Part shown: positions 1 through 64,000 of the stretch, in pieces
How the letters are laid out: each line of letters begins with the position of its first letter
How positions within the stretch are numbered: position 1 is the stretch's first letter
DNA from: Sinorhizobium arboris LMG 14919
Lineage (GTDB): Bacteria; Pseudomonadota; Alphaproteobacteria; Rhizobiales; Rhizobiaceae
Assembly (NCBI RefSeq): GCF_000427465.1
Contig: NZ_ATYB01000014.1
Location: 1,325,570-1,389,569 of the forward strand
Direction: 5' to 3'
DNA length: 64,000 nucleotides
The notes under the pieces: model-generated
The model's input: only the letters and a program-made list of their open reading frames with translations
Told to the model about the DNA's origin: nothing
The model's database searches: none
Translations under genes and position numbers: made by a program

Positions 1-719
1 ACCAGTTCTGCGACTGGTATCTCGAACTGCTGAAGCCTGTCTTCAATGGCGACGACGAAGCGGCCAAGCGCGAGTCCCAGGCCTGCACGGCCTATGTCCT
101 GGATGAGATCTACAAGCTGCTGCATCCGTTCATGCCCTTCATGACGGAAGAGCTTTGGGAAAAGACGACCGGCCCCGGGCGCGAGCGCACGACGCTCCTA
201 TGCCACGCCGAATGGCCTGCGGCCTTCTATGCGGATGACGCAGCCGCGGACGAAATCAACTGGCTGATCGACCTCGTCTCGGGCATTCGTTCGGTTCGCG
301 CAGAAATGAACGTTCCTCCGGCGGCGATGGCGCCGCTGGTCATCGTCGGAGCGAAGGCGCTGACGAGCGAGCGGCTCGACAGGCATGCCTCCGCGATCAA
401 GCGTCTGGCGAGGGTGGAGAACATCGAACACGCGTCAGTGGCGTCCCGCGGCAGCGCTCAGATCGTGGTCGGCGAAGCAACGGCCTGCCTTCCGCTCGGC
501 AGCCTCATCGACCTCGCAGCCGAAAAATCGCGCCTGGAAAAGGCTATCGCAAAGGTCGACGTCGAGCGCGAGCGAATCCTCGGCAAGCTTGCCAACGAAA
601 AATTCGTCGCCAACGCCAAGCCTGAACTGGTGGAGGCCGAGCGCGAGCGGCTGGTCGACCTCGATCAGCAAAAAACCTCGCTCGGCATCGCCTTGTCCCG
701 CGTTTCGGAAGCGGGCTAG
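1..719 (+). CDS. valS: valyl-tRNA synthetase, C-terminal part (5' end outside window)
   Basis: This is the 3' end of a class I aminoacyl-tRNA synthetase that charges tRNA-Val. The reading frame is open from base 3, so about 238 C-terminal residues are visible. They include the anticodon-binding helical domain (HPFMPFMTEELWE) and, near the end, a charged coiled coil (LIDLAAEKSRLEKAI followed by Glu/Arg-rich heptads) that is the tRNA-binding arm typical of ValRS. The catalytic HIGH and KMSKS motifs lie upstream of the window. A strong hairpin terminator follows the stop. Identification rests on the C-terminal domain only but is secure. Confidence 0.93.
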   Translation, partial: QFCDWYLELLKPVFNGDDEAAKRESQACTAYVLDEIYKLLHPFMPFMTEELWEKTTGPGRERTTLLCHAEWPAAFYADDAAADEINWLIDLVSGIRSVRAEMNVPPAAMAPLVIVGAKALTSERLDRHASAIKRLARVENIEHASVASRGSAQIVVGEATACLPLGSLIDLAAEKSRLEKAIAKVDVERERILGKLANEKFVANAKPELVEAERERLVDLDQQKTSLGIALSRVSEAG

Positions 720-747
720 CTCTGCGAGACAGAACCGAAGAAAAAGC

Positions 748-776
748 AATCCGCGGCAGCAATGCCGCGGATTTTT
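748..776 (+). terminator. Rho-independent terminator of valS
   Basis: An 11-bp perfect stem (AATCCGCGGCA / TGCCGCGGATT) with a four-base loop is followed by a T-rich tail, 28 bases after the valS stop. Confidence 0.85.
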
Positions 777-1181
777 ACTTTCTTTTCCCCTCGCCACGAA
801 TCGGACGTTTGGGCAGGTCCGGACTGCAATGCAGGTGGCTCGGTGGCAATGCACGCATGGGTTTCACCTATCGGTTTTTCAACGGTGCTCCGTAGAGATG
901 CTGCGTAAAAAGCAATGTTGTTGTTCTAGCGTCACACGTGGGCATAAAATTAGAAAATAATTCTGTTTTGTGTCTTAATTGTCATTTTCATCGAGAATGA
1001 AATTTCAATATCGTGTGAATTGTGGCGAGAAGTTGGAATTCTTACGTAAATCTCATGACCGCTTATCCCGGGCTTTCGCGAGGGTTTGCGGTTTGCCATT
1101 TCACGCATTCGTGAGGATACTTTCCTTCAGCGCGGCACAAGGTGGGTGGTCGCATCGATTGGAATGCAGGGGAGGAGCTTG
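777..1181. other. gene-free stretch, probable promoter region of the FadL-type porin
   Basis: About 400 bases without a convincing gene. The part from about 900 to 1060 is clearly more AT-rich than its surroundings, with several T-runs, as expected for a promoter and leader of an outer-membrane protein gene. Short open frames here have no ribosome-binding site and unlikely composition. I could not pick one promoter with confidence. Confidence 0.4.
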
Positions 1182-2417
1182 ATGGCTCGAAATGGATTGA
1201 AGCAGGGCGTTCTGGCTGCGGTTGCCGGAATGCTCGTGGCCTCGGCTGCACAGGCGGGAGGGCTTGAGCGCAGCGGCTATAATATCGATCTCTTGTTCGA
1301 TCCGTCGGACTATGCGGCCGAAGCGACAGCGACATATGTCAATCCGCAGCGCAAACTTAAGAACGTCGAGGATACGGATCGCGCAAACACCAACCCCGCT
1401 GCTCCGACTTTTGGCGGCGGCGATTTGAACTACCGTCCTAATTCCGCGGATGACACGGAAAGTTATTGGGCGCCCCGTATCGGCGTAAAGGCTGCTTTGG
1501 GTGACAGTATTGACTGTATGGCGGACTACTCGCAGCCTTGGGGCGCCCACACTAATCCCGGCAAAAACTGGGCCGGCGCGAACAACAATATCGAAACCAA
1601 GGTTGAGAGCGACAACTACGCGGCGACGTGCTCTTACAAATGGGAAGCGGGCCCCGGGGTCGTACGCATCATTGGCGGCGTGTTCTATCAGGAAGTGAGC
1701 GGCTTTAAAGAGCGCCTTGTTCAGGACTTTGGTCCAACCTCTCCCCTGGGCGTTGGGAGGCTCGAGCTTGAAGACAGCGGTTGGGGTTGGCGCGCGGGTG
1801 TAGCCTACGAAATTCCCGAGTATGCGATGCGGGCGAGCCTTGTTTACAACAGCGCCGTCGATCTCGACAATCTTTCTGGGTTCATCGATCTGCGTGGCCT
1901 TGGGCTAACAAAATACGATGTGCACGGCTCAGCATCCATGCCGGATTCGCTTGAACTGAAGGTTCAATCCGGTATTGCTCCCGGCTGGCTCGCATTTGGC
2001 TCGGTCAAGTGGACAGACTGGAGCCAGTTGCAGGTGCTTGACTTTGTTCCGAATGAACCCGGTCCCTTTAAGTTTCCCACTAGTCTTGACCTCCTTTATC
2101 GCGACGGCTGGACCATTACCGGTGGTATCGGTCACAAGTTCACTGATCAGTGGAGCGGCGCTGTCAGCCTGACCTGGGACCGCGGTACGAGCCACGGCTA
2201 TGGCACCCAGACGGATACATGGCTGCTGGGTACCGGGATCTCCTATACGCCCACGGAAAATATCGAGCTTCGTCTTGCAGGCAGCGTCGGCATCCTGACG
2301 AGCGGCAGTTCTGGCGAGGTCACGTACAAGGGGCGGGTGATCGGCGACGACGTCTCCTACGAATTCGACAATGACTTCGTCGGTGCGATATCGACGTCCC
2401 TGAAGGTCAGGTTCTGA
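1182..2417 (+). CDS. FadL/OmpP1/TodX-family outer-membrane transport protein
   Basis: The 411-residue product starts with a Sec signal peptide, cleaved after about residue 25 (VASAAQA, then GGLERSGYN). Repeated amphipathic beta strands and a C-terminal Phe (SLKVRF) follow, the signature of a BamA-assembled outer-membrane barrel. Sequence style (LELKVQSGIAPGWLAFGSVKWTDW, lipid-like strands, N-terminal hatch) fits the FadL long-chain fatty acid or hydrophobic-compound porins. The start at 1182 is chosen because GGGGAGGAG lies just upstream and the signal peptide begins there; an in-frame ATG at 1086 would add 32 implausible residues. The gene is monocistronic, bounded by terminators. Substrate is unknown. 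Confidence 0.85.
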   Translation: MARNGLKQGVLAAVAGMLVASAAQAGGLERSGYNIDLLFDPSDYAAEATATYVNPQRKLKNVEDTDRANTNPAAPTFGGGDLNYRPNSADDTESYWAPRIGVKAALGDSIDCMADYSQPWGAHTNPGKNWAGANNNIETKVESDNYAATCSYKWEAGPGVVRIIGGVFYQEVSGFKERLVQDFGPTSPLGVGRLELEDSGWGWRAGVAYEIPEYAMRASLVYNSAVDLDNLSGFIDLRGLGLTKYDVHGSASMPDSLELKVQSGIAPGWLAFGSVKWTDWSQLQVLDFVPNEPGPFKFPTSLDLLYRDGWTITGGIGHKFTDQWSGAVSLTWDRGTSHGYGTQTDTWLLGTGISYTPTENIELRLAGSVGILTSGSSGEVTYKGRVIGDDVSYEFDNDFVGAISTSLKVRF

Positions 2418-2437
2418 TCCTCGAACGTCCACTGCCC

Positions 2438-2464
2438 AGGCCCGGTCTTTGCCGGGCCTTTTTG
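2438..2464 (+). terminator. Rho-independent terminator after FadL-type gene
   Basis: Stem AGGCCCGG / CCGGGCCT with a TCTTTG loop and a TTTTTG tail, 21 bases after the stop codon. Confidence 0.88.
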
Positions 2465-2874
2465 TATTTGATGACCAAGCTTATAAGCGGATGTGAATGT
2501 GACGATTCAGCAACACATTTCCTGCTACCGTTTGCTACTATCGGGGCCGGGTCGATTATGTCCATTTCCCGCCACAAAATGAGAGCAGCGATATAGGGGC
2601 GAAGACGTAGTCGAGTTCCATGCCCGCGTCGAGGTGAAGTGAGTTTGTGTGCCGTCATGATATCCCGTAGCAATTGGCGTCAGACGCGCGGCCGGAGCAC
2701 CGGTGGCGCCGGAGCCGGTGCTCGCAGCATGCGAAGATTGCGCCGGCCGGATGCCGGACGTCAGGTCCCCGGCAACTCTTTCAGTTTTCCTGTGACGAGC
2801 GGCTGTGCACGGATCGATCTTCGCAACGGTGAAGGGGTCGGCGCGGCCGGCTCGAGCGAAAGAAACTGATTGCT
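2465..2874. other. gene-free leader/promoter region of exoR
   Basis: Roughly 410 bases with no supported gene. It is the upstream region of exoR and presumably carries its promoter and regulatory sites. The open frame on the opposite strand that spans it continues through exoR and is an antisense shadow. I see no clear terminator or riboswitch fold here. Confidence 0.4.
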
Positions 2875-3681
2875 ATGCGCGCGGGTGAACTGAAGTCGCT
2901 GAGGGTTGCGGTGCTGGGCATGTCGCTGGCGGTCGGCACGGCCGCGGCCGGGCCAGCCCGGGCTTTCGATCCCGGCGCCGGCGTGACCAAGGAGTCGGGT
3001 CCCTTCGCGCTCTTCAAGTTCGGATTCTCCGCCTACAAGAACGGCCGAAAGGACGAAGCGGTCGAGGCCTACCGATATGCCGCCGAAAAGGGGCACACGG
3101 GCTCTCGCTGGGCGCTCGCCAATATGTACGCCTATGGCGACGGCGTCGCGGAGAACGATCTCGAAGCGTTCAAGATCTACAGCGAAATAGCGCAACAGGG
3201 TGTCGAGCCCGGCTCGGAAGATACGGGCTATTTCGTCAATGCATTGATTTCGCTTGCCGGCTATTACCGGCGCGGCATTCCCGATACCCCGGTAAGATCC
3301 GACCTGTCGCAGGCCAGGCAGTTGTATTTTCAGGCGGCCTCCACATTCGGTGTGGCGGAAGCGCAGTTTCAGCTTGCGCGCATGCTGCTTTCCGGCGAGG
3401 GCGGGAGCGTCAATGTCCAGCAGGCCAAGAAATGGCTGAACCGGGCGCGCAAGAATGGCCATGCGGGGGCCATGGGCGTTTTCGGCAACGTCATTTTCCA
3501 GGAGGGCCAGACCGCTCGCGGTCTGGCATATATGACGGCAGCGCTCGACCAATGTTCCCCCAAGGACCGTCCCTGGCTCCAGGCTATGCAGGAACAGGCG
3601 TTTTCGCTTGCAACCGAAGACGACCGCCGGGTGGCGATAACGATGTCCCAGAACATGCATCTGCAGAACGACGACGATTGA
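2875..3681 (+). CDS. exoR: ExoR, periplasmic Sel1-repeat regulator of exopolysaccharide and motility
   Basis: The 268-residue protein matches ExoR of Sinorhizobium. It has a signal peptide cleaved near residue 30 (GPARA, then FDPGAGV) and then tandem Sel1/TPR-like repeats (for example GHTGSRWALANMYAYGDGV and AEAQFQLARMLLSGEGG). ExoR sits in the periplasm and holds the sensor kinase ExoS inactive; its proteolysis releases ExoS/ChvI, raising succinoglycan synthesis and lowering flagellar gene expression, which is needed for legume nodule invasion. The gene stands alone, and the next gene is convergent. Recognition of the family and size is strong; regulation here is from known biology, not from visible operators. 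Confidence 0.97.
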   Translation: MRAGELKSLRVAVLGMSLAVGTAAAGPARAFDPGAGVTKESGPFALFKFGFSAYKNGRKDEAVEAYRYAAEKGHTGSRWALANMYAYGDGVAENDLEAFKIYSEIAQQGVEPGSEDTGYFVNALISLAGYYRRGIPDTPVRSDLSQARQLYFQAASTFGVAEAQFQLARMLLSGEGGSVNVQQAKKWLNRARKNGHAGAMGVFGNVIFQEGQTARGLAYMTAALDQCSPKDRPWLQAMQEQAFSLATEDDRRVAITMSQNMHLQNDDD

Positions 3682-3756
3682 GTTTCGCAGCCTGCCTGCA
3701 ACGGCATGCGCCAACCGTCGGCTGACGATCGACACCAGGCGGCGCCGATCGCCGCT

Positions 3757-4548
3757 TTACGCGGCCTCGAACGCGAATTCCGCCGTCACGGGCACATGGT
3801 CGGACGGTTTTTCCCAGGATCGAACATGCTTCTCGATGGAGGTCGACACGAGCTTGTCGGCAGCCTCGGGCGACAGCATCAGATGGTCGATGCGGATGCC
3901 GAAATTCTTCGGCCAGCAGCCAGCCTGATAATCCCAGAACGAATAGAGCGGCGCCTCGTCGGAGGTCGCACGCACCGCGTCGGTGAAGCCAAGGTTGCGC
4001 AGGCGCCGGAAGGCGGCACGCGTTTCGGGGAGGTAGAGTGCGTCGTTTCGCCAGACCTTGACGTCCCAGCAGTCGTGGGCCTCCGGAATGACGTTGTAAT
4101 CACCGGCCAGGATGAGCGGTTCCTCGAGGACGAGCCTTTGTTCCGCGAATGCGGCGAGGCGTTGCATCCATGCAAGCTTGTAGGCGTATTTTTCCGTCGC
4201 TACCGGATTCCCGTTCGGGAGATAGAGGCAGCAGACCCGAATCGCTCCGCCATCGACGGAGAAAACGCCTTCGATGAAGCGTGACTGTTCGTCGGATGCG
4301 TCTCCCGGAAGTCCGCGATTGATCTCGTCGGGTCTCGTCTTGGAGAGCAGGGCAACGCCATTGAATCCTTTCTGACCGTGCGTCTCCACATGATAGCCGA
4401 GCGCTTCGATCTCGCCCCTCGGAAATGCTTCGTCGACGGATTTGATCTCCTGCAGACAGGCGATGTCCGGATTCGATTCCTTGAGCCACGCCACGAGGCC
4501 GTCGACCCGCGCCTTGACGCCGTTGATGTTCCATGTGGCAATCTTCAT
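3757..4548 (-). CDS. xthA: exodeoxyribonuclease III
   Basis: The 263-residue enzyme belongs to the ExoIII/APE1 endonuclease-exonuclease-phosphatase superfamily and acts in base excision repair, cutting at abasic sites and degrading 3' ends. Visible motifs are the N-terminal MKIATWNING, the metal-binding LQEIKS (Glu34), the GDYNVIPE catalytic segment and the C-terminal SDHVPV Asp-His pair. The start at 4548 gives the canonical MKIATWN amino terminus; an upstream in-frame start would add 31 residues that the family lacks. Many rhizobia carry two xth paralogues, so the exact number in the symbol is uncertain. It is divergent from cls and convergent with exoR. Confidence 0.94.
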   Translation of the reverse strand: MKIATWNINGVKARVDGLVAWLKESNPDIACLQEIKSVDEAFPRGEIEALGYHVETHGQKGFNGVALLSKTRPDEINRGLPGDASDEQSRFIEGVFSVDGGAIRVCCLYLPNGNPVATEKYAYKLAWMQRLAAFAEQRLVLEEPLILAGDYNVIPEAHDCWDVKVWRNDALYLPETRAAFRRLRNLGFTDAVRATSDEAPLYSFWDYQAGCWPKNFGIRIDHLMLSPEAADKLVSTSIEKHVRSWEKPSDHVPVTAEFAFEAA

Positions 4549-4756
4549 TGGGCAGCCTTGCCTCTCATGACGTTTGAGTCCCTGCAGTCGAGTCGTTCTA
4601 GCTGCTGGATATTCTTTTGACAAATCCGTGACCTGCCGCATCGGTCCAGTTCAGGCCGACGTCGTTCCGGCGCATCTTCCACTTCTTCCGCGAGGCATGG
4701 TTCACCCTTAAGTGGGCCGAATTGATTCCGCACCGCGTCCGTCTATAGTCCCGCGC

Positions 4757-6220
4757 ATGATCGCGTTCGTAGAGAGTTACTGGCCGCATTTTCTGGCGCT
4801 GCTTTCGGTCGCCCTCGGCGTCCCGGCAATCATCCATGCAGCGATGACGAAAGACGACGTGCGTGCGGCCGCCGGCTGGGTCGGGGTCGTCCTCCTGTCG
4901 CCGGTCATCGGCGCGGTCATCTACGCGGTCGCGGGCATAAACCGGATGCGCCGGTCGTCCATCGGCTTGCAGCGCTCGCTGCTGCGCTCGACCGAGCGCG
5001 ACCCTTTCGGGCGCTTCGACATAACGAATGATCAGGTCGTGGCCCGCTTCGGCCAGCGTTTCGCGGCAATGAAGATGCTCGGGGACCGGGTTGCACGCTT
5101 CACCATGTCGGCGGGAAACCACATCACCATGCTCGAGGGTGGCGATGCCGTCTATGGGGCGATGCTTGACGAGATTTCGTCCGCCCGTCGCAGCATCCTC
5201 ATCGAGAGCTATATTTTCGACCGGGATCCCATCGGCATGCGTTTCGCCAGCGCCCTGATCGCCGCAGTCAAGCGCGGCGTAAGCGTGCGCGTCCTGATCG
5301 ATGCCGTGGGCGCGCGCTATTCGGTGCCGAGCATTGTGGGTTACCTGAAGGAAGGAGGCGTGCCGACCGCCGTCTTCAACGGCAACATCATCATGGGCCT
5401 GAGGCTGCCCTATGCCAATCTCAGGACCCACCGCAAGATCATGGTCGTCGACGGTGCGGTCGCTTTCGCCGGCGGCATGAACATCCGCGCAGGTTTCGCC
5501 GCGGAAATGGCAGGCAGCGCTGCTTCTTTCGACACGCATTTCCGTGTGACCGGACCTGTTGTCGCCGACATCTTTCAGGTTGCTGCGGAAGACTGGCAGT
5601 TTTCGAGCGAGGAGATACTGGCAGGCGACGCATGGCGGCTCGCCGACCTTCCCGCCGAGCCGGACGTGCGATCGGTATTGATGCGGGCGGTTCCCTCGGG
5701 CCCGGACAATACCAACGAGACGAATCACAAGATGCTGATGGGCGCCTTTTCCATGGCGCGAAAGCATATCCGCCTGATGTCGCCCTATTTCCTGCCTGAC
5801 AAGGAGTTGGTCAGCGCGCTCGTGACGGCGGCGAGAAAGGGCGTCGAGGTCGACATCGTCGTGCCCTCCGTCAACAACCTGACGCTCGTCGACCGCGCGA
5901 TGACGGCACAGTTCGACCAGGTGCTGAAAGGCCACTGTCGGCTCTGGCGGGCAAAGGGCGCCTTCAATCATTCCAAGCTGATGGTCATCGACGATCGCTG
6001 GGCCTATGTCGGCTCCAGCAATCTCGATCCTCGCTCTCTGCGCCTCAATTTCGAGTTCGACCTCGAAATACTCGACGAGGAGTTCGCACGTGCAATTGGC
6101 GAAAAGGTCTGCGCCATACGGGGGACCGCGGATGAAGTGACGCTTGCCGGGCTCCGCGCGCAGCCGCTCGTAAACCGGCTGGCAAATCGGTTGCTCTGGC
6201 TCGGATCGCCCTATCTTTAG
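4757..6220 (+). CDS. cls: cardiolipin synthase (phospholipase D family)
   Basis: The 487-residue inner-membrane enzyme condenses two phosphatidylglycerols to cardiolipin. Two N-terminal transmembrane helices (FLALLSVALGVPAII and GVVLLSPVIGAVIYAV) precede two HKD catalytic motifs, the first near residue 224 (HRKIMVVDGAVAFAGG) and the second near residue 404 (HSKLMVIDDRWAYVGSSN). This order and length fit ClsA-type synthases. The start at 4757 places the first helix directly at the amino terminus; an ATG 45 bases upstream would add a non-hydrophobic extension. There is no strong ribosome-binding site at either start. The next gene is convergent. Confidence 0.93.
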   Translation: MIAFVESYWPHFLALLSVALGVPAIIHAAMTKDDVRAAAGWVGVVLLSPVIGAVIYAVAGINRMRRSSIGLQRSLLRSTERDPFGRFDITNDQVVARFGQRFAAMKMLGDRVARFTMSAGNHITMLEGGDAVYGAMLDEISSARRSILIESYIFDRDPIGMRFASALIAAVKRGVSVRVLIDAVGARYSVPSIVGYLKEGGVPTAVFNGNIIMGLRLPYANLRTHRKIMVVDGAVAFAGGMNIRAGFAAEMAGSAASFDTHFRVTGPVVADIFQVAAEDWQFSSEEILAGDAWRLADLPAEPDVRSVLMRAVPSGPDNTNETNHKMLMGAFSMARKHIRLMSPYFLPDKELVSALVTAARKGVEVDIVVPSVNNLTLVDRAMTAQFDQVLKGHCRLWRAKGAFNHSKLMVIDDRWAYVGSSNLDPRSLRLNFEFDLEILDEEFARAIGEKVCAIRGTADEVTLAGLRAQPLVNRLANRLLWLGSPYL

Positions 6221-6244
6221 ATCAGGCGATGTGCAGCGCGAGCA

Positions 6245-6574
6245 TCAGACGGAAAAACTCGTTCCGCACCCGCAACTTGCCACGGCGTTCGGATTCTTGA
6301 TCTGGAAGGACTGTCCGAGGAGGTTGTCGACGAAATCGATCTCCGAGCCGCCCATATAGACCAGCGACAGACTGTCGATCAGGACTTTTGCGTTGTCCTT
6401 TTCGAGGATGAGATCGTCGGCATTCGCCGCGTCGACCAGATCGAACTTGTAGGAGAAGCCCGAGCAGCCGCCGCCTTCGACGGAGACGCGCATCGCGCTC
6501 TTGTCCTTCTCCGCCTGTAGAATGGCGGCAATGCGTTTGGCCGCCGCATCCGAAAGCGTAACTGTTTCCTGCAT
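6245..6574 (-). CDS. erpA: A-type Fe-S cluster carrier/insertion protein (ErpA/HesB family)
   Basis: The 109-residue product is an A-type iron-sulfur carrier that delivers clusters to apoproteins. The three cluster-binding cysteines are visible: Cys37 in GGGCSGF, and Cys101 and Cys103 in the C-terminal SCGCGTSF. The family often assists isoprenoid and respiratory enzymes. The gene is divergent from the dGTPase-like gene, so the 214 bases between them hold both promoters. Family assignment is certain; choosing ErpA rather than IscA rests on similarity to the alphaproteobacterial stand-alone form located outside a suf/isc operon. Confidence 0.9.
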   Translation of the reverse strand: MQETVTLSDAAAKRIAAILQAEKDKSAMRVSVEGGGCSGFSYKFDLVDAANADDLILEKDNAKVLIDSLSLVYMGGSEIDFVDNLLGQSFQIKNPNAVASCGCGTSFSV

Positions 6575-6788
6575 TTTCTTTGCCTCCTGCCGGGGTCAAG
6601 AACCGGAGAGATTCGTCTTCGCTCTGACGCTATAATCGCATGCTATGACAGGCGACCTTCAGAATCGACGCCAAGCCGTTGCCGCCCGGTGGGGCGGAGT
6701 CGCTGCCCGGCGTCGCTTTCCTGTAGCGCTTTCTATAGGTATGAAGGCTTGAATGTCCCGTCAATGGGATGACCCGCGCAGGTGTGAA

Positions 6789-8006
6789 ATGACAGTCGAC
6801 AGACAGGCCCTTGGTTTTGGTTACGGTGAACATGCAGCTTACGCATCGAACCCTTGGGCTTCACGCGGCAGACTTTATCCGGAGGCATCCAGCCCGACTC
6901 GTTCCGATTTCCAGCGCGACCGTGACCGCATCGTTCATACGACGGCTTTCCGGCGTCTGAAGCACAAGACGCAGGTCTTCATTGCCGCCGACGGCGACCA
7001 CTACCGCACGCGGCTGACGCATACGATCGAAGTCGCCCAGATCGCCCGCGCGCTCGCCAGGGCGCTCAATCTCGACGAGGATCTCGCCGAGGGCGTGGCG
7101 CTCGTCCACGATTTCGGCCATACGCCCTTCGGACATACCGGCGAGGACGCGCTGCACGAGGTGCTGGAGCCCTATGGCGGCTTTGACCACAACGCGCAGT
7201 CGCTGCGAATCGTCACCAAGCTTGAGCGGCGCTACGCGGAGTTCGATGGTCTCAATCTCACATGGGAGAGCCTCGAGGGCCTCGTCAAACATAACGGTCC
7301 GCTGATGACGGCGGACGGGCAGGGCATTCGCGGCCCGGTTCCGCAGCCGATCCTCGACTACTGCGCGCTTCACGATCTCGAGCTCGCGAGCTTTGCGAGC
7401 CTCGAGGCGCAGGTGGCGGCAATTGCGGACGATATCGCCTATAATACGCACGATATCGACGACGGTCTGCGCGCCGGCTACCTCACCTTCGAAATGCTGG
7501 AGGAGATACCTTTTCTCGCCCGGCTGATGCGCGAGGTTCGCGACCGCTACCCGGGCCTCGAGAGCAGCCGGTTCACCCATGAGATCATGCGGCGGCAGAT
7601 CACCGCCATGGTGGAAGACGTTATCGGCGTGGCGCAGAGAAGGCTTGGCGAGGTCCGGCCGGAAAGCGTGAATGACGTGCGCGGCGCGGGCAGGGCCATG
7701 GCAACATTCTCGGACGAGATGAGCGAGACCGATCGACAGATCAAGAATTTGCTGATGACGCGCATCTACCGGCATCCGGAGGTCATGCGGGTACGCCAGG
7801 GAGCGGCCTCGATCGTGACGGATCTCTACCGGGCCTTCATGGACGATCCGGCTTTGATGAAGGAGCACTATTGGATCGACCAGATCGCCGGGATGGCGGA
7901 GCCGGCCCGGGCGCGCCACGTCGGGGATTATCTCGCCGGAATGACGGATACTTTCGCGATAAGCGTGCATAGGCGTTTGTTTGACCATACGCCCGATTTG
8001 CGCTAG
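6789..8006 (+). CDS. dgt: dGTP triphosphohydrolase-like protein (HD domain)
   Basis: The 405-residue protein is a deoxyguanosinetriphosphate triphosphohydrolase-like enzyme that removes triphosphate from dNTPs. The HD-domain metal ligands are visible: His in [10 protein letters not shown], then [19 protein letters not shown] with the His-Asp pair, and a later conserved Asp in [15 protein letters not shown]. The N-terminal [21 protein letters not shown] block is diagnostic of the type 2 subfamily. The start at 6789 ([11 protein letters not shown]) matches the amino terminus usual in rhizobia; an ATG 36 bases upstream is less likely. A possible terminator follows, then argS 98 bases downstream. 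Confidence 0.92.
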
Positions 8007-8020
8007 TGACGCCCCCGCGT

Positions 8021-8057
8021 GGAGGCTGCAGGTTCTCGATGGACCCGGCCTCCTTTT
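8021..8057 (+). terminator. possible terminator between dgt and argS
   Basis: GGAGGC and GCCTCC can pair across a 21-base loop and are followed by TTTT. The long loop makes this weaker than the other terminators, and read-through into argS is possible. Confidence 0.4.
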
Positions 8058-8104
8058 GAATATGCGCCATTCTCCAGTGTGGCTGGAAAAAGCGGACGGA
8101 TTAG

Positions 8105-9862
8105 ATGAACCTTTTCACAGACTTCGAAGCAAGAATTAACAGAATTCTGGAATCGATTGATATCGTTCGTGAAAAGCGATCCGAGCTGGACTTTGGGCGC
8201 ATCAATATAGAGCCGCCGCGCGATGCAAGTCACGGCGATGTGGCGACCAATGCCGCAATGGTGCTCGCCAAGCCTCTGGGCATGAACCCGCGCGCCCTGG
8301 CGGACCTTATCGTGGACAAGCTCGGGCAGGATCCGGAGGTCGCCGAAGTTTCGGTTGCCGGTCCCGGTTTCATCAATGTCCGCCTGTCGGTCTCCTATTG
8401 GCAGAAACTTCTGGCGGCGATAACGCGCGCCGGCGTCGATTACGGACGCAGCACGCTCGGTGCCGGACGCAAGATCAACGTGGAATATGTCTCGGCCAAT
8501 CCGACCGGGCCGATGCATGTCGGCCATTGCCGCGGCGCCGTCGTCGGGGATGCCCTCGCCAATCTGCTGGCCTTTGCGGGCTATGACGTGACCAAGGAGT
8601 ACTACATCAACGACGCAGGCTCGCAGATCGACGTGCTCGCCCGGTCGGCGTTCCTGCGCTATCGTCAGGCGCTCGGCGAGGATATCGGCGAGATTCCGCC
8701 GGGCCTCTACCCGGGTGACTATCTCGTGCCGGTGGGCGAGGCGCTTGCGGACGAGTACGGTACCAGCCTCAGGATCATGCCGGAGGACAAATGGGTGCCG
8801 CTCGTCAAGGAGCGCGTCATCGACGCCATGATGGCGATGATCCGCGAGGATTTGGCAGCACTCAACGTCAACCATGACGTGTTCTTTTCCGAGCGCGCCC
8901 TGCACGACAACGGCGCGGCGCGGATCCGCACGGCCATCAACGATCTGACCTTCAAGGGTCATGTCTATAAAGGCACTCTGCCGCCGCCGAAGGGGCAGCT
9001 GCCGGAAGACTGGGAAGGCAGGGAGCAGACGCTCTTCCGCTCGACCGAGGTCGGCGACGATATCGATCGCCCCCTGATCAAATCCGATGGCAGCTATACT
9101 TATTTCGCCGCCGATGTTGCTTACTTCAAGGACAAGTTCGACCGGGACTTCCAGGAAATGATCTATGTGCTCGGCGCGGATCATGGCGGCTACGTCAAGC
9201 GGCTGGAGGCTCTGGCGCGTGCGATTTCAGGCGGAACGGCGAAGCTGACGGTGCTGCTCTGCCAGCTTGTGAAGCTCTATCGCAACGGCGAGCCGGTGAA
9301 GATGTCCAAGCGCTCGGGCGATTTCGTGACGCTGCGCGACGTCGTTGACGAAGTCGGGCGCGATCCCGTGCGGTTCATGATGCTTTACCGGAAGAGCTCC
9401 GAGCCGCTCGATTTCGACTTTGCAAAGGTGACGGAGCAGTCGAAGGACAACCCGGTCTTCTACGTCCAATACGCCCACGCGCGCTGCCGTTCCGTTTTCC
9501 GCCAGGCTGCGGAAGCATTCCCGGATCTTGATCTGTCGTCCATTGACCTCGCCGGCGCGGCGGGCACGATTGTCGATGCCGCCGAAATGCAGCTGGTCGC
9601 TAAGCTCGCAGAATATCCCCGCGTGGTCGAGGCGGCAGCACTCGCGCATGAGCCTCACCGAATCGCTTTTTACCTGTATGATCTTGCTGCGGTCTTCCAC
9701 GGACACTGGAACAAAGGTAAGGAAAACCCGGAATTACGTTTTGTTAACGATAAGAATAGAGAATTAAGCATTGCCAGACTCGGGCTGGTGCATGCTGTCG
9801 CCTCGGTATTGAAGTCGGGCCTGTCGATTACAGGCACCTCAGCACCGGATGAGATGCGGTAA
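8105..9862 (+). CDS. argS: arginyl-tRNA synthetase
   Basis: This 585-residue class I synthetase attaches arginine to tRNA-Arg in the cytoplasm. The HIGH-type motif is in [15 protein letters not shown] (near residue 137) and the KMSKS-type loop is [13 protein letters not shown] (near residue 398). The N-terminal Add1 domain ([20 protein letters not shown]) and the C-terminal DALR anticodon-binding domain ([29 protein letters not shown]) complete the expected architecture. Length is normal. The SPOR-domain gene begins 63 bases after the stop, the same gene order seen in other rhizobia. Confidence 0.97.
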
Positions 9863-9925
9863 GTAGTGTCACCATTTCCCCACAATGCACTGGCAATTCA
9901 ACGCAGGCTGTTGTGAGTGGAGAGT

Positions 9926-12778
9926 ATGGCAGACAAACAATTCGCACGAAGCGGACCGGCAGAATTCGATACACTGGCCGATGATGATCCGTTGAGCGAA
10001 CTTGCCCGCATTGTCGGTTACGATGCTCGGCCAGCCGTTCAGCAATTGCAGGAGCTTCAGCGCCATCAGGAGGCGATGCGGCGCGAGCCCGCCTTCGATC
10101 TCGAGGAGGAACTCCTCCGCGCGTTCGACAGCTACGACGCTCCCCAGGCAGCGCCGGTTCGGCCCGACAGCGGCCTTGTCGAGCATCCGTCTGCCGGCGT
10201 GTCGGACGATGGAGCGCATGCTGCCTTCGATGAACGGCTTGCCCAGGACGTAACCGTCACCGATGCGGCCCCCTTTGAGGCGGTCGCCCCGGCCGCCGAA
10301 TTGCCTTCCGTCGAGGCTCCAGCCGAACAGCCGGCAGGCGCCGATAGGGAATTTCAGCCGGCGTCCTATTCCCCTCCGCCGAACGAGGATTTCGTTGAAA
10401 GCGTCAGGGCACCGCGCGACGAACCGGTCGTGGACCTGGAGCGCGAGCTCGAGTTGTCGCTCGGCTACGATACGTCACCCGAAGCAGCCGACACCGCGCA
10501 ACCGGGTTCAACCGATGCGGACGTGAGCGATGTCCCGGTTTTCGCCGACTGGCAGGAGCCGCTCTCCTCCAAGCTCGCCATTGCCGGCAAACTTGCCGAG
10601 CAAGCCGGGCTGGCAGAACCCGTCTACGTCGATATGGCCGGCGATGCAGCTGGTCCGGTCGCTGGGGATGAGCGTGCGGCAGTTGCCGCAGCGCCTGCGG
10701 AAACGGCGTTGCAGCCGGGCGCTTCTGCGGACGCCGACCGGCTTCTGGCCGATGTAGAACGTTTTCCCGTACCTGCGGTCGCAGGACCTGCTGTCCCTGC
10801 AGCGGCCGAAACGCGCGAGCGGCCCGCACCGGCCAAGAAGAACAGCTATCCATTCACGCCGACATTCAGCCGCGCAACGCCGGTGGCGTCACCCGGCGGC
10901 GTTTCGCAGCAGCGGGCTTTCGCTACGCCAACCGTCGAGACGGCTGTCGCAAGCGCGGTTGCCCCAAGACCGGCGGTCGTCTCGCCGGAACAGGTGTCCG
11001 AGATGCATGCGGAAGCAGCGCCTCAGGTGCCGCAAAGCAGAATGCCGGAAGCGGAAGTCGAGCCGAGCTTCGATATCGAGGGCTTCGAACTGGAGTTGGC
11101 CGATATAGCGCTCGATCTCGATCTTATGGATGAGCCGGTCGCTGATGCTCCTGCCAAGGCTGTCGCCACGCAAGCGGCGCTGTCGCATCCGGCGCTCGTC
11201 GAAACGCCTGCGCAGCCGTACCTGCAGGCGCTGAACGCGCCGCGCGAGCGCGAGACATTCGCCGACAGGCCGCAGACGCCTGTGCCGCAGATGCCGGCGC
11301 CGGTGGAATCGGAAAAGCAGCATGCCGAAAGCGCCCTGCCTTTCGATCCGGCGATGATCGGCGAAACCGAGACCGGGGTCGCACCTATTGCCGAACTGGA
11401 CGTTCCGCAATTGCCTGCGGTCGAGGCCGAGAAAGCAGTCGCTTATCCGGCCGACTACGATCTGGATATCGATGCCGAGATGGCGCAGCTTTTCAGCGCG
11501 CCCGCTGCCAGGAGCGGCGCGGACCTCGAAACCGGGCCCGTGGCGGCGGACAAGGCCGCTCCGGCATTCGCACCGGCCGATGATTTCGATGAGTTCGAGA
11601 AGGCGATGGAGGAGGATTTCCAGCGCTCCATGGCGGAGCGTCGTAGCGCAACGCGGGAAGCCGAGGCCCTGACGGCAATGCCCCACGCTCAGGCCGAAGC
11701 ATACGGTGAAGAAGGTTATGGCCGTCGCTCCCAGCGCACCATGCTGCTGGCCGCAAGCGTTGCCGGCATCATCATCATCGGCGGCGCCGCCGTCTACGCC
11801 TGGATGGGCGGCAGCAATGCAGCGCTTTCCGGCGACGGTCCGAAGATCATCCTTGCGGACAAGGCGCCGGTGAAGGTCGTTCCCGAGGAAAAGGGCGGCA
11901 AGACCGTGCCGAACCAGGACAAGGCGGTTTACGACCGCGTTGCCGGGGTCTCGGGCAAGGTGCCGCTCCAGCAGAGCCTGGTCTCCTCGACGGAGGAGCC
12001 GATGGATGTGGTGCAGCGGACGCTGACGCCAGAGACCTTGCCGCTCGAGGGACGCGGGGACGACGAGATGTTGCCGGGTGCTTCGCCCGCCGACGAAGAC
12101 GAGGTCGCCCGCCTCTTGCCGGGCAGTGACGCCGGTAATGCCGCTGATGAAGACGAAGCGGCCCCCGCCGTCGCGCCGCGCAAGGTCCGAACCATGATCG
12201 TCAAGCCGGACGGTACGCTTGTCCCCCGTGAGGATCCGGCTCCGCCAAGCGCGACCGTCGCGACAACCGGCGGTGCGGCGCCGATCCCGGCTCGTGCGTC
12301 CGGTGAAGCTGTTGCTGCCGGATCGCAGGGCGAAGCTAGCGCCGCCGCGCAGCCGGACCAGCTCGCTGCAACGGCTGATGGGGCCACGCCCGTTCGGAGC
12401 GTAAAGACGACCGCATTGCCGCAGGCACGCCCTGCCGCGCAGCCGCAGGCGGCCGCTTCCAACAATGCCCCCGCGCAAAACCAGCCCGCAACCGAAACGG
12501 CAGCCGCGCCGCTGGCGACGGCTTCGGTTCCCGCCGGCAGCTATGTGATCCAGATTGCCTCTCTGCCCTCGGAGGCCGAGGCGCAGAAGAGCTACAACAA
12601 TCTCTCGTCGAAGTTCGCGAGCGTGATCGGCGGTCGCGGGGTGGACATCCGCAAGGCGGAGATTGCTGGCAAGGGCACGTACTACCGGGTCAGGATACCT
12701 GCCGGTTCGCGCGAGGAGGCGAATTCGCTTTGCTCTCGCTATAAAAGCGCCGGCGGAAACTGCCTCGTAACCAAATAG
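9926..12778 (+). CDS. large SPOR-domain membrane protein
   Basis: About 950 residues. The first 600 residues are low in hydrophobics and very rich in Ala, Pro, Glu and Asp, so probably disordered and cytoplasmic. One transmembrane helix follows near residues 606-626 (TMLLAASVAGIIIIGGAAVYAW), then a Pro/Ala-rich periplasmic linker, then a C-terminal SPOR domain of about 75 residues (SYVIQIASLPSEAEAQKSY to GNCLVTK). SPOR domains bind denuded septal peptidoglycan, so a role in division or envelope remodelling is inferred. GTG at 9917 is an alternative start; ATG 9926 has GGAGAG just upstream. Ends in a strong terminator, with nagZ next. Confidence 0.85.
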   Translation: MADKQFARSGPAEFDTLADDDPLSELARIVGYDARPAVQQLQELQRHQEAMRREPAFDLEEELLRAFDSYDAPQAAPVRPDSGLVEHPSAGVSDDGAHAAFDERLAQDVTVTDAAPFEAVAPAAELPSVEAPAEQPAGADREFQPASYSPPPNEDFVESVRAPRDEPVVDLERELELSLGYDTSPEAADTAQPGSTDADVSDVPVFADWQEPLSSKLAIAGKLAEQAGLAEPVYVDMAGDAAGPVAGDERAAVAAAPAETALQPGASADADRLLADVERFPVPAVAGPAVPAAAETRERPAPAKKNSYPFTPTFSRATPVASPGGVSQQRAFATPTVETAVASAVAPRPAVVSPEQVSEMHAEAAPQVPQSRMPEAEVEPSFDIEGFELELADIALDLDLMDEPVADAPAKAVATQAALSHPALVETPAQPYLQALNAPRERETFADRPQTPVPQMPAPVESEKQHAESALPFDPAMIGETETGVAPIAELDVPQLPAVEAEKAVAYPADYDLDIDAEMAQLFSAPAARSGADLETGPVAADKAAPAFAPADDFDEFEKAMEEDFQRSMAERRSATREAEALTAMPHAQAEAYGEEGYGRRSQRTMLLAASVAGIIIIGGAAVYAWMGGSNAALSGDGPKIILADKAPVKVVPEEKGGKTVPNQDKAVYDRVAGVSGKVPLQQSLVSSTEEPMDVVQRTLTPETLPLEGRGDDEMLPGASPADEDEVARLLPGSDAGNAADEDEAAPAVAPRKVRTMIVKPDGTLVPREDPAPPSATVATTGGAAPIPARASGEAVAAGSQGEASAAAQPDQLAATADGATPVRSVKTTALPQARPAAQPQAAASNNAPAQNQPATETAAAPLATASVPAGSYVIQIASLPSEAEAQKSYNNLSSKFASVIGGRGVDIRKAEIAGKGTYYRVRIPAGSREEANSLCSRYKSAGGNCLVTK

Positions 12779-12797
12779 GCGCGGTACAGTACGAGAC

Positions 12798-12838
12798 GAA
12801 AAACGGGCGCGGCAGAGTTGCCGCGCCCGTTTTCTTTG
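12798..12838 (+). terminator. Rho-independent terminator after SPOR gene
   Basis: A 12-bp GC-rich perfect stem (ACGGGCGCGGCA / TGCCGCGCCCGT) with a short loop and a TTTTCTTT tail. Confidence 0.9.
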
Positions 12839-12979
12839 TGCAGGCTGCCGGATGCTTATGTCCCGGTGCGTCTCGATGTCCTCAGAGCGCCTTAACTCCT
12901 TGAAGCTGCGCACATCCGGACCGAGAACGCTGCGCACTTTTTCCGGAATCGATCCAAGTCGGCTACGCTTTGGGAAAAC

Positions 12980-14014
12980 ATGCAGTATGCTTTTCGCATG
13001 AGCGAATCAAAGGCATTTATCTCCGGCTGCAAGGGACTTACGCTGACGCAGGAAGAACGGGACTTCTTTGCGGGCGAGCGTCCTTGGGGCTTCATTCTCT
13101 TCGGACGCAATATCGGCGAGGAAGGGCAGATCCGCGACCTGGTGGCGAGCCTGCGCGACAGCATCGGCAACGCCCGCGCGCCGGTGCTGATCGACCAGGA
13201 GGGCGGTCGCGTCCAACGCATACGCCCGCCGCTCGTGCAGCAATACCCGAATGGCGCGGCGATCGGTGAAATCTATCGGCGGGACAGGGAACTCGGCCTG
13301 CGCGCCGCGTGGCTCATGGGGCGCCTGCACGCCTTCGACCTGATGCGCTTCGGCATTACGGTCGATTGCCTGCCCGTGCTCGATGTGCCGGTGCCCGGCA
13401 GCCATGACGTGATCGGCAATCGCGCCTATGGGCATGACCCGGCGACGGTGATTGCGATCGGGCGCGCGATGAGCGATGGCTTGAAGGCGGGCGGCATGTT
13501 GCCGGTGATGAAGCACATGCCCGGCCACGGCCGGACCTTCGTCGACTCGCACCACAGCCTGCCGATCGTCAGCGCCGGTCTCGATGAGTTGAAGCGCAGC
13601 GATTTTCTGCCCTTTGCGGCGATGAAGGACGAAGCGATGGCCATGTCGGCGCACATGGTCTTCACTGCGATCGATCCGGACAACCCCGCGACGACATCTG
13701 CAAAGGTCGTACGCGAGATCATTCGCGGCCATATCGGTTTCGACGGCCTGCTGATGTCCGATGACGTATCCATGAACGCGCTTGCCGGGGACATGGCTGC
13801 ACGTGCCGGCGGAATAATCGCCGCCGGTCTTGATCTCGTCTTGCATTGTCATGGCATTATGGAAGAAATGATGGCCGTGGCAGATGTCGTTCCGGTTCTC
13901 TCCGGGGAGAGGCTCCGCCGGGCGAGGGCTGCCGAGGCGGCTTTCCGGGAACCGGACGACGCAGTCGAAGCTGCACTGCGCGCGGAGTTCAACGCAATGT
14001 TCGCGCTGGCCTAG
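12980..14014 (+). CDS. nagZ: beta-N-acetylhexosaminidase, glycoside hydrolase family 3
   Basis: The 344-residue cytoplasmic enzyme removes GlcNAc from anhydromuropeptides during cell-wall recycling. Family signatures are IDQEGGRVQRIRPP in the barrel and the catalytic loop KHMPGHGRTFVDSHHSLP, which carries the conserved Lys-His and the Asp-His acid pair, followed by VMSAHMVF-like and LLMSDDVSMNAL nucleophile (Asp) regions. There are two possible starts, ATG 12980 (GGGA upstream) and ATG 12998; the longer one is given. It leads a run of genes, with scpA 45 bases downstream, an arrangement common in alphaproteobacteria. There is no signal peptide, consistent with NagZ. Confidence 0.94.
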   Translation: MQYAFRMSESKAFISGCKGLTLTQEERDFFAGERPWGFILFGRNIGEEGQIRDLVASLRDSIGNARAPVLIDQEGGRVQRIRPPLVQQYPNGAAIGEIYRRDRELGLRAAWLMGRLHAFDLMRFGITVDCLPVLDVPVPGSHDVIGNRAYGHDPATVIAIGRAMSDGLKAGGMLPVMKHMPGHGRTFVDSHHSLPIVSAGLDELKRSDFLPFAAMKDEAMAMSAHMVFTAIDPDNPATTSAKVVREIIRGHIGFDGLLMSDDVSMNALAGDMAARAGGIIAAGLDLVLHCHGIMEEMMAVADVVPVLSGERLRRARAAEAAFREPDDAVEAALRAEFNAMFALA

Positions 14015-14058
14015 GCCCCTGAACCTGGCGGGCGGTCCGTTGCTGAAAGGGCAAGGTC

Positions 14059-14925
14059 TTGAGCAATCCGGATGAAAGGCAAGGACAGCCTTCTGCGAAG
14101 GCGCCAATCGGGCCTCTATGGCAGGACGAGTCTGCCCGTGTCGGATTGCACGAGGACGAGCTCGTCGTCGACATCGCCGGCTTCGAAGGCCCGCTGGACC
14201 TCTTGCTGCACCTCGCACGCAGCCAGCGTGTCGATCTTTCCCGCATCTCGGTGCTGGCGCTGGCGGAGCAGTATATCGCCTTCATCGAGCGGGCTCGGTC
14301 CATTCGCATCGAGCTTGCCGCCGACTATCTCGTCATGGCGGCATGGCTTGCCTATCTCAAGTCGCGTCTCCTTATACCGCAGCCGGCAAAGGATGAAGGA
14401 CCATCGGGCGAGGAAATGGCCTCGGCTCTTGCATTCCGCCTGAAGCGCCTCGAGGCTATGCGCGACGCCGCGACGAAACTTGTGAACAGGAATCGCCTCG
14501 GGCGGGACGTCTTCGTACGCGGCGCCCCCGAACACATCGTCACGGAGAGGAAATCCGACTATGACGCCTCGCTTTACGATCTGCTGGCAGCCTATGCGAC
14601 GCTCAGGCAGCGCCAGGCGATAACGCAGGTGACGATCGAGAAGCGGCACGTCTGGTCGCTCGGCGACGCGCGTTTGATTCTGGCGAGGATGGTCGGCAGC
14701 CTTGACGACTGGACGGCGCTCGACCATTTCCTGATCCGCTACATGACGAGTCCGAAGGAGCGCGCGACGGCGATTGCGAGCTCCTTTGCGGCGTCGCTCG
14801 AAATGGTGCGCGAGGGGCGGTTGGAGATCCGTCAGGAGGGCGCTTTCACGCCGATCTATGTTCGGCGCGGGCCAAATCCGATCGATGCGGCAACCTTGGC
14901 GGAGATGGAGGCGGCGCGTGGCTGA
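14059..14925 (+). CDS. scpA: segregation and condensation protein A
   Basis: The 288-residue kleisin subunit bridges the heads of SMC and recruits ScpB for chromosome condensation. The family signature is visible (GFEGPLDLLLHLARSQRVDLSRISV, then YLVMAAWLAYLKSRLLIP), with a C-terminal winged-helix segment (RATAIASSFAASLEMVREGRLEI). The start is TTG at 14059, supported by AAAGGGCAAGG just upstream. The 3' end overlaps scpB by eight bases, so translation is probably coupled. The pair is cotranscribed after nagZ. Confidence 0.93.
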   Translation: MSNPDERQGQPSAKAPIGPLWQDESARVGLHEDELVVDIAGFEGPLDLLLHLARSQRVDLSRISVLALAEQYIAFIERARSIRIELAADYLVMAAWLAYLKSRLLIPQPAKDEGPSGEEMASALAFRLKRLEAMRDAATKLVNRNRLGRDVFVRGAPEHIVTERKSDYDASLYDLLAAYATLRQRQAITQVTIEKRHVWSLGDARLILARMVGSLDDWTALDHFLIRYMTSPKERATAIASSFAASLEMVREGRLEIRQEGAFTPIYVRRGPNPIDAATLAEMEAARG

Positions 14926-15646
14926 AGCCCAGAAATTCTTGCCGGACTCACCGGATGACGAGGACTACACCGAAGAATTCTCTTTTGATCCGAGGCTTGA
15001 GCGGGAGGCCGAGCGGATTGCCGAAGCGCTCGTTTTCGCCTCCGCTCAACCGGTTTCCGAAGCCTATATTGCCGGCCGGCTGCCGCGCGGCATCGACGTC
15101 GGAGGCGTTATGGCGCGGCTCAAGAACCGTTATGCGGGGAGCGGCGTCAACCTTGTTCAGGTCGCCGATCATTGGGCCTTCCGCACGGCCGCGGATCTCT
15201 CCTTTGTCGTTCAGACGGACGAGCAGGAGGTCCGCAAACTTTCGCGCGCGGCGCTGGAAGTGCTGGCGATCATCGCCTATCACCAGCCGGTGACGCGGGC
15301 CGAGATCGAGGATATCCGCGGCGTTCAGACCTCGAAAGGCACCCTCGACGTGTTGATGGAGGCAGGGTGGGTGCGGTTCCGCGGCCGCAGGCGCACGCCG
15401 GGGCGTCCGGTTACGTTCGGGACGACGCGAGACTTCCTCGATCACTTCGGTCTCGAGGAGATCCGCGATCTGCCGGGCATCGATGAGTTGAAGGGAGCCG
15501 GCCTGCTGTCCGGACGTGTCCCCTCCAACTTGAATATTCCGGTTCCGGTCGGCGAGGATGAGTTTGCCGAAAACGAAGATCCCATCACCCAGATGGACCT
15601 CGAAGAGCTGGGGCTCTTGACACCGAAGGCCGAAGAAGACGATTAA
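14918..15646 (+). CDS. scpB: segregation and condensation protein B
   Basis: The 242-residue winged-helix partner of ScpA forms the SMC-ScpAB condensin. Recognisable segments are ERIAEALVFASAQPVSE, the helix-turn-helix LSRAALEVLAIIAYHQPVTRAEIEDIRGV and GRPVTFGTTRDFLDHFGLEEIRDLPG, where most ScpB proteins end. An acidic tail of about 50 residues follows and is common in rhizobia. The start is GTG at 14918, inside the end of scpA; longer open frame upstream overlaps scpA out of frame and is not coding. A RIME-like palindrome lies after the stop. Confidence 0.92.
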   Translation: MAEAQKFLPDSPDDEDYTEEFSFDPRLEREAERIAEALVFASAQPVSEAYIAGRLPRGIDVGGVMARLKNRYAGSGVNLVQVADHWAFRTAADLSFVVQTDEQEVRKLSRAALEVLAIIAYHQPVTRAEIEDIRGVQTSKGTLDVLMEAGWVRFRGRRRTPGRPVTFGTTRDFLDHFGLEEIRDLPGIDELKGAGLLSGRVPSNLNIPVPVGEDEFAENEDPITQMDLEELGLLTPKAEEDD

Positions 15647-15671
15647 ATCCTGAGTAAGGATATCGGCTTTA

Positions 15672-15786
15672 GACCCCGGAGCGGGATGAGGAAAATCGTG
15701 TGCGTTTTTCCGCCCGCATACCCGCTCTGACCTATTAGATTCGATCACGATGATTTCAGGCTGATCCGACCTGGAATTATCGTGAT
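15672..15786. repeat. RIME-like rhizobial intergenic mosaic element
   Basis: Two successive imperfect palindromes sit in the scpB-ABC gap. The first pairs AGCGGGATGAGGAAAA with a CCGCCCGCAT...CCCGCT arm. The second pairs ATCACGAT at 15744 with ATCGTGAT ending at 15786. The wording (GGAAAA...GCGTTTTTCC, then GATTCGATCACGATGATTT) is the type dispersed in Rhizobium and Sinorhizobium intergenic regions. Assignment to RIME is from memory of this sequence class. Confidence 0.7.
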
Positions 15787-15831
15787 CTCCAGCTCCGATG
15801 GCACGGTGCCTTCGGGTCGAGGAATGCAGGT

Positions 15832-16941
15832 ATGGTTTCAGATGCGCGTAACGGCGCTGTCACGATGACGAGGCGCTCGGGAGTGTCGTTCGCAGCGAAC
15901 CTGGCATTCGAGAATATCAGCCATCGCTACCATTCCAAGGATACGATCAAGGGTGTCACGCTCAAGGCGGAGGCCGGCGAAGTGCTCTGCTTGCTCGGAC
16001 CTTCCGGCTCCGGCAAGACGACGCTATTGCGCATTGCCGCGGGCATCGAGATGCAGACGGGCGGACGGCTTCTGCTGAACGGACAGGAGATATCCGGTCC
16101 TTCCATTTTCGTTCCGCCGGAGAAGCGCGGCGTTGGCCTTATGTTCCAGGACTTCGCTTTATTCCCTCACATGACCATCCGTGAAAACGTCTGTTTCGGC
16201 TTGACCGAACTGCCGAAGAAGAAGGCACTGATGCAGGCCGATGCGGCGCTGGAGCGGGTCGGCCTTCTGCATTATGCGGAGCGGTATCCGCATGTGCTTT
16301 CGGGCGGCGAGCAGCAGCGCGTGGCGCTGGCCCGTGCGCTTGCGCCGCGGCCGGCGGTGCTACTGATGGACGAACCCTTTTCCGGTCTCGATTCACGGCT
16401 CAAGGATTCCATCCGCGCCGACACGCTCGCCATCCTGCGCGAGACGCGGGCCACCGCCATCGTCGTAACGCACGACGCCGAGGAAGCGATGCGCATGGCC
16501 GACCGGATCGCCCTTTTGAGGGAGGGGCAACTGGTGCAGGTCGGCACGGCGGACGAACTCTATCGCCGGCCTTGCGATCTGTTCACCGCCGGGTTCTTCT
16601 CAGAGATAAACGTCTTCGATGCGTGCGTGCGGGACGGTCGTGTCGAAACGCCGCTGGGGGTGGTGGCCGCAGGGCAGTATCCGGAGGGGCAGCCGCTGAG
16701 TGTGGCCGTGCGCCTCTCCGGCATCCAGGTCAATGAGGAAGGCGGGAAAATCCCCGCGCGCATCGTATCCCGGCGCTTCCTGGGCGTCGTGGAGCTTTTG
16801 GAACTCGCGGTGCCGCAGTCCGAGCGCACGGTTCGGGCCCGCATCCGTGCCGATTTGCTGCCGCAAGGATTGCGTGACGTCACGCTTTCCGTTAACGAGC
16901 GCGACATATTGGTGTTTGAAAAAGACGCATCAACACCTTAG
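15832..16941 (+). CDS. orphan ABC transporter ATP-binding protein, iron/spermidine (FbpC/PotA) type
   Basis: The 369-residue ATPase has Walker A GPSGSGKTT (residues 56-64), a Q-loop in GVGLMFQDFALFPHMT, signature LSGGEQQRVALARALA near 155, Walker B VLLMDEPFSGLD near 176, the H-loop VTHDAEEAMRMADR, and a C-terminal TOBE-like regulatory domain after about residue 240. This is the architecture of importers for Fe3+, sulfate, maltose or polyamines, and sequence style is closest to the ferric group. No permease or binding-protein gene is adjacent, so the partner and substrate cannot be told. It sits between scpB and tatA and interrupts an otherwise conserved housekeeping order. Confidence 0.85.
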   Translation: MVSDARNGAVTMTRRSGVSFAANLAFENISHRYHSKDTIKGVTLKAEAGEVLCLLGPSGSGKTTLLRIAAGIEMQTGGRLLLNGQEISGPSIFVPPEKRGVGLMFQDFALFPHMTIRENVCFGLTELPKKKALMQADAALERVGLLHYAERYPHVLSGGEQQRVALARALAPRPAVLLMDEPFSGLDSRLKDSIRADTLAILRETRATAIVVTHDAEEAMRMADRIALLREGQLVQVGTADELYRRPCDLFTAGFFSEINVFDACVRDGRVETPLGVVAAGQYPEGQPLSVAVRLSGIQVNEEGGKIPARIVSRRFLGVVELLELAVPQSERTVRARIRADLLPQGLRDVTLSVNERDILVFEKDASTP

Positions 16942-17034
16942 GGTCCGCCAAGAGGATGGCTTGCCCATGGGTGCGCCTGAAAAATGACAACGTGGTGGGC
17001 TCTAATCGGTTTAGGGTCTCGAGGGAGTAAGTGG

Positions 17035-17241
17035 ATGGGTTCCTTTAGTATCTGGCATTGGCTGATCGTCCTTGCGGTGGTCCTGCTGCTGTTCGGCCGC
17101 GGCAAGATCCCGGAATTGATGGGTGACGTTGCCAAGGGCATCAAGAACTTCAAGAAAGGCATGAGCGACGAAGACGCCGCCTCGGCCGATAAAGCGATCG
17201 ACGGCAAGACCGTCGACCACAAATCTGACGAAGTCCGCTGA
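17035..17241 (+). CDS. tatA: twin-arginine translocase subunit TatA
   Basis: The 68-residue protein has one N-terminal transmembrane helix ([16 protein letters not shown]), the [23 protein letters not shown] hinge and amphipathic helix, and a short charged tail. TatA oligomerises to form the passage for folded twin-arginine proteins. The start at 17035 has GAGGGAG upstream; an in-frame ATG 51 bases earlier would place residues before the helix that the family lacks. It leads tatABC. Confidence 0.95.
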
Positions 17242-17312
17242 CGGTCGGAGTGGCGGGACCGGGTGCGAGCGGCGCCCGGTAGGCCTCATCACGGGTTTTT
17301 AGGGCACGTCGG

Positions 17313-17960
17313 ATGCTTGATATCGGCTGGACCGAGCTTGTTGTTGTTGCAATCGTCTTGATCATCGTCGTCGGTCCGAAGGACCTTCCGCCGATGCTGC
17401 GCGCTTTTGGACGGATGACGTCCAAGATGCGTGGAATGGCGTCTGATTTCCGGCGACAATTCGACGAGGCGCTGCGCGAAGCCGATCTTGACGATGTGCG
17501 CAAGACGATCAGCGATGCGCAAAGCCTCAATCCGACCACCGCGTTGCGGGATGCGATGAACCCGCTGCGGCAGCTCGGAAACGAGATCAAGTCCGATCTG
17601 CAGAAGATAACAACGCCCGACCGGCCGTCGGAGCCGGCAACGCCCGAACCGCTGGCCGACCCGGTGAAGACCGACACCGGCGGCGAAACGGCGGCAAAGG
17701 CTACGGACAAGGTGGCGGCGGCAGCGGTGAGCTCTGCATCAAGACAGATGGATCGTGCCGCCGACGCGCCGAAGGCGAGCGGACCGAAAGCTGTGGCCAA
17801 GCCCAGAGCGCCGTCGAAGAAGGCAAGCGCCCCGAGCCCGAAGAACGCCACCGGCGACGCGGCATCGAAGAGGCCGGCCGCTCGCAAAGCGCCGAAGGAA
17901 GCGCCGGCTGCGAGCAAGGCGAAGACGCGCGCGGTTCCGCGCAAGAAAGGTGATGCATGA
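17313..17960 (+). CDS. tatB: twin-arginine translocase subunit TatB
   Basis: The 215-residue protein starts with the diagnostic MLDIGWTELVVVAIVLIIVVGPKDLP, a transmembrane helix ending in GPKDLP, followed by an amphipathic helix (MLRAFGRMTSKMRGMASDFRRQFDEALREAD) and a long Ala/Lys/Pro-rich tail that is probably disordered. TatB forms the receptor complex with TatC for Tat signal peptides. It lies 71 bases after tatA and overlaps tatC by four bases. Confidence 0.95.
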   Translation: MLDIGWTELVVVAIVLIIVVGPKDLPPMLRAFGRMTSKMRGMASDFRRQFDEALREADLDDVRKTISDAQSLNPTTALRDAMNPLRQLGNEIKSDLQKITTPDRPSEPATPEPLADPVKTDTGGETAAKATDKVAAAAVSSASRQMDRAADAPKASGPKAVAKPRAPSKKASAPSPKNATGDAASKRPAARKAPKEAPAASKAKTRAVPRKKGDA

Positions 17961-18799
17961 GCGGCGATATCGAGGACCGGCCGCAGCCGCTTATGGAACA
18001 TCTTATCGAACTGCGCACGCGGTTGATGTGGGCGGTAGGGGCGTTTTTTGGGGCGTTCCTCGTCTGCTTCTATTTTGCCAAGCAGCTGTTCAATCTCCTT
18101 GTTCTGCCGTTCAAATGGGCAGTGAGCTGGGCCGGGCTCAGCCACCGCAACGTCGAACTCATCTATACGGCGCCGCAGGAATTCTTCTTCACGCAGATCA
18201 AAGTCGCGATGTTCGGTGCCCTGGTCATCGCATTTCCAGTCATCGCCTCGCAGGTCTACAAGTTCGTCGCGCCCGGTCTCTACAAGAACGAACGCGCGGC
18301 CTTCCTGCCGTTCCTGATCGCTTCGCCGGTCCTGTTCCTGATCGGCGGCGCGCTGGTCTACTTCTTCTTCACGCCCATGGTGATGTGGTTCTTCCTGGCC
18401 ATGGAGCAGGGCGGCGGTGAGGGGCAGGTCGCAATCCAACTCCTGCCGAAGGTCTCCGAGTATCTCAGCCTTATCATGTCGCTGGTCTTCGCCTTCGGCC
18501 TGGTGTTCCAGTTGCCCGTCATCACGACCCTCCTGGCGCGTGTCGGCTTCGTCACCGCTCAGGGGCTCGCCGAAAAGCGGAAATACGCGATCGTGATCGC
18601 CTTCGTCGTTGCGGCGGTTCTGACCCCGCCGGATCCGGTTTCCCAGATCGGCCTTGCGCTGCCAGCCATCCTTCTCTACGAAATTTCAATCTACACGGCG
18701 CGACTCGTCGAAAGGCGAAGGGCTGCCGAGGCCCTCGAGCGTGAGGCTGCGTCTGAGCAGGAAAGCTCGTCCGAGACGGCTGACCCCGCCAAGGGCTGA
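17957..18799 (+). CDS. tatC: twin-arginine translocase subunit TatC
   Basis: The 280-residue polytopic protein has six predicted transmembrane helices and the TatC signatures [13 protein letters not shown] at the amino terminus and [38 protein letters not shown]. TatC recognises the twin-arginine signal of substrates. The start ATG overlaps the tatB stop in ATGA, indicating translational coupling. The C-terminal tail is charged and cytoplasmic. serS starts 134 bases downstream. Confidence 0.97.
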
Positions 18800-18933
18800 C
18801 CGCAGAGTTCTTGCCGTTTACCACAGCGCCTGCGCTTTCCGGACGCGCAAGGCGCTTCGGCACTTTTGAATCGCCGCGCGATTTCGTCGTAAACCGGTCC
18901 GACGTCATGCGGCAACCAACGCGTGGAACGACT

Positions 18934-20217
18934 ATGCTCGATATCAAATGGATCCGTGACAATGCAGACGCGCTCGATAACGCCTTGGCGAAACGGGGTG
19001 TGGAGCCATTGTCGGCGTCCCTGATCGCACTTGACGAACGCCGCCGCGCAGTCCTCCAGTCGCTGCAGGACATGCAGTCCCGCCGCAATTCCGCGTCGAA
19101 GGAGATCGGCGCGGCAATGGCCCAGAAGAACAGCGAACTGGCCGACAGGCTCAAGGCCGAAGTCGCGGAACTCAAGGATGCGTTGCCGGCGGCCGAAGAG
19201 GAAAGCCGCCGGATCGAAGCCGAGCTCTCCGATGCGCTGTCGCGAATCCCCAACACGCCGCTTGACGACGTGCCCGTCGGCCCGGACGAAAGCGCCAATG
19301 TCGTGACGCGGATCGTCGGCGCAAAGCCCACCTGGAACCATAAGCCTCTCGAGCATTTCGAGATCGGCGAGGCGTTGGGACTGATGGACTTCGAAGGAGC
19401 GGCCAGGATTGCCGGTTCGCGCTTCACGATCCTGAAGGGCCGGCTTGCTCGTCTTGAAAGGGCGCTCGGTCAGTTCATGCTCGATCTTCACACCGGAGAG
19501 CACGGATATATCGAAGTTCAGCCGCCTTTGCTCGTCCGCGACGACGCGATGTACGGCACCGGCCAGTTGCCGAAATTCGCCGACGACCTCTTCCGGACGA
19601 CCGACGAACGCTGGTTGATCCCGACGGCGGAAGTCCCGCTGACGAACATGGTGCGGGAGCAGATCCTCGAGGGCGAAAAGCTGCCGTTGCGCTTCACCGC
19701 GCTCACTCCGTGCTTCCGCTCTGAAGCCGGTTCCGCCGGTCGCGACACCCGCGGCATGTTGCGCCAGCATCAGTTCAACAAGGTCGAGCTGGTGTCGATC
19801 ACCGATGCCGAAAGCTCGATCGACGAGCACGAGCGCATGACCGCTTGTGCCGAGGAGGTGCTGAAGCGCCTCGGCCTGCACTACCGCGTCATGACGCTTT
19901 GTACCGGCGATATGGGGTTCGGCGCGCGCAAGACCTATGATCTCGAGGTCTGGCTGCCTGGACAGGACGCCTATCGCGAGATCTCCTCCTGCTCGGTCTG
20001 CGGTGATTTCCAGGCTCGCCGGATGAATGCGCGTTACCGCGGAAAAGAAGAGAAGGGGACGAAGTTTGTCCACACGCTGAACGGTTCCGGCGTCGCGCTC
20101 GGCCGGGCGCTGATTGCCGTTGTCGAAAATTACCTGAATGATGACGGCTCGATCACGGTGCCGGACGTCCTTGTCCCTTACATGGGCGGCCTGCGACGGA
20201 TCGAGAAAGCTGCCTGA
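18934..20217 (+). CDS. serS: seryl-tRNA synthetase
   Basis: The 427-residue class II synthetase charges tRNA-Ser and tRNA-Sec. The N-terminal long antiparallel coiled coil spans roughly residues 30-105 ([20 protein letters not shown] onward), and the catalytic core shows motif 2 ([20 protein letters not shown]) and motif 3 ([19 protein letters not shown]). The start at 18934 gives [10 protein letters not shown], the normal amino terminus; earlier in-frame starts add unconserved residues. It is followed by surE with a 29-base gap. Confidence 0.97.
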
Positions 20218-20246
20218 GCACAACAAGGAAGCGGAAGAAGAGCGGC

Positions 20247-21017
20247 ATGCGCATCCTGCTGACGAACGACGATGGCATTCACGCCGAGGGCCTTTCCGCC
20301 CTGGAACGGATCGCCCGCACGATATCGGACGACGTTTGGGTGGTGGCGCCGGAAGTGGACCAGAGCGGGCTTGCCCATTCGCTGACTCTTTCGGAGCCGC
20401 TGCGTCTGCGCCCGGTCTCCGAACGGCGGTTCGCGCTCCGGGGCACGCCGACCGATTGCGTGATCATGGCGGTCAAGAAGATCCTCGACCGGAAGCCCGA
20501 CCTCGTCCTTTCCGGCGTCAATGTCGGCGCGAACCTTGCGGACGACGTCACCTATTCCGGAACGGTGGCCGGTGCGATAGAAGGCACGCTGCAGGGCATT
20601 CGCTCGATCGCGCTCAGCCAGGCCTACCATTATGCCGTCGGCCGGGACGTTCCCTGGGATGTGGCAGAGACGCACGCGCCGGCAATCATCCGCAAATTGA
20701 TGAATGTCGACTTACCGGACGGAACGCTCATCAACCTGAATTTTCCGAACTGCCCCGTGGATGCCGTTGCAGGTGTGGAAGTCACCTCGCAGGGCAAGCT
20801 GGAATTCGGACTCAGCATCGATGAGCGGACGGACGGACGCGGCTTTCCCTATTTTTGGCTCCGCTTCGGTGAGCGTTCCGGTGACTTTCGCTCCGGCACC
20901 GACATTCGGGCATTGCGCGACAACCGGATCTCGGTAACGCCGCTTAAACTGGACATGACCGATCATACCGTTCAGGAGCGCATCGCGCGGGCATTGCGGG
21001 AAGGGACTGTCGCTTGA
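20247..21017 (+). CDS. surE: 5'/3'-nucleotidase SurE
   Basis: The 256-residue stationary-phase survival protein is a metal-dependent nucleotide phosphatase. The signature [16 protein letters not shown] carries the Asp-Asp metal ligands, and [22 protein letters not shown] is the second family block with the catalytic Asn and Ser. It overlaps pcm by four bases. The surE-pcm-nlpD-like order parallels surE-pcm-nlpD of enterobacteria, here without rpoS. Confidence 0.95.
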
Positions 21018-21667
21018 GCGGACGGATTTCCCAGCAGGAGGGGTTTGCGGCGATGGTGCTGCGGCTCCGTTCCGCCGGCATCGTCAATCATGAGTTGCTG
21101 AAGGCCGTGGAGCAGACGCCGCGGACGCTCTTCGCTCCGCCGCAATACCAGGACGAGGTCTATTCCAAGCGGCTGATCCCGCTCGATTGCGGATCGTTCA
21201 TGGAGGGTTGCGACCTGGCCATTCGGCTTTTGCATTGTCTCAATCTCAAGCCGGGCCAGCGCATACTCGAGGTCGGAACCGGCAGCGGCTTTACCGCGGC
21301 CGTGATGGGGCGCGTCGCCGAGCGCGTGCTGACGATCGATCGGTATCAGACGCTCGTCGCATCGGCGCAAAAGAACCTGGAAAAGGCGGGCCTCCGCAAC
21401 GTCGTCGTCCGGCAGGCCGATGGCAGCGCAGGCGTGCCGGGTGAGGGGACTTTCGACCGGATTCTCATTACTGCGGCATTCAACAGCCTTCCCCGGACGT
21501 TCTCCGATCATCTCGTCTCCGGCGGCACGCTGCTGGTGCCGATCATGATGAGCGAAACGCATTGCCGGATCGTTCGCGTCAACCGCACCGGCAGCCGTTT
21601 CGACCGGGAAGACCTGTTCGACGCGCCTTACCTGCCGATCGTCCCCCAGACCGCGTCCATTCTTTAG
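21014..21667 (+). CDS. pcm: protein-L-isoaspartate O-methyltransferase
   Basis: The 217-residue SAM-dependent enzyme repairs isoaspartyl residues in aged proteins. Motif I for SAM binding is [18 protein letters not shown]; the preceding [21 protein letters not shown] and following [17 protein letters not shown] match the family. The start is TTG at 21014, nested in the surE stop (TTGA), which argues for coupling. Length fits the alphaproteobacterial form. Confidence 0.93.
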
Positions 21668-21728
21668 ACCGGGAAAACTGTATAGCGGTTTTCGCTCCGG
21701 ACGTGCGTTCGAAGGCTCTATCGGACAT

Positions 21729-21743
21729 TTAACGGAATTTTAA
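21729..21743 (+). promoter_or_regulatory. exact CtrA-type box TTAA-N7-TTAA
   Basis: TTAA, seven bases (CGGAATT) and TTAA match the full CtrA binding consensus of alphaproteobacteria. It lies 114 bases before the unknown gene at 21857. A one-mismatch version (TTAA-N7-GTAA, 22647-22661) lies 56 bases before the nlpD-like gene. Chance occurrence cannot be excluded for an 8-base match. Confidence 0.5.
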
Positions 21744-21856
21744 CTCCGCTCCAGTTCCGCGCAAGCTTGCCGCCCTAGGCCGGGACGGCATGGTCCTGAC
21801 GCGAAGTGTGAGTTCCCTCCGCGTCGTGGTCGTCATGCAAATGACGGAGGCGGCAA

Positions 21857-22510
21857 ATGCAGATCGAGAACAGACTGAATGCTCCCGCTGTTGCCGGTGA
21901 CGGGCTGGGCAACCTCGCCGGGCGTTCGGCCGATCAGGCCGGCGCTGCAAGCAAGGCGGAAAACGGAGCGACGGTTCCGCCCACGAGTTTCGTCGACCCG
22001 ACACCACGCATTTCGCTTTCCGCCGACGCGCTGCTTTTTCTCAGCCGGACAAAAAGAGCGCCTGAGACATTGCCGCCTCTGACGAAGGACGAGTGGAACA
22101 ATCGCCTTTCGCCGCAACTTGCGGCACGCGAACGCCAGGCATTCGGCAAGTTCGCCGCAACCGGTGACTACAAGGCGTATTACAGGGCATTCATCGACTA
22201 TTATGACGGCCTTCGCCCGGAGGACCAGAACAGCCTGCGTTATTTCGGGACCCGCGAGGCGGCAGTCGCGGGTCTGCGTTCGCTCGAATATGATACGGAA
22301 AGCGGCCTCGACATCGACGCGAACTTCGAGAGCCTGGTCAGCGTCTTCCTCGAAGAGGACAAGACCGCCCTTCCGCCGAACCCGACAACGACGCCGGACG
22401 CAGAGCGAGCGTCTTTCGCCTGGGATGCGTCCAACATCAGCTATGAGGACAATGCGCCCGAGCCGCGACCGATGACCGAAATCGAACGGCTCTATTCCGA
22501 GCTGATTTAG
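21857..22510 (+). CDS. conserved-looking unknown protein between pcm and nlpD-like gene
   Basis: I do not recognise this 217-residue protein. It is hydrophilic, with no signal peptide or membrane segment. A Ser/Ala-rich N-terminal third (LAGRSADQAGAASKA) is followed by a more ordered, Arg/Glu-rich middle (WNNRLSPQLAARERQAFGKF, YKAYYRAFIDYYDGL) and an acidic Pro-rich end (EDNAPEPRPMTEIERLYSEL). A ribosome-binding site (GACGGAGG) precedes ATG 21857. It interrupts the surE-pcm-nlpD order and has a CtrA-type box upstream, so a cell-cycle or envelope role is possible but unproven. Confidence 0.7.
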   Translation: MQIENRLNAPAVAGDGLGNLAGRSADQAGAASKAENGATVPPTSFVDPTPRISLSADALLFLSRTKRAPETLPPLTKDEWNNRLSPQLAARERQAFGKFAATGDYKAYYRAFIDYYDGLRPEDQNSLRYFGTREAAVAGLRSLEYDTESGLDIDANFESLVSVFLEEDKTALPPNPTTTPDAERASFAWDASNISYEDNAPEPRPMTEIERLYSELI

Positions 22511-22716
22511 CGCATCGTACTTTGTGCATCCGTCTGGATGCACGCCGCTCCAACGATCCGTCTTCGCATTCCGCGGTGTATGTATGACCAGAAAACGCCC
22601 GCATCGGCGCGGCTATGGTTAGCGTTTCGCCAAAATGGTGTCGCCTTTAACCGGGCGGTAACTCTAATGCGCTTTAATCATTCTACAGCGAGTTGCGTTC
22701 GGAGTGGGTAAGCGTC

Positions 22717-24252
22717 ATGCGTAAATTTGTATCTCCCCAGGCAGGCAAGTCTATGATCCGTCTCTGTGCGGCGATCCTGCTTGCGGGTGTTGCGACCGGT
22801 TGCAGTTCTGACGTCAGTCGCTTCGGCGGGCTCTTTTCTCGATCCGATGACATAATGACCGGCTCCATCCCGCGGGACTCGGGGCTGGTGCCGAGAGACA
22901 GTGTCGCGGGCGGCGGCACGGCACCCTCCTACGGAAGCAATGCTGCGGTCGGTCAATCCTATCCGGCCGGTGGCGGCAACGGGGGATACAACGCGGCGGC
23001 CGCGCCGGTATCCAGTGCCCGTGTCGCCTCGACGCCGATGAGCGTTCAGCGTGCGAGCCTCGGCGAACCGTCCGCCGCATCTCGGCAGCCGCAGGTCCAG
23101 ACCGCTTCGCTCGAGTCTCAGGCGGCCGTCCTCCCGAGGGCGGAGCCGGCGGCTGCCAAGGATGTGTCGAGCAAGGGCGGTTGGAGCCCTGCCAACGCGC
23201 CGACCATCATGGTCCGTCCGGGCGATACGGTTAGTGTTCTCGCAAGGCGGTTCGGCGTCCCCGAGAAGGAGATCCTGAAGGCGAATGGCTTGAAGTCGGC
23301 AAGCCAGGTGGAGCCGGGGCAGCGCCTCGTCATACCGACATTCGGTGCCGCAGGCAGTGCTGCAAAGGCGGCCGCCTCAGGCTCGATCGCCGACGTAGAG
23401 GGCGGCAAGCAGCGTCCGTTGCCAGTGCCGGCCGGTCAGCGCGAGGTGGCGATCCTCTCCGGCCAGTCCCAATCGCGTGAAAAGAATGAAAGCCGCAGCG
23501 ATATGGCTGCGGGCAAGCTCAACGGCGCCGGCGAAGGCGGTGGAGATGGCGCCTATACGGTCAAGCCGGGCGACTCGCTCAACCGGATCGCCAAGGCGAA
23601 TGGCGTTTCGGTCGCTTCCCTGAAGCAGGCAAACGGCCTTACGACCGAGGCGATCCGTATCGGACAGAAACTCAACATTCCGACGAGTGCCTCGGCGAAA
23701 ACGCCGGCGACCGACGCGGTTGTCACGGCTTCTGTTTCAGCCAAGAAGAACGATGCCAAGGTAGCTGCGACGGAGCAGATCAAGCCGGCGGAAGTGAAGG
23801 CTCCTGTCGCCAAGGAGAGCGTTTCGGAAGTTGCCATCAAGTCGGATGCTGACGAGGATCTTCCGAAATCGACCGGCATCGGAAAATATCGCTGGCCCGT
23901 CCGTGGCGCGGTCGTTGCGGCCTACGGCGCAAATGTCGACGGTAACCGGAACGACGGCATCAATATTTCCGTCCCGGAGGGTACGCCCATCAAGGCAGCG
24001 GAGAACGGCGTGGTGATCTACTCGGGCAGCAGCCTGAAGGAACTCGGCAATGCCGTTCTTGTGCGCCACGACGACGGTACGGTGACGGTTTACGGCAATG
24101 CTGCTGAACTCAAGGTTCAACGCGGTCAGAAAGTCCAGCGCGGGCAGACGCTCGCATCTTCCGGCATGACGGGCAGGGCGACGCGGCCGCAGGTGCACTT
24201 CGAGGTGCGGAAGAATGCGACCCCGGTCAACCCGGTCACCTATCTCGAATAA
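22717..24252 (+). CDS. NlpD/DipM-like LysM-LytM lipoprotein, degenerate M23 domain
   Basis: The 511-residue envelope protein has an N-terminal lipoprotein signal with lipid Cys29 (GVATGCSS), two LysM peptidoglycan-binding repeats (near residues 163-206, IMVRPGDTVSVLARRF; and 279-322, YTVKPGDSLNRIAKAN) and a C-terminal LytM/M23 domain (from about 390). The first zinc-ligand motif HxGxD is replaced by NDGIN, and the HxH position reads VYGNA; only the final His (VHFEVRKN) remains. It therefore resembles EnvC/NlpD-type activators of amidases rather than an active endopeptidase. ATG 22717 has GGAGTGGG upstream. Position after surE-pcm supports the NlpD assignment. Confidence 0.88.
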   Translation: MRKFVSPQAGKSMIRLCAAILLAGVATGCSSDVSRFGGLFSRSDDIMTGSIPRDSGLVPRDSVAGGGTAPSYGSNAAVGQSYPAGGGNGGYNAAAAPVSSARVASTPMSVQRASLGEPSAASRQPQVQTASLESQAAVLPRAEPAAAKDVSSKGGWSPANAPTIMVRPGDTVSVLARRFGVPEKEILKANGLKSASQVEPGQRLVIPTFGAAGSAAKAAASGSIADVEGGKQRPLPVPAGQREVAILSGQSQSREKNESRSDMAAGKLNGAGEGGGDGAYTVKPGDSLNRIAKANGVSVASLKQANGLTTEAIRIGQKLNIPTSASAKTPATDAVVTASVSAKKNDAKVAATEQIKPAEVKAPVAKESVSEVAIKSDADEDLPKSTGIGKYRWPVRGAVVAAYGANVDGNRNDGINISVPEGTPIKAAENGVVIYSGSSLKELGNAVLVRHDDGTVTVYGNAAELKVQRGQKVQRGQTLASSGMTGRATRPQVHFEVRKNATPVNPVTYLE

Positions 24253-24315
24253 GCTGCGAACACCGGCTGCTGCTCCCGGGCCGCGACCACACCCAAGAAG
24301 AACCGTGCCGAGCGG

Positions 24316-25191
24316 CTACGCCGGGGTATCGAGCTGTCTGCGCAGGCGCCCGGCCAGATCCTGAATGAACTGCCAGGCGACGCGGCCGGACCTCGATCCC
24401 CGCGTCGTCGCCCATTCCAGGGCTTCGGCATGGAGCGCCTCGGACTCGATAGGCAGTTTGAAGTATTGCGCATACCCGTCGACCATTGCCAGATAGTCGT
24501 CCTGGCTGCATTTGTAGAAACCCAGCCAAAGTCCGAAACGGTCGGACAGCGACACCTTCTCCTCGACCGCTTCCGAGGGGTTTATGGCGGTGGATTGCTC
24601 GTTCTCCATCATGTTGCGCGGCAGCAGGTGCCTGCGATTGGAGGTCGCATAGAGCAGGACGTTGGCCGGGCGCCCCTCGACGCCGCCATCGAGAACTGCC
24701 TTCAGCGACTTGTAGGAGGTATCGTCGTGATCGAAGGAGAGATCGTCGCAGAAGACGATCACGGGCATCGGCGCTGCTTTCAGAATATCCATAAGCACAG
24801 GCAGGGTGGCGATGTCTTCCCGGTGCACTTCGACGAGTTTGAGCGCGCTGCCGGTGTCGTGTGCGACCTTTGCATGGACGGCCTTGACCAGGGACGATTT
24901 GCCCATTCCGCGCGCGCCCCACAGGAGTACGTTGTTAGCCGGATACCCTTCAGCAAAGCGCAGGGTATTGTCGAAGAGAATGTCGCGCACGTGGTCGACG
25001 CCGGCAATAAGCGCGAGATCGATGCGATTCGGCTTTGGAACGGGCTGCAGGTGGCGCGTGGCCGGTGCCCAGACGAAGCACTCCGCCTTGCCCCAGTCGT
25101 TGACGGCATATGCCGGCCCGGCGATACGATCCATCGCGGCCGAAAGGTTCCGTATTTCGTTGAGCAGGACGTCGATCTTGCTTTCGGACAT
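24316..25191 (-). CDS. DUF815-family AAA-type ATPase
   Basis: The 291-residue cytoplasmic protein has Walker A WGARGMGKSSL (Gly92 to Ser99), a Walker B-like VIVFCDDLSFD near residue 140 and a sensor-like NVLLYATSNRRHLLP. These define the DUF815 P-loop family, which is widespread and of unknown function. The start at 25191 (MSESKIDVLLNE) is preceded by a GGAG ribosome-binding site; the longer open frame upstream is not supported. It is on the opposite strand between nlpD-like and yajC, a position also found in other rhizobia. Confidence 0.85.
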   Translation of the reverse strand: MSESKIDVLLNEIRNLSAAMDRIAGPAYAVNDWGKAECFVWAPATRHLQPVPKPNRIDLALIAGVDHVRDILFDNTLRFAEGYPANNVLLWGARGMGKSSLVKAVHAKVAHDTGSALKLVEVHREDIATLPVLMDILKAAPMPVIVFCDDLSFDHDDTSYKSLKAVLDGGVEGRPANVLLYATSNRRHLLPRNMMENEQSTAINPSEAVEEKVSLSDRFGLWLGFYKCSQDDYLAMVDGYAQYFKLPIESEALHAEALEWATTRGSRSGRVAWQFIQDLAGRLRRQLDTPA

Positions 25192-25444
25192 TTCATGTAT
25201 CTCCGGCAGACTGAACTTCAAACGCGGGCGGTCGACCCGCGCGGTAACGGGTGCGCCAGGGTACCCAAATCCTTGAATCGCCGCGTCGTTCGTCTTTCGG
25301 TCGAATCCCTCGAGGCTGTCGCAGCGGTTTTTTCTCGGTAGCACGGCGGTTTGCGCTGGAAAAGACCGGCAGCCTGCAACCGGGGGGTTCTCCTGCTGCG
25401 GAATTTGTGCCAGAGGCAGGAGAAACGGGGAAGAGCACCGAGGA

Positions 25445-25472
25445 TTTGTGTTACGGGACGGCTTCCCTATAT
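25445..25472 (+). promoter_or_regulatory. possible promoter of the yajC-secDF operon
   Basis: TTTGTG, 16 bases, then CTATAT, a good match to the rhizobial -10 (CTATAT) and a weak match to the -35 (CTTGAC). It lies 55 bases before the yajC start. Confidence 0.4.
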
Positions 25473-25526
25473 TCCGGCAGGTTTGCCGCGGGGGCAAGCG
25501 CGCAATTTGAACTTAAGGAGTGATCG

Positions 25527-25859
25527 ATGTTTATTACCGAAGCTTTCGCGCAGACGGCGGCCCCTGGGGGCGGCGGCGCCGATATTCTGATGTCCATCCT
25601 GCCATTCCTGCTGATCTTCGTGGTGATGTACTTCCTGATCATCCGGCCGCAGCGCGCGCAGATGAAGCGCCGCGAAGAACTCCTGAAGAACATCCGGCGC
25701 GGCGATCAGGTCGTCACCGGCGGCGGCATTGTCGGCAAGGTGACCAAGGTCGTCGACGATGCGGAGCTCGAGGTGGAGATCGCCGAGGGCACCAAAGTCC
25801 GCGTCGTCCGCAGCGGCGTGTCCGAAGTTCGCGTGAAGGGCGAGCCCGTCAAGGAGTAA
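25527..25859 (+). CDS. yajC: preprotein translocase accessory subunit YajC
   Basis: The 110-residue protein has one N-terminal transmembrane helix (ILMSILPFLLIFVVMYFLII) followed by RPQRAQMKRREELLKNIRRGDQV, the YajC signature, and a small basic domain (VTGGGIVGKVTKV). It binds SecDF at the Sec translocon. ATG 25527 is preceded by AAGGAGTG. secDF follows 164 bases downstream after a RIME-like palindrome, so cotranscription is likely but not certain. Confidence 0.95.
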   Translation: MFITEAFAQTAAPGGGGADILMSILPFLLIFVVMYFLIIRPQRAQMKRREELLKNIRRGDQVVTGGGIVGKVTKVVDDAELEVEIAEGTKVRVVRSGVSEVRVKGEPVKE

Positions 25860-25865
25860 CCCGGC

Positions 25866-25980
25866 GCGGGAGCGTGAAGAAGCGTATGCGGTCTTTACCC
25901 GCAGACCGCGCTTGCTTTTGGCATCGATCACGGTTTGATTTTGGCTCGACGCGAGGTCAAAATCACCGCGGTTAGAGCAG
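25866..25980. repeat. RIME-like palindromic intergenic element
   Basis: In the yajC-secDF gap, TGATTTTG (25936-25943) pairs with CAAAATCA (25958-25965) around GCTCGACGCGAGGT. A preceding arm (GCGTATGCGGTC...GACCGCGCTTGC) forms a second hairpin. Layout resembles the elements at 15672 and 35912. Confidence 0.6.
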
Positions 25981-26023
25981 GGGCCTCGACCGGCAGAGAC
26001 CGGCGGATGGAGCATTTCGACCT

Positions 26024-28600
26024 ATGCCCAGGTTTTCGCCGTTCAAGAACATTCTCATCTGGCTGGTCGTCCTTGCAGGATTCGCCTTCGCGCTACCGAA
26101 TGTACTTTCCAGGGAACAGCTTGCCGACTGGCCGACCTGGCTGCCGCATCGGCAGGTGCCGCTCGGGCTCGACCTCAGGGGCGGCTCCCACATCGTCCTG
26201 AAGGTCAGCCGCGAAGACATCGTTGCGGAGCGCCTGCAATCGACCATCGATGCGATCGCCGATACGCTGAGACAGGCGGATATCCACTATACGGGGCTTT
26301 CCGGCAGCGGACAGAGCCTTCAGTTTCGGCTCCGCGATGCCGCGCAGGCGCCTGCCGCACGTGAAGCGCTGAAGGCCTTGTCCGCCCCCGTTCAACAGGG
26401 CGGCTTTTTCGGGAATTCCATTCAGGAACTGGTTTACGAGGAAAGCGCGACCAGCGATACGCTTAGGCTTCGCCTGACGAACGAGGGCATCGACCTCAGG
26501 ATCTCCGCTGCCGTCGCCCAATCCGTCGAGGTCGTGCGCCGCCGCGTCGGCGAAGTCATTGCCGTTGCGCCGGTCATAGAGCGTCGCGGCAGCGACCGAC
26601 TGAGCGTGCAGGTGCCCGGTCTGGACGAGCCGCAAAGATTGAAGGACCTCCTCGGGCAGCGAGGCGATTTCGCCCTGAAGTGGCTCGATTCCTCGATGCC
26701 GGCGCAAGAGGCCGTCGATACGAGGCCGCCTGCTGGGTCCGAGGTCCTCTATTCGCTCGACGATCCACCGATTCCCTACCTTGTCGAGAGACGCGCCTTT
26801 GCTGCGGCGCCGGACTTCGCCGAGGCATTACCGGGCTTCGATCCGGAAACGAGCGAACCTATAGTCACCGCCAGGGTTGCGGCCGAAGCATCCGCACGGA
26901 TCGCGCCGTTCTTGCAGTCGGATCCGAGAAAGCAGTTCGCGATCGTGCTCGACGGGCAGGTTGTCTCGACGTCCGTTCTGGACAAAGCGCTCTCCGGTGA
27001 CACGGTCCGGATTTCCGGAAATCTCTCGGAGGACGGAGCGAACGATCTTGCCGCTCTGATGCGTGCCGGCCCGCTTCCCGTTTCGCTCACCGTTATCGAG
27101 GAGCGTACCGTTGGCCCCGAGGACGGAGCCGACGCCGTTGCAAACGGCCTCACGGCCGGTCTGATCGCGGCCGTTGCCGTCGCAGCCTGCATGATCGGCT
27201 TCTACGGGTTCTTCGGGGTCGTCGCCGTCATTGCCGTGATCGTGAACGTCGTGCTTATTATCGCGGTCCTGTCCGTCACCGGCGCCACGCTGACATTGCC
27301 TGGAATTGCCGGGATCATCCTCACGATCGGAATTGCGGTCGACTCGAACGTTCTCATCTATGAGCGCCTCAGGGAAGAGGCGCGCAGCAGCGACAAGCCC
27401 TTACGAAGGGCGCTGGATAGCGGGTTCGAACGCGTCCTGAGAAGCATCGTCGACGCGAATCTGACCATATTCATCGCTGGCGTCATTCTCCTCTATCTTG
27501 GCTCAGGCGCTATCCGGGGCTTTGCGGTCACGCTCGCCATCGGCAGCATCACCACCATTCTGACGGCGCACAGCCTGACACGCAGGCTTGTTCGCGGGTG
27601 GTATCGCCGCCGCCGGCCGCACCGGCTGCCGCGTGGCATTCGGACGGGTTTTTTCAGCCGGGCGGACTTCCGTTTCATGGCGATCCGCAATCCGGTCTTC
27701 ATTCTGATGACGGCATTGTCGCTTGCTTCGCTGGTTCTCCTGACGAGTCTCGGTCTCAACATGGGAGCAGATTTCAGGGGGGGCTCCGTCATCGAGTTGC
27801 GGGCGCGTGCCGGCGTCGCCGATGTAGCCGATATTCGTGCGCGGCTGGACGAATTGAACCTCGGAGACGTGCAAATCGAGGAGCTTGGTTCGGCACGCGA
27901 CGTTCTCGTCCGTGTCCCGTCGCAGGAAGCCGGCGACAATGCCGAGCAGACAGCCGTCGGCCTGGTGCGCGCCGAACTAGAGGACGAGTATGTCTTCCGG
28001 CGTGTGGAGGTGGTCGGACCCGGTGTGTCCGGCGAGCTGACGCGGGCAGGATCGATCGCCGTTGCCGCGGCGGTGCTGGCCGTTCTGCTTTACGTCTGGC
28101 TTCGGTTCGGCCGGCGGTTTGCCGTAGGAGCCATTATAGCGACGTTGCACGATGTTCTGCTGACGCTGGGTTTCCTCGTCGTGACAGGTATTGAATTCAA
28201 TCTCGCCAGTATTGCAGCGCTGCTGACGATCGTGTGCTATTCGCTGAGCGACACCATGGTGATTTATGATCGAGTGCGGGAGAACCTGGTGCGCTATCGA
28301 AGGATGCCGCTTTCGGTCCTGATCGACACCTCGATCAACCAGACCCTGTCGCGGACCGTCCTGACCGCCTTGACGACACTCCTTGCTCTCATTGCACTAT
28401 ACCTGTTCGGGGGCAGCGTCCTTGTTCAGTCCTTCAGCGCGACACTCATATTCGGTGTGCTTGTGGGTACCGTTTCGTCGATCTATGTCGCAGGGCCGTT
28501 GCTCATTCTCTTCAATCGACGAAACAATCGCCTTGGAGGCACAGAGGACCCGACCGACGGGGATGCCTCGTCGGAGACGGAAGCGAAGGGTGCGGTGTGA
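26024..28600 (+). CDS. secDF: fused SecD-SecF protein export subunit
   Basis: The 858-residue fusion joins SecD (about residues 1-520) and SecF (about 540-845) and uses the proton gradient to complete Sec-dependent export. SecD features are GLDLRGGSHIVL with the conserved DLRGG, the large periplasmic P1 domain and GIAVDSNVLIYERLREE. The SecF half shows MGADFRGGSVIEL and SDTMVIYDRVRENL. About twelve transmembrane helices are expected. Fusion is usual in this group, while E. coli has two genes. The stop overlaps the next gene's possible GTG start. Confidence 0.96.
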   Translation: MPRFSPFKNILIWLVVLAGFAFALPNVLSREQLADWPTWLPHRQVPLGLDLRGGSHIVLKVSREDIVAERLQSTIDAIADTLRQADIHYTGLSGSGQSLQFRLRDAAQAPAAREALKALSAPVQQGGFFGNSIQELVYEESATSDTLRLRLTNEGIDLRISAAVAQSVEVVRRRVGEVIAVAPVIERRGSDRLSVQVPGLDEPQRLKDLLGQRGDFALKWLDSSMPAQEAVDTRPPAGSEVLYSLDDPPIPYLVERRAFAAAPDFAEALPGFDPETSEPIVTARVAAEASARIAPFLQSDPRKQFAIVLDGQVVSTSVLDKALSGDTVRISGNLSEDGANDLAALMRAGPLPVSLTVIEERTVGPEDGADAVANGLTAGLIAAVAVAACMIGFYGFFGVVAVIAVIVNVVLIIAVLSVTGATLTLPGIAGIILTIGIAVDSNVLIYERLREEARSSDKPLRRALDSGFERVLRSIVDANLTIFIAGVILLYLGSGAIRGFAVTLAIGSITTILTAHSLTRRLVRGWYRRRRPHRLPRGIRTGFFSRADFRFMAIRNPVFILMTALSLASLVLLTSLGLNMGADFRGGSVIELRARAGVADVADIRARLDELNLGDVQIEELGSARDVLVRVPSQEAGDNAEQTAVGLVRAELEDEYVFRRVEVVGPGVSGELTRAGSIAVAAAVLAVLLYVWLRFGRRFAVGAIIATLHDVLLTLGFLVVTGIEFNLASIAALLTIVCYSLSDTMVIYDRVRENLVRYRRMPLSVLIDTSINQTLSRTVLTALTTLLALIALYLFGGSVLVQSFSATLIFGVLVGTVSSIYVAGPLLILFNRRNNRLGGTEDPTDGDASSETEAKGAV

Positions 28601-28602
28601 CC

Positions 28603-28989
28603 ATGGCAAAAGGGATCGAAATGCGTGAAGCGCACTTTCCGGGACGCGCGCCCGTCGACGCCTACGGCAATGGCGGCTTCCGTTTCGCCGACATGTCGCA
28701 TCGCGGCTCGGTTCTGATGCTGCCGTCCGGAATATACGCGTGGGACGTGGCGGAAGGCGACGTGCTCGCGGTCGCGAAATTCCGGCGTGTCTTCGAGGAG
28801 GCTCTCCAGATCGAGGTGCTGCTCGTCGGCACAGGCCGGGAAATCCGTCCCTTGCCGGCAGACCTGAAGGCGGCGCTGCGGGCGGCCAACATCTCGTCCG
28901 ATCCGATGAGCACCGGGGCGGCGGTGCGGACCTATAACGTGATGCTGGCGGAATCACGCGCCGTCGCCGCGGCATTGATTGCGGTGTGA
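28603..28989 (+). CDS. Mth938/DUF498 protein, NDUFAF3 homologue
   Basis: The 128-residue soluble protein belongs to the Mth938 domain family, whose mitochondrial member NDUFAF3 assists assembly of respiratory complex I. Recognisable blocks are GGFRFADMSHRGSVL and LLVGTGREIRPLP. Three starts are possible (GTG 28597, ATG 28603, ATG 28621); 28603 is given because it keeps the usual MAKGIEMREAHFPGR beginning. It abuts secDF and overlaps the next gene by four bases, so it is in one operon with membrane-insertion genes. Confidence 0.82.
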   Translation: MAKGIEMREAHFPGRAPVDAYGNGGFRFADMSHRGSVLMLPSGIYAWDVAEGDVLAVAKFRRVFEEALQIEVLLVGTGREIRPLPADLKAALRAANISSDPMSTGAAVRTYNVMLAESRAVAAALIAV

Positions 28990-29852
28990 GGCGTTCGAAG
29001 GAAACCGGCGTGCAACAGTCCGATGACCAGATTCTCGCAACCTTGCGGGACACCGACCGCGACCGCTATCTTGCCTGTCTGCTTTCTCCGTCAGAGAAAC
29101 AGCATGCGCTTGCGGCGCTTTATGCCTTTTACGCAGAGATCGCACGTGTCCGAGATATGGTGAAGGAGCCGCTGCCCGGCGAAATCCGGCTGCAATGGTG
29201 GCGAGACCTTCTCGACAATGAGCAGTCGGACGGTGCGGGGCATCCGCTGGCTGAAGCGCTGCTGCGTTGCATCCGCCAGCATCACCTTCCTGTTCGCGTT
29301 CTGCAGGACATGATCGATGCTCGGATTTTCGATCTTTACGACGACCCGATGCAGGACAGGGAGGCACTGGAGGGCTATGCCGGAGAAACCGCATCGGCGC
29401 TTATTCAGCTGTCGTCACTCATCCTGGATCCCGACAATGCGGCACAATCCGCATACGCAGCCGGCCATGCCGGGGTCGCCCAGACGATTGCCGGTCTCCT
29501 GCTGTTGTTCCCGGTTCACGTCCGGCGTGGCCAGGTCTATTTTCCCGCCGAACTCTTGGGCGCAACGGGGCTCGACGCTGAAAAGCTGCTCGCCGGCACG
29601 GATGAGGTCGCGATCGAAAGAGCCGTTCGCGCTTTCTGCGGACTGGGACGCGACCATCTCGCCAAGGCACGTGAAGGCGCGGGTTCGATCTCAGCCCGGA
29701 ATTTCTCCGCTTTCCTTCCCGTCGCGCTAGCCGAGCCGGTGTTCGATCGGGCGGAGGCTGCCGGAGCGCGAATCCTTCGTCAACCGCTGCAACCGCCGCA
29801 ATGGCGGCGGCAGTGGCGTATGTGGCGAGCGAGTCGGAGTAGGCGGTTTTAA
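28986..29852 (+). CDS. squalene/phytoene synthase-like protein, NDUFAF6 homologue
   Basis: The 288-residue helical protein has the isoprenoid synthase fold of the squalene/phytoene synthase family. The Asp-rich substrate-binding motifs of true synthases are degraded: the first region reads YAEIARVRDMVKEPLP and the second QDMIDARIFDLYDD. This pattern, and the neighbour with an Mth938 domain, match NDUFAF6, a complex I assembly factor. A GTG start at 28986 overlaps the preceding stop. No carotenoid or hopanoid genes are nearby. Catalytic function is therefore unlikely, but this is inference. Confidence 0.78.
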   Translation: MRRSKETGVQQSDDQILATLRDTDRDRYLACLLSPSEKQHALAALYAFYAEIARVRDMVKEPLPGEIRLQWWRDLLDNEQSDGAGHPLAEALLRCIRQHHLPVRVLQDMIDARIFDLYDDPMQDREALEGYAGETASALIQLSSLILDPDNAAQSAYAAGHAGVAQTIAGLLLLFPVHVRRGQVYFPAELLGATGLDAEKLLAGTDEVAIERAVRAFCGLGRDHLAKAREGAGSISARNFSAFLPVALAEPVFDRAEAAGARILRQPLQPPQWRRQWRMWRASRSRRF

Positions 29853-29875
29853 GGCACCGCGCGTGCAAGAGCGTT

Positions 29876-29990
29876 TCACGCTTTCCTTCAGGTGTTTTAT
29901 CTACCGCATTGGCCCGAAAATCGGAATCGATGTTCGAAAAGCACGAAGCGTCGGCTCAATAAGCCAGAGCCTCCTCTGGCGCCCCTTCGG
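29876..29990. repeat. possible RIME-like element
   Basis: AGCGTTTCACGCTTTC and a segment reading CCCGAAAATCGGAATCGAT then TTCGAAAAGCACGAAGCG resemble dispersed rhizobial intergenic palindromes. CCGAAAATCGG is itself an imperfect palindrome. Boundaries are approximate. Confidence 0.4.
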
Positions 29991-30107
29991 ACGCATGGGG
30001 CTCTGACGTGGAGCATGAAGTGGCCGCATGGCCGCCACGCTGGCGCAAGTCTCGCGGGATACAACCGACGTCTATCGGATTCCTGTCGCTATCAAGGTAC
30101 CCACGCT

Positions 30108-30563
30108 ATGCTCTGGTTCCTGCTCCTGGCCGCGATCGCCGCCGTCTGCGCGTTCTACATACGGATGAACGCACGCGCCGAGCGTGATGCCGATAATCCT
30201 GATGCCGGGTCGGCAATTGTGGAGTTCGGCCGGGCGTTTCCGGACGAAGCCATTCGCGCGCTGCATTCGACCGTCGACAGAGCGGCAATCTTCCTGCGCC
30301 TGCATGACGGCAAGGCGGGATTCATACAGTCGCATGGCACGCATTATGTCTGCCATGTCATTCAGCCCGGCAAGGTGCGGGTCAACACATCGGAGAGTGG
30401 GCGTGGGTTGATCGTCCACTTCCCCGATTTCGCCTATCTCGGCAACGCATTCGAGTTTCGAACGGCGGCCGAGGCGGCAGAGGTCTCGCTTTGGCTGCTC
30501 GGCAGTTTCAGTCCGAAATCCGAACTGGAAGTGCCGAACGGTGCGGCTGAGAGATCGGACTGA
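30108..30563 (+). CDS. membrane-anchored unknown protein
   Basis: I do not recognise a named family. The 151-residue product has one N-terminal transmembrane helix (LWFLLLAAIAAVCAFYI) and a soluble domain of about 120 residues with AIVEFGRAFPDEAIRAL, AIFLRLHDGKAGFIQ and LIVHFPDFAYLGNAFEF blocks that look like a compact alpha/beta fold. ATG 30108 has AAGG upstream; longer open frame upstream runs through a repeat-like region and is not supported. It is convergent with trmFO. Confidence 0.65.
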   Translation: MLWFLLLAAIAAVCAFYIRMNARAERDADNPDAGSAIVEFGRAFPDEAIRALHSTVDRAAIFLRLHDGKAGFIQSHGTHYVCHVIQPGKVRVNTSESGRGLIVHFPDFAYLGNAFEFRTAAEAAEVSLWLLGSFSPKSELEVPNGAAERSD

Positions 30564-30600
30564 GCCCATTGAGGCCGGAGCGGGCTTTACCCGCCCCCTG

Positions 30601-32019
30601 TCAGGAGATCTTTTCGAGCCAGCTTGCGCAGTCGCTCAGCGCCCTTGACGCCATTGCCTGCTTCTTCGCCAGCGCCTTTTCCTTGCCGCGAAAGCGTTTG
30701 GCACCCTCCGGTTTTGTGAGCGCGCCGGGCTCCAGCGGCGGAAACAGCCCGAAATTGATGTTCATCGGCTGGAACGAGCGCTTGCCCGGTTCGTCATCGG
30801 AGACGATGTGGCCGCCGGTGATGTGGTTGAGGAGAGCACCGAAGGCCGTGGACACCGGCGGCAGGACGGGAGACGCGCCTTTGCGTTCCGCCGCGGCGAA
30901 GCGGCCGGCCAGGAGGCCGATGCTCGCGCTTTCTACATAGCCCTCGCAGCCGGTTATCTGGCCGGCGAAACGCAGTCCCGGCCGCGACTTAAGGGTCAGC
31001 GAATGATCGAGCAGGATCGGCGAGTTGATATAGGTGTTGCGGTGGAGGCCGCCGAGCCTTGCAAACTCGGCGTTCTGGAGCCCCGGGATCATCCGGAAGA
31101 CTTCCCCCTGTGCGCCATATTTCAGTTTCGTCTGGAATCCGACCATGTTGTAGAGCGTACCGAGCGCGTTGTCCTGGCGAAGCTGCACGACGGCATAGGG
31201 CTTTACCGAAGGATTATGGGCGTTGGTGAGGCCCATCGGCTTCATCGGTCCATGACGCAGGGTCTCGCGGCCGCGTTCGGCCATCACTTCGATCGGAAGG
31301 CATCCGTCGAAATAGGGTGTGCCTTCCCATTCCTTGAAGCCGGTCTTGTCGCCGGCAATGAGCGCGTCGACGAAGGCGTCATACTGCTCCTGCGTGAGGG
31401 GGCAGTTGATATAATCTTTTCCCGTGCCGCCCGGGCCGACCTTGTCGTAACGCGATTGATGCCAGCAGATATCCATGTCGATCGTATCGGTGTGAACGAT
31501 CGGTGCTATGGCGTCGAAGAAGGCGAGGGCGTCCGCGCCGGTTTCTGCGCGAATAGCCTCGGCGAGATCCGGTGCTGTAAGCGGACCCGTTGCAATGATG
31601 GCGAGGTCCCAGTCCCTCGGCGGCAGACCGCGGATCTCTTCCCGCAGAACCGTGATCAGCGGATGGTCTGCGATCGCTGTGCTGACAGCCTGGGCGAATC
31701 CTTCGCGATCGACGGCAAGTGCGCCGCCTGCCGGCACCTGGTTCAAATCGGCGCATCGCATGATGAGCGAACCCGCAAGGCGCATCTCCGCGTGCAGCAC
31801 GCCGACGGCATTGCTGGTCGCATCGTCCGAGCGGAAAGAGTTGGAGCAGACGAGTTCGGCGAGCCTGTCGGTCTTATGCGCATCCGTGCCGCGCACACCG
31901 CGCATTTCATGCAGGATGACCGGCACGCCCGCTTCGGCGATCTGCCAGGCGGCTTCCGACCCGGCGAGGCCGCCGCCGATGACGTGGACAGGCGAATAGG
32001 AGGATGTCGTTTTGTTCAT
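30601..32019 (-). CDS. trmFO: folate/FAD-dependent tRNA (uracil-54) methyltransferase
   Basis: The 472-residue flavoprotein forms ribothymidine at position 54 of tRNA using methylenetetrahydrofolate. The N-terminal Rossmann motif [21 protein letters not shown] binds FAD, and the family blocks [21 protein letters not shown] and [25 protein letters not shown] are clear. The start at 32019 ([10 protein letters not shown]) places the dinucleotide fold at the amino terminus; a start 69 bases upstream is less likely. It is also known as Gid. Confidence 0.95.
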
Positions 32020-32057
32020 GCGCGGCTTCCTATCACAGCCATCCTTCGCTTCCAAGA

Positions 32058-32088
32058 AACGAAAACGGCGCCCAAGGGCGCCGTTCAA
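32058..32088 (-). terminator. Rho-independent terminator of first DUF1127 gene
   Basis: On the minus strand, AACGGCGCCC and GGGCGCCGTT pair across a two-base loop, followed by TTCGTTTC. It lies 22 bases beyond the DUF1127 stop. Confidence 0.8.
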
Positions 32089-32109
32089 GCTAAGCGATAC
32101 TCGATCCTG

Positions 32110-32253
32110 TTAGCGGAAGGAGCGGGCCGCGATGTTGCGGATGTCGTAGCGGGTGATGCCGATATCGTTCAGAGCGTGGTTCGAAAGGCTGCCCAGCTCG
32201 GCAACGGTGCGGCGGTAATTGATCCAGCTTTTTGCAATGCGAATCGGGTTCAT
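32110..32253 (-). CDS. small DUF1127 protein
   Basis: The 47-residue protein starts MNPIRIAKSWINYRR and contains the DUF1127 signature LGSLSNHALNDIGITRYDI. It is Arg-rich and probably RNA- or protein-binding. Family members in alphaproteobacteria are stress- and phosphate-related and can affect RNA turnover. GAGGAAA lies upstream of the start. Its promoter region (32300-32380) holds TGCA repeats shared with the second DUF1127 gene and the alpha-r14 RNA. A strong terminator follows. Confidence 0.9.
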   Translation of the reverse strand: MNPIRIAKSWINYRRTVAELGSLSNHALNDIGITRYDIRNIAARSFR

Positions 32254-32308
32254 GATCGTTTCCTCAAGAAGATCGCTCGCGACAGTGATTGTCTGCGTCG
32301 TTGAGGTT

Positions 32309-32377
32309 CTTATACGCGTGTCTAATTGGAAGATGGAGTGCAAAGTAGATGCATCTGCTATGCATTTGTGCAGTGCA
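32309..32377 (-). promoter_or_regulatory. promoter region of first DUF1127 gene with TGCA operator
   Basis: On the minus strand, a TATAAG -10 (32309-32314) lies downstream of a cluster of TGCA words between 32335 and 32377. The pair ATGC-N5-TGCA begins 52 bases from the -10, as in the two related promoters at 32771 and 33122. Confidence 0.45.
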
Positions 32378-32489
32378 TCGATCATTTCATTAGCACGCGT
32401 CCAGTGCGGCACGAAAATGCGGCATCGATCGCGATTCGGTTAATTGCATCTGAGGGATTGCTGCACGAGATCAGAACGACCCGGCAGAA

Positions 32490-32527
32490 ATAAAAAACGC
32501 CCACCGGCAAAACCGGAAGGCGTTTGA
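32490..32527 (-). terminator. Rho-independent terminator of second DUF1127 gene
   Basis: On the minus strand the stem ACGCC...CCGG / CCGG...GGCGT is followed by TTTTTTA, 30 bases past the stop. Confidence 0.82.
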
Positions 32528-32557
32528 AAAGCCATGATCTGGCGGAAGTTCTTATGC

Positions 32558-32701
32558 TTACTTGATTGCCTGACGGGCAACGTAGGGGATGTCTGCGCGG
32601 CCGATCCCGAGATCGGTCAGTTCACGATCGCTCATGCGGCCGAGTTCGTTGCAGGTCTGACGATACTTGCGCCAGTTGTTGAAAGAACGTGCGAGGTTCA
32701 T
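32558..32701 (-). CDS. small DUF1127 protein (second copy)
   Basis: The 47-residue protein MNLARSFNNWRKYRQ... carries the DUF1127 signature LGRMSDRELTDLGIGRADI. It is a paralogue of the gene at 32110 with the same length. The start at 32701 has AGGAATAGG upstream; the open frame extends further back without support. It has its own promoter (TATATT near 32771) and terminator, so it is monocistronic. DUF1127 genes are activated by the LysR-type regulator VtlR in Brucella. Confidence 0.9.
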   Translation of the reverse strand: MNLARSFNNWRKYRQTCNELGRMSDRELTDLGIGRADIPYVARQAIK

Positions 32702-32768
32702 GATCCTATTCCTTTCTAGGTCGTTCGCCAGCGCTCTATCTCTCTTGCTGGCCATCATCTTATGAGCC

Positions 32769-32834
32769 GGAATATAATCGATTTGAGCCCGGATTACAGA
32801 GATAATGCTGCATCGCACCCATGCATAACTTGCA
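32769..32834 (-). promoter_or_regulatory. promoter of second DUF1127 gene with LysR-like operator
   Basis: On the minus strand a TATATTCC -10 (32769-32776) lies 44 bases downstream of GCACCCATGC (plus-strand 32815-32824), which is followed on the plus strand by N5 and TTGCA. The same block occurs upstream of the alpha-r14 RNA at 32989. Confidence 0.5.
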
Positions 32835-32988
32835 AAGCTTTTCGAGGGCATTAACCTCGGCCTAACCTTTTCATGCTGGCCGGCCCTCCGGGCGTGTTTC
32901 TGAACTCCGCGGGCAAGCCTCGTGCGTCTTTGGCATGCGCGGCGCTGTCGTGCCGTTTCGCGAGCTCACTGCAATGGAAGGAGGGCGC

Positions 32989-33114
32989 AAAAAACAACGC
33001 CCGCTGGGGGAGGAGGTCCAGCGGGCGTTGCTTGTTCTGATTGGCAACCGGGAGGAGGAGTGTCGCCAATCCGTATCGGGTGCGCTGGGAGGAGGAGTGC
33101 GCTGCCCGATCGAT
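32989..33114 (-). ncRNA. alpha-r14 / NfeR1-like small RNA (copy A)
   Basis: On the minus strand three hairpins occur in about 125 bases. Loops of the first two read ACTCCTCCTCCC, and the third stem (ACGCCCGCTGG / CCAGCGGGCGT) has loop ACCTCCTCCC and is followed by TTTTTT, a Rho-independent terminator. Unpaired CCUCCUCCC loops are anti-Shine-Dalgarno sequences, the hallmark of the alpha-r14 (NfeR1) family that represses translation of target mRNAs and is salt- and nodulation-related in S. meliloti. A CTATAT -10 (33122-33127) sits seven bases before the inferred 5' end. Family recognition is from structure and known length. Confidence 0.85.
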
Positions 33115-33121
33115 GATTGGA

Positions 33122-33181
33122 ATATAGGCGGCACCCCCGGATTTTGCTAGGGGGCTGCAAGGAATGGCACCCATGCGAGTA
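33122..33181 (-). promoter_or_regulatory. promoter of alpha-r14 copy A with LysR-like operator
   Basis: On the minus strand CTATATTCC acts as -10, and 17 bases upstream is CTAGCA, a weak rhizobial -35. At 46 bases from the -10 lies GCACCCATGC (plus-strand 33167-33176) then N5 and TTGCA, as at the DUF1127 promoter at 32815. Confidence 0.55.
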
Positions 33182-33271
33182 TTGCATGGCTCGGCGGCTG
33201 CAAATCCGAAAATGCCCAAATATTGGCCATATGTGCCGTTTTGCAAAGTGCGGTGCGGGATTTGAGAGGAG

Positions 33272-33390
33272 CACAACGCCCGCCGGGGGAGGACCGGCGG
33301 GCATTATGAAGGTGATTGGCAACCGGGAGGAGGAGTGTTGCCAATCCTATCGAAGCGGCGATGGGAGGAGGAGTGCGCTGCTTCGAATTC
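33272..33390 (-). ncRNA. alpha-r14-like small RNA, degenerate copy B
   Basis: On the minus strand the same three-hairpin layout is present: CGAAGCAGCG / CGCCGCTTCG, GATTGGCAAC / GTTGCCAATC, and a GCCCGCCGG / CCGGCGGGC stem. The first two loops keep ACTCCTCCTCCC and the third TCCTCCC. Unlike copy A, no U-tract follows the third stem (GTGCTCCTC instead) and no CTATAT lies just upstream. It may be read from a farther promoter near 33492 or be decaying. Confidence 0.6.
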
Positions 33391-33734
33391 CGGCGAGCTT
33401 CAGCTCGGATCTTTGCGGCATTTCCCGCTGCGGGCGATCATTCCCGCCGGCGTCTGTTCGGTTCAGCACCGCGGCGCCCTGTTGATCCTTGATATAGTGA
33501 CCTTAAATCGATTTGTGCAGTGCAATGTCCACATGGAAGATATGCGGATTGCGCAACGCGTATGGCCGTCCGCCGTTCCGCCTGCGCATGGCGCCGGATC
33601 CAATGCTGTTATTCGGCTATTCGGCGCGACGCCGGACGCCGCATCACGTTTCTGCCAGTATCCTTCGCCATAGGAGCCGAGGCCTGCCATTCGCAGCACA
33701 GGCTGCGAGCGGCTAACGGGCGCGAGCATTTTCC
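33391..33734. other. gene-free stretch between sRNA copy B and the tRNA promoter
   Basis: No supported gene. A minus-strand CTATAT (33492-33497) is close to ATTTGTGCAGTGCA (33511-33524), a 14-base exact repeat of a word in the first DUF1127 promoter (32364-32377). Short open frames on both strands lack ribosome-binding sites. Confidence 0.4.
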
Positions 33735-33763
33735 CTTTGATCCGATGAAAACGAGTGCTATAG
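33735..33763 (+). promoter_or_regulatory. promoter of tRNA-Leu
   Basis: CTTTGA, 17 bases, then CTATAG closely fits the rhizobial CTTGAC-N17-CTATAT consensus. It lies 111 bases before the tRNA. Confidence 0.5.
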
Positions 33764-33873
33764 AGACGCCGCGCTCGGGAAGCCCTGAACCTTTCGCACG
33801 GCCCAAGAATATCCGCGGCATTCCGCTGATGAGATCTTGCAGGAATGCGATTGGACGGTGCGATCGTCTGAAC

Positions 33874-33958
<85 letters not shown>

Positions 33959-34133
33959 GGACGATATAGCGGTCACGCGTCGATATTCGGCGTTGAAGAG
34001 GGCCGGCAAAGCGCCATTTTGCTTGCAAAGCGGTCGGAATTGCGTAAAGCCACTCCCGGCAAATGGATCGGCTCACGTGCTCGCCTAGCCTTTCAAGGGA
34101 AGAGCACTGTCAACGTGAAGTGAAGGTTTGAAC

Positions 34134-35609
34134 ATGCAGGTTATCGAAACGCTCGCTCAAGGGCTGAAGCGCGAACTCAAAGTCGTTATTCCGGCCGACG
34201 AAATGGAAGCTCGGATGAACGAGCGTCTGGTCGAGGTGAAGGATCGGGTTCGCATCAATGGCTTCCGCCCCGGCAAGGTGCCGGTCGCGCATCTGAAGAA
34301 GGTTTACGGCAAGTCGATCATGGCCGACCTCGTCAACGAGATCGTTCGTGAAAAGCCGACGGAAATCCTCACGAGCCGCGGCGAGAAGTCGGCGACCCAG
34401 CCGGAAATCGCGATGACCGAGGACGAGGCTGAAGCCGACAAGATCCTGAAGGCCGAAGCCGACTTCGAATTCACCGTCGCCTACGAAATCATCCCGCCGA
34501 TCGAACTCAAGGACGCGAGCGGGATCAAGGTCACCCGCGAAGTCGTCGACGTCAGCGATGACGAGGTCAACGAGCAGATCCAGCGTATCGCCGAAAGCGC
34601 CCGCACCTATGAAACGAAGAAGGGCAAGGCTGCCAATGGCGACCGCGTCACGATCGACTATCTCGGCAAGGTCGATGGCGAGGCCTTTGACGGCGGCAAG
34701 GACGAAGATGCGGAGCTGGTGCTCGGCTCCAACCGCTTCATCCCGGGCTTCGAGGAGCAGCTTGTCGGTGTAAAGGCCGGCGATGAAAAGACGATTACGG
34801 TGACGTTCCCGGCCGACTATCCGGCAGCCAACCTCGCCGGCAAGGAAGCAACCTTCGACATCACTGTGAAGGATGTCGCTGCCGCTGCCCCGATCGAGAT
34901 CAATGACGAGCTGGCAACGAAGCTCGGCCTGGAATCCGTCGACAAGCTGAAGGAAGTCGTGCGCGGTCAGATCGAGAGCCAGTTCGGCTCGATCACTCGT
35001 CAGAAGGTCAAGCGTCAGCTTCTCGATCAGCTCGACGAACTCTATCAGTTCGATACGCCCGAGCGCCTGGTCGACGCCGAATTCGACAACATCTGGCGCC
35101 AGATCAACACCGACCTGGAGCAGGCCGGCAAGACCTTCGCCGATGAAGACACGACGGAAGAGGAAGCGCGCGCCGAATATCGCAAGCTCGCCGAGCGTCG
35201 CGTCCGCCTCGGTCTGGTTCTCTCGGAAATCGGTGAGAAAGCCGGCGTCCAGGTCAGCGACGACGAGATGCAGAGCTCGCTGTTCCAGCAGTTGCGTCAG
35301 TTCCCCGGCCAGGAAAAGGAAATTATCGAATACTTCCGGAACACGCCCGGTGCCGCCGCTTCGCTGCGCGCACCGCTCTTCGAAGAGAAGGTCGTCGACC
35401 ACCTGCTCACCGAAGTTTCGGTAACCGACAAGAAGGTTTCGAAGGAAGAGCTGACGGCTGACGACGAAGCCGACGAAAAGCCGGCCAAGAAGACGGCCTC
35501 CAAGAAGAAGGCAGCCGCCAAGGCCGAAGCCGGCGAAGGCGAAGAAGCCGCGACGCCGAAGAAGAAGGCCCCGGCCAAGAAGAAGGCTGCGGACGAGAGC
35601 GCCGAGTAA
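34134..35609 (+). CDS. tig: trigger factor
   Basis: The 491-residue ribosome-bound chaperone folds nascent chains. The N-terminal ribosome-docking signature is [19 protein letters not shown], then an FKBP-type peptidyl-prolyl isomerase domain ([39 protein letters not shown]) and a helical C-terminal cradle. The last 45 residues are a Lys/Ala/Glu tail ([18 protein letters not shown]) typical of rhizobial Tig. ATG 34134 has AAGG upstream; TTG six bases earlier is less likely. A terminator follows. Confidence 0.96.
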
Positions 35610-35631
35610 TCGCGTCTTTCAAAGACATGAA

Positions 35632-35656
35632 GAGGCCGCCTCCGGGCGGCTTTTTC
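35632..35656 (+). terminator. Rho-independent terminator of tig
   Basis: GCCGCC and GGCGGC pair around TCCG, followed by TTTTTC, 25 bases after the stop. Confidence 0.85.
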
Positions 35657-35911
35657 ATTGTGCGCCCGCCATGGGCGCGCATTCCTGCGGGGGGAAGTCC
35701 GCCACGAGCCGGTCATGGCGAGCGAAGCGCAACTGCGTCAGGGCGAGCGAGCGTGGGAGGAAGCGTGGAGCGTAAGCCGCGTGCGACGAACAAGAACCGG
35801 ATATGAGGCGGTGCCCCCTGGGCGGCGGCGAACCGCCCGGTGCGGACCGGCATGCCGGATGGGTTGGCATTGGCGCGGTCATAACGACCGCCCCCTATGC
35901 CGATTCTCCTG
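35657..35911. other. gene-free GC-rich stretch after tig
   Basis: About 255 GC-rich bases with several overlapping open frames, all lacking ribosome-binding sites and with Arg/Pro-rich, unlikely products. I see no recognised RNA fold or gene. Confidence 0.35.
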
Positions 35912-36010
35912 CAGTTCATTGTTTCGCTGAAACAATGAAACGCTTCAAGACTTTGAAATTACGCCCTTCAGGACGAAAAATCGTTACACACGCTTTCTGG
36001 AAGTCCTCTC
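35912..36010. repeat. RIME-like element with perfect 11-bp hairpin
   Basis: TTCATTGTTTC (35915-35925) and GAAACAATGAA (35929-35939) form a perfect stem with a three-base loop. The following TTACGCCCTTCAGGACGAAA, then TCGTTACACACGCTTTCTGG, is the wording of a repeat dispersed in Rhizobium and Sinorhizobium intergenic regions. Confidence 0.65.
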
Positions 36011-36019
36011 GACCCAACA

Positions 36020-36052
36020 GAAAGCCCGGTGTGGTCGGGCTCTTTGTTTTTT
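36020..36052. terminator. bidirectional hairpin terminator beyond gcvP
   Basis: AGCCCG and CGGGCT pair around a seven-base loop. The plus side is followed by CTTTGTTTTTT and the minus side by TTTCTGTT. It most likely ends the gcv operon, whose stop lies 50 bases away, and may also stop rightward transcripts. Confidence 0.65.
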
Positions 36053-36102
36053 CAAGGCATGGCGGGCGCGACACATGAACCGCGCCCGGTCGGCTCACAT
36101 GA

Positions 36103-38968
36103 TCACTCCGCCGCTTCCGCGTAGCCCTCGATCGGTGGGCAGGTGCATACGAGATTTCGGTCGCCATAGACATTGTCGACGCGGTTGACCGGCGACCAAT
36201 ATTTGTCCACGCGGAAGGCGCCCGGCGGGAAGCAGGCCTGCTCGCGCGAATAGGGCCGGTCCCAGTCGCCGACGAGATCCTCGACTGTGTGCGGGGCGTT
36301 CTTCAGCGGATTGTTGACCTTATCCATCCGGCCCTCTTCGATGGCGCGGGCCTCTTCGCGGATCGCCAGCATGGCGTCGCAGAAGCGGTCGAGCTCGGCC
36401 TTGGTTTCCGATTCCGTCGGTTCGATCATCAGTGTGCCGGCGACCGGCCAGCTCATCGTCGGGGCATGGAAGCCGCAATCGATCAGGCGCTTGGCGACGT
36501 CGTCGACGGTGACGCCGGCACTTTCGGCCAGCGGACGGGTATCGATGATGCATTCATGCGCGACCCGGCCCTTCGCCGACTTGTAGAGCACGTCATAGGC
36601 ACCCTTCAGCCGGGCTGCGATGTAGTTGGCGTTGAGGATCGCAACCTTGGTCGCCTGGGTCAGACCTTCGCCGCCCATCATCAGGCAATAGCTCCAGGAG
36701 ATCGGCAGGATCGACGCCGAACCGAACGGTGCGGCGGAAACGGCGCCTTCGTGCCCGTCCGTTTGCGGATGTCCTGGAAGGAAGGGGGCGAGATGTGCCT
36801 TGACGCCGATCGGCCCCATGCCGGGGCCGCCGCCCCCATGCGGGATGCAGAAGGTCTTGTGCAGGTTCAAATGGCTGACATCCGAACCGATGTCGCCGGG
36901 GCGGGCAAGGCCAACCATCGCATTCATGTTGGCGCCGTCCAAATAGACCTGGCCGCCATGCTTGTGGACGATCTCGCAGACCTCGCGCACATTCTCCTCG
37001 AAGACGCCGTGGGTCGAGGGATAGGTGATCATGCAGCAGGAGAGGGTTTGCGCATATTGCTCGGCCTTGGCGCGGAAATCGTCCATATCGATCTCGCCGG
37101 CGTCGCTCACTTTCACGACGACCACCTTCATGCCGGCCATCTGCGCCGAGGCCGGGTTCGTGCCGTGTGCCGAGGTCGGTATCAGGCAGACGTCGCGATG
37201 TTCGTTGCCATTGGCGATATGATAGGCACGGATGGCGAGCAGGCCTGCATACTCGCCTTGAGCACCCGAATTGGGCTGCATCGAAATCGCGTCGTAGCCG
37301 GTGATCGCGCACAGCTTCTGCGACAGGTCTTCGATCAGATGGTGATAGCCGAGTGCCTGATCGGCCGGCACGAAGGGATGGATTTCGGAGAATTCAGGCC
37401 AGGTGATCGGCAGCATCTCCGCGGTCGCGTTGAGCTTCATCGTACAGGAGCCGAGCGGAATCATTGCGCGGTCGAGCGCAAGATCGCGGTCGGCGAGGCG
37501 ACGCATGTAACGCGTCATCTCGCTTTCCGCCCGGTTCATGTGAAAGATCGGATGGGTGAGATAATCGCTTGTGCGCAGCAGTTCCTGCGGCAAGCGGTAG
37601 TCCGGCGCGAATTCCTCGACCTTGAAATCGCCGCCGAAGGCACGCCAGACGGCCTCCAGGGTGATCGGCCGCGAGCGTTCATCGAGACTGATTCCGATCC
37701 TGGTCGCTCCGATCTTGCGAAGGTTTACACTCTCGGCGACGGCGGCCTTGAGGATGATGCCCTGCAGCTTGCCGACTTCCACGGTGATCGTGTCGAAAAA
37801 GACGTCCGGCTGGACGGTATAGCCGAGCTTTTCGAGCCCCATCGCAAGGCGGACCGTCTTCTGGTGCACGCTCTGGGCGATCGCCTTGATGCCTTCGGGA
37901 CCGTGGAAGACGGCATACATGGAGGCCATAACGGCAAGCAGCACCTGTGCGGTGCAGATGTTCGATGTCGCCTTCTCGCGCCGGATATGCTGCTCGCGGG
38001 TCTGCAGCGACAGCCGATAGGCGCGGTTGCCGCGCGCATCGACCGACACGCCCACGAGGCGGCCGGGCATGGAGCGCTTGTAGGCATCCTTGACTGCCAT
38101 ATAGGCGGCGTGCGGCCCCGCCGTAGCCGACCGGAACGCCAAAGCGCTGGCTCGAGCCGACCGCTATGTCGGCCCCCATTTCGCCCGGAGACTTCAGAAG
38201 CGCCAGCGCCAGCGGATCGGCGGCGACCGCAGCGATTGCGCCCTGTTCATGGAGTTTGGCGATCAGACCCGAGAAGTCGCGAACATGACCATAAGTGCCA
38301 GGATACTGGAAAATCGCGCCGAAAACGGCGGCGGCGTCCAGATCCTCGAAGGGATCGCCGATGACGACCTGCCAGCCGAGCGGCTCCGCCCGGGTCTTGA
38401 GCAGCGCAATCGTTTGCGGATGGCAGTTTTCATCGACGAAAAAGGCCCTTGCCTTGGATTTTGCGACGCGCTCCGCAATGGCCATTGCTTCGGCTGCCGC
38501 CGTCGCCTCGTCGAGCAGCGAGGCGTTCGCGACGTCCAGGCCGGTCAAATCGCAAACCATGGTCTGGTAATTGAGCAGGGCCTCCAGCCGCCCTTGGCTG
38601 ATTTCCGGCTGATAGGGCGTATAGGCGGTGTACCAGGCCGGATTCTCGAGGATATTGCGCTGAATGACCGGCGGGGTGATGGTCCCGTAGTAGCCCTGAC
38701 CGATCAGAGACACGAGCTTCCGGTTGCGGTTCGCCGTTTCGCGCAGCTTGTCGAGTGCCTCGCGCTCCGTCATCGGCTCGCCCCAGGCAAGCGGCGTCGC
38801 CTGGCGTATGGAGGGCGGCACGGTGTCGTCGATGAGCGCATCGAGGCTCGGATAGCCGACGACCTCCAGCATATCGTCCATTTCGGCCGGCGAGGGGCCG
38901 ATGTGACGACGATTGGCGAAGTCGTAAGGCTTGTAGTCGGTAAAGGTGAAATCCTTGGGCATGCTCAT
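36103..38968 (-). pseudogene. gcvP: glycine decarboxylase P-protein, interrupted by a +1 frameshift
   Basis: Together the two frames encode a full glycine dehydrogenase (decarboxylating) P-protein of about 954 residues, the PLP subunit that decarboxylates glycine. The N-terminal frame (from 38968) runs to [14 protein letters not shown] and then leaves the family; the C-terminal frame resumes with [20 protein letters not shown]. The break is a run of four C on the plus strand (38116-38119, GGGG on the coding strand), where three would restore the frame. The PLP-lysine region [19 protein letters not shown] is in the second part. Either a real mutation or a sequencing error. The start overlaps the gcvH stop in ATGA. 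Confidence 0.9.
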
Positions 38969-39330
38969 CAGGCGACGAACTCCTTATAGGCCGCTTCGTC
39001 CAGGAGCGCATTGGCGGCATCCGGATCGGAGAGCTTCAGCTTGAAGAACCAGGCCGCGCCCTGGGGATCGCTGTTGACGAGCGACGGATCGTCGACGATC
39101 GCCTGGTTGATCTCGACGATTTCGCCATCAAGCGGACAATAGACGTCCGACGCCGCCTTGACGGACTCGACGGTCGCGGCCGAGTCGCCCTTGGAGAAGG
39201 TGGCACCCGCCTCCGGCAGCTCCACGAAGACAAGATCGCCAAGCTGGCCGGCGGCATGCTCGGTGATACCGACGGTCGCAACGTCGCCGTCGATCTTGAG
39301 CCACTCGTGTTCCTCGGTGAATTTCAGCAT
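38968..39330 (-). CDS. gcvH: glycine cleavage system H protein
   Basis: The 120-residue lipoyl carrier shuttles the aminomethyl group between P and T proteins. The lipoylated Lys58 lies in [11 protein letters not shown], within a compact barrel ([20 protein letters not shown] at the start). A good ribosome-binding site (AGGAGA) precedes the start at 39330. The open frame upstream belongs to another frame of gcvT. It overlaps gcvP by one base of start and stop, so translation is coupled. Confidence 0.96.
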
Positions 39331-39346
39331 ACGCAGGTTCTCCTGA

Positions 39347-40486
39347 TCAGCGTTTGTAGGTTTGTTTGATGAAGGGCAGGGCAGCGACGGCGACCGGCAG
39401 ATACTTGCCACGCACCTCCGCAAACAATCTTGTGCCGCTTTCGGCGTGCTCGGCGTCGACATAGCCCATGGCGACCGGTCCATCGACGCTCGGGCCGAAG
39501 CCGCCGGAGGTGACGGTCCCTGCCGGCGTCTTACCCTCCGCGTCGGCAAAAAGCGGGGCACCTCCGCGGACGGGCGCCCGGCCTTCGGGCCTCAGGCCGA
39601 CACGGCGCCTGGAAACTCCGTCGCTGAATTCGGCGAGGATCCGGTCGGCGCCTGGAAAGCCACCGGCGCGCTCGCCTTGGGGGCGGCGACTTTTCTGGAT
39701 CGCCCATTCGAGACCCGCCTCGATCGGGCTCGTGCTCGTGTCGATGTCGCTGCCGTAGAGACAAAGGCCCGCTTCCAGGCGGAGCGAGTCGCGTGCGCCG
39801 AGCCCGATCGGCAGGACATCCGGATGCTCGAGGAGCCGTTGTGTCACATCCACAGCGGCGTCCGCGGGAATGGATATCTCGAAGCCATCCTCGCCGGTGT
39901 AACCGGAGCGGGAGATGATGCAGCTCACGTCGTGGAGGTCGGCCTCAGCGACATCCATGAAGCGCATCGACGCGACGTCTGCCCAAAGCTCGCAGAGAAC
40001 CGCTCCGGCCCGGGGCCCCTGCAGGGCGATCAGGGCGCGATCGGTCAGCATGGTCACGTCGCAGGCGCTGCCGAGGCCGTCCTCGATATGCGCGAGATCG
40101 GCTTCCTTGCAGGCCGCGTTGACAACCAGGAAGAGATGATCGCCGCGATTGACGATCATCAGGTCGTCGAGAATGCCGCCTGCGGCATTCGTGAAGAAGC
40201 CATAGCGCTGCCGGCCTTCTGCGAGGCCGAGTACATCCACCGGCACGAGCTTTTCGAGCGCAAGCGCCGCGTCCTCGATCTTTCCGGATTTCGGCCGCAC
40301 GACAATCTGCCCCATGTGGGACACGTCGAACAGACCAGCCGCTGCCCGGGTGTGCAGGTGCTCCTTCAATACGCCTTCCGGATATTGGACCGGCATGTCG
40401 TAACCGGCGAAAGGAACCATGCGGGCACCGAGCGAAAGATGCAGCGCATGCAACGGCGTGTGTTTCAAGGTGGAAACGTCTTCCAA
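39347..40486 (-). CDS. gcvT: glycine cleavage system aminomethyltransferase (T protein)
   Basis: The 379-residue folate enzyme transfers the methylene group from the H protein to tetrahydrofolate, releasing ammonia. Family blocks are [30 protein letters not shown] and [13 protein letters not shown], and the C-terminal [15 protein letters not shown]. The start is TTG at 40486, supported by GGAGG six bases upstream. It is the first gene of gcvTHP and lies just downstream of a tandem glycine riboswitch. Confidence 0.95.
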
Positions 40487-40555
40487 GTCCGGCCTCCAGG
40501 TCTGGCGCGTCTTCGCGCCGGCTCACAATACCGGCGTCATGCGCCGACAAATTCG

Positions 40556-40713
40556 AGCCCCCTCTGTCCCTTTGCCTGAGATTGTTATCCCTTCGGCGAG
40601 CGCGAACGCTTCTCTCCAGAGTCCTACCGGCACCTTGCTGGTCCTTTGGCCTGAGAGTTTCCGGGGCGGTTGCTCCTTCGGCACCGGATCGAACCGGTTT
40701 CTCCCAACGAGGT
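40556..40713 (-). promoter_or_regulatory. tandem glycine riboswitch upstream of gcvT
   Basis: Reading the minus strand, two glycine aptamers follow each other. The first has TTGGGAGAAACC...GTGCCGAAGGAGCAA...AAACTCTCAGGCCAAAGGACC; the second has CTCTGGAGAGAAGCG...CGCCGAAGGGATAAC then ATCTCAGGCAAAGGGACAGAG. The words GGAGAG, GCCGAAGG and CTCAGGC.AAAGG.AC are the conserved core. Binding of glycine turns on the cleavage operon. No clear terminator hairpin was identified between it and the TTG start. Confidence 0.93.
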
Positions 40714-40870
40714 TGAATCCAGATAACGGCGAAGGCCGGATTTTGGCAAGGGCATATGTCGCGACCGAACATATTTTTGTCGTCCTGGCTTCATCCTCAT
40801 CGATCCTGCGGCAAATCGGCCTTTGCAATTTCGTTGGGTAGCGGATAGGGAAGACCGACGAGAGGTGGCA

Positions 40871-41266
40871 ATGACAGGGCGTGAGCGGAAATGGGGAATT
40901 GCGATGCGGCTGCTCGCAGCCTTCGCGCTCGTATTTCTGTCCTTTGCCCATAAGCCGGTTCTTGCGAAAAGGACCGGTCCGGCGATTGCCGCCGAATATC
41001 TCCTTCCCGACGGCACCTTTGCCGACATCTGCTTCGGCACGGGCGGCGTCGATCGCGACGGCGGCCACGGCAGTTCCTCGTCCTTTGCTCCCGTTTGCGA
41101 AGCCTGCCGACTCGCTGCCTGCGTGTTCCTGCCGACGGCGCCGGATGAGAGCGTGCCGGCCGAAACCGGCAGCTGGGCTGCCGGAACGCCGATAGCCGTC
41201 GCCGAGGCGGTGCTGCTTCCTTTGCGTCTGCTGCCGCCGTCGCGCGGCCCGCCGGTTCAGCCGTAA
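40871..41266 (+). CDS. DUF2946-like exported Cys-rich protein, probable copper-related
   Basis: The 131-residue protein has an N-terminal hydrophobic signal segment (AMRLLAAFALVFLSFA), then LLPDGTFADICFGTG and a GHGSSS...CEACRLAACVFLP region with three closely spaced Cys. This layout matches small DUF2946 proteins found with copper genes. The neighbour 91 bases downstream is a copper-chaperone fusion, so the pair probably forms one operon. Family match is from pattern and context, not certain. Confidence 0.6.
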   Translation: MTGRERKWGIAMRLLAAFALVFLSFAHKPVLAKRTGPAIAAEYLLPDGTFADICFGTGGVDRDGGHGSSSSFAPVCEACRLAACVFLPTAPDESVPAETGSWAAGTPIAVAEAVLLPLRLLPPSRGPPVQP

Positions 41267-41357
41267 ATCTCACCGAATCCAATCCTGAATCCATCCGCCG
41301 CCAAGCGGCATTGACCATGAACGCCATACCGCTGGCGCATGGTCCGGAGATTACGAC

Positions 41358-42341
41358 ATGAACAGAACAAGACTTTCTTTGCTTACTGCAGGGCTTACAC
41401 TCGCTGCGGCCGGTCTCGCCCATGCGCATGCGTCATTTGAAAAGGACACCGCTCCGGCCGGGACGACCTTCAACGCCACCCTGCAGGTTCCTCACGGCTG
41501 CGACGGCAAGGCGACGACCGAAGTGCGGTTGCGGTTGCCGGAGGGTTTCGTTTTTGCCAAACCCCAGCCGAAGCCCGGTTGGGAGCTGGAGATCATCGAG
41601 GGCGACTACCGGAGAACCTATGACAATCATGGCACCAAGGTCTCCGCGGGCCCCGTCGAAATCCGGTGGAAAGGCGGTAACCTTCCCGACGAACATTACG
41701 ACACCTTCGTCGTGCGCGGAAAGCTCGCGGGCTTCGAAAAGAGGACCGTGCTCGCCTTTCCGGCGACGCAGCTTTGCGGCGCGGACGGCAAGGTGGTCTG
41801 GGATCAGTTGCCGGCGGAGGGCGAGGACGCCCATTCCCTCGATCGTCCGGCGCCGACGCTCACAGTCACCGTGGCGGCAGGGGGCGATGAAAATGAGGGC
41901 CATGACGGCCATGGTCAGCTTGCGGCCCAAGCACTCAAGATAGGCGATCTCGATATCTCGGGCGGAACCGTAAAGGCGATGCTGCCCGGCGCGAAGATCG
42001 GCGGCGGCGGCTTCGTCGTCACGAACAACGGCCGCGCCGACGACCGCCTGCTTGCCGTCGAGAGCCCAGCTGCCGGCCGTGTCGAGCTCCATGAAATGAC
42101 GATGGAGAACGACGTCATGAAAATGCGCAAGCTTGATGACGGCATCGCGGTTCCGGCCGGCAAGACGGTCGAACTGAAGAACGGCGGCCTGCATCTCATG
42201 TTCATGGAGGTGAAGAAGCCCTTTGCAGAGGGCGCCACCGTGCCGGTCACACTGACCTTCGAGAAGGCCGGGACGGTCGACTATCTCCTGCCGGTCGGCA
42301 CCGCGGCAGGCGGCGCTCACTCCGGGCACAGCCATCAATAG
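41358..42341 (+). CDS. YcnI (DUF1775) - PCuAC fusion, periplasmic copper chaperone
   Basis: The 327-residue product has a signal peptide ending AHA, leaving His24 (HASFEKDTAP) as the new amino terminus, as in YcnI proteins whose N-terminal His binds Cu. The YcnI domain spans about residues 24-165. After a His-rich linker (GHDGHGQ) a PCuAC domain follows from about 190 with the H-M motif LHEMTMENDVMKMRKL and the later GLHLMFM. PCuAC delivers Cu(I) to cytochrome oxidase. A His-rich tail (AHSGHSHQ) ends the protein. Joining both domains in one chain is notable. Confidence 0.88.
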   Translation: MNRTRLSLLTAGLTLAAAGLAHAHASFEKDTAPAGTTFNATLQVPHGCDGKATTEVRLRLPEGFVFAKPQPKPGWELEIIEGDYRRTYDNHGTKVSAGPVEIRWKGGNLPDEHYDTFVVRGKLAGFEKRTVLAFPATQLCGADGKVVWDQLPAEGEDAHSLDRPAPTLTVTVAAGGDENEGHDGHGQLAAQALKIGDLDISGGTVKAMLPGAKIGGGGFVVTNNGRADDRLLAVESPAAGRVELHEMTMENDVMKMRKLDDGIAVPAGKTVELKNGGLHLMFMEVKKPFAEGATVPVTLTFEKAGTVDYLLPVGTAAGGAHSGHSHQ

Positions 42342-42366
42342 CAGCCGGACGGCGATCCTCGACCGT

Positions 42367-42726
42367 TCAAGTGCCCTGAATGAACCGGTCGAGCATTTCT
42401 GTGATCTCGCTCTGCCCTAGGTCCTCGCCGGCAGGTTCCTGCCGGCGATCCTCTCCGCCGTCCTCTCCGTTCGCGTTTTCAAGATAGCGGCGCAGCGTTT
42501 CGGCTTGCGTCTGCTGCGGCAGGCGGCGCTCTGCACCGATTATCATAAGGTGCAGCGGCAGCGCGCTTCTTATCTTTGGAGCCGGCGGCGCCCGATCCTG
42601 TCGACCGGCGGAAAGAAGGGTGATCGCCTCGTCGACGGTTCCGTCGCCACGCATGCGCGTGGACGGCTTCAAAAGCTCCGCCGCATAGGCCGCCGTCGTC
42701 GCGGAGATGGTAACGACCTGGGTCAT
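42367..42726 (-). CDS. small unknown protein
   Basis: I do not recognise this 119-residue protein. It is hydrophilic with no signal peptide; the first 60 residues (MTQVVTISATTAAYAAELL, then IRSALPLHLMIIGAERRLPQQ) look folded and the last 45 are acidic and Gly-rich. GAAGG sits almost on the start codon. It is convergent with the copper genes and may be an isolated regulator or chaperone; nothing supports a function. Confidence 0.5.
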   Translation of the reverse strand: MTQVVTISATTAAYAAELLKPSTRMRGDGTVDEAITLLSAGRQDRAPPAPKIRSALPLHLMIIGAERRLPQQTQAETLRRYLENANGEDGGEDRRQEPAGEDLGQSEITEMLDRFIQGT

Positions 42727-42984
42727 CCTTCAGTCCTCGGGCACGATAATCCTGTCCTATGGCAGACTTCGCTTTCGACGGGGTGAAATCGGACGGTCGA
42801 ATTTTAAGAAATTCGTAACGCTAGGGTGCTGCGGCGCTGGGCCTAGCGCAATTTTGTGTACCGTCGGTTGAACGGCATGTACAATCGCAGCCGCAATGGA
42901 GAACGGGCGCAACTGATGCGTCGGCAAAAACCTGGTTCATAAAAGTCATATTGAAGAAGTTCACTCACGAAAGGACGTAAGTCT

Positions 42985-43119
42985 ATGCGCGCGATCGTAT
43001 TGTTGTTAGCGATCTTTGCTCTCAACGCGTGCTCGCAAACGGGGAGGCCAAGCGCCGAACGGTACTATGCGGGGGAGGGGCAATATTATAGCGGTGTCGT
43101 GCCCCCGACGCCTTTCTGA
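42985..43119 (+). CDS. tiny lipoprotein (44 residues)
   Basis: MRAIVLLLAIFALNACSQTG is a lipoprotein signal with lipobox LNAC (Cys16) and a short mature part ending YYSGVVPPTPF. AAAGGA precedes the start. It is too short for routine gene calling. A paralogue with the same plan starts at 43453. Function is unknown; such peptides are outer- or inner-membrane-anchored. Confidence 0.65.
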   Translation: MRAIVLLLAIFALNACSQTGRPSAERYYAGEGQYYSGVVPPTPF

Positions 43120-43452
43120 CGCATGTCGCCCAAGCCCTTAGCGGTTTGAAGAACGACACGCATAAGTCCGAGCCTCTGAAGTGCGGCGCACGAACCGTAT
43201 CGTCGCGGCGCGCTGCAGGCGCTGTGTCTTATCGAGAGACATCCGAGCACCGCATCCTGTGCGGTCGCCGATGACGCGTCGTCTGAACGCAAACCTCGGC
43301 AGACCATTGAGCAACGTGTGATGTCCAGCACTCTACGCTCAAGCCACGGCGAAGGCTCGCAGAAGTAGCAGATCGCGATGTTGGGAATTGATCCGGCGCG
43401 AAGGGCAGAATATCAATGGCCGTCAAACTGTTAGGAAAGGTACGGGGACCTT
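43120..43452. other. gene-free stretch between the two tiny lipoprotein genes
   Basis: About 330 bases without a supported gene, promoter or hairpin. Open frames on both strands lack ribosome-binding sites. Presumably it carries the promoter of the second lipoprotein gene. Confidence 0.35.
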
Positions 43453-43569
43453 ATGCGCAAGATCGTGTTGTTGCTCGCACTCGCAACGCTGGCGGCGTGC
43501 TCGCACACCGGGGACCGGGTGGTCGGCGGTGACGGAGATTACTATCAAGGTCTCGTGCCACCGAGGTGA
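43453..43569 (+). CDS. tiny lipoprotein (38 residues), paralogue
   Basis: MRKIVLLLALATLAACSHTG has a lipobox LAAC (Cys16) and a short tail DYYQGLVPPR, closely paralleling the gene at 42985 (GQYYSGVVPPTPF). Conservation of the YYxGxVPP end suggests a constrained peptide and an ancestral duplication. The upstream GGGGACC is a weak ribosome-binding site. Confidence 0.62.
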   Translation: MRKIVLLLALATLAACSHTGDRVVGGDGDYYQGLVPPR

Positions 43570-43734
43570 TCGTCGCACCCGTGCGGCCGTCCGTTGCGCG
43601 CCGGGGCGGGCCCCACAGCAAAATCGGAGGCGCCGCGAATGCGGGGCCTCCGTCGTAGGGAACCGGATCTCCCGCAGCTTGAAGAACATCGGCGGCTACG
43701 GTTTCCGCGAACTTCGTTAGCCAGGGCCCTATGC

Positions 43735-43893
43735 TTAATAGCCTACGCGCAGGCCCCCAGGGCTCGCGGCGCTGAAATTGGGAACGGGATTCGGTCCATA
43801 CCATTGAGCGTAGGTCGTGTTGTTTCCGCCGGTGCTTGTGCACCCCGACAGGAGGGCAAGCACCAATAGCGCGGTCAGATATTTGAGGGGCAT
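43735..43893 (-). CDS. tiny lipoprotein (52 residues)
   Basis: MPLKYLTALLVLALLSGCTS is a lipoprotein signal with lipobox LSGC (Cys18). The mature part is Asn/Gly/Pro-rich (TTYAQWYGPNPVPNF). GGAG lies six bases before the start. Opposite in orientation to the two lipoproteins at 42985 and 43453, and not clearly related to them. Confidence 0.65.
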   Translation of the reverse strand: MPLKYLTALLVLALLSGCTSTGGNNTTYAQWYGPNPVPNFSAASPGGLRVGY

Positions 43894-44081
43894 GAATTCT
43901 CCGATTCTGCTTCGTCAGACGCGTATAAATTGCGGTATCCTGGTCCGCCAGTCCATCGCTTTCACATTGATTCTTTTGCTTTCTCCTTTCTGGTGGCAAT
44001 CGGCTGCCGCGTCCGCACATTGATGACTTGAAGTGCTGGCTACATCACCAGGGCGAAATCTTCAGCAACCGGGAGATCGCA

Positions 44082-44720
44082 ATGACGGAAAAACCGCGTC
44101 TATTCGGAGCGGATTACAGCGTTTACGTACGGATCGTGCGGCTGGTTCTCGTCGAAAAGGGAATTGATTACGAGCTCGTCCCTGTCGACATATTCAGGGG
44201 CGACGGCCCGCCAGCGGACTACCTGGAGCGACAGCCCTTCGGTCGCATTCCCGCCTTTGAACATGAAGGCTTTTCCCTTTACGAGACCGGTGCGATAACG
44301 CGCTATGTCGATGACGTGTTCGAGGGGAGGAAGCTTCAGCCGTCAGATCCACGGGAGCGCGCCCGCTGCAATCAGCTGTTGAGCATTGCCGACAACTACG
44401 CCTATCCGGCAATGGTCTGGGGAATTTACGTGGAGCGCGTCTCGAAGCCGGCGAGAGGGGACGTCGCAGACGAGGCTGCGATTTCGGCCGCTCTTCTGAA
44501 GGCAAGGATATGCATGGGGGCGATTTCCGGGATTATGGGAACGGCGCCGTGGCTTGCCGGCGAGGCCATGTCGCTCGCCGATCTGTATCTCACCCCAATA
44601 TTCGACTATGTCCTCAAGGCGCCGGAAGGACAGGAGATGCTCCGGCAGCACGAGAACCTGGAAGCGTGGTGGGCGCGCATGTCGGTGAGGCCTTCGGTGA
44701 AGGAAACTCAGCCCTCATAA
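44082..44720 (+). CDS. glutathione S-transferase family protein
   Basis: The 212-residue protein has an N-terminal thioredoxin-like domain (PRLFGADYSVYVRIVRLVLVEKGIDYELVPVD with FGRIPAFEHEGFSLYETGAI, where Glu-Thr is the glutathione-binding pair) and a helical C-terminal domain (PWLAGEAMSLADLYLTPIFD). The start at 44082 is preceded by GGGAG; an earlier ATG adds residues outside the fold. Substrate is unknown. It stands alone. Confidence 0.88.
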   Translation: MTEKPRLFGADYSVYVRIVRLVLVEKGIDYELVPVDIFRGDGPPADYLERQPFGRIPAFEHEGFSLYETGAITRYVDDVFEGRKLQPSDPRERARCNQLLSIADNYAYPAMVWGIYVERVSKPARGDVADEAAISAALLKARICMGAISGIMGTAPWLAGEAMSLADLYLTPIFDYVLKAPEGQEMLRQHENLEAWWARMSVRPSVKETQPS

Positions 44721-44817
44721 GCCTGACCTCGAATGCAAGTCCGTTTCCTTCGGGCCGGAAATAGATGCGACCGGGAATTGCTTTTGAGCGGCTATCCGAA
44801 GTTCAACCCGTCACCGA

Positions 44818-45045
44818 TCAGCCGTCGTAATGACCGCTAAAGGCATCGTCTGCGCTTCTGACCGTCACGGCCAAGTTGACGCCCTTCACGATCGTCGCGC
44901 CCTTCGATCGCAAGTCGTTTACGTTCTGAAGGCCGCCCGACGAAGGCGGTGCAAGCGGGACCACCGTGCCCGCTCTCAGATCGGCCAGCCAAAGGCCGGC
45001 TTCACCTGAAATGCCGATCACTACTACTGCTGCATCCTCTGCCAT
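44818..45045 (-). CDS. 75-residue unknown peptide, downstream of BTAD regulator
   Basis: I do not recognise the family. The peptide MAEDAAVVVIGISGEAGLWL... is rich in Val, Gly and Ala, has no Cys, and ends GHYDG. A good ribosome-binding site (GGGGGAAAG) precedes the start. It begins 26 bases after the regulator's stop in the same orientation, so the two are cotranscribed. Because a TfuA-like gene is divergent from the regulator, this could be a RiPP precursor or a small partner of the regulator; no leader or core can be identified with confidence. Confidence 0.6.
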   Translation of the reverse strand: MAEDAAVVVIGISGEAGLWLADLRAGTVVPLAPPSSGGLQNVNDLRSKGATIVKGVNLAVTVRSADDAFSGHYDG

Positions 45046-45071
45046 ATGACTTTCCCCCTACTGTATGAAAT

Positions 45072-46985
45072 TCAGAACCCCGCCTTCTTCAGGCCTTCCC
45101 GATACAGGTCCTTGTGCCATTGTTCTTTGCTCGGGATCAGCGCCAACCACCTGTCGACATCGAAGTCTGGATTGGCCTCGCGCACCCTGTGAACAAAGAC
45201 CCGTGCCTTCTGCCTGTCACCCAGCATCGCCCAGCTGGCGGCAGAGAGCCTGTCGGCCAGGCTGGAGTCGTCCATCATGGCGATATAGTCCAGGGCGACG
45301 TCGAAACGGCGTAGCGCGTAGTTTGCGCCTGCAGCGCTCCATAGATAGGAGTCCGGGCTCAAGGGATTCAGTTCGATGGCGCGTTCGATCTTTTCGAGAG
45401 CGACTTCCGGGCGCGAACAGTGCACGAGCGTATCCGCGTAGTCCGCAATCACATCTGCGTAGTGAGGGCCCAGCGTCTCTGCCAGCTCCAATGCCTCGGC
45501 GCTTTCGTCGAGGGCGCTCTGCAGCAGCTTCGTCACGCCAAGCTCACGATAGCCGTCGGGCAGGTCGCGGCCCGCGCTTATGGCTTTCCTGGCCAGCGTC
45601 TCAGCGGAGTTCAAGAGGTCGTTGTCCCCGCGCGCGGTCAGAAGCCATTCCTTCGAGTAGGTCCGGGCGAGGGCACTGAGGGCAGGGGAGAATTCCGGGC
45701 TTTCCTGCAGCGAGGCTCTAAGCTCCTTGCGAGCCCGGCGCAGATTGGGAAGCGTCAGATTACCCAGATGTCGTCGGCCTATGAGGTAGTGGTGGTAGGC
45801 CACCGGATTCAGTTCGAGATGTGAGCGAGTCAATTCGTGGCGGTCGATCTCGCCGGCGACGGAGAGCGCAAGCTCCCGTGAAATCACCCGCCGGTCGCGG
45901 GGGAGGTTCACCGGGTCGAGCCTGAACCTCTCTGCCCAGATAATCGTGTTGTCCGTGAAGAAAATGAGCTGCACGAATAGGGTTACATTGTCTCCCAATT
46001 CGGTGAGGCGGGTGTCGAGGACGTAATCCACCGAGTGGCGCTCAAAGAAATCGAGCTTGTCATCGGTCTGGCGGCTTATCCGAACGGCAGAGTAGGGTGC
46101 TATGACCTGTACACTCCTGAGAGCGCAGAATCCGATCGTGATGTCTTCGATCAATGACGACGCGGCAATCGCCAGGTTGACCGAATCGGACTGAGTATCG
46201 GGCGGAAGCAGAACCAGCCGCGGGATGGCAGCCTTCAACTGTGCGGCAGACGGCCGGGCGAGGGAGGGCTGCATCCGCTGCGCCTTGTCCTCTCGGACCG
46301 AAGCTACGGACGGGTCGGTTGCTGCGGACTGCGCGAGAAAGGCGCTCCTTTTTTCGAATACACCCCGAAGATGCTCGGCCTCGCCGCGAGCATCGAAAAC
46401 ATCCAGCAGTATCTTCTGAAAATCCGTGTCGAGTGGATCGATCTCGAATGCGAGTATCGCGCCGTCCTTCACAATGTCGATTTCCGCGTCTGTCGTCGCC
46501 CGGCGGCAGGTTTCCTTCAGCAATTCCTTGAGGAGCGCACAGTGGCGCCTTCTCTCTTGCGCGATCCAGTCGTTGAATTTGCCGCCGGCGAAACCTGCAG
46601 ACGCGAGAAAGCTACGTCTGAGGCACTCGATGACGCGTTTCAGCCGCGCGAGTTGATGACCCTCCTGCGGTTGAAACAAGTCCAAGTCCGAAAGCAGCGC
46701 AGTGTCGTCGAGTCGCACGACGGTGTCGTTGAACGAAATGAACTGGGTTCCAATCTCGTCCTGCCGCCGCTTTATTCTCAGGAGAGTCGAACGCAAGTTG
46801 GTGAGATTGGCGCCGCGGTCCTCGCTTTCCCACAACAATTGCGCGAGCGTTATCCGGCGCTCGATCCGTCTGTCGCTGCATAAGAGAAAAGCGATGATCA
46901 GCAGCCCCTTTTCGGGAAAAGAGACGATATTCCCCTCTGCATCGGTAAGGCGTAGGTCGCCAAAACTATGTAAAGTATAGGTCAT
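45072..46985 (-). CDS. SARP/BTAD-type regulator with TolB-N-like and TPR domains
   Basis: The 637-residue protein has an N-terminal winged-helix DNA-binding domain (YTLHSFGDLRLTDAEGNIV to LRSTLLRIKRRQDEIGTQF), a BTAD-like helical region (to about 240), a middle domain resembling the TolB-N/FlgO fold of CadC-like proteins (SLIEDITIGFCALRSVQVIAPY), and C-terminal TPR repeats (ALDESAEALELAETLGPHYADV, EKIERAIELNPLSPDSYLW). It is probably a soluble activator. The ATG at 46985 is preferred to GTG 47015. It is divergent from the TfuA-like gene, and the 237-base gap between them presumably holds its target promoter. Confidence 0.8.
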   Translation of the reverse strand: MTYTLHSFGDLRLTDAEGNIVSFPEKGLLIIAFLLCSDRRIERRITLAQLLWESEDRGANLTNLRSTLLRIKRRQDEIGTQFISFNDTVVRLDDTALLSDLDLFQPQEGHQLARLKRVIECLRRSFLASAGFAGGKFNDWIAQERRRHCALLKELLKETCRRATTDAEIDIVKDGAILAFEIDPLDTDFQKILLDVFDARGEAEHLRGVFEKRSAFLAQSAATDPSVASVREDKAQRMQPSLARPSAAQLKAAIPRLVLLPPDTQSDSVNLAIAASSLIEDITIGFCALRSVQVIAPYSAVRISRQTDDKLDFFERHSVDYVLDTRLTELGDNVTLFVQLIFFTDNTIIWAERFRLDPVNLPRDRRVISRELALSVAGEIDRHELTRSHLELNPVAYHHYLIGRRHLGNLTLPNLRRARKELRASLQESPEFSPALSALARTYSKEWLLTARGDNDLLNSAETLARKAISAGRDLPDGYRELGVTKLLQSALDESAEALELAETLGPHYADVIADYADTLVHCSRPEVALEKIERAIELNPLSPDSYLWSAAGANYALRRFDVALDYIAMMDDSSLADRLSAASWAMLGDRQKARVFVHRVREANPDFDVDRWLALIPSKEQWHKDLYREGLKKAGF

Positions 46986-47222
46986 CTTCCATCCGGGAGC
47001 GTCTGAAACTCGCACGAACTCGCCCGAGTGGCGAGTGGTCAGGAAAAAATCGCCTTTATGTGGTGAAATAACCTAAATGGAAGTCGCCAATTTTTTTACC
47101 CAGCCAACAAGGAGATTCAACAATGGTGTTCTTCTTGTCAACGTGCTCCGCCATGATAGATTGCAAGCGCATATGTTTCAGATTTGAGGCTCACGCGGAA
47201 TCGCTGCAATCCGGCGGACAGT

Positions 47223-47933
47223 ATGAAGGTCATCTTTGCCGGTCCGACGCTCCATGGTGCCGTGCCGGCTTCGAACGGCGGCTATCATGTGTGGCCGCCG
47301 GCAAGACAGGGCGACGTCCACAGAGCTGTAACGGAAGGGGCCAATGTCATAGGCCTCATCGATGGCATCTACGAGCATGTACCCGCCGTCTGGCACAAGG
47401 AGATCCTGTTCGGGCTGTCTCAAGGCGTGCAGATTTTCGGGGCGGCGAGCATGGGCGCTCTCAGGGCCGCCGAATGCGCCCCCTTCGGCATGATCGGGAT
47501 AGGCAGGATCTTTGAGGACTTCTTTGCCGGCGTCTTGGAAGACGATGCGGACGTCGCCCAGTCGCACGGGCCGCCCGAACTCGGCTTCCTTCCGTTGAGC
47601 GAGCCGCTCGTGAATGTCCGCGCAACGCTTTCCCGCTGCCTCCAAGGCTCTCTTCTCACCCCCGCCGAACATGACAAGCTCCTGTCCGCCGCTCAAGCGA
47701 TGTTCTTCAAGGACAGAACCTATTCGCGGGTCGTGTCCGCCTGCTTTCCGGACAGTCCCAGAGGGTCAGAGTTGTGCGAGATCCTGCGCGACAACAACGT
47801 CAACCAGAAGCTTGACGACGCCGAAGCGCTCATCCAGGCGGTGATCGATGCGCGGGACGAGCGACTGCCGTGCAATTTCGAGTGGAGCTTCGCGCGGACG
47901 AGCCTGTGGGATACGATGTTCCGGGCTGACTAA
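47223..47933 (+). CDS. TfuA-like protein (orphan, no YcaO nearby)
   Basis: The 236-residue protein has the TfuA core beginning MKVIFAGPTLHG, then IGLIDGIYEHVPAVWHKEIL and GAASMGALRAAECAPFGMIGIG, the most conserved block. TfuA was first found in trifolitoxin synthesis and its relatives partner YcaO in peptide thioamidation. No YcaO gene is in the window. The start at 47223 follows the family norm. An FMN reductase gene follows 171 bases downstream. A regulator is divergent. Function here is inferred only. Confidence 0.85.
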   Translation: MKVIFAGPTLHGAVPASNGGYHVWPPARQGDVHRAVTEGANVIGLIDGIYEHVPAVWHKEILFGLSQGVQIFGAASMGALRAAECAPFGMIGIGRIFEDFFAGVLEDDADVAQSHGPPELGFLPLSEPLVNVRATLSRCLQGSLLTPAEHDKLLSAAQAMFFKDRTYSRVVSACFPDSPRGSELCEILRDNNVNQKLDDAEALIQAVIDARDERLPCNFEWSFARTSLWDTMFRAD

Positions 47934-48104
47934 GCGCGATGCCGGACCAGTTTGATGCGGCGCCGGCCATTGCGCCGTCAGCACACCTGTTTGGCGCAAT
48001 TCCTAATCGTGATGTCTTCATCGGAATTTGCGAGAAAATCCTAGTTTTAAACCCGTCTACTTTGCGGGAGGATTACCCTGTCACGCCTTACTGGGGATCC
48101 TCAC

Positions 48105-48695
48105 ATGGACAAAGCGACGACCATCATTGGAATAGACTGCAGCCCACGCGCGTTCAGTAACTCAGGGCGGATGCTCGGCGAGGTTCTCCGCTCGCTCGAG
48201 AGAGATCGGCGGGTGAAGGTCGTGGAACAGGTGCGTCTGGCCGATGAGCGTATCGACTGTCTCGGGTGCGAGCAGTGTTATCAAACGTTCGGATACCACG
48301 GCGACGGGATCGATCGTGCTCTGTCACTCATGAAAGATTCGGACGTGATTGTGATGGCTACTCCCACCTGCTTCGGAATGCCGCCGGCCCTGGGCGTCGT
48401 CTTGCTCGACAGGTCGGATCCCCTGTGGCGCGACAAACAACAGCTCAAAGGAAAACTCGGAGCGGTCATCGTCAACGGCGCCACCGATCCCGCGGACGAT
48501 CCGAGTGTGCGCCGATGCGCGGACAACATGATCAAGTTTTTCGAACAGCACGAGATGCCCTGCGCCCAGCCGGTCCATCTGGGGGGAACGCTCGCGTATC
48601 CCGAGCAACGGTTTCCGGACCCGCTCCCCGCCAGGACGACAGGCGTTCTCGAGCAATTGGCTGACGAGATCCGGCAGTGGGTCGGGAGCAGGTGA
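48105..48695 (+). CDS. NADPH-dependent FMN reductase / flavodoxin-like protein
   Basis: The 196-residue protein has a flavodoxin-like fold: IIGIDCSPRAFSNSGRMLGEVL at the amino terminus is the FMN phosphate loop, then CLGCEQCYQTFGYHGDGIDRAL, a Cys-rich region typical of the NADPH-dependent FMN reductase family, and VIVMATPTCFGMPPALGVVL. GGGGA precedes the start. It probably shares regulation with the tfuA-like gene. A role as the redox partner of a peptide-modifying step is speculation. Confidence 0.82.
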   Translation: MDKATTIIGIDCSPRAFSNSGRMLGEVLRSLERDRRVKVVEQVRLADERIDCLGCEQCYQTFGYHGDGIDRALSLMKDSDVIVMATPTCFGMPPALGVVLLDRSDPLWRDKQQLKGKLGAVIVNGATDPADDPSVRRCADNMIKFFEQHEMPCAQPVHLGGTLAYPEQRFPDPLPARTTGVLEQLADEIRQWVGSR

Positions 48696-48728
48696 TACCG
48701 GTACATCTCTTGCCTCCTCGCGTGGTCA

Positions 48729-48885
48729 TGGTCTGCTCCCTGAAAGGTGGTCCTCCCTGATGTATGGCTTTCGAGCCGTTGGAGGACCTAAGAATGCCGA
48801 GAAGACACAGCGCGGAAGAGATCGGCACGAAGCTTCGGCAGGAGTGGGCAGGGCAAATCGGTCGCTGAGGCGGTGCGGTCCCCGA
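48729..48885 (+). pseudogene. IS3-family insertion sequence scar, 5' end with orfA fragment
   Basis: TGGTCTGCTCCCTGAAAGG resembles the left terminal inverted repeat of IS3/IS407-type elements, followed at 48794 by a transposase orfA start (MPRRHSAEEIGTKLRQ). The frame then breaks, and a remnant in another frame reads GKSVAEAVRS, the next part of the same orfA. The rest of the element is missing. It marks an old insertion and deletion at the right edge of the accessory stretch. Confidence 0.7.
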
Positions 48886-48984
48886 TGCATCAATTCACGG
48901 CTTTTCTGGACTTTCCCGGCAACGGAAGCTGCCGGGAGATTTCTTTACCAGCGGTCTAAACCACTGATTTAATGACCCCGCTTC

Positions 48985-51900
48985 TTAGCTGCACCCGCTC
49001 GTGGCGCCGCATGTGTCGCACTTCTCGCAGGTGCCGTTCCTGACCATCGTGAAGTTCTGGCACTCGGAGCACATGTTGCCGGTATAGCCCTGCATGATCG
49101 AGCGGGCGCGGCGTTCTGCTTCGACCTTCTTCGCCTCGGACTTCGCAGCAGCGGCCTCTGCCGCGGCCTTGTCGGAGAAGAGGGCAGTTACTTCTTGTTC
49201 GGCTTCTTCGGCGATCTCCTCGGCGAGTTCTGCGGCTCGCTCCTCGTAGTCGCGCTTGAAGGCGACGACTTCGGAGGTGACGGCGGCCGTCGTCGGCTCC
49301 AGCTTGCGCACGGCATTGCCGGAGATCGAGGTGACGGAAGCGCCGCCGGAGGCGCGGGCGGGGACTGCGGTCGAAGCTCCCTTGGGTTCGGAGCGCTCGC
49401 CCGTGCCGCCGACGATGGACGGCTTGTAGCCGCGGGTCCAGCCGGTGGAAACCAGATTGGTCTTGCCTTCCTGAATGCCGCGGCCGAGCGCGGTGTTGCT
49501 GAAGTCGGAAGTGTCGACATGAGCAAGGTCGTGGCGGCCGAGATAGGACACGGCAAGTTCGCGGAAGACATAGTCGAGGATCGACGTCGCATTCTTGATC
49601 GCGTCGTTACCCTGGACCATTCCGGCCGGCTCGAACTTGGTGAAGGTGAAGGCCTCCACATATTCCTCGAGCGGCACGCCGTATTGCAGGCCGAGCGAGA
49701 TGGCGATGGCGAAGTTGTTCATCATCGCCCGGAAGGCCGCACCTTCCTTGTGCATGTCGATGAAGATCTCGCCGAGGCGTCCGTCGCCGAATTCGCCGGT
49801 GCGCAGATAGACCTTGTGACCGCCGACGATGGCCTTCTGGGTATAGCCCTGGCGGCGGTTCGGCAGTTTCTCACGGGCGCGCACCACCTTCTCGATGACC
49901 CGCTCGACAATCTTCTCGGTAACGGCGACGGCCTGGGCGGCTGCCGGCGCCTGCATCAGTTCTTCGATTGCGTCCTCGTCCTCATCGTCTTCGATCAGCG
50001 AGGCGTTCAGCGGCTGCGAGAGCTTGGAGCCGTCGCGGTAAAGGGCATTGGCCTTCAGCGCCAGCTTCCAGGAGAGCATATAGGCGTTCTTGCAATCCTC
50101 TACGGTCGCCTCGTTCGGCATATTGATCGTCTTCGAGATTGCTCCCGAGATGAAAGGCTGGGCGGCCGCCATCATGCGGATGTGGCTTTCGACCGAGAGG
50201 TAGCGCTTGCCGACCTTGCCGCAGGGATTGGCGCAATCGAAGACGGGCAAATGCTCAGCCTTGAGGAACGGCGCGCCTTCCAGGGTCATCGCGCCGCAGA
50301 CATGGATGTTGGCGGCTTCGATGTCCTTCTTCGGGAAACCGAGGTGCTCGAGCAGGTTGAAGTCGACAGAGGCGAGCTGTTCATCCGTGACCTTCAGCGT
50401 GCCCTTGAGGAAATCGGCACCGAGCGTCCATTGGTTGAAGACGAACTTGATGTCGAAGGCAGCTTTCAACGCTGCATTGACTGCGTCGATCTTCTCGTCG
50501 GTGAAACCTTTGGCCTTCAAGGTCGTCGGATTGATGGCGGGCGCCTGGTTGAGGTTGCCGTGGCCGACGGCATAAGCCTCGATCTCGGCGATCTGACTTT
50601 CCGAATAGCCGAGCGTGCGCAGCGCCTCGGGAACCGCACGGTTGATGATCTTGAAATAGCCGCCGCCGGCGAGCTTCTTGAATTTCACCAGGGCAAAATC
50701 GGGCTCGATACCGGTCGTGTCGCAGTCCATGACAAGGCCGATCGTGCCGGTCGGCGCGATCACGGTCGCCTGGGCGTTGCGGTAGCCGTGCTTCTCGCCG
50801 AGCTCGACCGCCTTGTCCCAGGCGCTCTTGGCATGGGCGATCAGATCCTGGTCCGGGCAATCGCCGTGGACGAGCGCGACCGGGTTGACGGACAGACCCT
50901 CGTAACCGGCGGTCTCGCCGTGAGCCGCGCGGCGGTGATTGCGCATGACGCGCAGCATGTTGTCGCGGTTCGGCGCAAAGCCGGGGAAGGGCCCGAGCTT
51001 TGCGGATATCTCGGCCGAGGTCGCATAGGCGATGCCGGTCATGATCGCGGTCAGGGCGCCGGCGATGGCGCGGCCCTCGGGCGAGTCATAGGGAATGCCT
51101 GACGACATCAGCAGGCCGCCGATATTGGCATAGCCGAGGCCGAGCGTGCGGTATTCGTAGGAGAGCTCGGCGATCTCGCGGGACGGGAACTGGGCCATCA
51201 TGACAGAGACTTCGAGAACGACCGTCCAGAGGCGGACGGCATGTTCGTAGTCGCCGATATTGATTCGCTTGGTCGCGGCATCCTTGAACTGCATCAGGTT
51301 GAGCGAAGCGAGATTGCACGCCGTGTCGTCGAGGAACATGTATTCCGAGCACGGGTTGGAGGCGCGGATCGGGCCTGCAGCCGGGCAGGTGTGCCAATCG
51401 TTCATGGTCGTGTTGAAGTGCAGGCCGGGATCGGCCGAGGCCCAGGCGGCATGGGAGATCGACTCCCAGAGGTCGCGCGCCTTCAGGGTCTTCATGACGC
51501 GGCCGTCCTTGCGGGCGGTCAGGTGCCATTCACCATCAGCCTCCACGGCGCGCAGGAAGTCGTCCTTGATCGAGACGGAGTTGTTGGAGTTCTGGCCCGA
51601 AACCGTGAGGTAGGCCTCCGAATCCCAATCCGTGTCGTAGGTCTTGAACTCGATGTCCTTATAGCCCTGCCGCGCGAACTGAATGACGCGCTTGACGTAG
51701 TTTTCCGGAACCAGCGCCTGCTTGGCGGCGCGGATCTCTCGCTTCAGTGCCGGGTTCTGCTTGGGATCGAAGCAGGCATCGTCGCTGCCGTCGCAATTGA
51801 TGCAGGCCTTCATGATCGCCTTCAGGTGCTTGGCGACGATCTTCGAGCCGGTGACCAGGGCGGCGACTTTCTGCTCTTCCTTGACCTTCCAGTTGATATA

Positions 51901-52776
51901 TTCCTCGATATCCGGATGGTCGATGTCGACGACCACCATTTTGGCGGCGCGGCGGGTCGTGCCGCCCGACTTGATGGCGCCTGCGGCGCGGTCACCGATC
52001 TTCAGGAAGCTCATGAGGCCGGAGGACTTGCCGCCGCCCGAGAGCCGTTCGCCTTCGGCGCGCAGATGCGAGAAGTTGGAACCGGTGCCGGAGCCGTATT
52101 TGAAGAGGCGCGCCTCGCGCACCCAGAGGTCCATGATGCCGCCCTCGTTGACGAGGTCGTCCGCGACCGACTGAATGAAGCAGGCGTGCGGCTGCGGATG
52201 CTCGTAAGCGGACTTCGACTTCGTCAGCTTGCCGGTAAAGGGATCGACGTAGAAGTGGCCCTGGCCGGGGCCGTCGATACCATAGGCCCAGTGAAGGCCG
52301 GTGTTGAACCATTGCGGAGAGTTCGGCGCAACGCGCTGAGTGGCGAGCATGTAGGCGAGTTCGTCACGGAAGGCGCTGGCGTCCTCTTCCGTGTCGAAAT
52401 AGCCGCCTTTCCAGCCCCAATAGGCCCAGGTGCCGGCCAGCCGATCGAAAACCTGGCGGGCATCCGTTTCGGAGCCGTACTGCTCCTCCTTCGCCAGCGC
52501 CTTCAGCGCGTCGTTGTCCGGAACCGAGCGCCAGAGGAAGGACGGGACGTCGTTTTCCTCGACGCGCTTCAGCTTTGCCGGCACGCCGGCCTTGCGGAAA
52601 TATTTCTGGGCGAGAATATCGGCGGCGACCTGCGAGAACTGCGCGGGCACGTCGATATCCGCAAGGCGGAAGACCACCGACCCGTCCGGGTTCTTGATCT
52701 CACTCGTCGCCTTGCGGAATTCAATTTCAGCATAGGCGGATTGCCCTGCCTTCGTGAAACGACGCTCGATCTTCAT
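48985..52776 (-). CDS. nrdJ: adenosylcobalamin-dependent ribonucleotide reductase, class II
   Basis: The 1263-residue cytoplasmic enzyme makes deoxynucleotides with coenzyme B12. Family blocks include [37 protein letters not shown] (substrate and radical Cys region) and [22 protein letters not shown]. The C-terminal tail ends in a zinc-ribbon-like cluster of Cys ([17 protein letters not shown]) that serves the redox relay. The start at 52776 (MKIERRF) has GGACGGG upstream; ATG 52797 would add seven residues without a ribosome-binding site. The only class found in this window, and in rhizobia class II is essential and links nucleotide synthesis to cobalamin. Confidence 0.95.
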
Positions 52777-52797
52777 TATCCCGTCCTTTGTTGCCAT

Positions 52798-53441
52798 GCG
52801 CTAAAGCGCAGTTAACCCCGCCCGGCCGCGATGGATCTCGCAACCAGCCTTGAAATCTCTGTCGATGTGAGGAAACCCAGCTCCTGGGTAACCCTGTATC
52901 TTGTGATAATGCTGGCTGCAAACGCTAAATATAGTATTAACAGGCTCTTTACGCCAGCTCGAAATGCCGCTTGTGCGCCCCAAATTTCGCGCAAAATTCC
53001 GCCATTGCAGCCGCTCGGGGTCATCCGCCCGGGCCGCATGTCGGAACCGACGATTTGGGGGTGTGAACCGGCCTCTGAACTTCCCGGTCCGCCGCCGTCG
53101 CAACGTAAATCCATTAACCGTGAATCGCCTCGGGGCGTCAAGGGGTGGTTTGTGACGGAAGTTTGGGCGCTATATCTTGTGTGGGTCGACTGTGGAAAAC
53201 GGGGACATCATTCAATCCGTTGAAAATCAGGGACTTCCACCGCTTGCCTGCGACGATGAAATAGCGGCAGCCCGAAATTCAAATTTTTATGGACGAAAAA
53301 ACGGGTACAAAACACGGCCCGGCGCTACTCGCGATTGCGAATCAGATGGGCATGTGAAGCGGCCCATTTTGGTGATTCGGCAGTACCAGCAGTCTCAAGC
53401 GGAGGGGTCGCGAGAAGAAGACTCGGCGATCGGCCGCGCGC
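52798..53441. other. gene-free stretch upstream of nrdJ
   Basis: About 640 bases without a supported gene. It contains two copies of a CACAAGATAYAG word on the minus strand (plus-strand TATCTTGTG at 52897-52905 and 53173-53181) that could be NrdR-like boxes. No cobalamin riboswitch core was recognised. The ribonucleotide reductase promoter and regulators probably lie here. Confidence 0.4.
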
Positions 53442-54245
53442 CTAGCCCACGCGCTTCTGCAGTTCCCGTGCGCCGTTCGGCGCGTTGACCTTGCCCGAGG
53501 TGATGAAGAAGGCAAAGACGTCGCGCGGCGCCGTCTCGGGCTTGCGCTCGGGCGCGCTTTTTTCCAGGTCGTCTGGTTCGCCGCCCGCGGCAAAGGTCTT
53601 CAGCCGCTCGGCCCAACGATCGAGTTCCTTCGGCGGATAGCAGGTCTTCACCTCGTCGCTGCCCTTCTGCAGCCGCGCATAGACGAAATCGGTGGTGACA
53701 TCGGCAATCATCGGATAGTCCGCGTGCTCGGCGAGAACGGCGGCTGCCTTGTATTTTTCAAGGAGAGTCACGAACTCGGGAACCTGGAAGCTGGGGTTGC
53801 GGACCTCGACCACATGGCGGAGCTTCAGGCCGTCCTGCTTTTCCGGCAGCAGCTTCAGGAAACCCTCGAAATCATCAGCATCGAATTTCTTGGTCGGCGC
53901 GAACTGCCAGAGAATGGGACCGAGGCGGTCGCCCAGTTCCGTCAGTCCTTGGGTCAGGAATCGCTCCATGGATTCACCGGCTTCGGAGAGGACTTTGCGA
54001 TTGGTGACGAATCGGCTCGCCTTCAATGAGAAGACGAAACCGTCCGGAACCTCTGCACCCCACTTGGCGAAGGTCGCCGGCTTCTGCGAGCTATAATAGG
54101 TGCCGTTGACCTCGATCGTCCGCAACTCCTTGCCGGCGAATTCGAGTTGCCGCTTCTTCGGAAGATCGTCCGGGTAGAAGGTGCCTTCCCAGGGCTCGAA
54201 ATTCCATCCGCCGATGCCGACGCGGATATTTCCCGAATTTGCCAT
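53442..54245 (-). CDS. DUF72 family protein (YecE-like)
   Basis: The 267-residue TIM-barrel protein has the DUF72 signature IRVGIGGWNFEPWEGTFYP at the start, then EVNGTYYSSQKPATFAKW and VVEVRNPSFQVPEF. The function of the family is unknown; some members bind or cut DNA-related substrates only by prediction. The start at 54245 (MANSGNIRVGIGGW) has AGGAGG six bases upstream; earlier ATG codons lack support. It is in the same direction as uvrA, 147 bases away. Confidence 0.85.
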   Translation of the reverse strand: MANSGNIRVGIGGWNFEPWEGTFYPDDLPKKRQLEFAGKELRTIEVNGTYYSSQKPATFAKWGAEVPDGFVFSLKASRFVTNRKVLSEAGESMERFLTQGLTELGDRLGPILWQFAPTKKFDADDFEGFLKLLPEKQDGLKLRHVVEVRNPSFQVPEFVTLLEKYKAAAVLAEHADYPMIADVTTDFVYARLQKGSDEVKTCYPPKELDRWAERLKTFAAGGEPDDLEKSAPERKPETAPRDVFAFFITSGKVNAPNGARELQKRVG

Positions 54246-54391
54246 CCTCATCCTCCTCATGACCTTACGACAACGCCTCGCGTCCCTGAAAGGCGCGCAA
54301 AGCCGCTGCAGCACTTTGATTTGCAGCGCGTTTATCCTGTCCGGAGCGAATAAGGGAGGCCACCCGCTTTCAGCGGGCGATCGGCTCCGCA

Positions 54392-57313
<2,922 letters not shown>

Positions 57314-57441
57314 CGGAAGGCCAGCTTTGAATGTCGATTGAAAGCACCCTATGTAATGACGGCCGCGCCCATGTCGAGGCGCAATCGGCAAAAGAGGCGG
57401 TTCAATTGCGATTCGGTTGACAGGATAGTACGGAAATATTA

Positions 57442-57456
57442 GAACAAAGAAAGAAC
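57442..57456. promoter_or_regulatory. LexA (SOS) operator GAAC-N7-GAAC
   Basis: GAAC, AAAGAAA, GAAC exactly fits the alphaproteobacterial LexA consensus. It lies between divergent uvrA and ssb and likely represses one or both until DNA damage. Confidence 0.85.
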
Positions 57457-57599
57457 AAAGTCAGCCATATCCCCACCAAATCAGTTGTGGATTATGCGCG
57501 GTACGGGGCGTATCGGCGGCGGCGGGCCGCTAAGGTGTTCGCTCATGATATATTGGAGAGCCGGGCGAGCGGTCCGGCGGCAGAAACGGGAAAAGCGAC

Positions 57600-58115
57600 A
57601 TGGCTGGTAGCGTCAACAAGGTGATCTTGATCGGAAACGTCGGTGCCGACCCGGAAATCCGGCGCACACAGGACGGCCGGCCGATCGCCAATCTCAGAAT
57701 TGCCACGTCCGAGACTTGGCGCGACCGCAATTCGGGCGAGCGCCGCGAAAAGACGGAATGGCATACGGTCGTCGTCTTCAACGAGGGCCTCTGCAAGGTC
57801 GTCGAACAATATGTGAAGAAGGGCGCCAAGCTCTACATCGAAGGCCAGCTGCAGACGCGCAAATGGCAGGACCAGAATGGCAATGACCGCTATTCGACCG
57901 AGGTCGTCCTCCAGGGCTTCAACTCGACCCTGACGATGCTTGACGGCCGCGGAGGCGAGGGCGGCGGCGCAGGCCGCGGCGGCAGCGAGTACGGCGGTGG
58001 CGGCGGCTACGAGGAATACGACCAGTCGCGGCAGTCCTCGGGCGGCCGGTCCGGCGGTCAATCGAACCAGGGCGGCAATTTCTCGCGTGATCTCGACGAC
58101 GACATTCCGTTCTGA
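57600..58115 (+). CDS. ssb: single-stranded DNA-binding protein
   Basis: The 171-residue protein has an N-terminal OB fold ([43 protein letters not shown]) and a long Gly-rich linker ([11 protein letters not shown]) ending in the acidic tip DDDIPF that recruits repair and replication proteins. It coats single-stranded DNA. ssb and uvrA are divergent, as in many bacteria, with a LexA operator between them. A strong terminator follows. Confidence 0.96.
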
Positions 58116-58143
58116 TCGATCGTGCCAGCCAGTCCGAGATCCG

Positions 58144-58172
58144 TTCGGCCCGCTCGTTGCGGGCCGTTTTCG
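58144..58172 (+). terminator. Rho-independent terminator of ssb
   Basis: CGGCCCG and CGGGCCG pair around CTCGTTG, followed by TTTTCG, 30 bases after the stop. Confidence 0.85.
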
Positions 58173-58180
58173 TTGTGCGT

Positions 58181-58810
58181 TCAGATTTGAAACGCCGAGC
58201 GCACGCCGTCCACGACGAATTGCACGGCGAGCGCCGCAAGGATGACGCCGAGGAGGCGGGTGAGAATCGCCCGACCGGTGACGCCCAGGAACCGGTCGAT
58301 ACGCTCGGCGATCACCAGCGCCAGGAACAGGATCGCCATCGATGCGGCGATGACGACGATGAGTTGCGCCCGTTCTATCGCCGAGGGAAAGGAGCTGCCG
58401 AGAAGGATGGTTGCAGAAATCGCCCCCGGCCCGGCGATCAAGGGCAGTGCGAGCGGAAAGACCGCAATGTTGTGAAGGTGGTCCTTCGTGATCGCCGTCT
58501 CCCCGGCCTTCTCCTTTCGCTCCTGGCGCTTCTCGAAGATCATCTCGAAGGCGATCCAGAAGAGCAGCATGCCGCCGGCGATCCGGAAGGCGCCGATGGA
58601 GATGCCGAGGAGGCCGAGAATGCCGTCGCCGAAAAGAGCAAAGGCGGCGAGGATGAAGAAAGCGATGAGCGAGCCGCGGGTCGCGACCTGGAAGCGTTGC
58701 TGTCGGGTCAAGCCGACGGTGAGGCTCAGGAAGATCGGCGCAAGGCCGGGCGGATCAAGCGTGACGAGCAGCGTCGTCAGCGCATTGACCAAGAGATCGA
58801 CATCGAACAT
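58181..58810 (-). CDS. MarC family integral membrane protein
   Basis: The 209-residue protein has six predicted transmembrane helices and the MarC/UPF0056 signature ALTTLLVTLDPPGLAPIFLSLT near the start and PLALPLIAGPGAISATILL in the middle. The physiological role of the family is unknown; MarC itself is not the antibiotic-resistance pump it was once thought to be. It is convergent with ssb. Confidence 0.88.
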   Translation of the reverse strand: MFDVDLLVNALTTLLVTLDPPGLAPIFLSLTVGLTRQQRFQVATRGSLIAFFILAAFALFGDGILGLLGISIGAFRIAGGMLLFWIAFEMIFEKRQERKEKAGETAITKDHLHNIAVFPLALPLIAGPGAISATILLGSSFPSAIERAQLIVVIAASMAILFLALVIAERIDRFLGVTGRAILTRLLGVILAALAVQFVVDGVRSAFQI

Positions 58811-59094
58811 TCGTGTCCCTTCCGGATTTCCACCCGGCTGTTCCCGGTGGTTTGGCCCGCATTGTTAGGCAAGCGATGCGCCCTTGGAAAGAGCGGGTAG
58901 CCAAGTCCAGCGCAATGGCTTAAACCAGCGCCATCCCCGAGGCGCGCAGCTTTCTTTGCGAGCTTCTTTCATTGCCCTAGAAAAGCCTGTTCCGGCGGCA
59001 AAAGACTGTTCAAAACACCGGCCGAAAATTGGCGCTCCGAGCCGCATTCGGCTATAAAAAACCGATTGATTCTGAACAAAGATCGTGATCACCA

Positions 59095-61890
<2,796 letters not shown>

Positions 61891-61911
61891 TTGACCGCAG
61901 AATAATTTTAG

Positions 61912-61943
61912 GCCCGCCGCTATCCAGCGGCGGTTCTTTTTTG
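61912..61943 (+). terminator. Rho-independent terminator of gyrA
   Basis: CCGCCGC and GCGGCGG pair around TATCCA, followed by TTCTTTTTTG, 24 bases after the stop. Confidence 0.9.
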
Positions 61944-61958
61944 CGGAACTGATTGGAT

Positions 61959-62852
61959 TTATTGGCGCAGGTAGTCGAGAAGCCCGCGCGCAAGCGCATC
62001 GAAAACCACGCGGCAACGTGGCGTCGCACGGAGATTTTCGTGCATGACGAGCCATGTCTCGAGTTTTAGTTCAAAGACATCCGCCAGCACGCGCTTGAGA
62101 TCCGGGTCGCGGGCGGCAAGCGCGTTTTGGCAAATGCCGATGCCGAAACCGGCGCGGATCGCCGCGAGTTGGGCAAGGTTGCTATCGGCTTTGAAAGCGA
62201 AGCGCCCGGTGGGCAAGTCCGGTGTCCTTCCTATGATAGAGCGGATCGCCGGCGTTTCCCGGTCATAGCCTATCACGCTGTGTCGGGAGAGGTCCTCGAG
62301 GGTCTGCGGCATCCCACGGCGCTCCAGATAGGAGCGATGCGCATGGAAGCCGAGCGGAACCGCGCCGATATGGCGTGCAACCAGTGCCTCCTGTGCTGGC
62401 GCGACCATGCGCACAGCGATGTCCGCCTCCTGGCGAAGCAAGTCTTCGACGACATCCGATGCAGAAAGTTCGATGGAAAGTTCCGGGTACTCCCCATGCA
62501 ATTCTGCAAGGATCGGGGGCAGGACTTCAATTCCGATGACCTCACTGGCGCTGATACGAACCGTTCCGCCCATCGCACCGTGTTGTCCGGAGGCGGTGCG
62601 CAGCAGGGCTGCAGCTGTCGCCGCCATTGTCTCGGCATAGGGCCGCAACTCCAGCGCGGCGTCGGTCGGCATCAGTCCGTGCGGCGATCGCGTGAAGAGC
62701 GGAAAGCCCACCGACGTCTCCAAGGCGTCTATGTGCCGGCCGACCGTCGGCTGGGTCAGGCCGAGTTCGCGCGCCGCGGCCGACAGCGAGCCCTCGCGCA
62801 GCACCATTAGAAAGGTGCGGTAGAAATCCCAGCTCGGTTCAATGAGGTTCAT
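61959..62852 (-). CDS. LysR-family transcriptional regulator
   Basis: The 297-residue regulator has an N-terminal winged helix (FLMVLREGSLSAAARELGLTQPTVGRHI) and a C-terminal periplasmic-binding-like effector domain (VRISASEVIGIEVLPPILAEL). It is divergent from the reductase gene at 62943, the usual LysR arrangement, so it probably controls that gene. Effector is unknown. Confidence 0.9.
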   Translation of the reverse strand: MNLIEPSWDFYRTFLMVLREGSLSAAARELGLTQPTVGRHIDALETSVGFPLFTRSPHGLMPTDAALELRPYAETMAATAAALLRTASGQHGAMGGTVRISASEVIGIEVLPPILAELHGEYPELSIELSASDVVEDLLRQEADIAVRMVAPAQEALVARHIGAVPLGFHAHRSYLERRGMPQTLEDLSRHSVIGYDRETPAIRSIIGRTPDLPTGRFAFKADSNLAQLAAIRAGFGIGICQNALAARDPDLKRVLADVFELKLETWLVMHENLRATPRCRVVFDALARGLLDYLRQ

Positions 62853-62942
62853 GCATTTAAGTATAGCGGCAAGACCTATTTAGACAATTCCGTTTAGCTC
62901 TATTCCAGGCGATGCTCCGTTCGTCAAGCGATGGAGAGAATG

Positions 62943-63983
62943 ATGAGCGCGACGAAAAATCATAGAGCAACGGTCCTGGTGCTGGGTGCGACAGGCGGAA
63001 TCGGTGGCGCCGTGGCGCAAAGCCTGAATGCGCGTGGGTGGAGAGTCCGGGCACTGAACCGCAACACCGCGAAGGTATCCGCAAAAGTGCCGGCCTTCGA
63101 GTGGATTCAAGGCGATGCGATGAACGCGGCGGATGTTCGTGCCGCGGCAGAAGGAGTGGAGTTCATCGTTCATGCGGTCAACCCGCCCGGTTACCGTGAT
63201 TGGGAACGTCTGGTGCTGCCGATGCTCGACAACACCATAGCGGCAGCCCGGCAGGTCGCCGCCCGCATCGTCCTGCCGGGAACGATATATAACTTCGGTC
63301 CTGACGCTTTTCCAATTCTTCGCGAGGATTCACCGCAGCGGCCCCTGACGAAAAAGGGGGCGATCCGCAAGGAAATGGAGGCCCGGCTGAAAGCGGCCTC
63401 TGAGGAAGGCACCGGCGTCATCATACTCAGGGCAGGGGATTTCTTCGGGCCGAATGCTGCCAATAACTGGTTCTCTCAAGGGCTGGTGAAGCCCGGAAAG
63501 CCGCTGACGACGGTCACTTATCCCGGCGCGAAAGGGGTCGGGCACCAATGGGCCTATTTGCCGGACATGGCGGAGACGATGATACGCCTGATGGAGCGCG
63601 CGGAGGCCCTCCCGCTCTTCGCCGTCTACCATATGCGCGGATTCTTCGACGGTGATGGTACCAGGATGATCGCCGCGATCAGACGTGCAGCGGGCGGGCC
63701 GCACCTCAGGGTTCGGACCTTTCCGTGGTGGCTGGTCACGCTGGCGTCTCCCTTCGTCCCGTTCTTTCGGGAACTCAGGGAGATGCGCTATCTCTGGCGC
63801 AAACCGCTCGAAATGCGCAACGATCGCCTGATCGCGCTGCTCGGGGAGGAGCCGCAAACACCGATCGACGACGCCGTTGCAGCGACGCTTGCGTCCCTAG
63901 ATTGCCTTCACAGTGAAACGGTCGACCATTTCCCCGCCGAGCATCGTGGCGAGGCGCTGGGGAGCGGCTCCGTCAGTTCTTGA
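62943..63983 (+). CDS. NAD(P)-dependent epimerase/dehydratase-like oxidoreductase
   Basis: The 346-residue protein starts with a Rossmann fold (TVLVLGATGGIGGAVAQSL) of the extended SDR superfamily and lacks the usual YxxxK motif in classic form (PGTIYNFGPDAF). It resembles NAD-dependent epimerases or saccharopine-dehydrogenase-like reductases. The start at 62943 follows GGAGAG; 62931 is an alternative. It is divergent from a LysR gene. Substrate is unknown. The stop at 63983 is 17 bases from the end of the window. Confidence 0.82.
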   Translation: MSATKNHRATVLVLGATGGIGGAVAQSLNARGWRVRALNRNTAKVSAKVPAFEWIQGDAMNAADVRAAAEGVEFIVHAVNPPGYRDWERLVLPMLDNTIAAARQVAARIVLPGTIYNFGPDAFPILREDSPQRPLTKKGAIRKEMEARLKAASEEGTGVIILRAGDFFGPNAANNWFSQGLVKPGKPLTTVTYPGAKGVGHQWAYLPDMAETMIRLMERAEALPLFAVYHMRGFFDGDGTRMIAAIRRAAGGPHLRVRTFPWWLVTLASPFVPFFRELREMRYLWRKPLEMRNDRLIALLGEEPQTPIDDAVAATLASLDCLHSETVDHFPAEHRGEALGSGSVSS

Positions 63984-64000
63984 AAACGACACAGGCGCCG

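Follow-up and report, generated by a model that had tools for sequence, protein, structure and literature searches.

The name tfuA reportedly goes back to the work of Breil in 1996 on the pathway of trifolitoxin, a peptide antibiotic of Rhizobium.

In the thiovarsolin and thioviridamide-like clusters, as in the system described here, TfuA and YcaO are encoded with a short precursor; precursors of the thiovarsolin family range from non-repeating to five core repeats in the available text of PMC6511847. The accessible part of PMC13063428 describes TfuA as a hydrolase that works with thiocarboxylated ThiS-like carriers. A TfuA-YcaO pair also takes part in the thioamidation of a McrA glycine in methanogens, where, according to the text available of PMC5589413, the substrate is a large enzyme and not a short peptide. 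More than 500 TfuA-related clusters in Rhizobium, and some in Sinorhizobium, are given in the main text of Malit et al. 2021 (PMC8120280), which states that the TfuA-YcaO thioamidated RiPPs known by then all came from Actinobacteria. The same text indicates that ycaO and tfuA-like genes had to be adjacent in that survey, and split systems therefore fall outside it. We analyzed a stretch of 64,000 nucleotides (the window, C4:1325570-1389569) from the genome of a Sinorhizobium related to Sinorhizobium meliloti, which holds such a tfuA gene without an adjoining ycaO.

Gene organization of the TfuA module

A regulator-peptide operon divergent from tfuA and an FMN reductase gene had been predicted in the window, and all four genes were found in their places, as follows.

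44714–48982, no strand: insertion of 4.27 kb with the whole module (regulator-peptide, divergent from TfuA-FMN reductase), from empty sites in relatives
44818–45045, minus strand: RiPP-like precursor peptide (PEP) of 75 amino acids, from family conservation, operon place and an AlphaFold2 model
44821–44841, minus strand: predicted core FSGHYDG in single copy, peptide residues 69–75, from the location of a motif that relatives carry in tandem copies
45072–46985 (ORF to GTG 47015), minus strand: transcriptional regulator with TPR repeats, BTAD-like, from Pfam TPR and homologues
46986–47222, no strand: intergenic region from which the regulator-peptide operon and tfuA diverge, from the sequence
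47223–47933, plus strand: TfuA protein without adjoining YcaO, from PF07812 (E 8e-43)
48105–48695, plus strand: NADPH-dependent FMN reductase, a passenger of the insertion outside the conserved module, from PF03358 (E 3e-13)

The distance from the end of the GST gene (window position 44713) to the end of nrdJ (48983) was 227–228 bp in S. meliloti 4H41 (L309) and in a second locus (L310), and a third empty site (L312) had 82 bp between the flanks; six genomes were compared, three of which gave no match to the left flank. The regulator, peptide, TfuA and FMN reductase lie on one insertion. The repeats of at least 14 bases within 44500–49200 were two-copy families, none of which formed a pair at its borders. 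The FMN reductase, which the original prediction had placed in the module, was ruled out as a member because none of the other 110 loci, a few of which may be incomplete where a contig stops, contained a homologue at E 1e-4; it is probably cargo of the insertion.

The start of the regulator was judged from the N-terminus of one homologue to be ATG 46985 with greater likelihood than GTG 47015. In Pfam, the window regulator matched TPR only, with no match to PF03704 (BTAD) at E 1, and its match to HilA/EilA was weak (28 bits against a cut-off of 589). Two of five homologues barely exceeded the PF03704 cut-off (22.3 and 22.7 against 22.1 bits); for the window protein itself, the proposed BTAD identity is weak. 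A homologue of the regulator adjoined the peptide in 30 of 30 peptide-centred loci.

The 75-residue peptide and its family

The peptide ORF was matched by eight other proteins with E values from 1e-24 to 2e-17 (self-match excluded). Because of these matches and the recurrence of the family across genomes, the ORF is more than a chance reading frame. Of the 199 genomes sampled from the taxonomic family, 29 encoded a member of this unannotated peptide family, as did all 33 genus genomes, the window genome counted. In most loci examined, the peptide gene belonged to a regulator-peptide-YcaO-TfuA operon and lay directly upstream of ycaO; all four genes were found together in 25 of the 30 peptide-centred loci, and the peptide was present in 71 of the best 80 TfuA-centred loci. 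These canonical operons are probably among the clusters of Malit et al. 2021, the available text of which mentions neither the window peptide nor tandem cores nor splitting (PMC8120280). In three of the 30 loci (L036, L045, and L058), the regulator-peptide pair occurred with neither YcaO nor TfuA in the examined stretch, and YcaO-TfuA pairs were located elsewhere in these genomes; therefore, neither enzyme has to be encoded beside the peptide.

Of 86 non-redundant peptides, 74 were aligned with the window peptide (A3); those omitted were six peptides longer than 100 residues, the peptides of L052, L078, L088, L090, and L132, and the second ORF of L043. The family showed a leader-core architecture with core repetition, in which a conserved N-terminal part was followed by a C-terminal core; tandem cores were present in 8 of the 75 aligned peptides and in more of those outside the alignment, and the window peptide had one copy only. 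A varying number of core repeats is shared with the thiovarsolin family as described in the available text of PMC6511847. An AlphaFold2 model of the window peptide (mean pLDDT 86, pTM 0.67) predicted with good confidence that the peptide is folded; the C-terminal core would be the modified part. The place of the peptide in canonical operons and the tandem cores of its relatives strengthened its candidacy as the substrate, as originally proposed. A structured leader recognized by YcaO, as we propose here, is also described for nitrile-hydratase-like leader peptides in the accessible part of PMC12455567, which concerns another leader family and an azoline-forming YcaO.

TfuA and the YcaO genes of the genome

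The window TfuA scored 145.5 bits against PF07812 (cut-off 30), and its score of 174.7 bits against NCBIfam NF033432, the family of McrA-glycine thioamidation, was below the cut-off of 235.2. Its sole PDB match was 6xp8_A (E 8e-34). Trees of TfuA and YcaO, both from quick searches, were built with 120 rows each from 152 and 133 HMM hits, respectively, after omission of duplicate copies of genes, broken pieces of L088 and L199, and one paired TfuA (L159). The window TfuA fell within a set of 24 TfuAs (SH-aLRT 99) that includes all 13 TfuAs of the window type.

A genome search for ycaO revealed two genes, at C4:1988979 and C4:2209380, both outside the window, in agreement with the predicted lack of a local YcaO. 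The former, which is nearer to the window, adjoins its own TfuA of another type (type-2 pair, L002). The latter (C4:2209380-2210321) is located 836 kb from the window on the same contig, and no TfuA was found in the 19-kb stretch around it (L205). In the phylogenetic tree, this lone YcaO was placed among YcaOs of peptide-TfuA operons, and the YcaO of the type-2 pair belonged to a distant group of six. The assignment of the lone YcaO to the uL16 type (PMC13063428) was disfavoured by its grouping with peptide-associated YcaOs, in a tree that held no uL16-type YcaO. The 11 available lone YcaOs of window-type genomes corresponded to three changes on the tree, and also to three when only starred branches were counted. 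At the site of the lone YcaO, S. meliloti 4H41 has a regulator-peptide pair beside YcaO; the window genome lacks that stretch and has kept YcaO. In three Rhizobium loci (L208–L210), YcaO is likewise kept, and the regulator, peptide, and TfuA are absent.

Among the family genomes sampled, YcaO and TfuA were both present in 29 of 29 with the peptide versus 25 of 170 without it, uncorrected for kinship. Unpaired TfuA occurred in 20 of 33 Sinorhizobium genomes, and all 20 also had an unpaired YcaO, which in one of them (G225) lay about 3 kb from the unpaired TfuA in the same locus. Eleven of the other 13 genomes had no unpaired YcaO, and the remaining two (G218 and G237) had one without an unpaired TfuA, together with three adjacent YcaO-TfuA pairs each. 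Outside the genus, unpaired YcaO was found in all 13 of the selected genomes that had an unpaired TfuA. No genome with unpaired TfuA and without unpaired YcaO was found among the genus, selected non-genus, and family genomes examined; unpaired YcaO is not rare in itself (22 of 199 family genomes). This association and the lone YcaO of the peptide type supported well the suggestion that the partner YcaO is encoded elsewhere.

Proposed function and alternative explanations

The gene content and phylogeny suggested that the regulator, precursor, and TfuA of the window form a RiPP-type system that is completed by the lone YcaO 836 kb away, acting in trans (probability of about 0.7). Points against it are the regulator-peptide pairs with neither enzyme nearby, the two genus genomes with unpaired YcaO but no unpaired TfuA, the frequency of unpaired YcaO in itself, the lack of a shared operator, and the single core of the window peptide. 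The modification of the precursor is probably thioamidation. The regulator would most likely drive expression of the peptide, and the lone YcaO would bind the folded N-terminal part and use ATP to activate an amide in the backbone of the SG-x-x-D core at the C-terminus. TfuA would supply sulfide to the activated core, and a thioamide would therefore form. Ancestrally, the set was probably a single regulator-peptide-YcaO-TfuA operon, often with an XRE gene in front of it; the incoming island may then have brought a regulator, peptide, and TfuA, the native regulator-peptide pair being lost and the native YcaO kept.

It is unlikely that the product is other than a thioamide (for example, an azoline) or that the peptide serves as a folded partner protein from which no RiPP is released. 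The confidently modelled fold of the peptide and its short, conserved core are in line with such a role, as is the lack of a recognized protease or transporter with the operon among roughly 30 ORF families that recur there, which include antisense artefacts and for the most part were not identified. However, TfuA accompanies thioamidation in the systems described in the available texts of PMC5589413 and PMC6511847, the nearest PDB relative of the lone YcaO is MJ1094 (6pe3), and the tandem cores of relatives fit a precursor.

The type-2 pair could in principle serve the peptide, with its YcaO as the partner of the window TfuA and the lone YcaO doing another job; at least one adjacent YcaO-TfuA pair was present in each of the 33 genus genomes, although not all pairs were typed. 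The separate positions of the two YcaOs on the tree argue against this, and three Rhizobium genomes (G199–G201) have the window arrangement with a single TfuA and a single YcaO, unpaired. We regard this partnership as improbable.

The suggestion that the module is what decay has left of a formerly complete cluster is very improbable. Three loci (L066, L074, and L075) have a regulator-peptide operon divergent from genes for a second peptide, YcaO, and TfuA; by comparison, neither the second peptide nor YcaO is present in the window, and one decayed copy of the window layout exists elsewhere (L088). Nevertheless, every window gene is open, and the same YcaO-less layout was present in 12 other loci. 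The dN/dS of the window TfuA against three relatives was 0.10–0.16, values that are rough because dS was 1.7–2.6. For YcaO, dN/dS was 0.10–0.25 in 11 comparisons with lone window-type YcaOs and 0.15–0.20 in five with paired ones, and 10 of 11 lone YcaOs kept 46 of 46 invariant columns. These low ratios and conserved columns left both the remnant reading and the proposed YcaO-free TfuA system unsupported. The window itself contains no YcaO, as would be expected if TfuA modified the peptide alone; this is hardly credible, since each examined genome with unpaired TfuA has an unpaired YcaO elsewhere.

Comparison with known systems and distribution

Unlike the thiovarsolin clusters, the window system is split over two loci, with parts apparently exchanged between lineages, and no further tailoring gene was recognized in its conserved set, in contrast to thiovarsolin and thioviridamide-like clusters. 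In the open-licence literature, judged by titles and abstract openings, no report of a split YcaO-TfuA system was found; nor was any paper on TfuA in meliloti found in that literature. If the completion in trans by the lone YcaO is correct, the split arrangements would be natural genetic tests of YcaO-TfuA partner choice. A conserved thioamidated peptide would then occur in the whole of Sinorhizobium, with S. meliloti, the model legume symbiont, among its producers. A broader reading, to which we give slightly less than an even chance, is that of a dispersed rhizobial thioamidation system with a small SG-x-x-D thioamidated peptide in every Sinorhizobium species sampled, the parts of which were independently lost, moved, or replaced, so that genomes were rebuilt as working sets of mixed ancestry. 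Under this reading, the thioamidated peptide would be both genus-wide and non-actinobacterial, and the system would be the first partner exchange of YcaO and TfuA in trans, as far as the literature searched shows.

When the 300 bp upstream of tfuA were compared with those upstream of the partner YcaO in 11 genomes, no motif recurred among them, and the window genes shared no operator with the lone YcaO. The best ungapped upstream matches exceeded the largest of six simple shuffles in 2 of the 11 (L079/L171 and L083/L173), the window not included. In S. meliloti, TfuA was located on a replicon of pSymB size, and the regulator, peptide, and YcaO were on the chromosome.

Window module and its insertion site

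The four genes of the module were contained in a single 4.27-kb stretch of the window:

44818–45045, minus strand: 75-aa peptide, in the same operon as the regulator
45072–46985 or 45072–47015, minus strand: regulator, in an operon with the peptide
47223–47933, plus strand: tfuA, divergent from the regulator-peptide operon
48105–48695, plus strand: FMN reductase, on the divergent side with tfuA

Window positions 44713 (after the GST gene) and 48983 (the end of nrdJ) were 227–228 bp apart at the empty sites of two relatives (L309 and L310), and at a third empty site (L312) the gap was 82 bp between slightly shifted ends; the comparison covered six fetched genomes, three of which gave no left-flank match. 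Because the flanks were nearly adjacent in these relatives, the module probably arrived here as one piece. The original prediction had counted the FMN reductase as part of the module; since no homologue was found in 110 other loci examined, it was treated as a putative passenger that came with the insertion.

Co-occurrence of unpaired TfuA and unpaired YcaO

As predicted, no YcaO gene was present within the window, and a search of the genome (6.85 Mb, 7 contigs) found two elsewhere, together with two TfuA genes in all. One of each formed an adjacent pair at 1988.4–1989.9 kb of the same contig (C4), and the remaining two were single: the window TfuA and, 836 kb from it, a lone YcaO (C4:2209380–2210321).

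A lone TfuA goes with a lone YcaO. The 33 Sinorhizobium genomes compared include that of S. meliloti 4H41 (locus L120), whose TfuA and YcaO coordinates are identical to those of G228. Of the 33, 20 had a TfuA with no YcaO closer than 2.5 kb, and each of these also had an unpaired YcaO; of the other 13, 11 had neither unpaired gene and two (G218 and G237) an unpaired YcaO only (Fisher p = 4e-7, uncorrected for ancestry). In one of the 20 genomes (G225), TfuA and YcaO shared a locus with about 3 kb between them, and another (G227) had two unpaired YcaOs. The peptide adjoined the lone YcaO in 19 of the 20 and stood beside TfuA only in the window genome. A further search of 22 chosen genomes, five of them already counted among the 33, detected an unpaired YcaO in 13 of 13 genomes outside that set having an unpaired TfuA, including three (G199–G201) with no other YcaO or TfuA. 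TfuA and YcaO were about 3 kb apart in G214, and three genomes with an isolated regulator-peptide pair (G003, G009, and G029) had only adjacent YcaO-TfuA pairs. In a sample of 199 genomes of the family, unpaired TfuA occurred in three, all Sinorhizobium and all with an unpaired YcaO, which as such was found in 22 of the 199; both YcaO and TfuA were present in 29/29 peptide-bearing family genomes versus 25/170 others.

Gene neighbourhoods

Regulator, peptide, YcaO, and TfuA were all present in 25 of 30 peptide-centred loci, with regulator-peptide-YcaO in two (L051 and L056) and regulator-peptide only in three (L036, L045, and L058). The neighbourhood survey of the TfuA homologue proposed in the original prediction detected the peptide in 71 and YcaO in 64 of the best 80 TfuA loci (within the fetched stretch), which were picked by similarity to the window TfuA and several of which share a genome. 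Of 100 loci with the regulator, a count that takes in the window and some loci that overlap, 68 had an XRE-type helix-turn-helix gene (HTH_3) immediately upstream in the same orientation; therefore, the fullest form is XRE-regulator-peptide-YcaO-TfuA. The XRE gene was absent from every window-type locus, that is, a regulator-peptide operon divergent from TfuA without YcaO.

Neither regulator nor peptide was found near the YcaO-TfuA pairs of L114, L124, L127, and L172; the genome of L172 (G029) has its isolated regulator-peptide pair elsewhere (L045), perhaps a third way of splitting. Rhizobium sp. BK376 had TfuA and YcaO paired in the opposite order and, at a separate site, peptide and YcaO as a pair, the fetched stretch there lacking TfuA (L277 and L289).

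Peptide family as a putative precursor

Neither Pfam nor NCBIfam gave a match to the 75-aa peptide at E 1; homologues numbered 8 other proteins by single-sequence search and 46 by profile, and the names displayed for them were hypothetical or uncharacterized protein. The peptide was present in 29/199 genomes of the family (the tool's grouping) and, the window's own included, in 33/33 of the genus; from this occurrence throughout the genus we would guess a general role for its product more than that of a strain-specific antibiotic. The N-terminal part was conserved (consensus MAxVVVIGxxGExGLWxADLxAGTV), and the C-terminal core centred on SG-x-x-D. Among 75 aligned peptides, 70 retained the core Gly, and the acidic position was filled by Asp in 56 peptides and by Glu in 15, with wide variation in the two residues between SG and the acidic position. 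Exact or near-exact tandem cores occurred in eight of the 75 (L046, L053, L061, L089, L092, L097, L104, and L112). Outside the alignment they were also seen in L052 and L093 and in the longer second peptides encoded at L065, L066, L067, L074, L075, and L078. The 75-aa peptide looks like a precursor, and repeated cores would be expected of a RiPP precursor; its proposal as a candidate substrate is strengthened by tandem cores in relatives and by the family's place in YcaO-TfuA operons. The thiovarsolin family, as described in PMC6511847, likewise varies in core repetition. The AlphaFold2 model (mean pLDDT 86, pTM 0.67; five models spanning 86 to 62) had three strands, a helix, a second short helix, and then a tail.

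The longer second peptides of these six loci carried repeated units (e.g., EPKEAAFSGHVYRTP), and directly downstream was a YcaO-TfuA pair whose TfuA belonged to the window's set.

Different histories of TfuA and YcaO

In quick tree searches without bootstraps, the window TfuA fell in a set of 24 (SH-aLRT 99) with 12 further TfuAs from loci of this layout, seven paired ones, and four others. The lone YcaOs of window-type genomes, placed for 11 of 13, took three places in the tree, with three changes forced by starred branches: four fell within the group that holds the paired YcaOs of L089–L098, six near the paired YcaOs of L050 and its kin, and that of the window genome among Sinorhizobium ones, nearest to S. 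meliloti 4H41 (80% identity). TfuA and YcaO within one genome therefore have different histories. In S. saheli, regulator-peptide-YcaO of the Sinorhizobium kind coexisted with a TfuA belonging to the window's set (L069 and L215).

Traces of the process by which the split arose remain in the DNA. The YcaO locus of the window genome (L205) matched the corresponding 4H41 locus (L206) at 89% for 10 kb, ending where YcaO starts. The next 2.3 kb of L206, which holds regulator and peptide, had no counterpart in L205; the match then resumed at 81%, and beyond it a further 2 kb of L206 had none. In L205, the bases flanking the peptide stop and the start of YcaO could still be recognised, and roughly 50 bp before them began the region that in L206 is found upstream of the regulator. 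In L208, L209, and L210, which probably share one event, the flanks matched canonical operons (regulator-peptide-YcaO-TfuA; L097 and L098) at 75–90%, with YcaO kept and both regulator-peptide and TfuA missing; no syntenic canonical locus was found for L207, L211, or L212. An XRE gene lay just upstream of YcaO in 6/6 such Rhizobium loci examined (L207–L212), was absent at L205, and lay directly upstream of the unpaired TfuAs of L120, L213, and L214. A longer cassette (regulator-peptide divergent from second peptide-YcaO-TfuA) occurred in three genomes, two also having a lone YcaO (L066 and L074) and the third (L075) a complete canonical operon. The lone YcaOs do not appear decayed: dN/dS was 0.10–0.25 in 11 comparisons versus 0.15–0.20 in five paired ones (several dS values exceed 1 and are therefore rough), and of the 46 columns that do not vary among 116 other YcaO rows, 10 of the 11 kept every one and the eleventh kept 44.

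A decayed second window-type module, with the regulator in pieces and TfuA in two, was seen at L088, in a genome also having an intact one (L076). Next to the YcaO site of the window genome (L001) lay a gene for an aminoglycoside acetyltransferase of the AAC(3) type, as read from the ORF; S. meliloti Ak57 (L315) has one annotated beside its YcaO site.

Matches to the 4H41 XRE-TfuA stretch came from 71 plasmid records, of which 68 were Sinorhizobium; among these matches, the 15 listed were on records of 1.6–2.0 Mb and included S. meliloti BL225C and Rm41. In the same collection, four records of 3.5–3.7 Mb, the size of a chromosome, matched the regulator-peptide-YcaO stretch, and strains K101, M103, and C101 showed both halves, on separate records. 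In Ak57, the genes of this second stretch (LZK74_28495 to 28485) are annotated as adenylate cyclase, hypothetical protein, and YcaO-like protein, on a 3.7-Mb record titled plasmid pSymB that, by its size, is probably the chromosome.

Proposed reaction

YcaO is described as activating the backbone amide with ATP and forming thioamides together with TfuA (PMC5589413, PMC6511847, PMC8120280), and TfuA as a hydrolase that operates together with ThiS-like sulfur carriers (PMC13063428). The nearest solved relatives were 6xp8 for the window TfuA and MJ1094 (6pe3) for the lone YcaO. The two enzymes would act jointly, in trans, on the C-terminal core of the peptide. The chemistry belongs to a known family, and an earlier survey counted rhizobial YcaO-TfuA clusters (PMC8120280); in the mainly open-access literature searched, we found no earlier description of the precursor family with tandem cores, the five-gene operon form, or splitting with partner exchange.

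Elsewhere in the window, a glycine riboswitch (RF00504, 62.5 bits) lay at 40629–40716 on the minus strand, and 41358–42341 on the plus strand encoded a single protein that combines DUF1775 with a PCu(A)C copper-chaperone domain.
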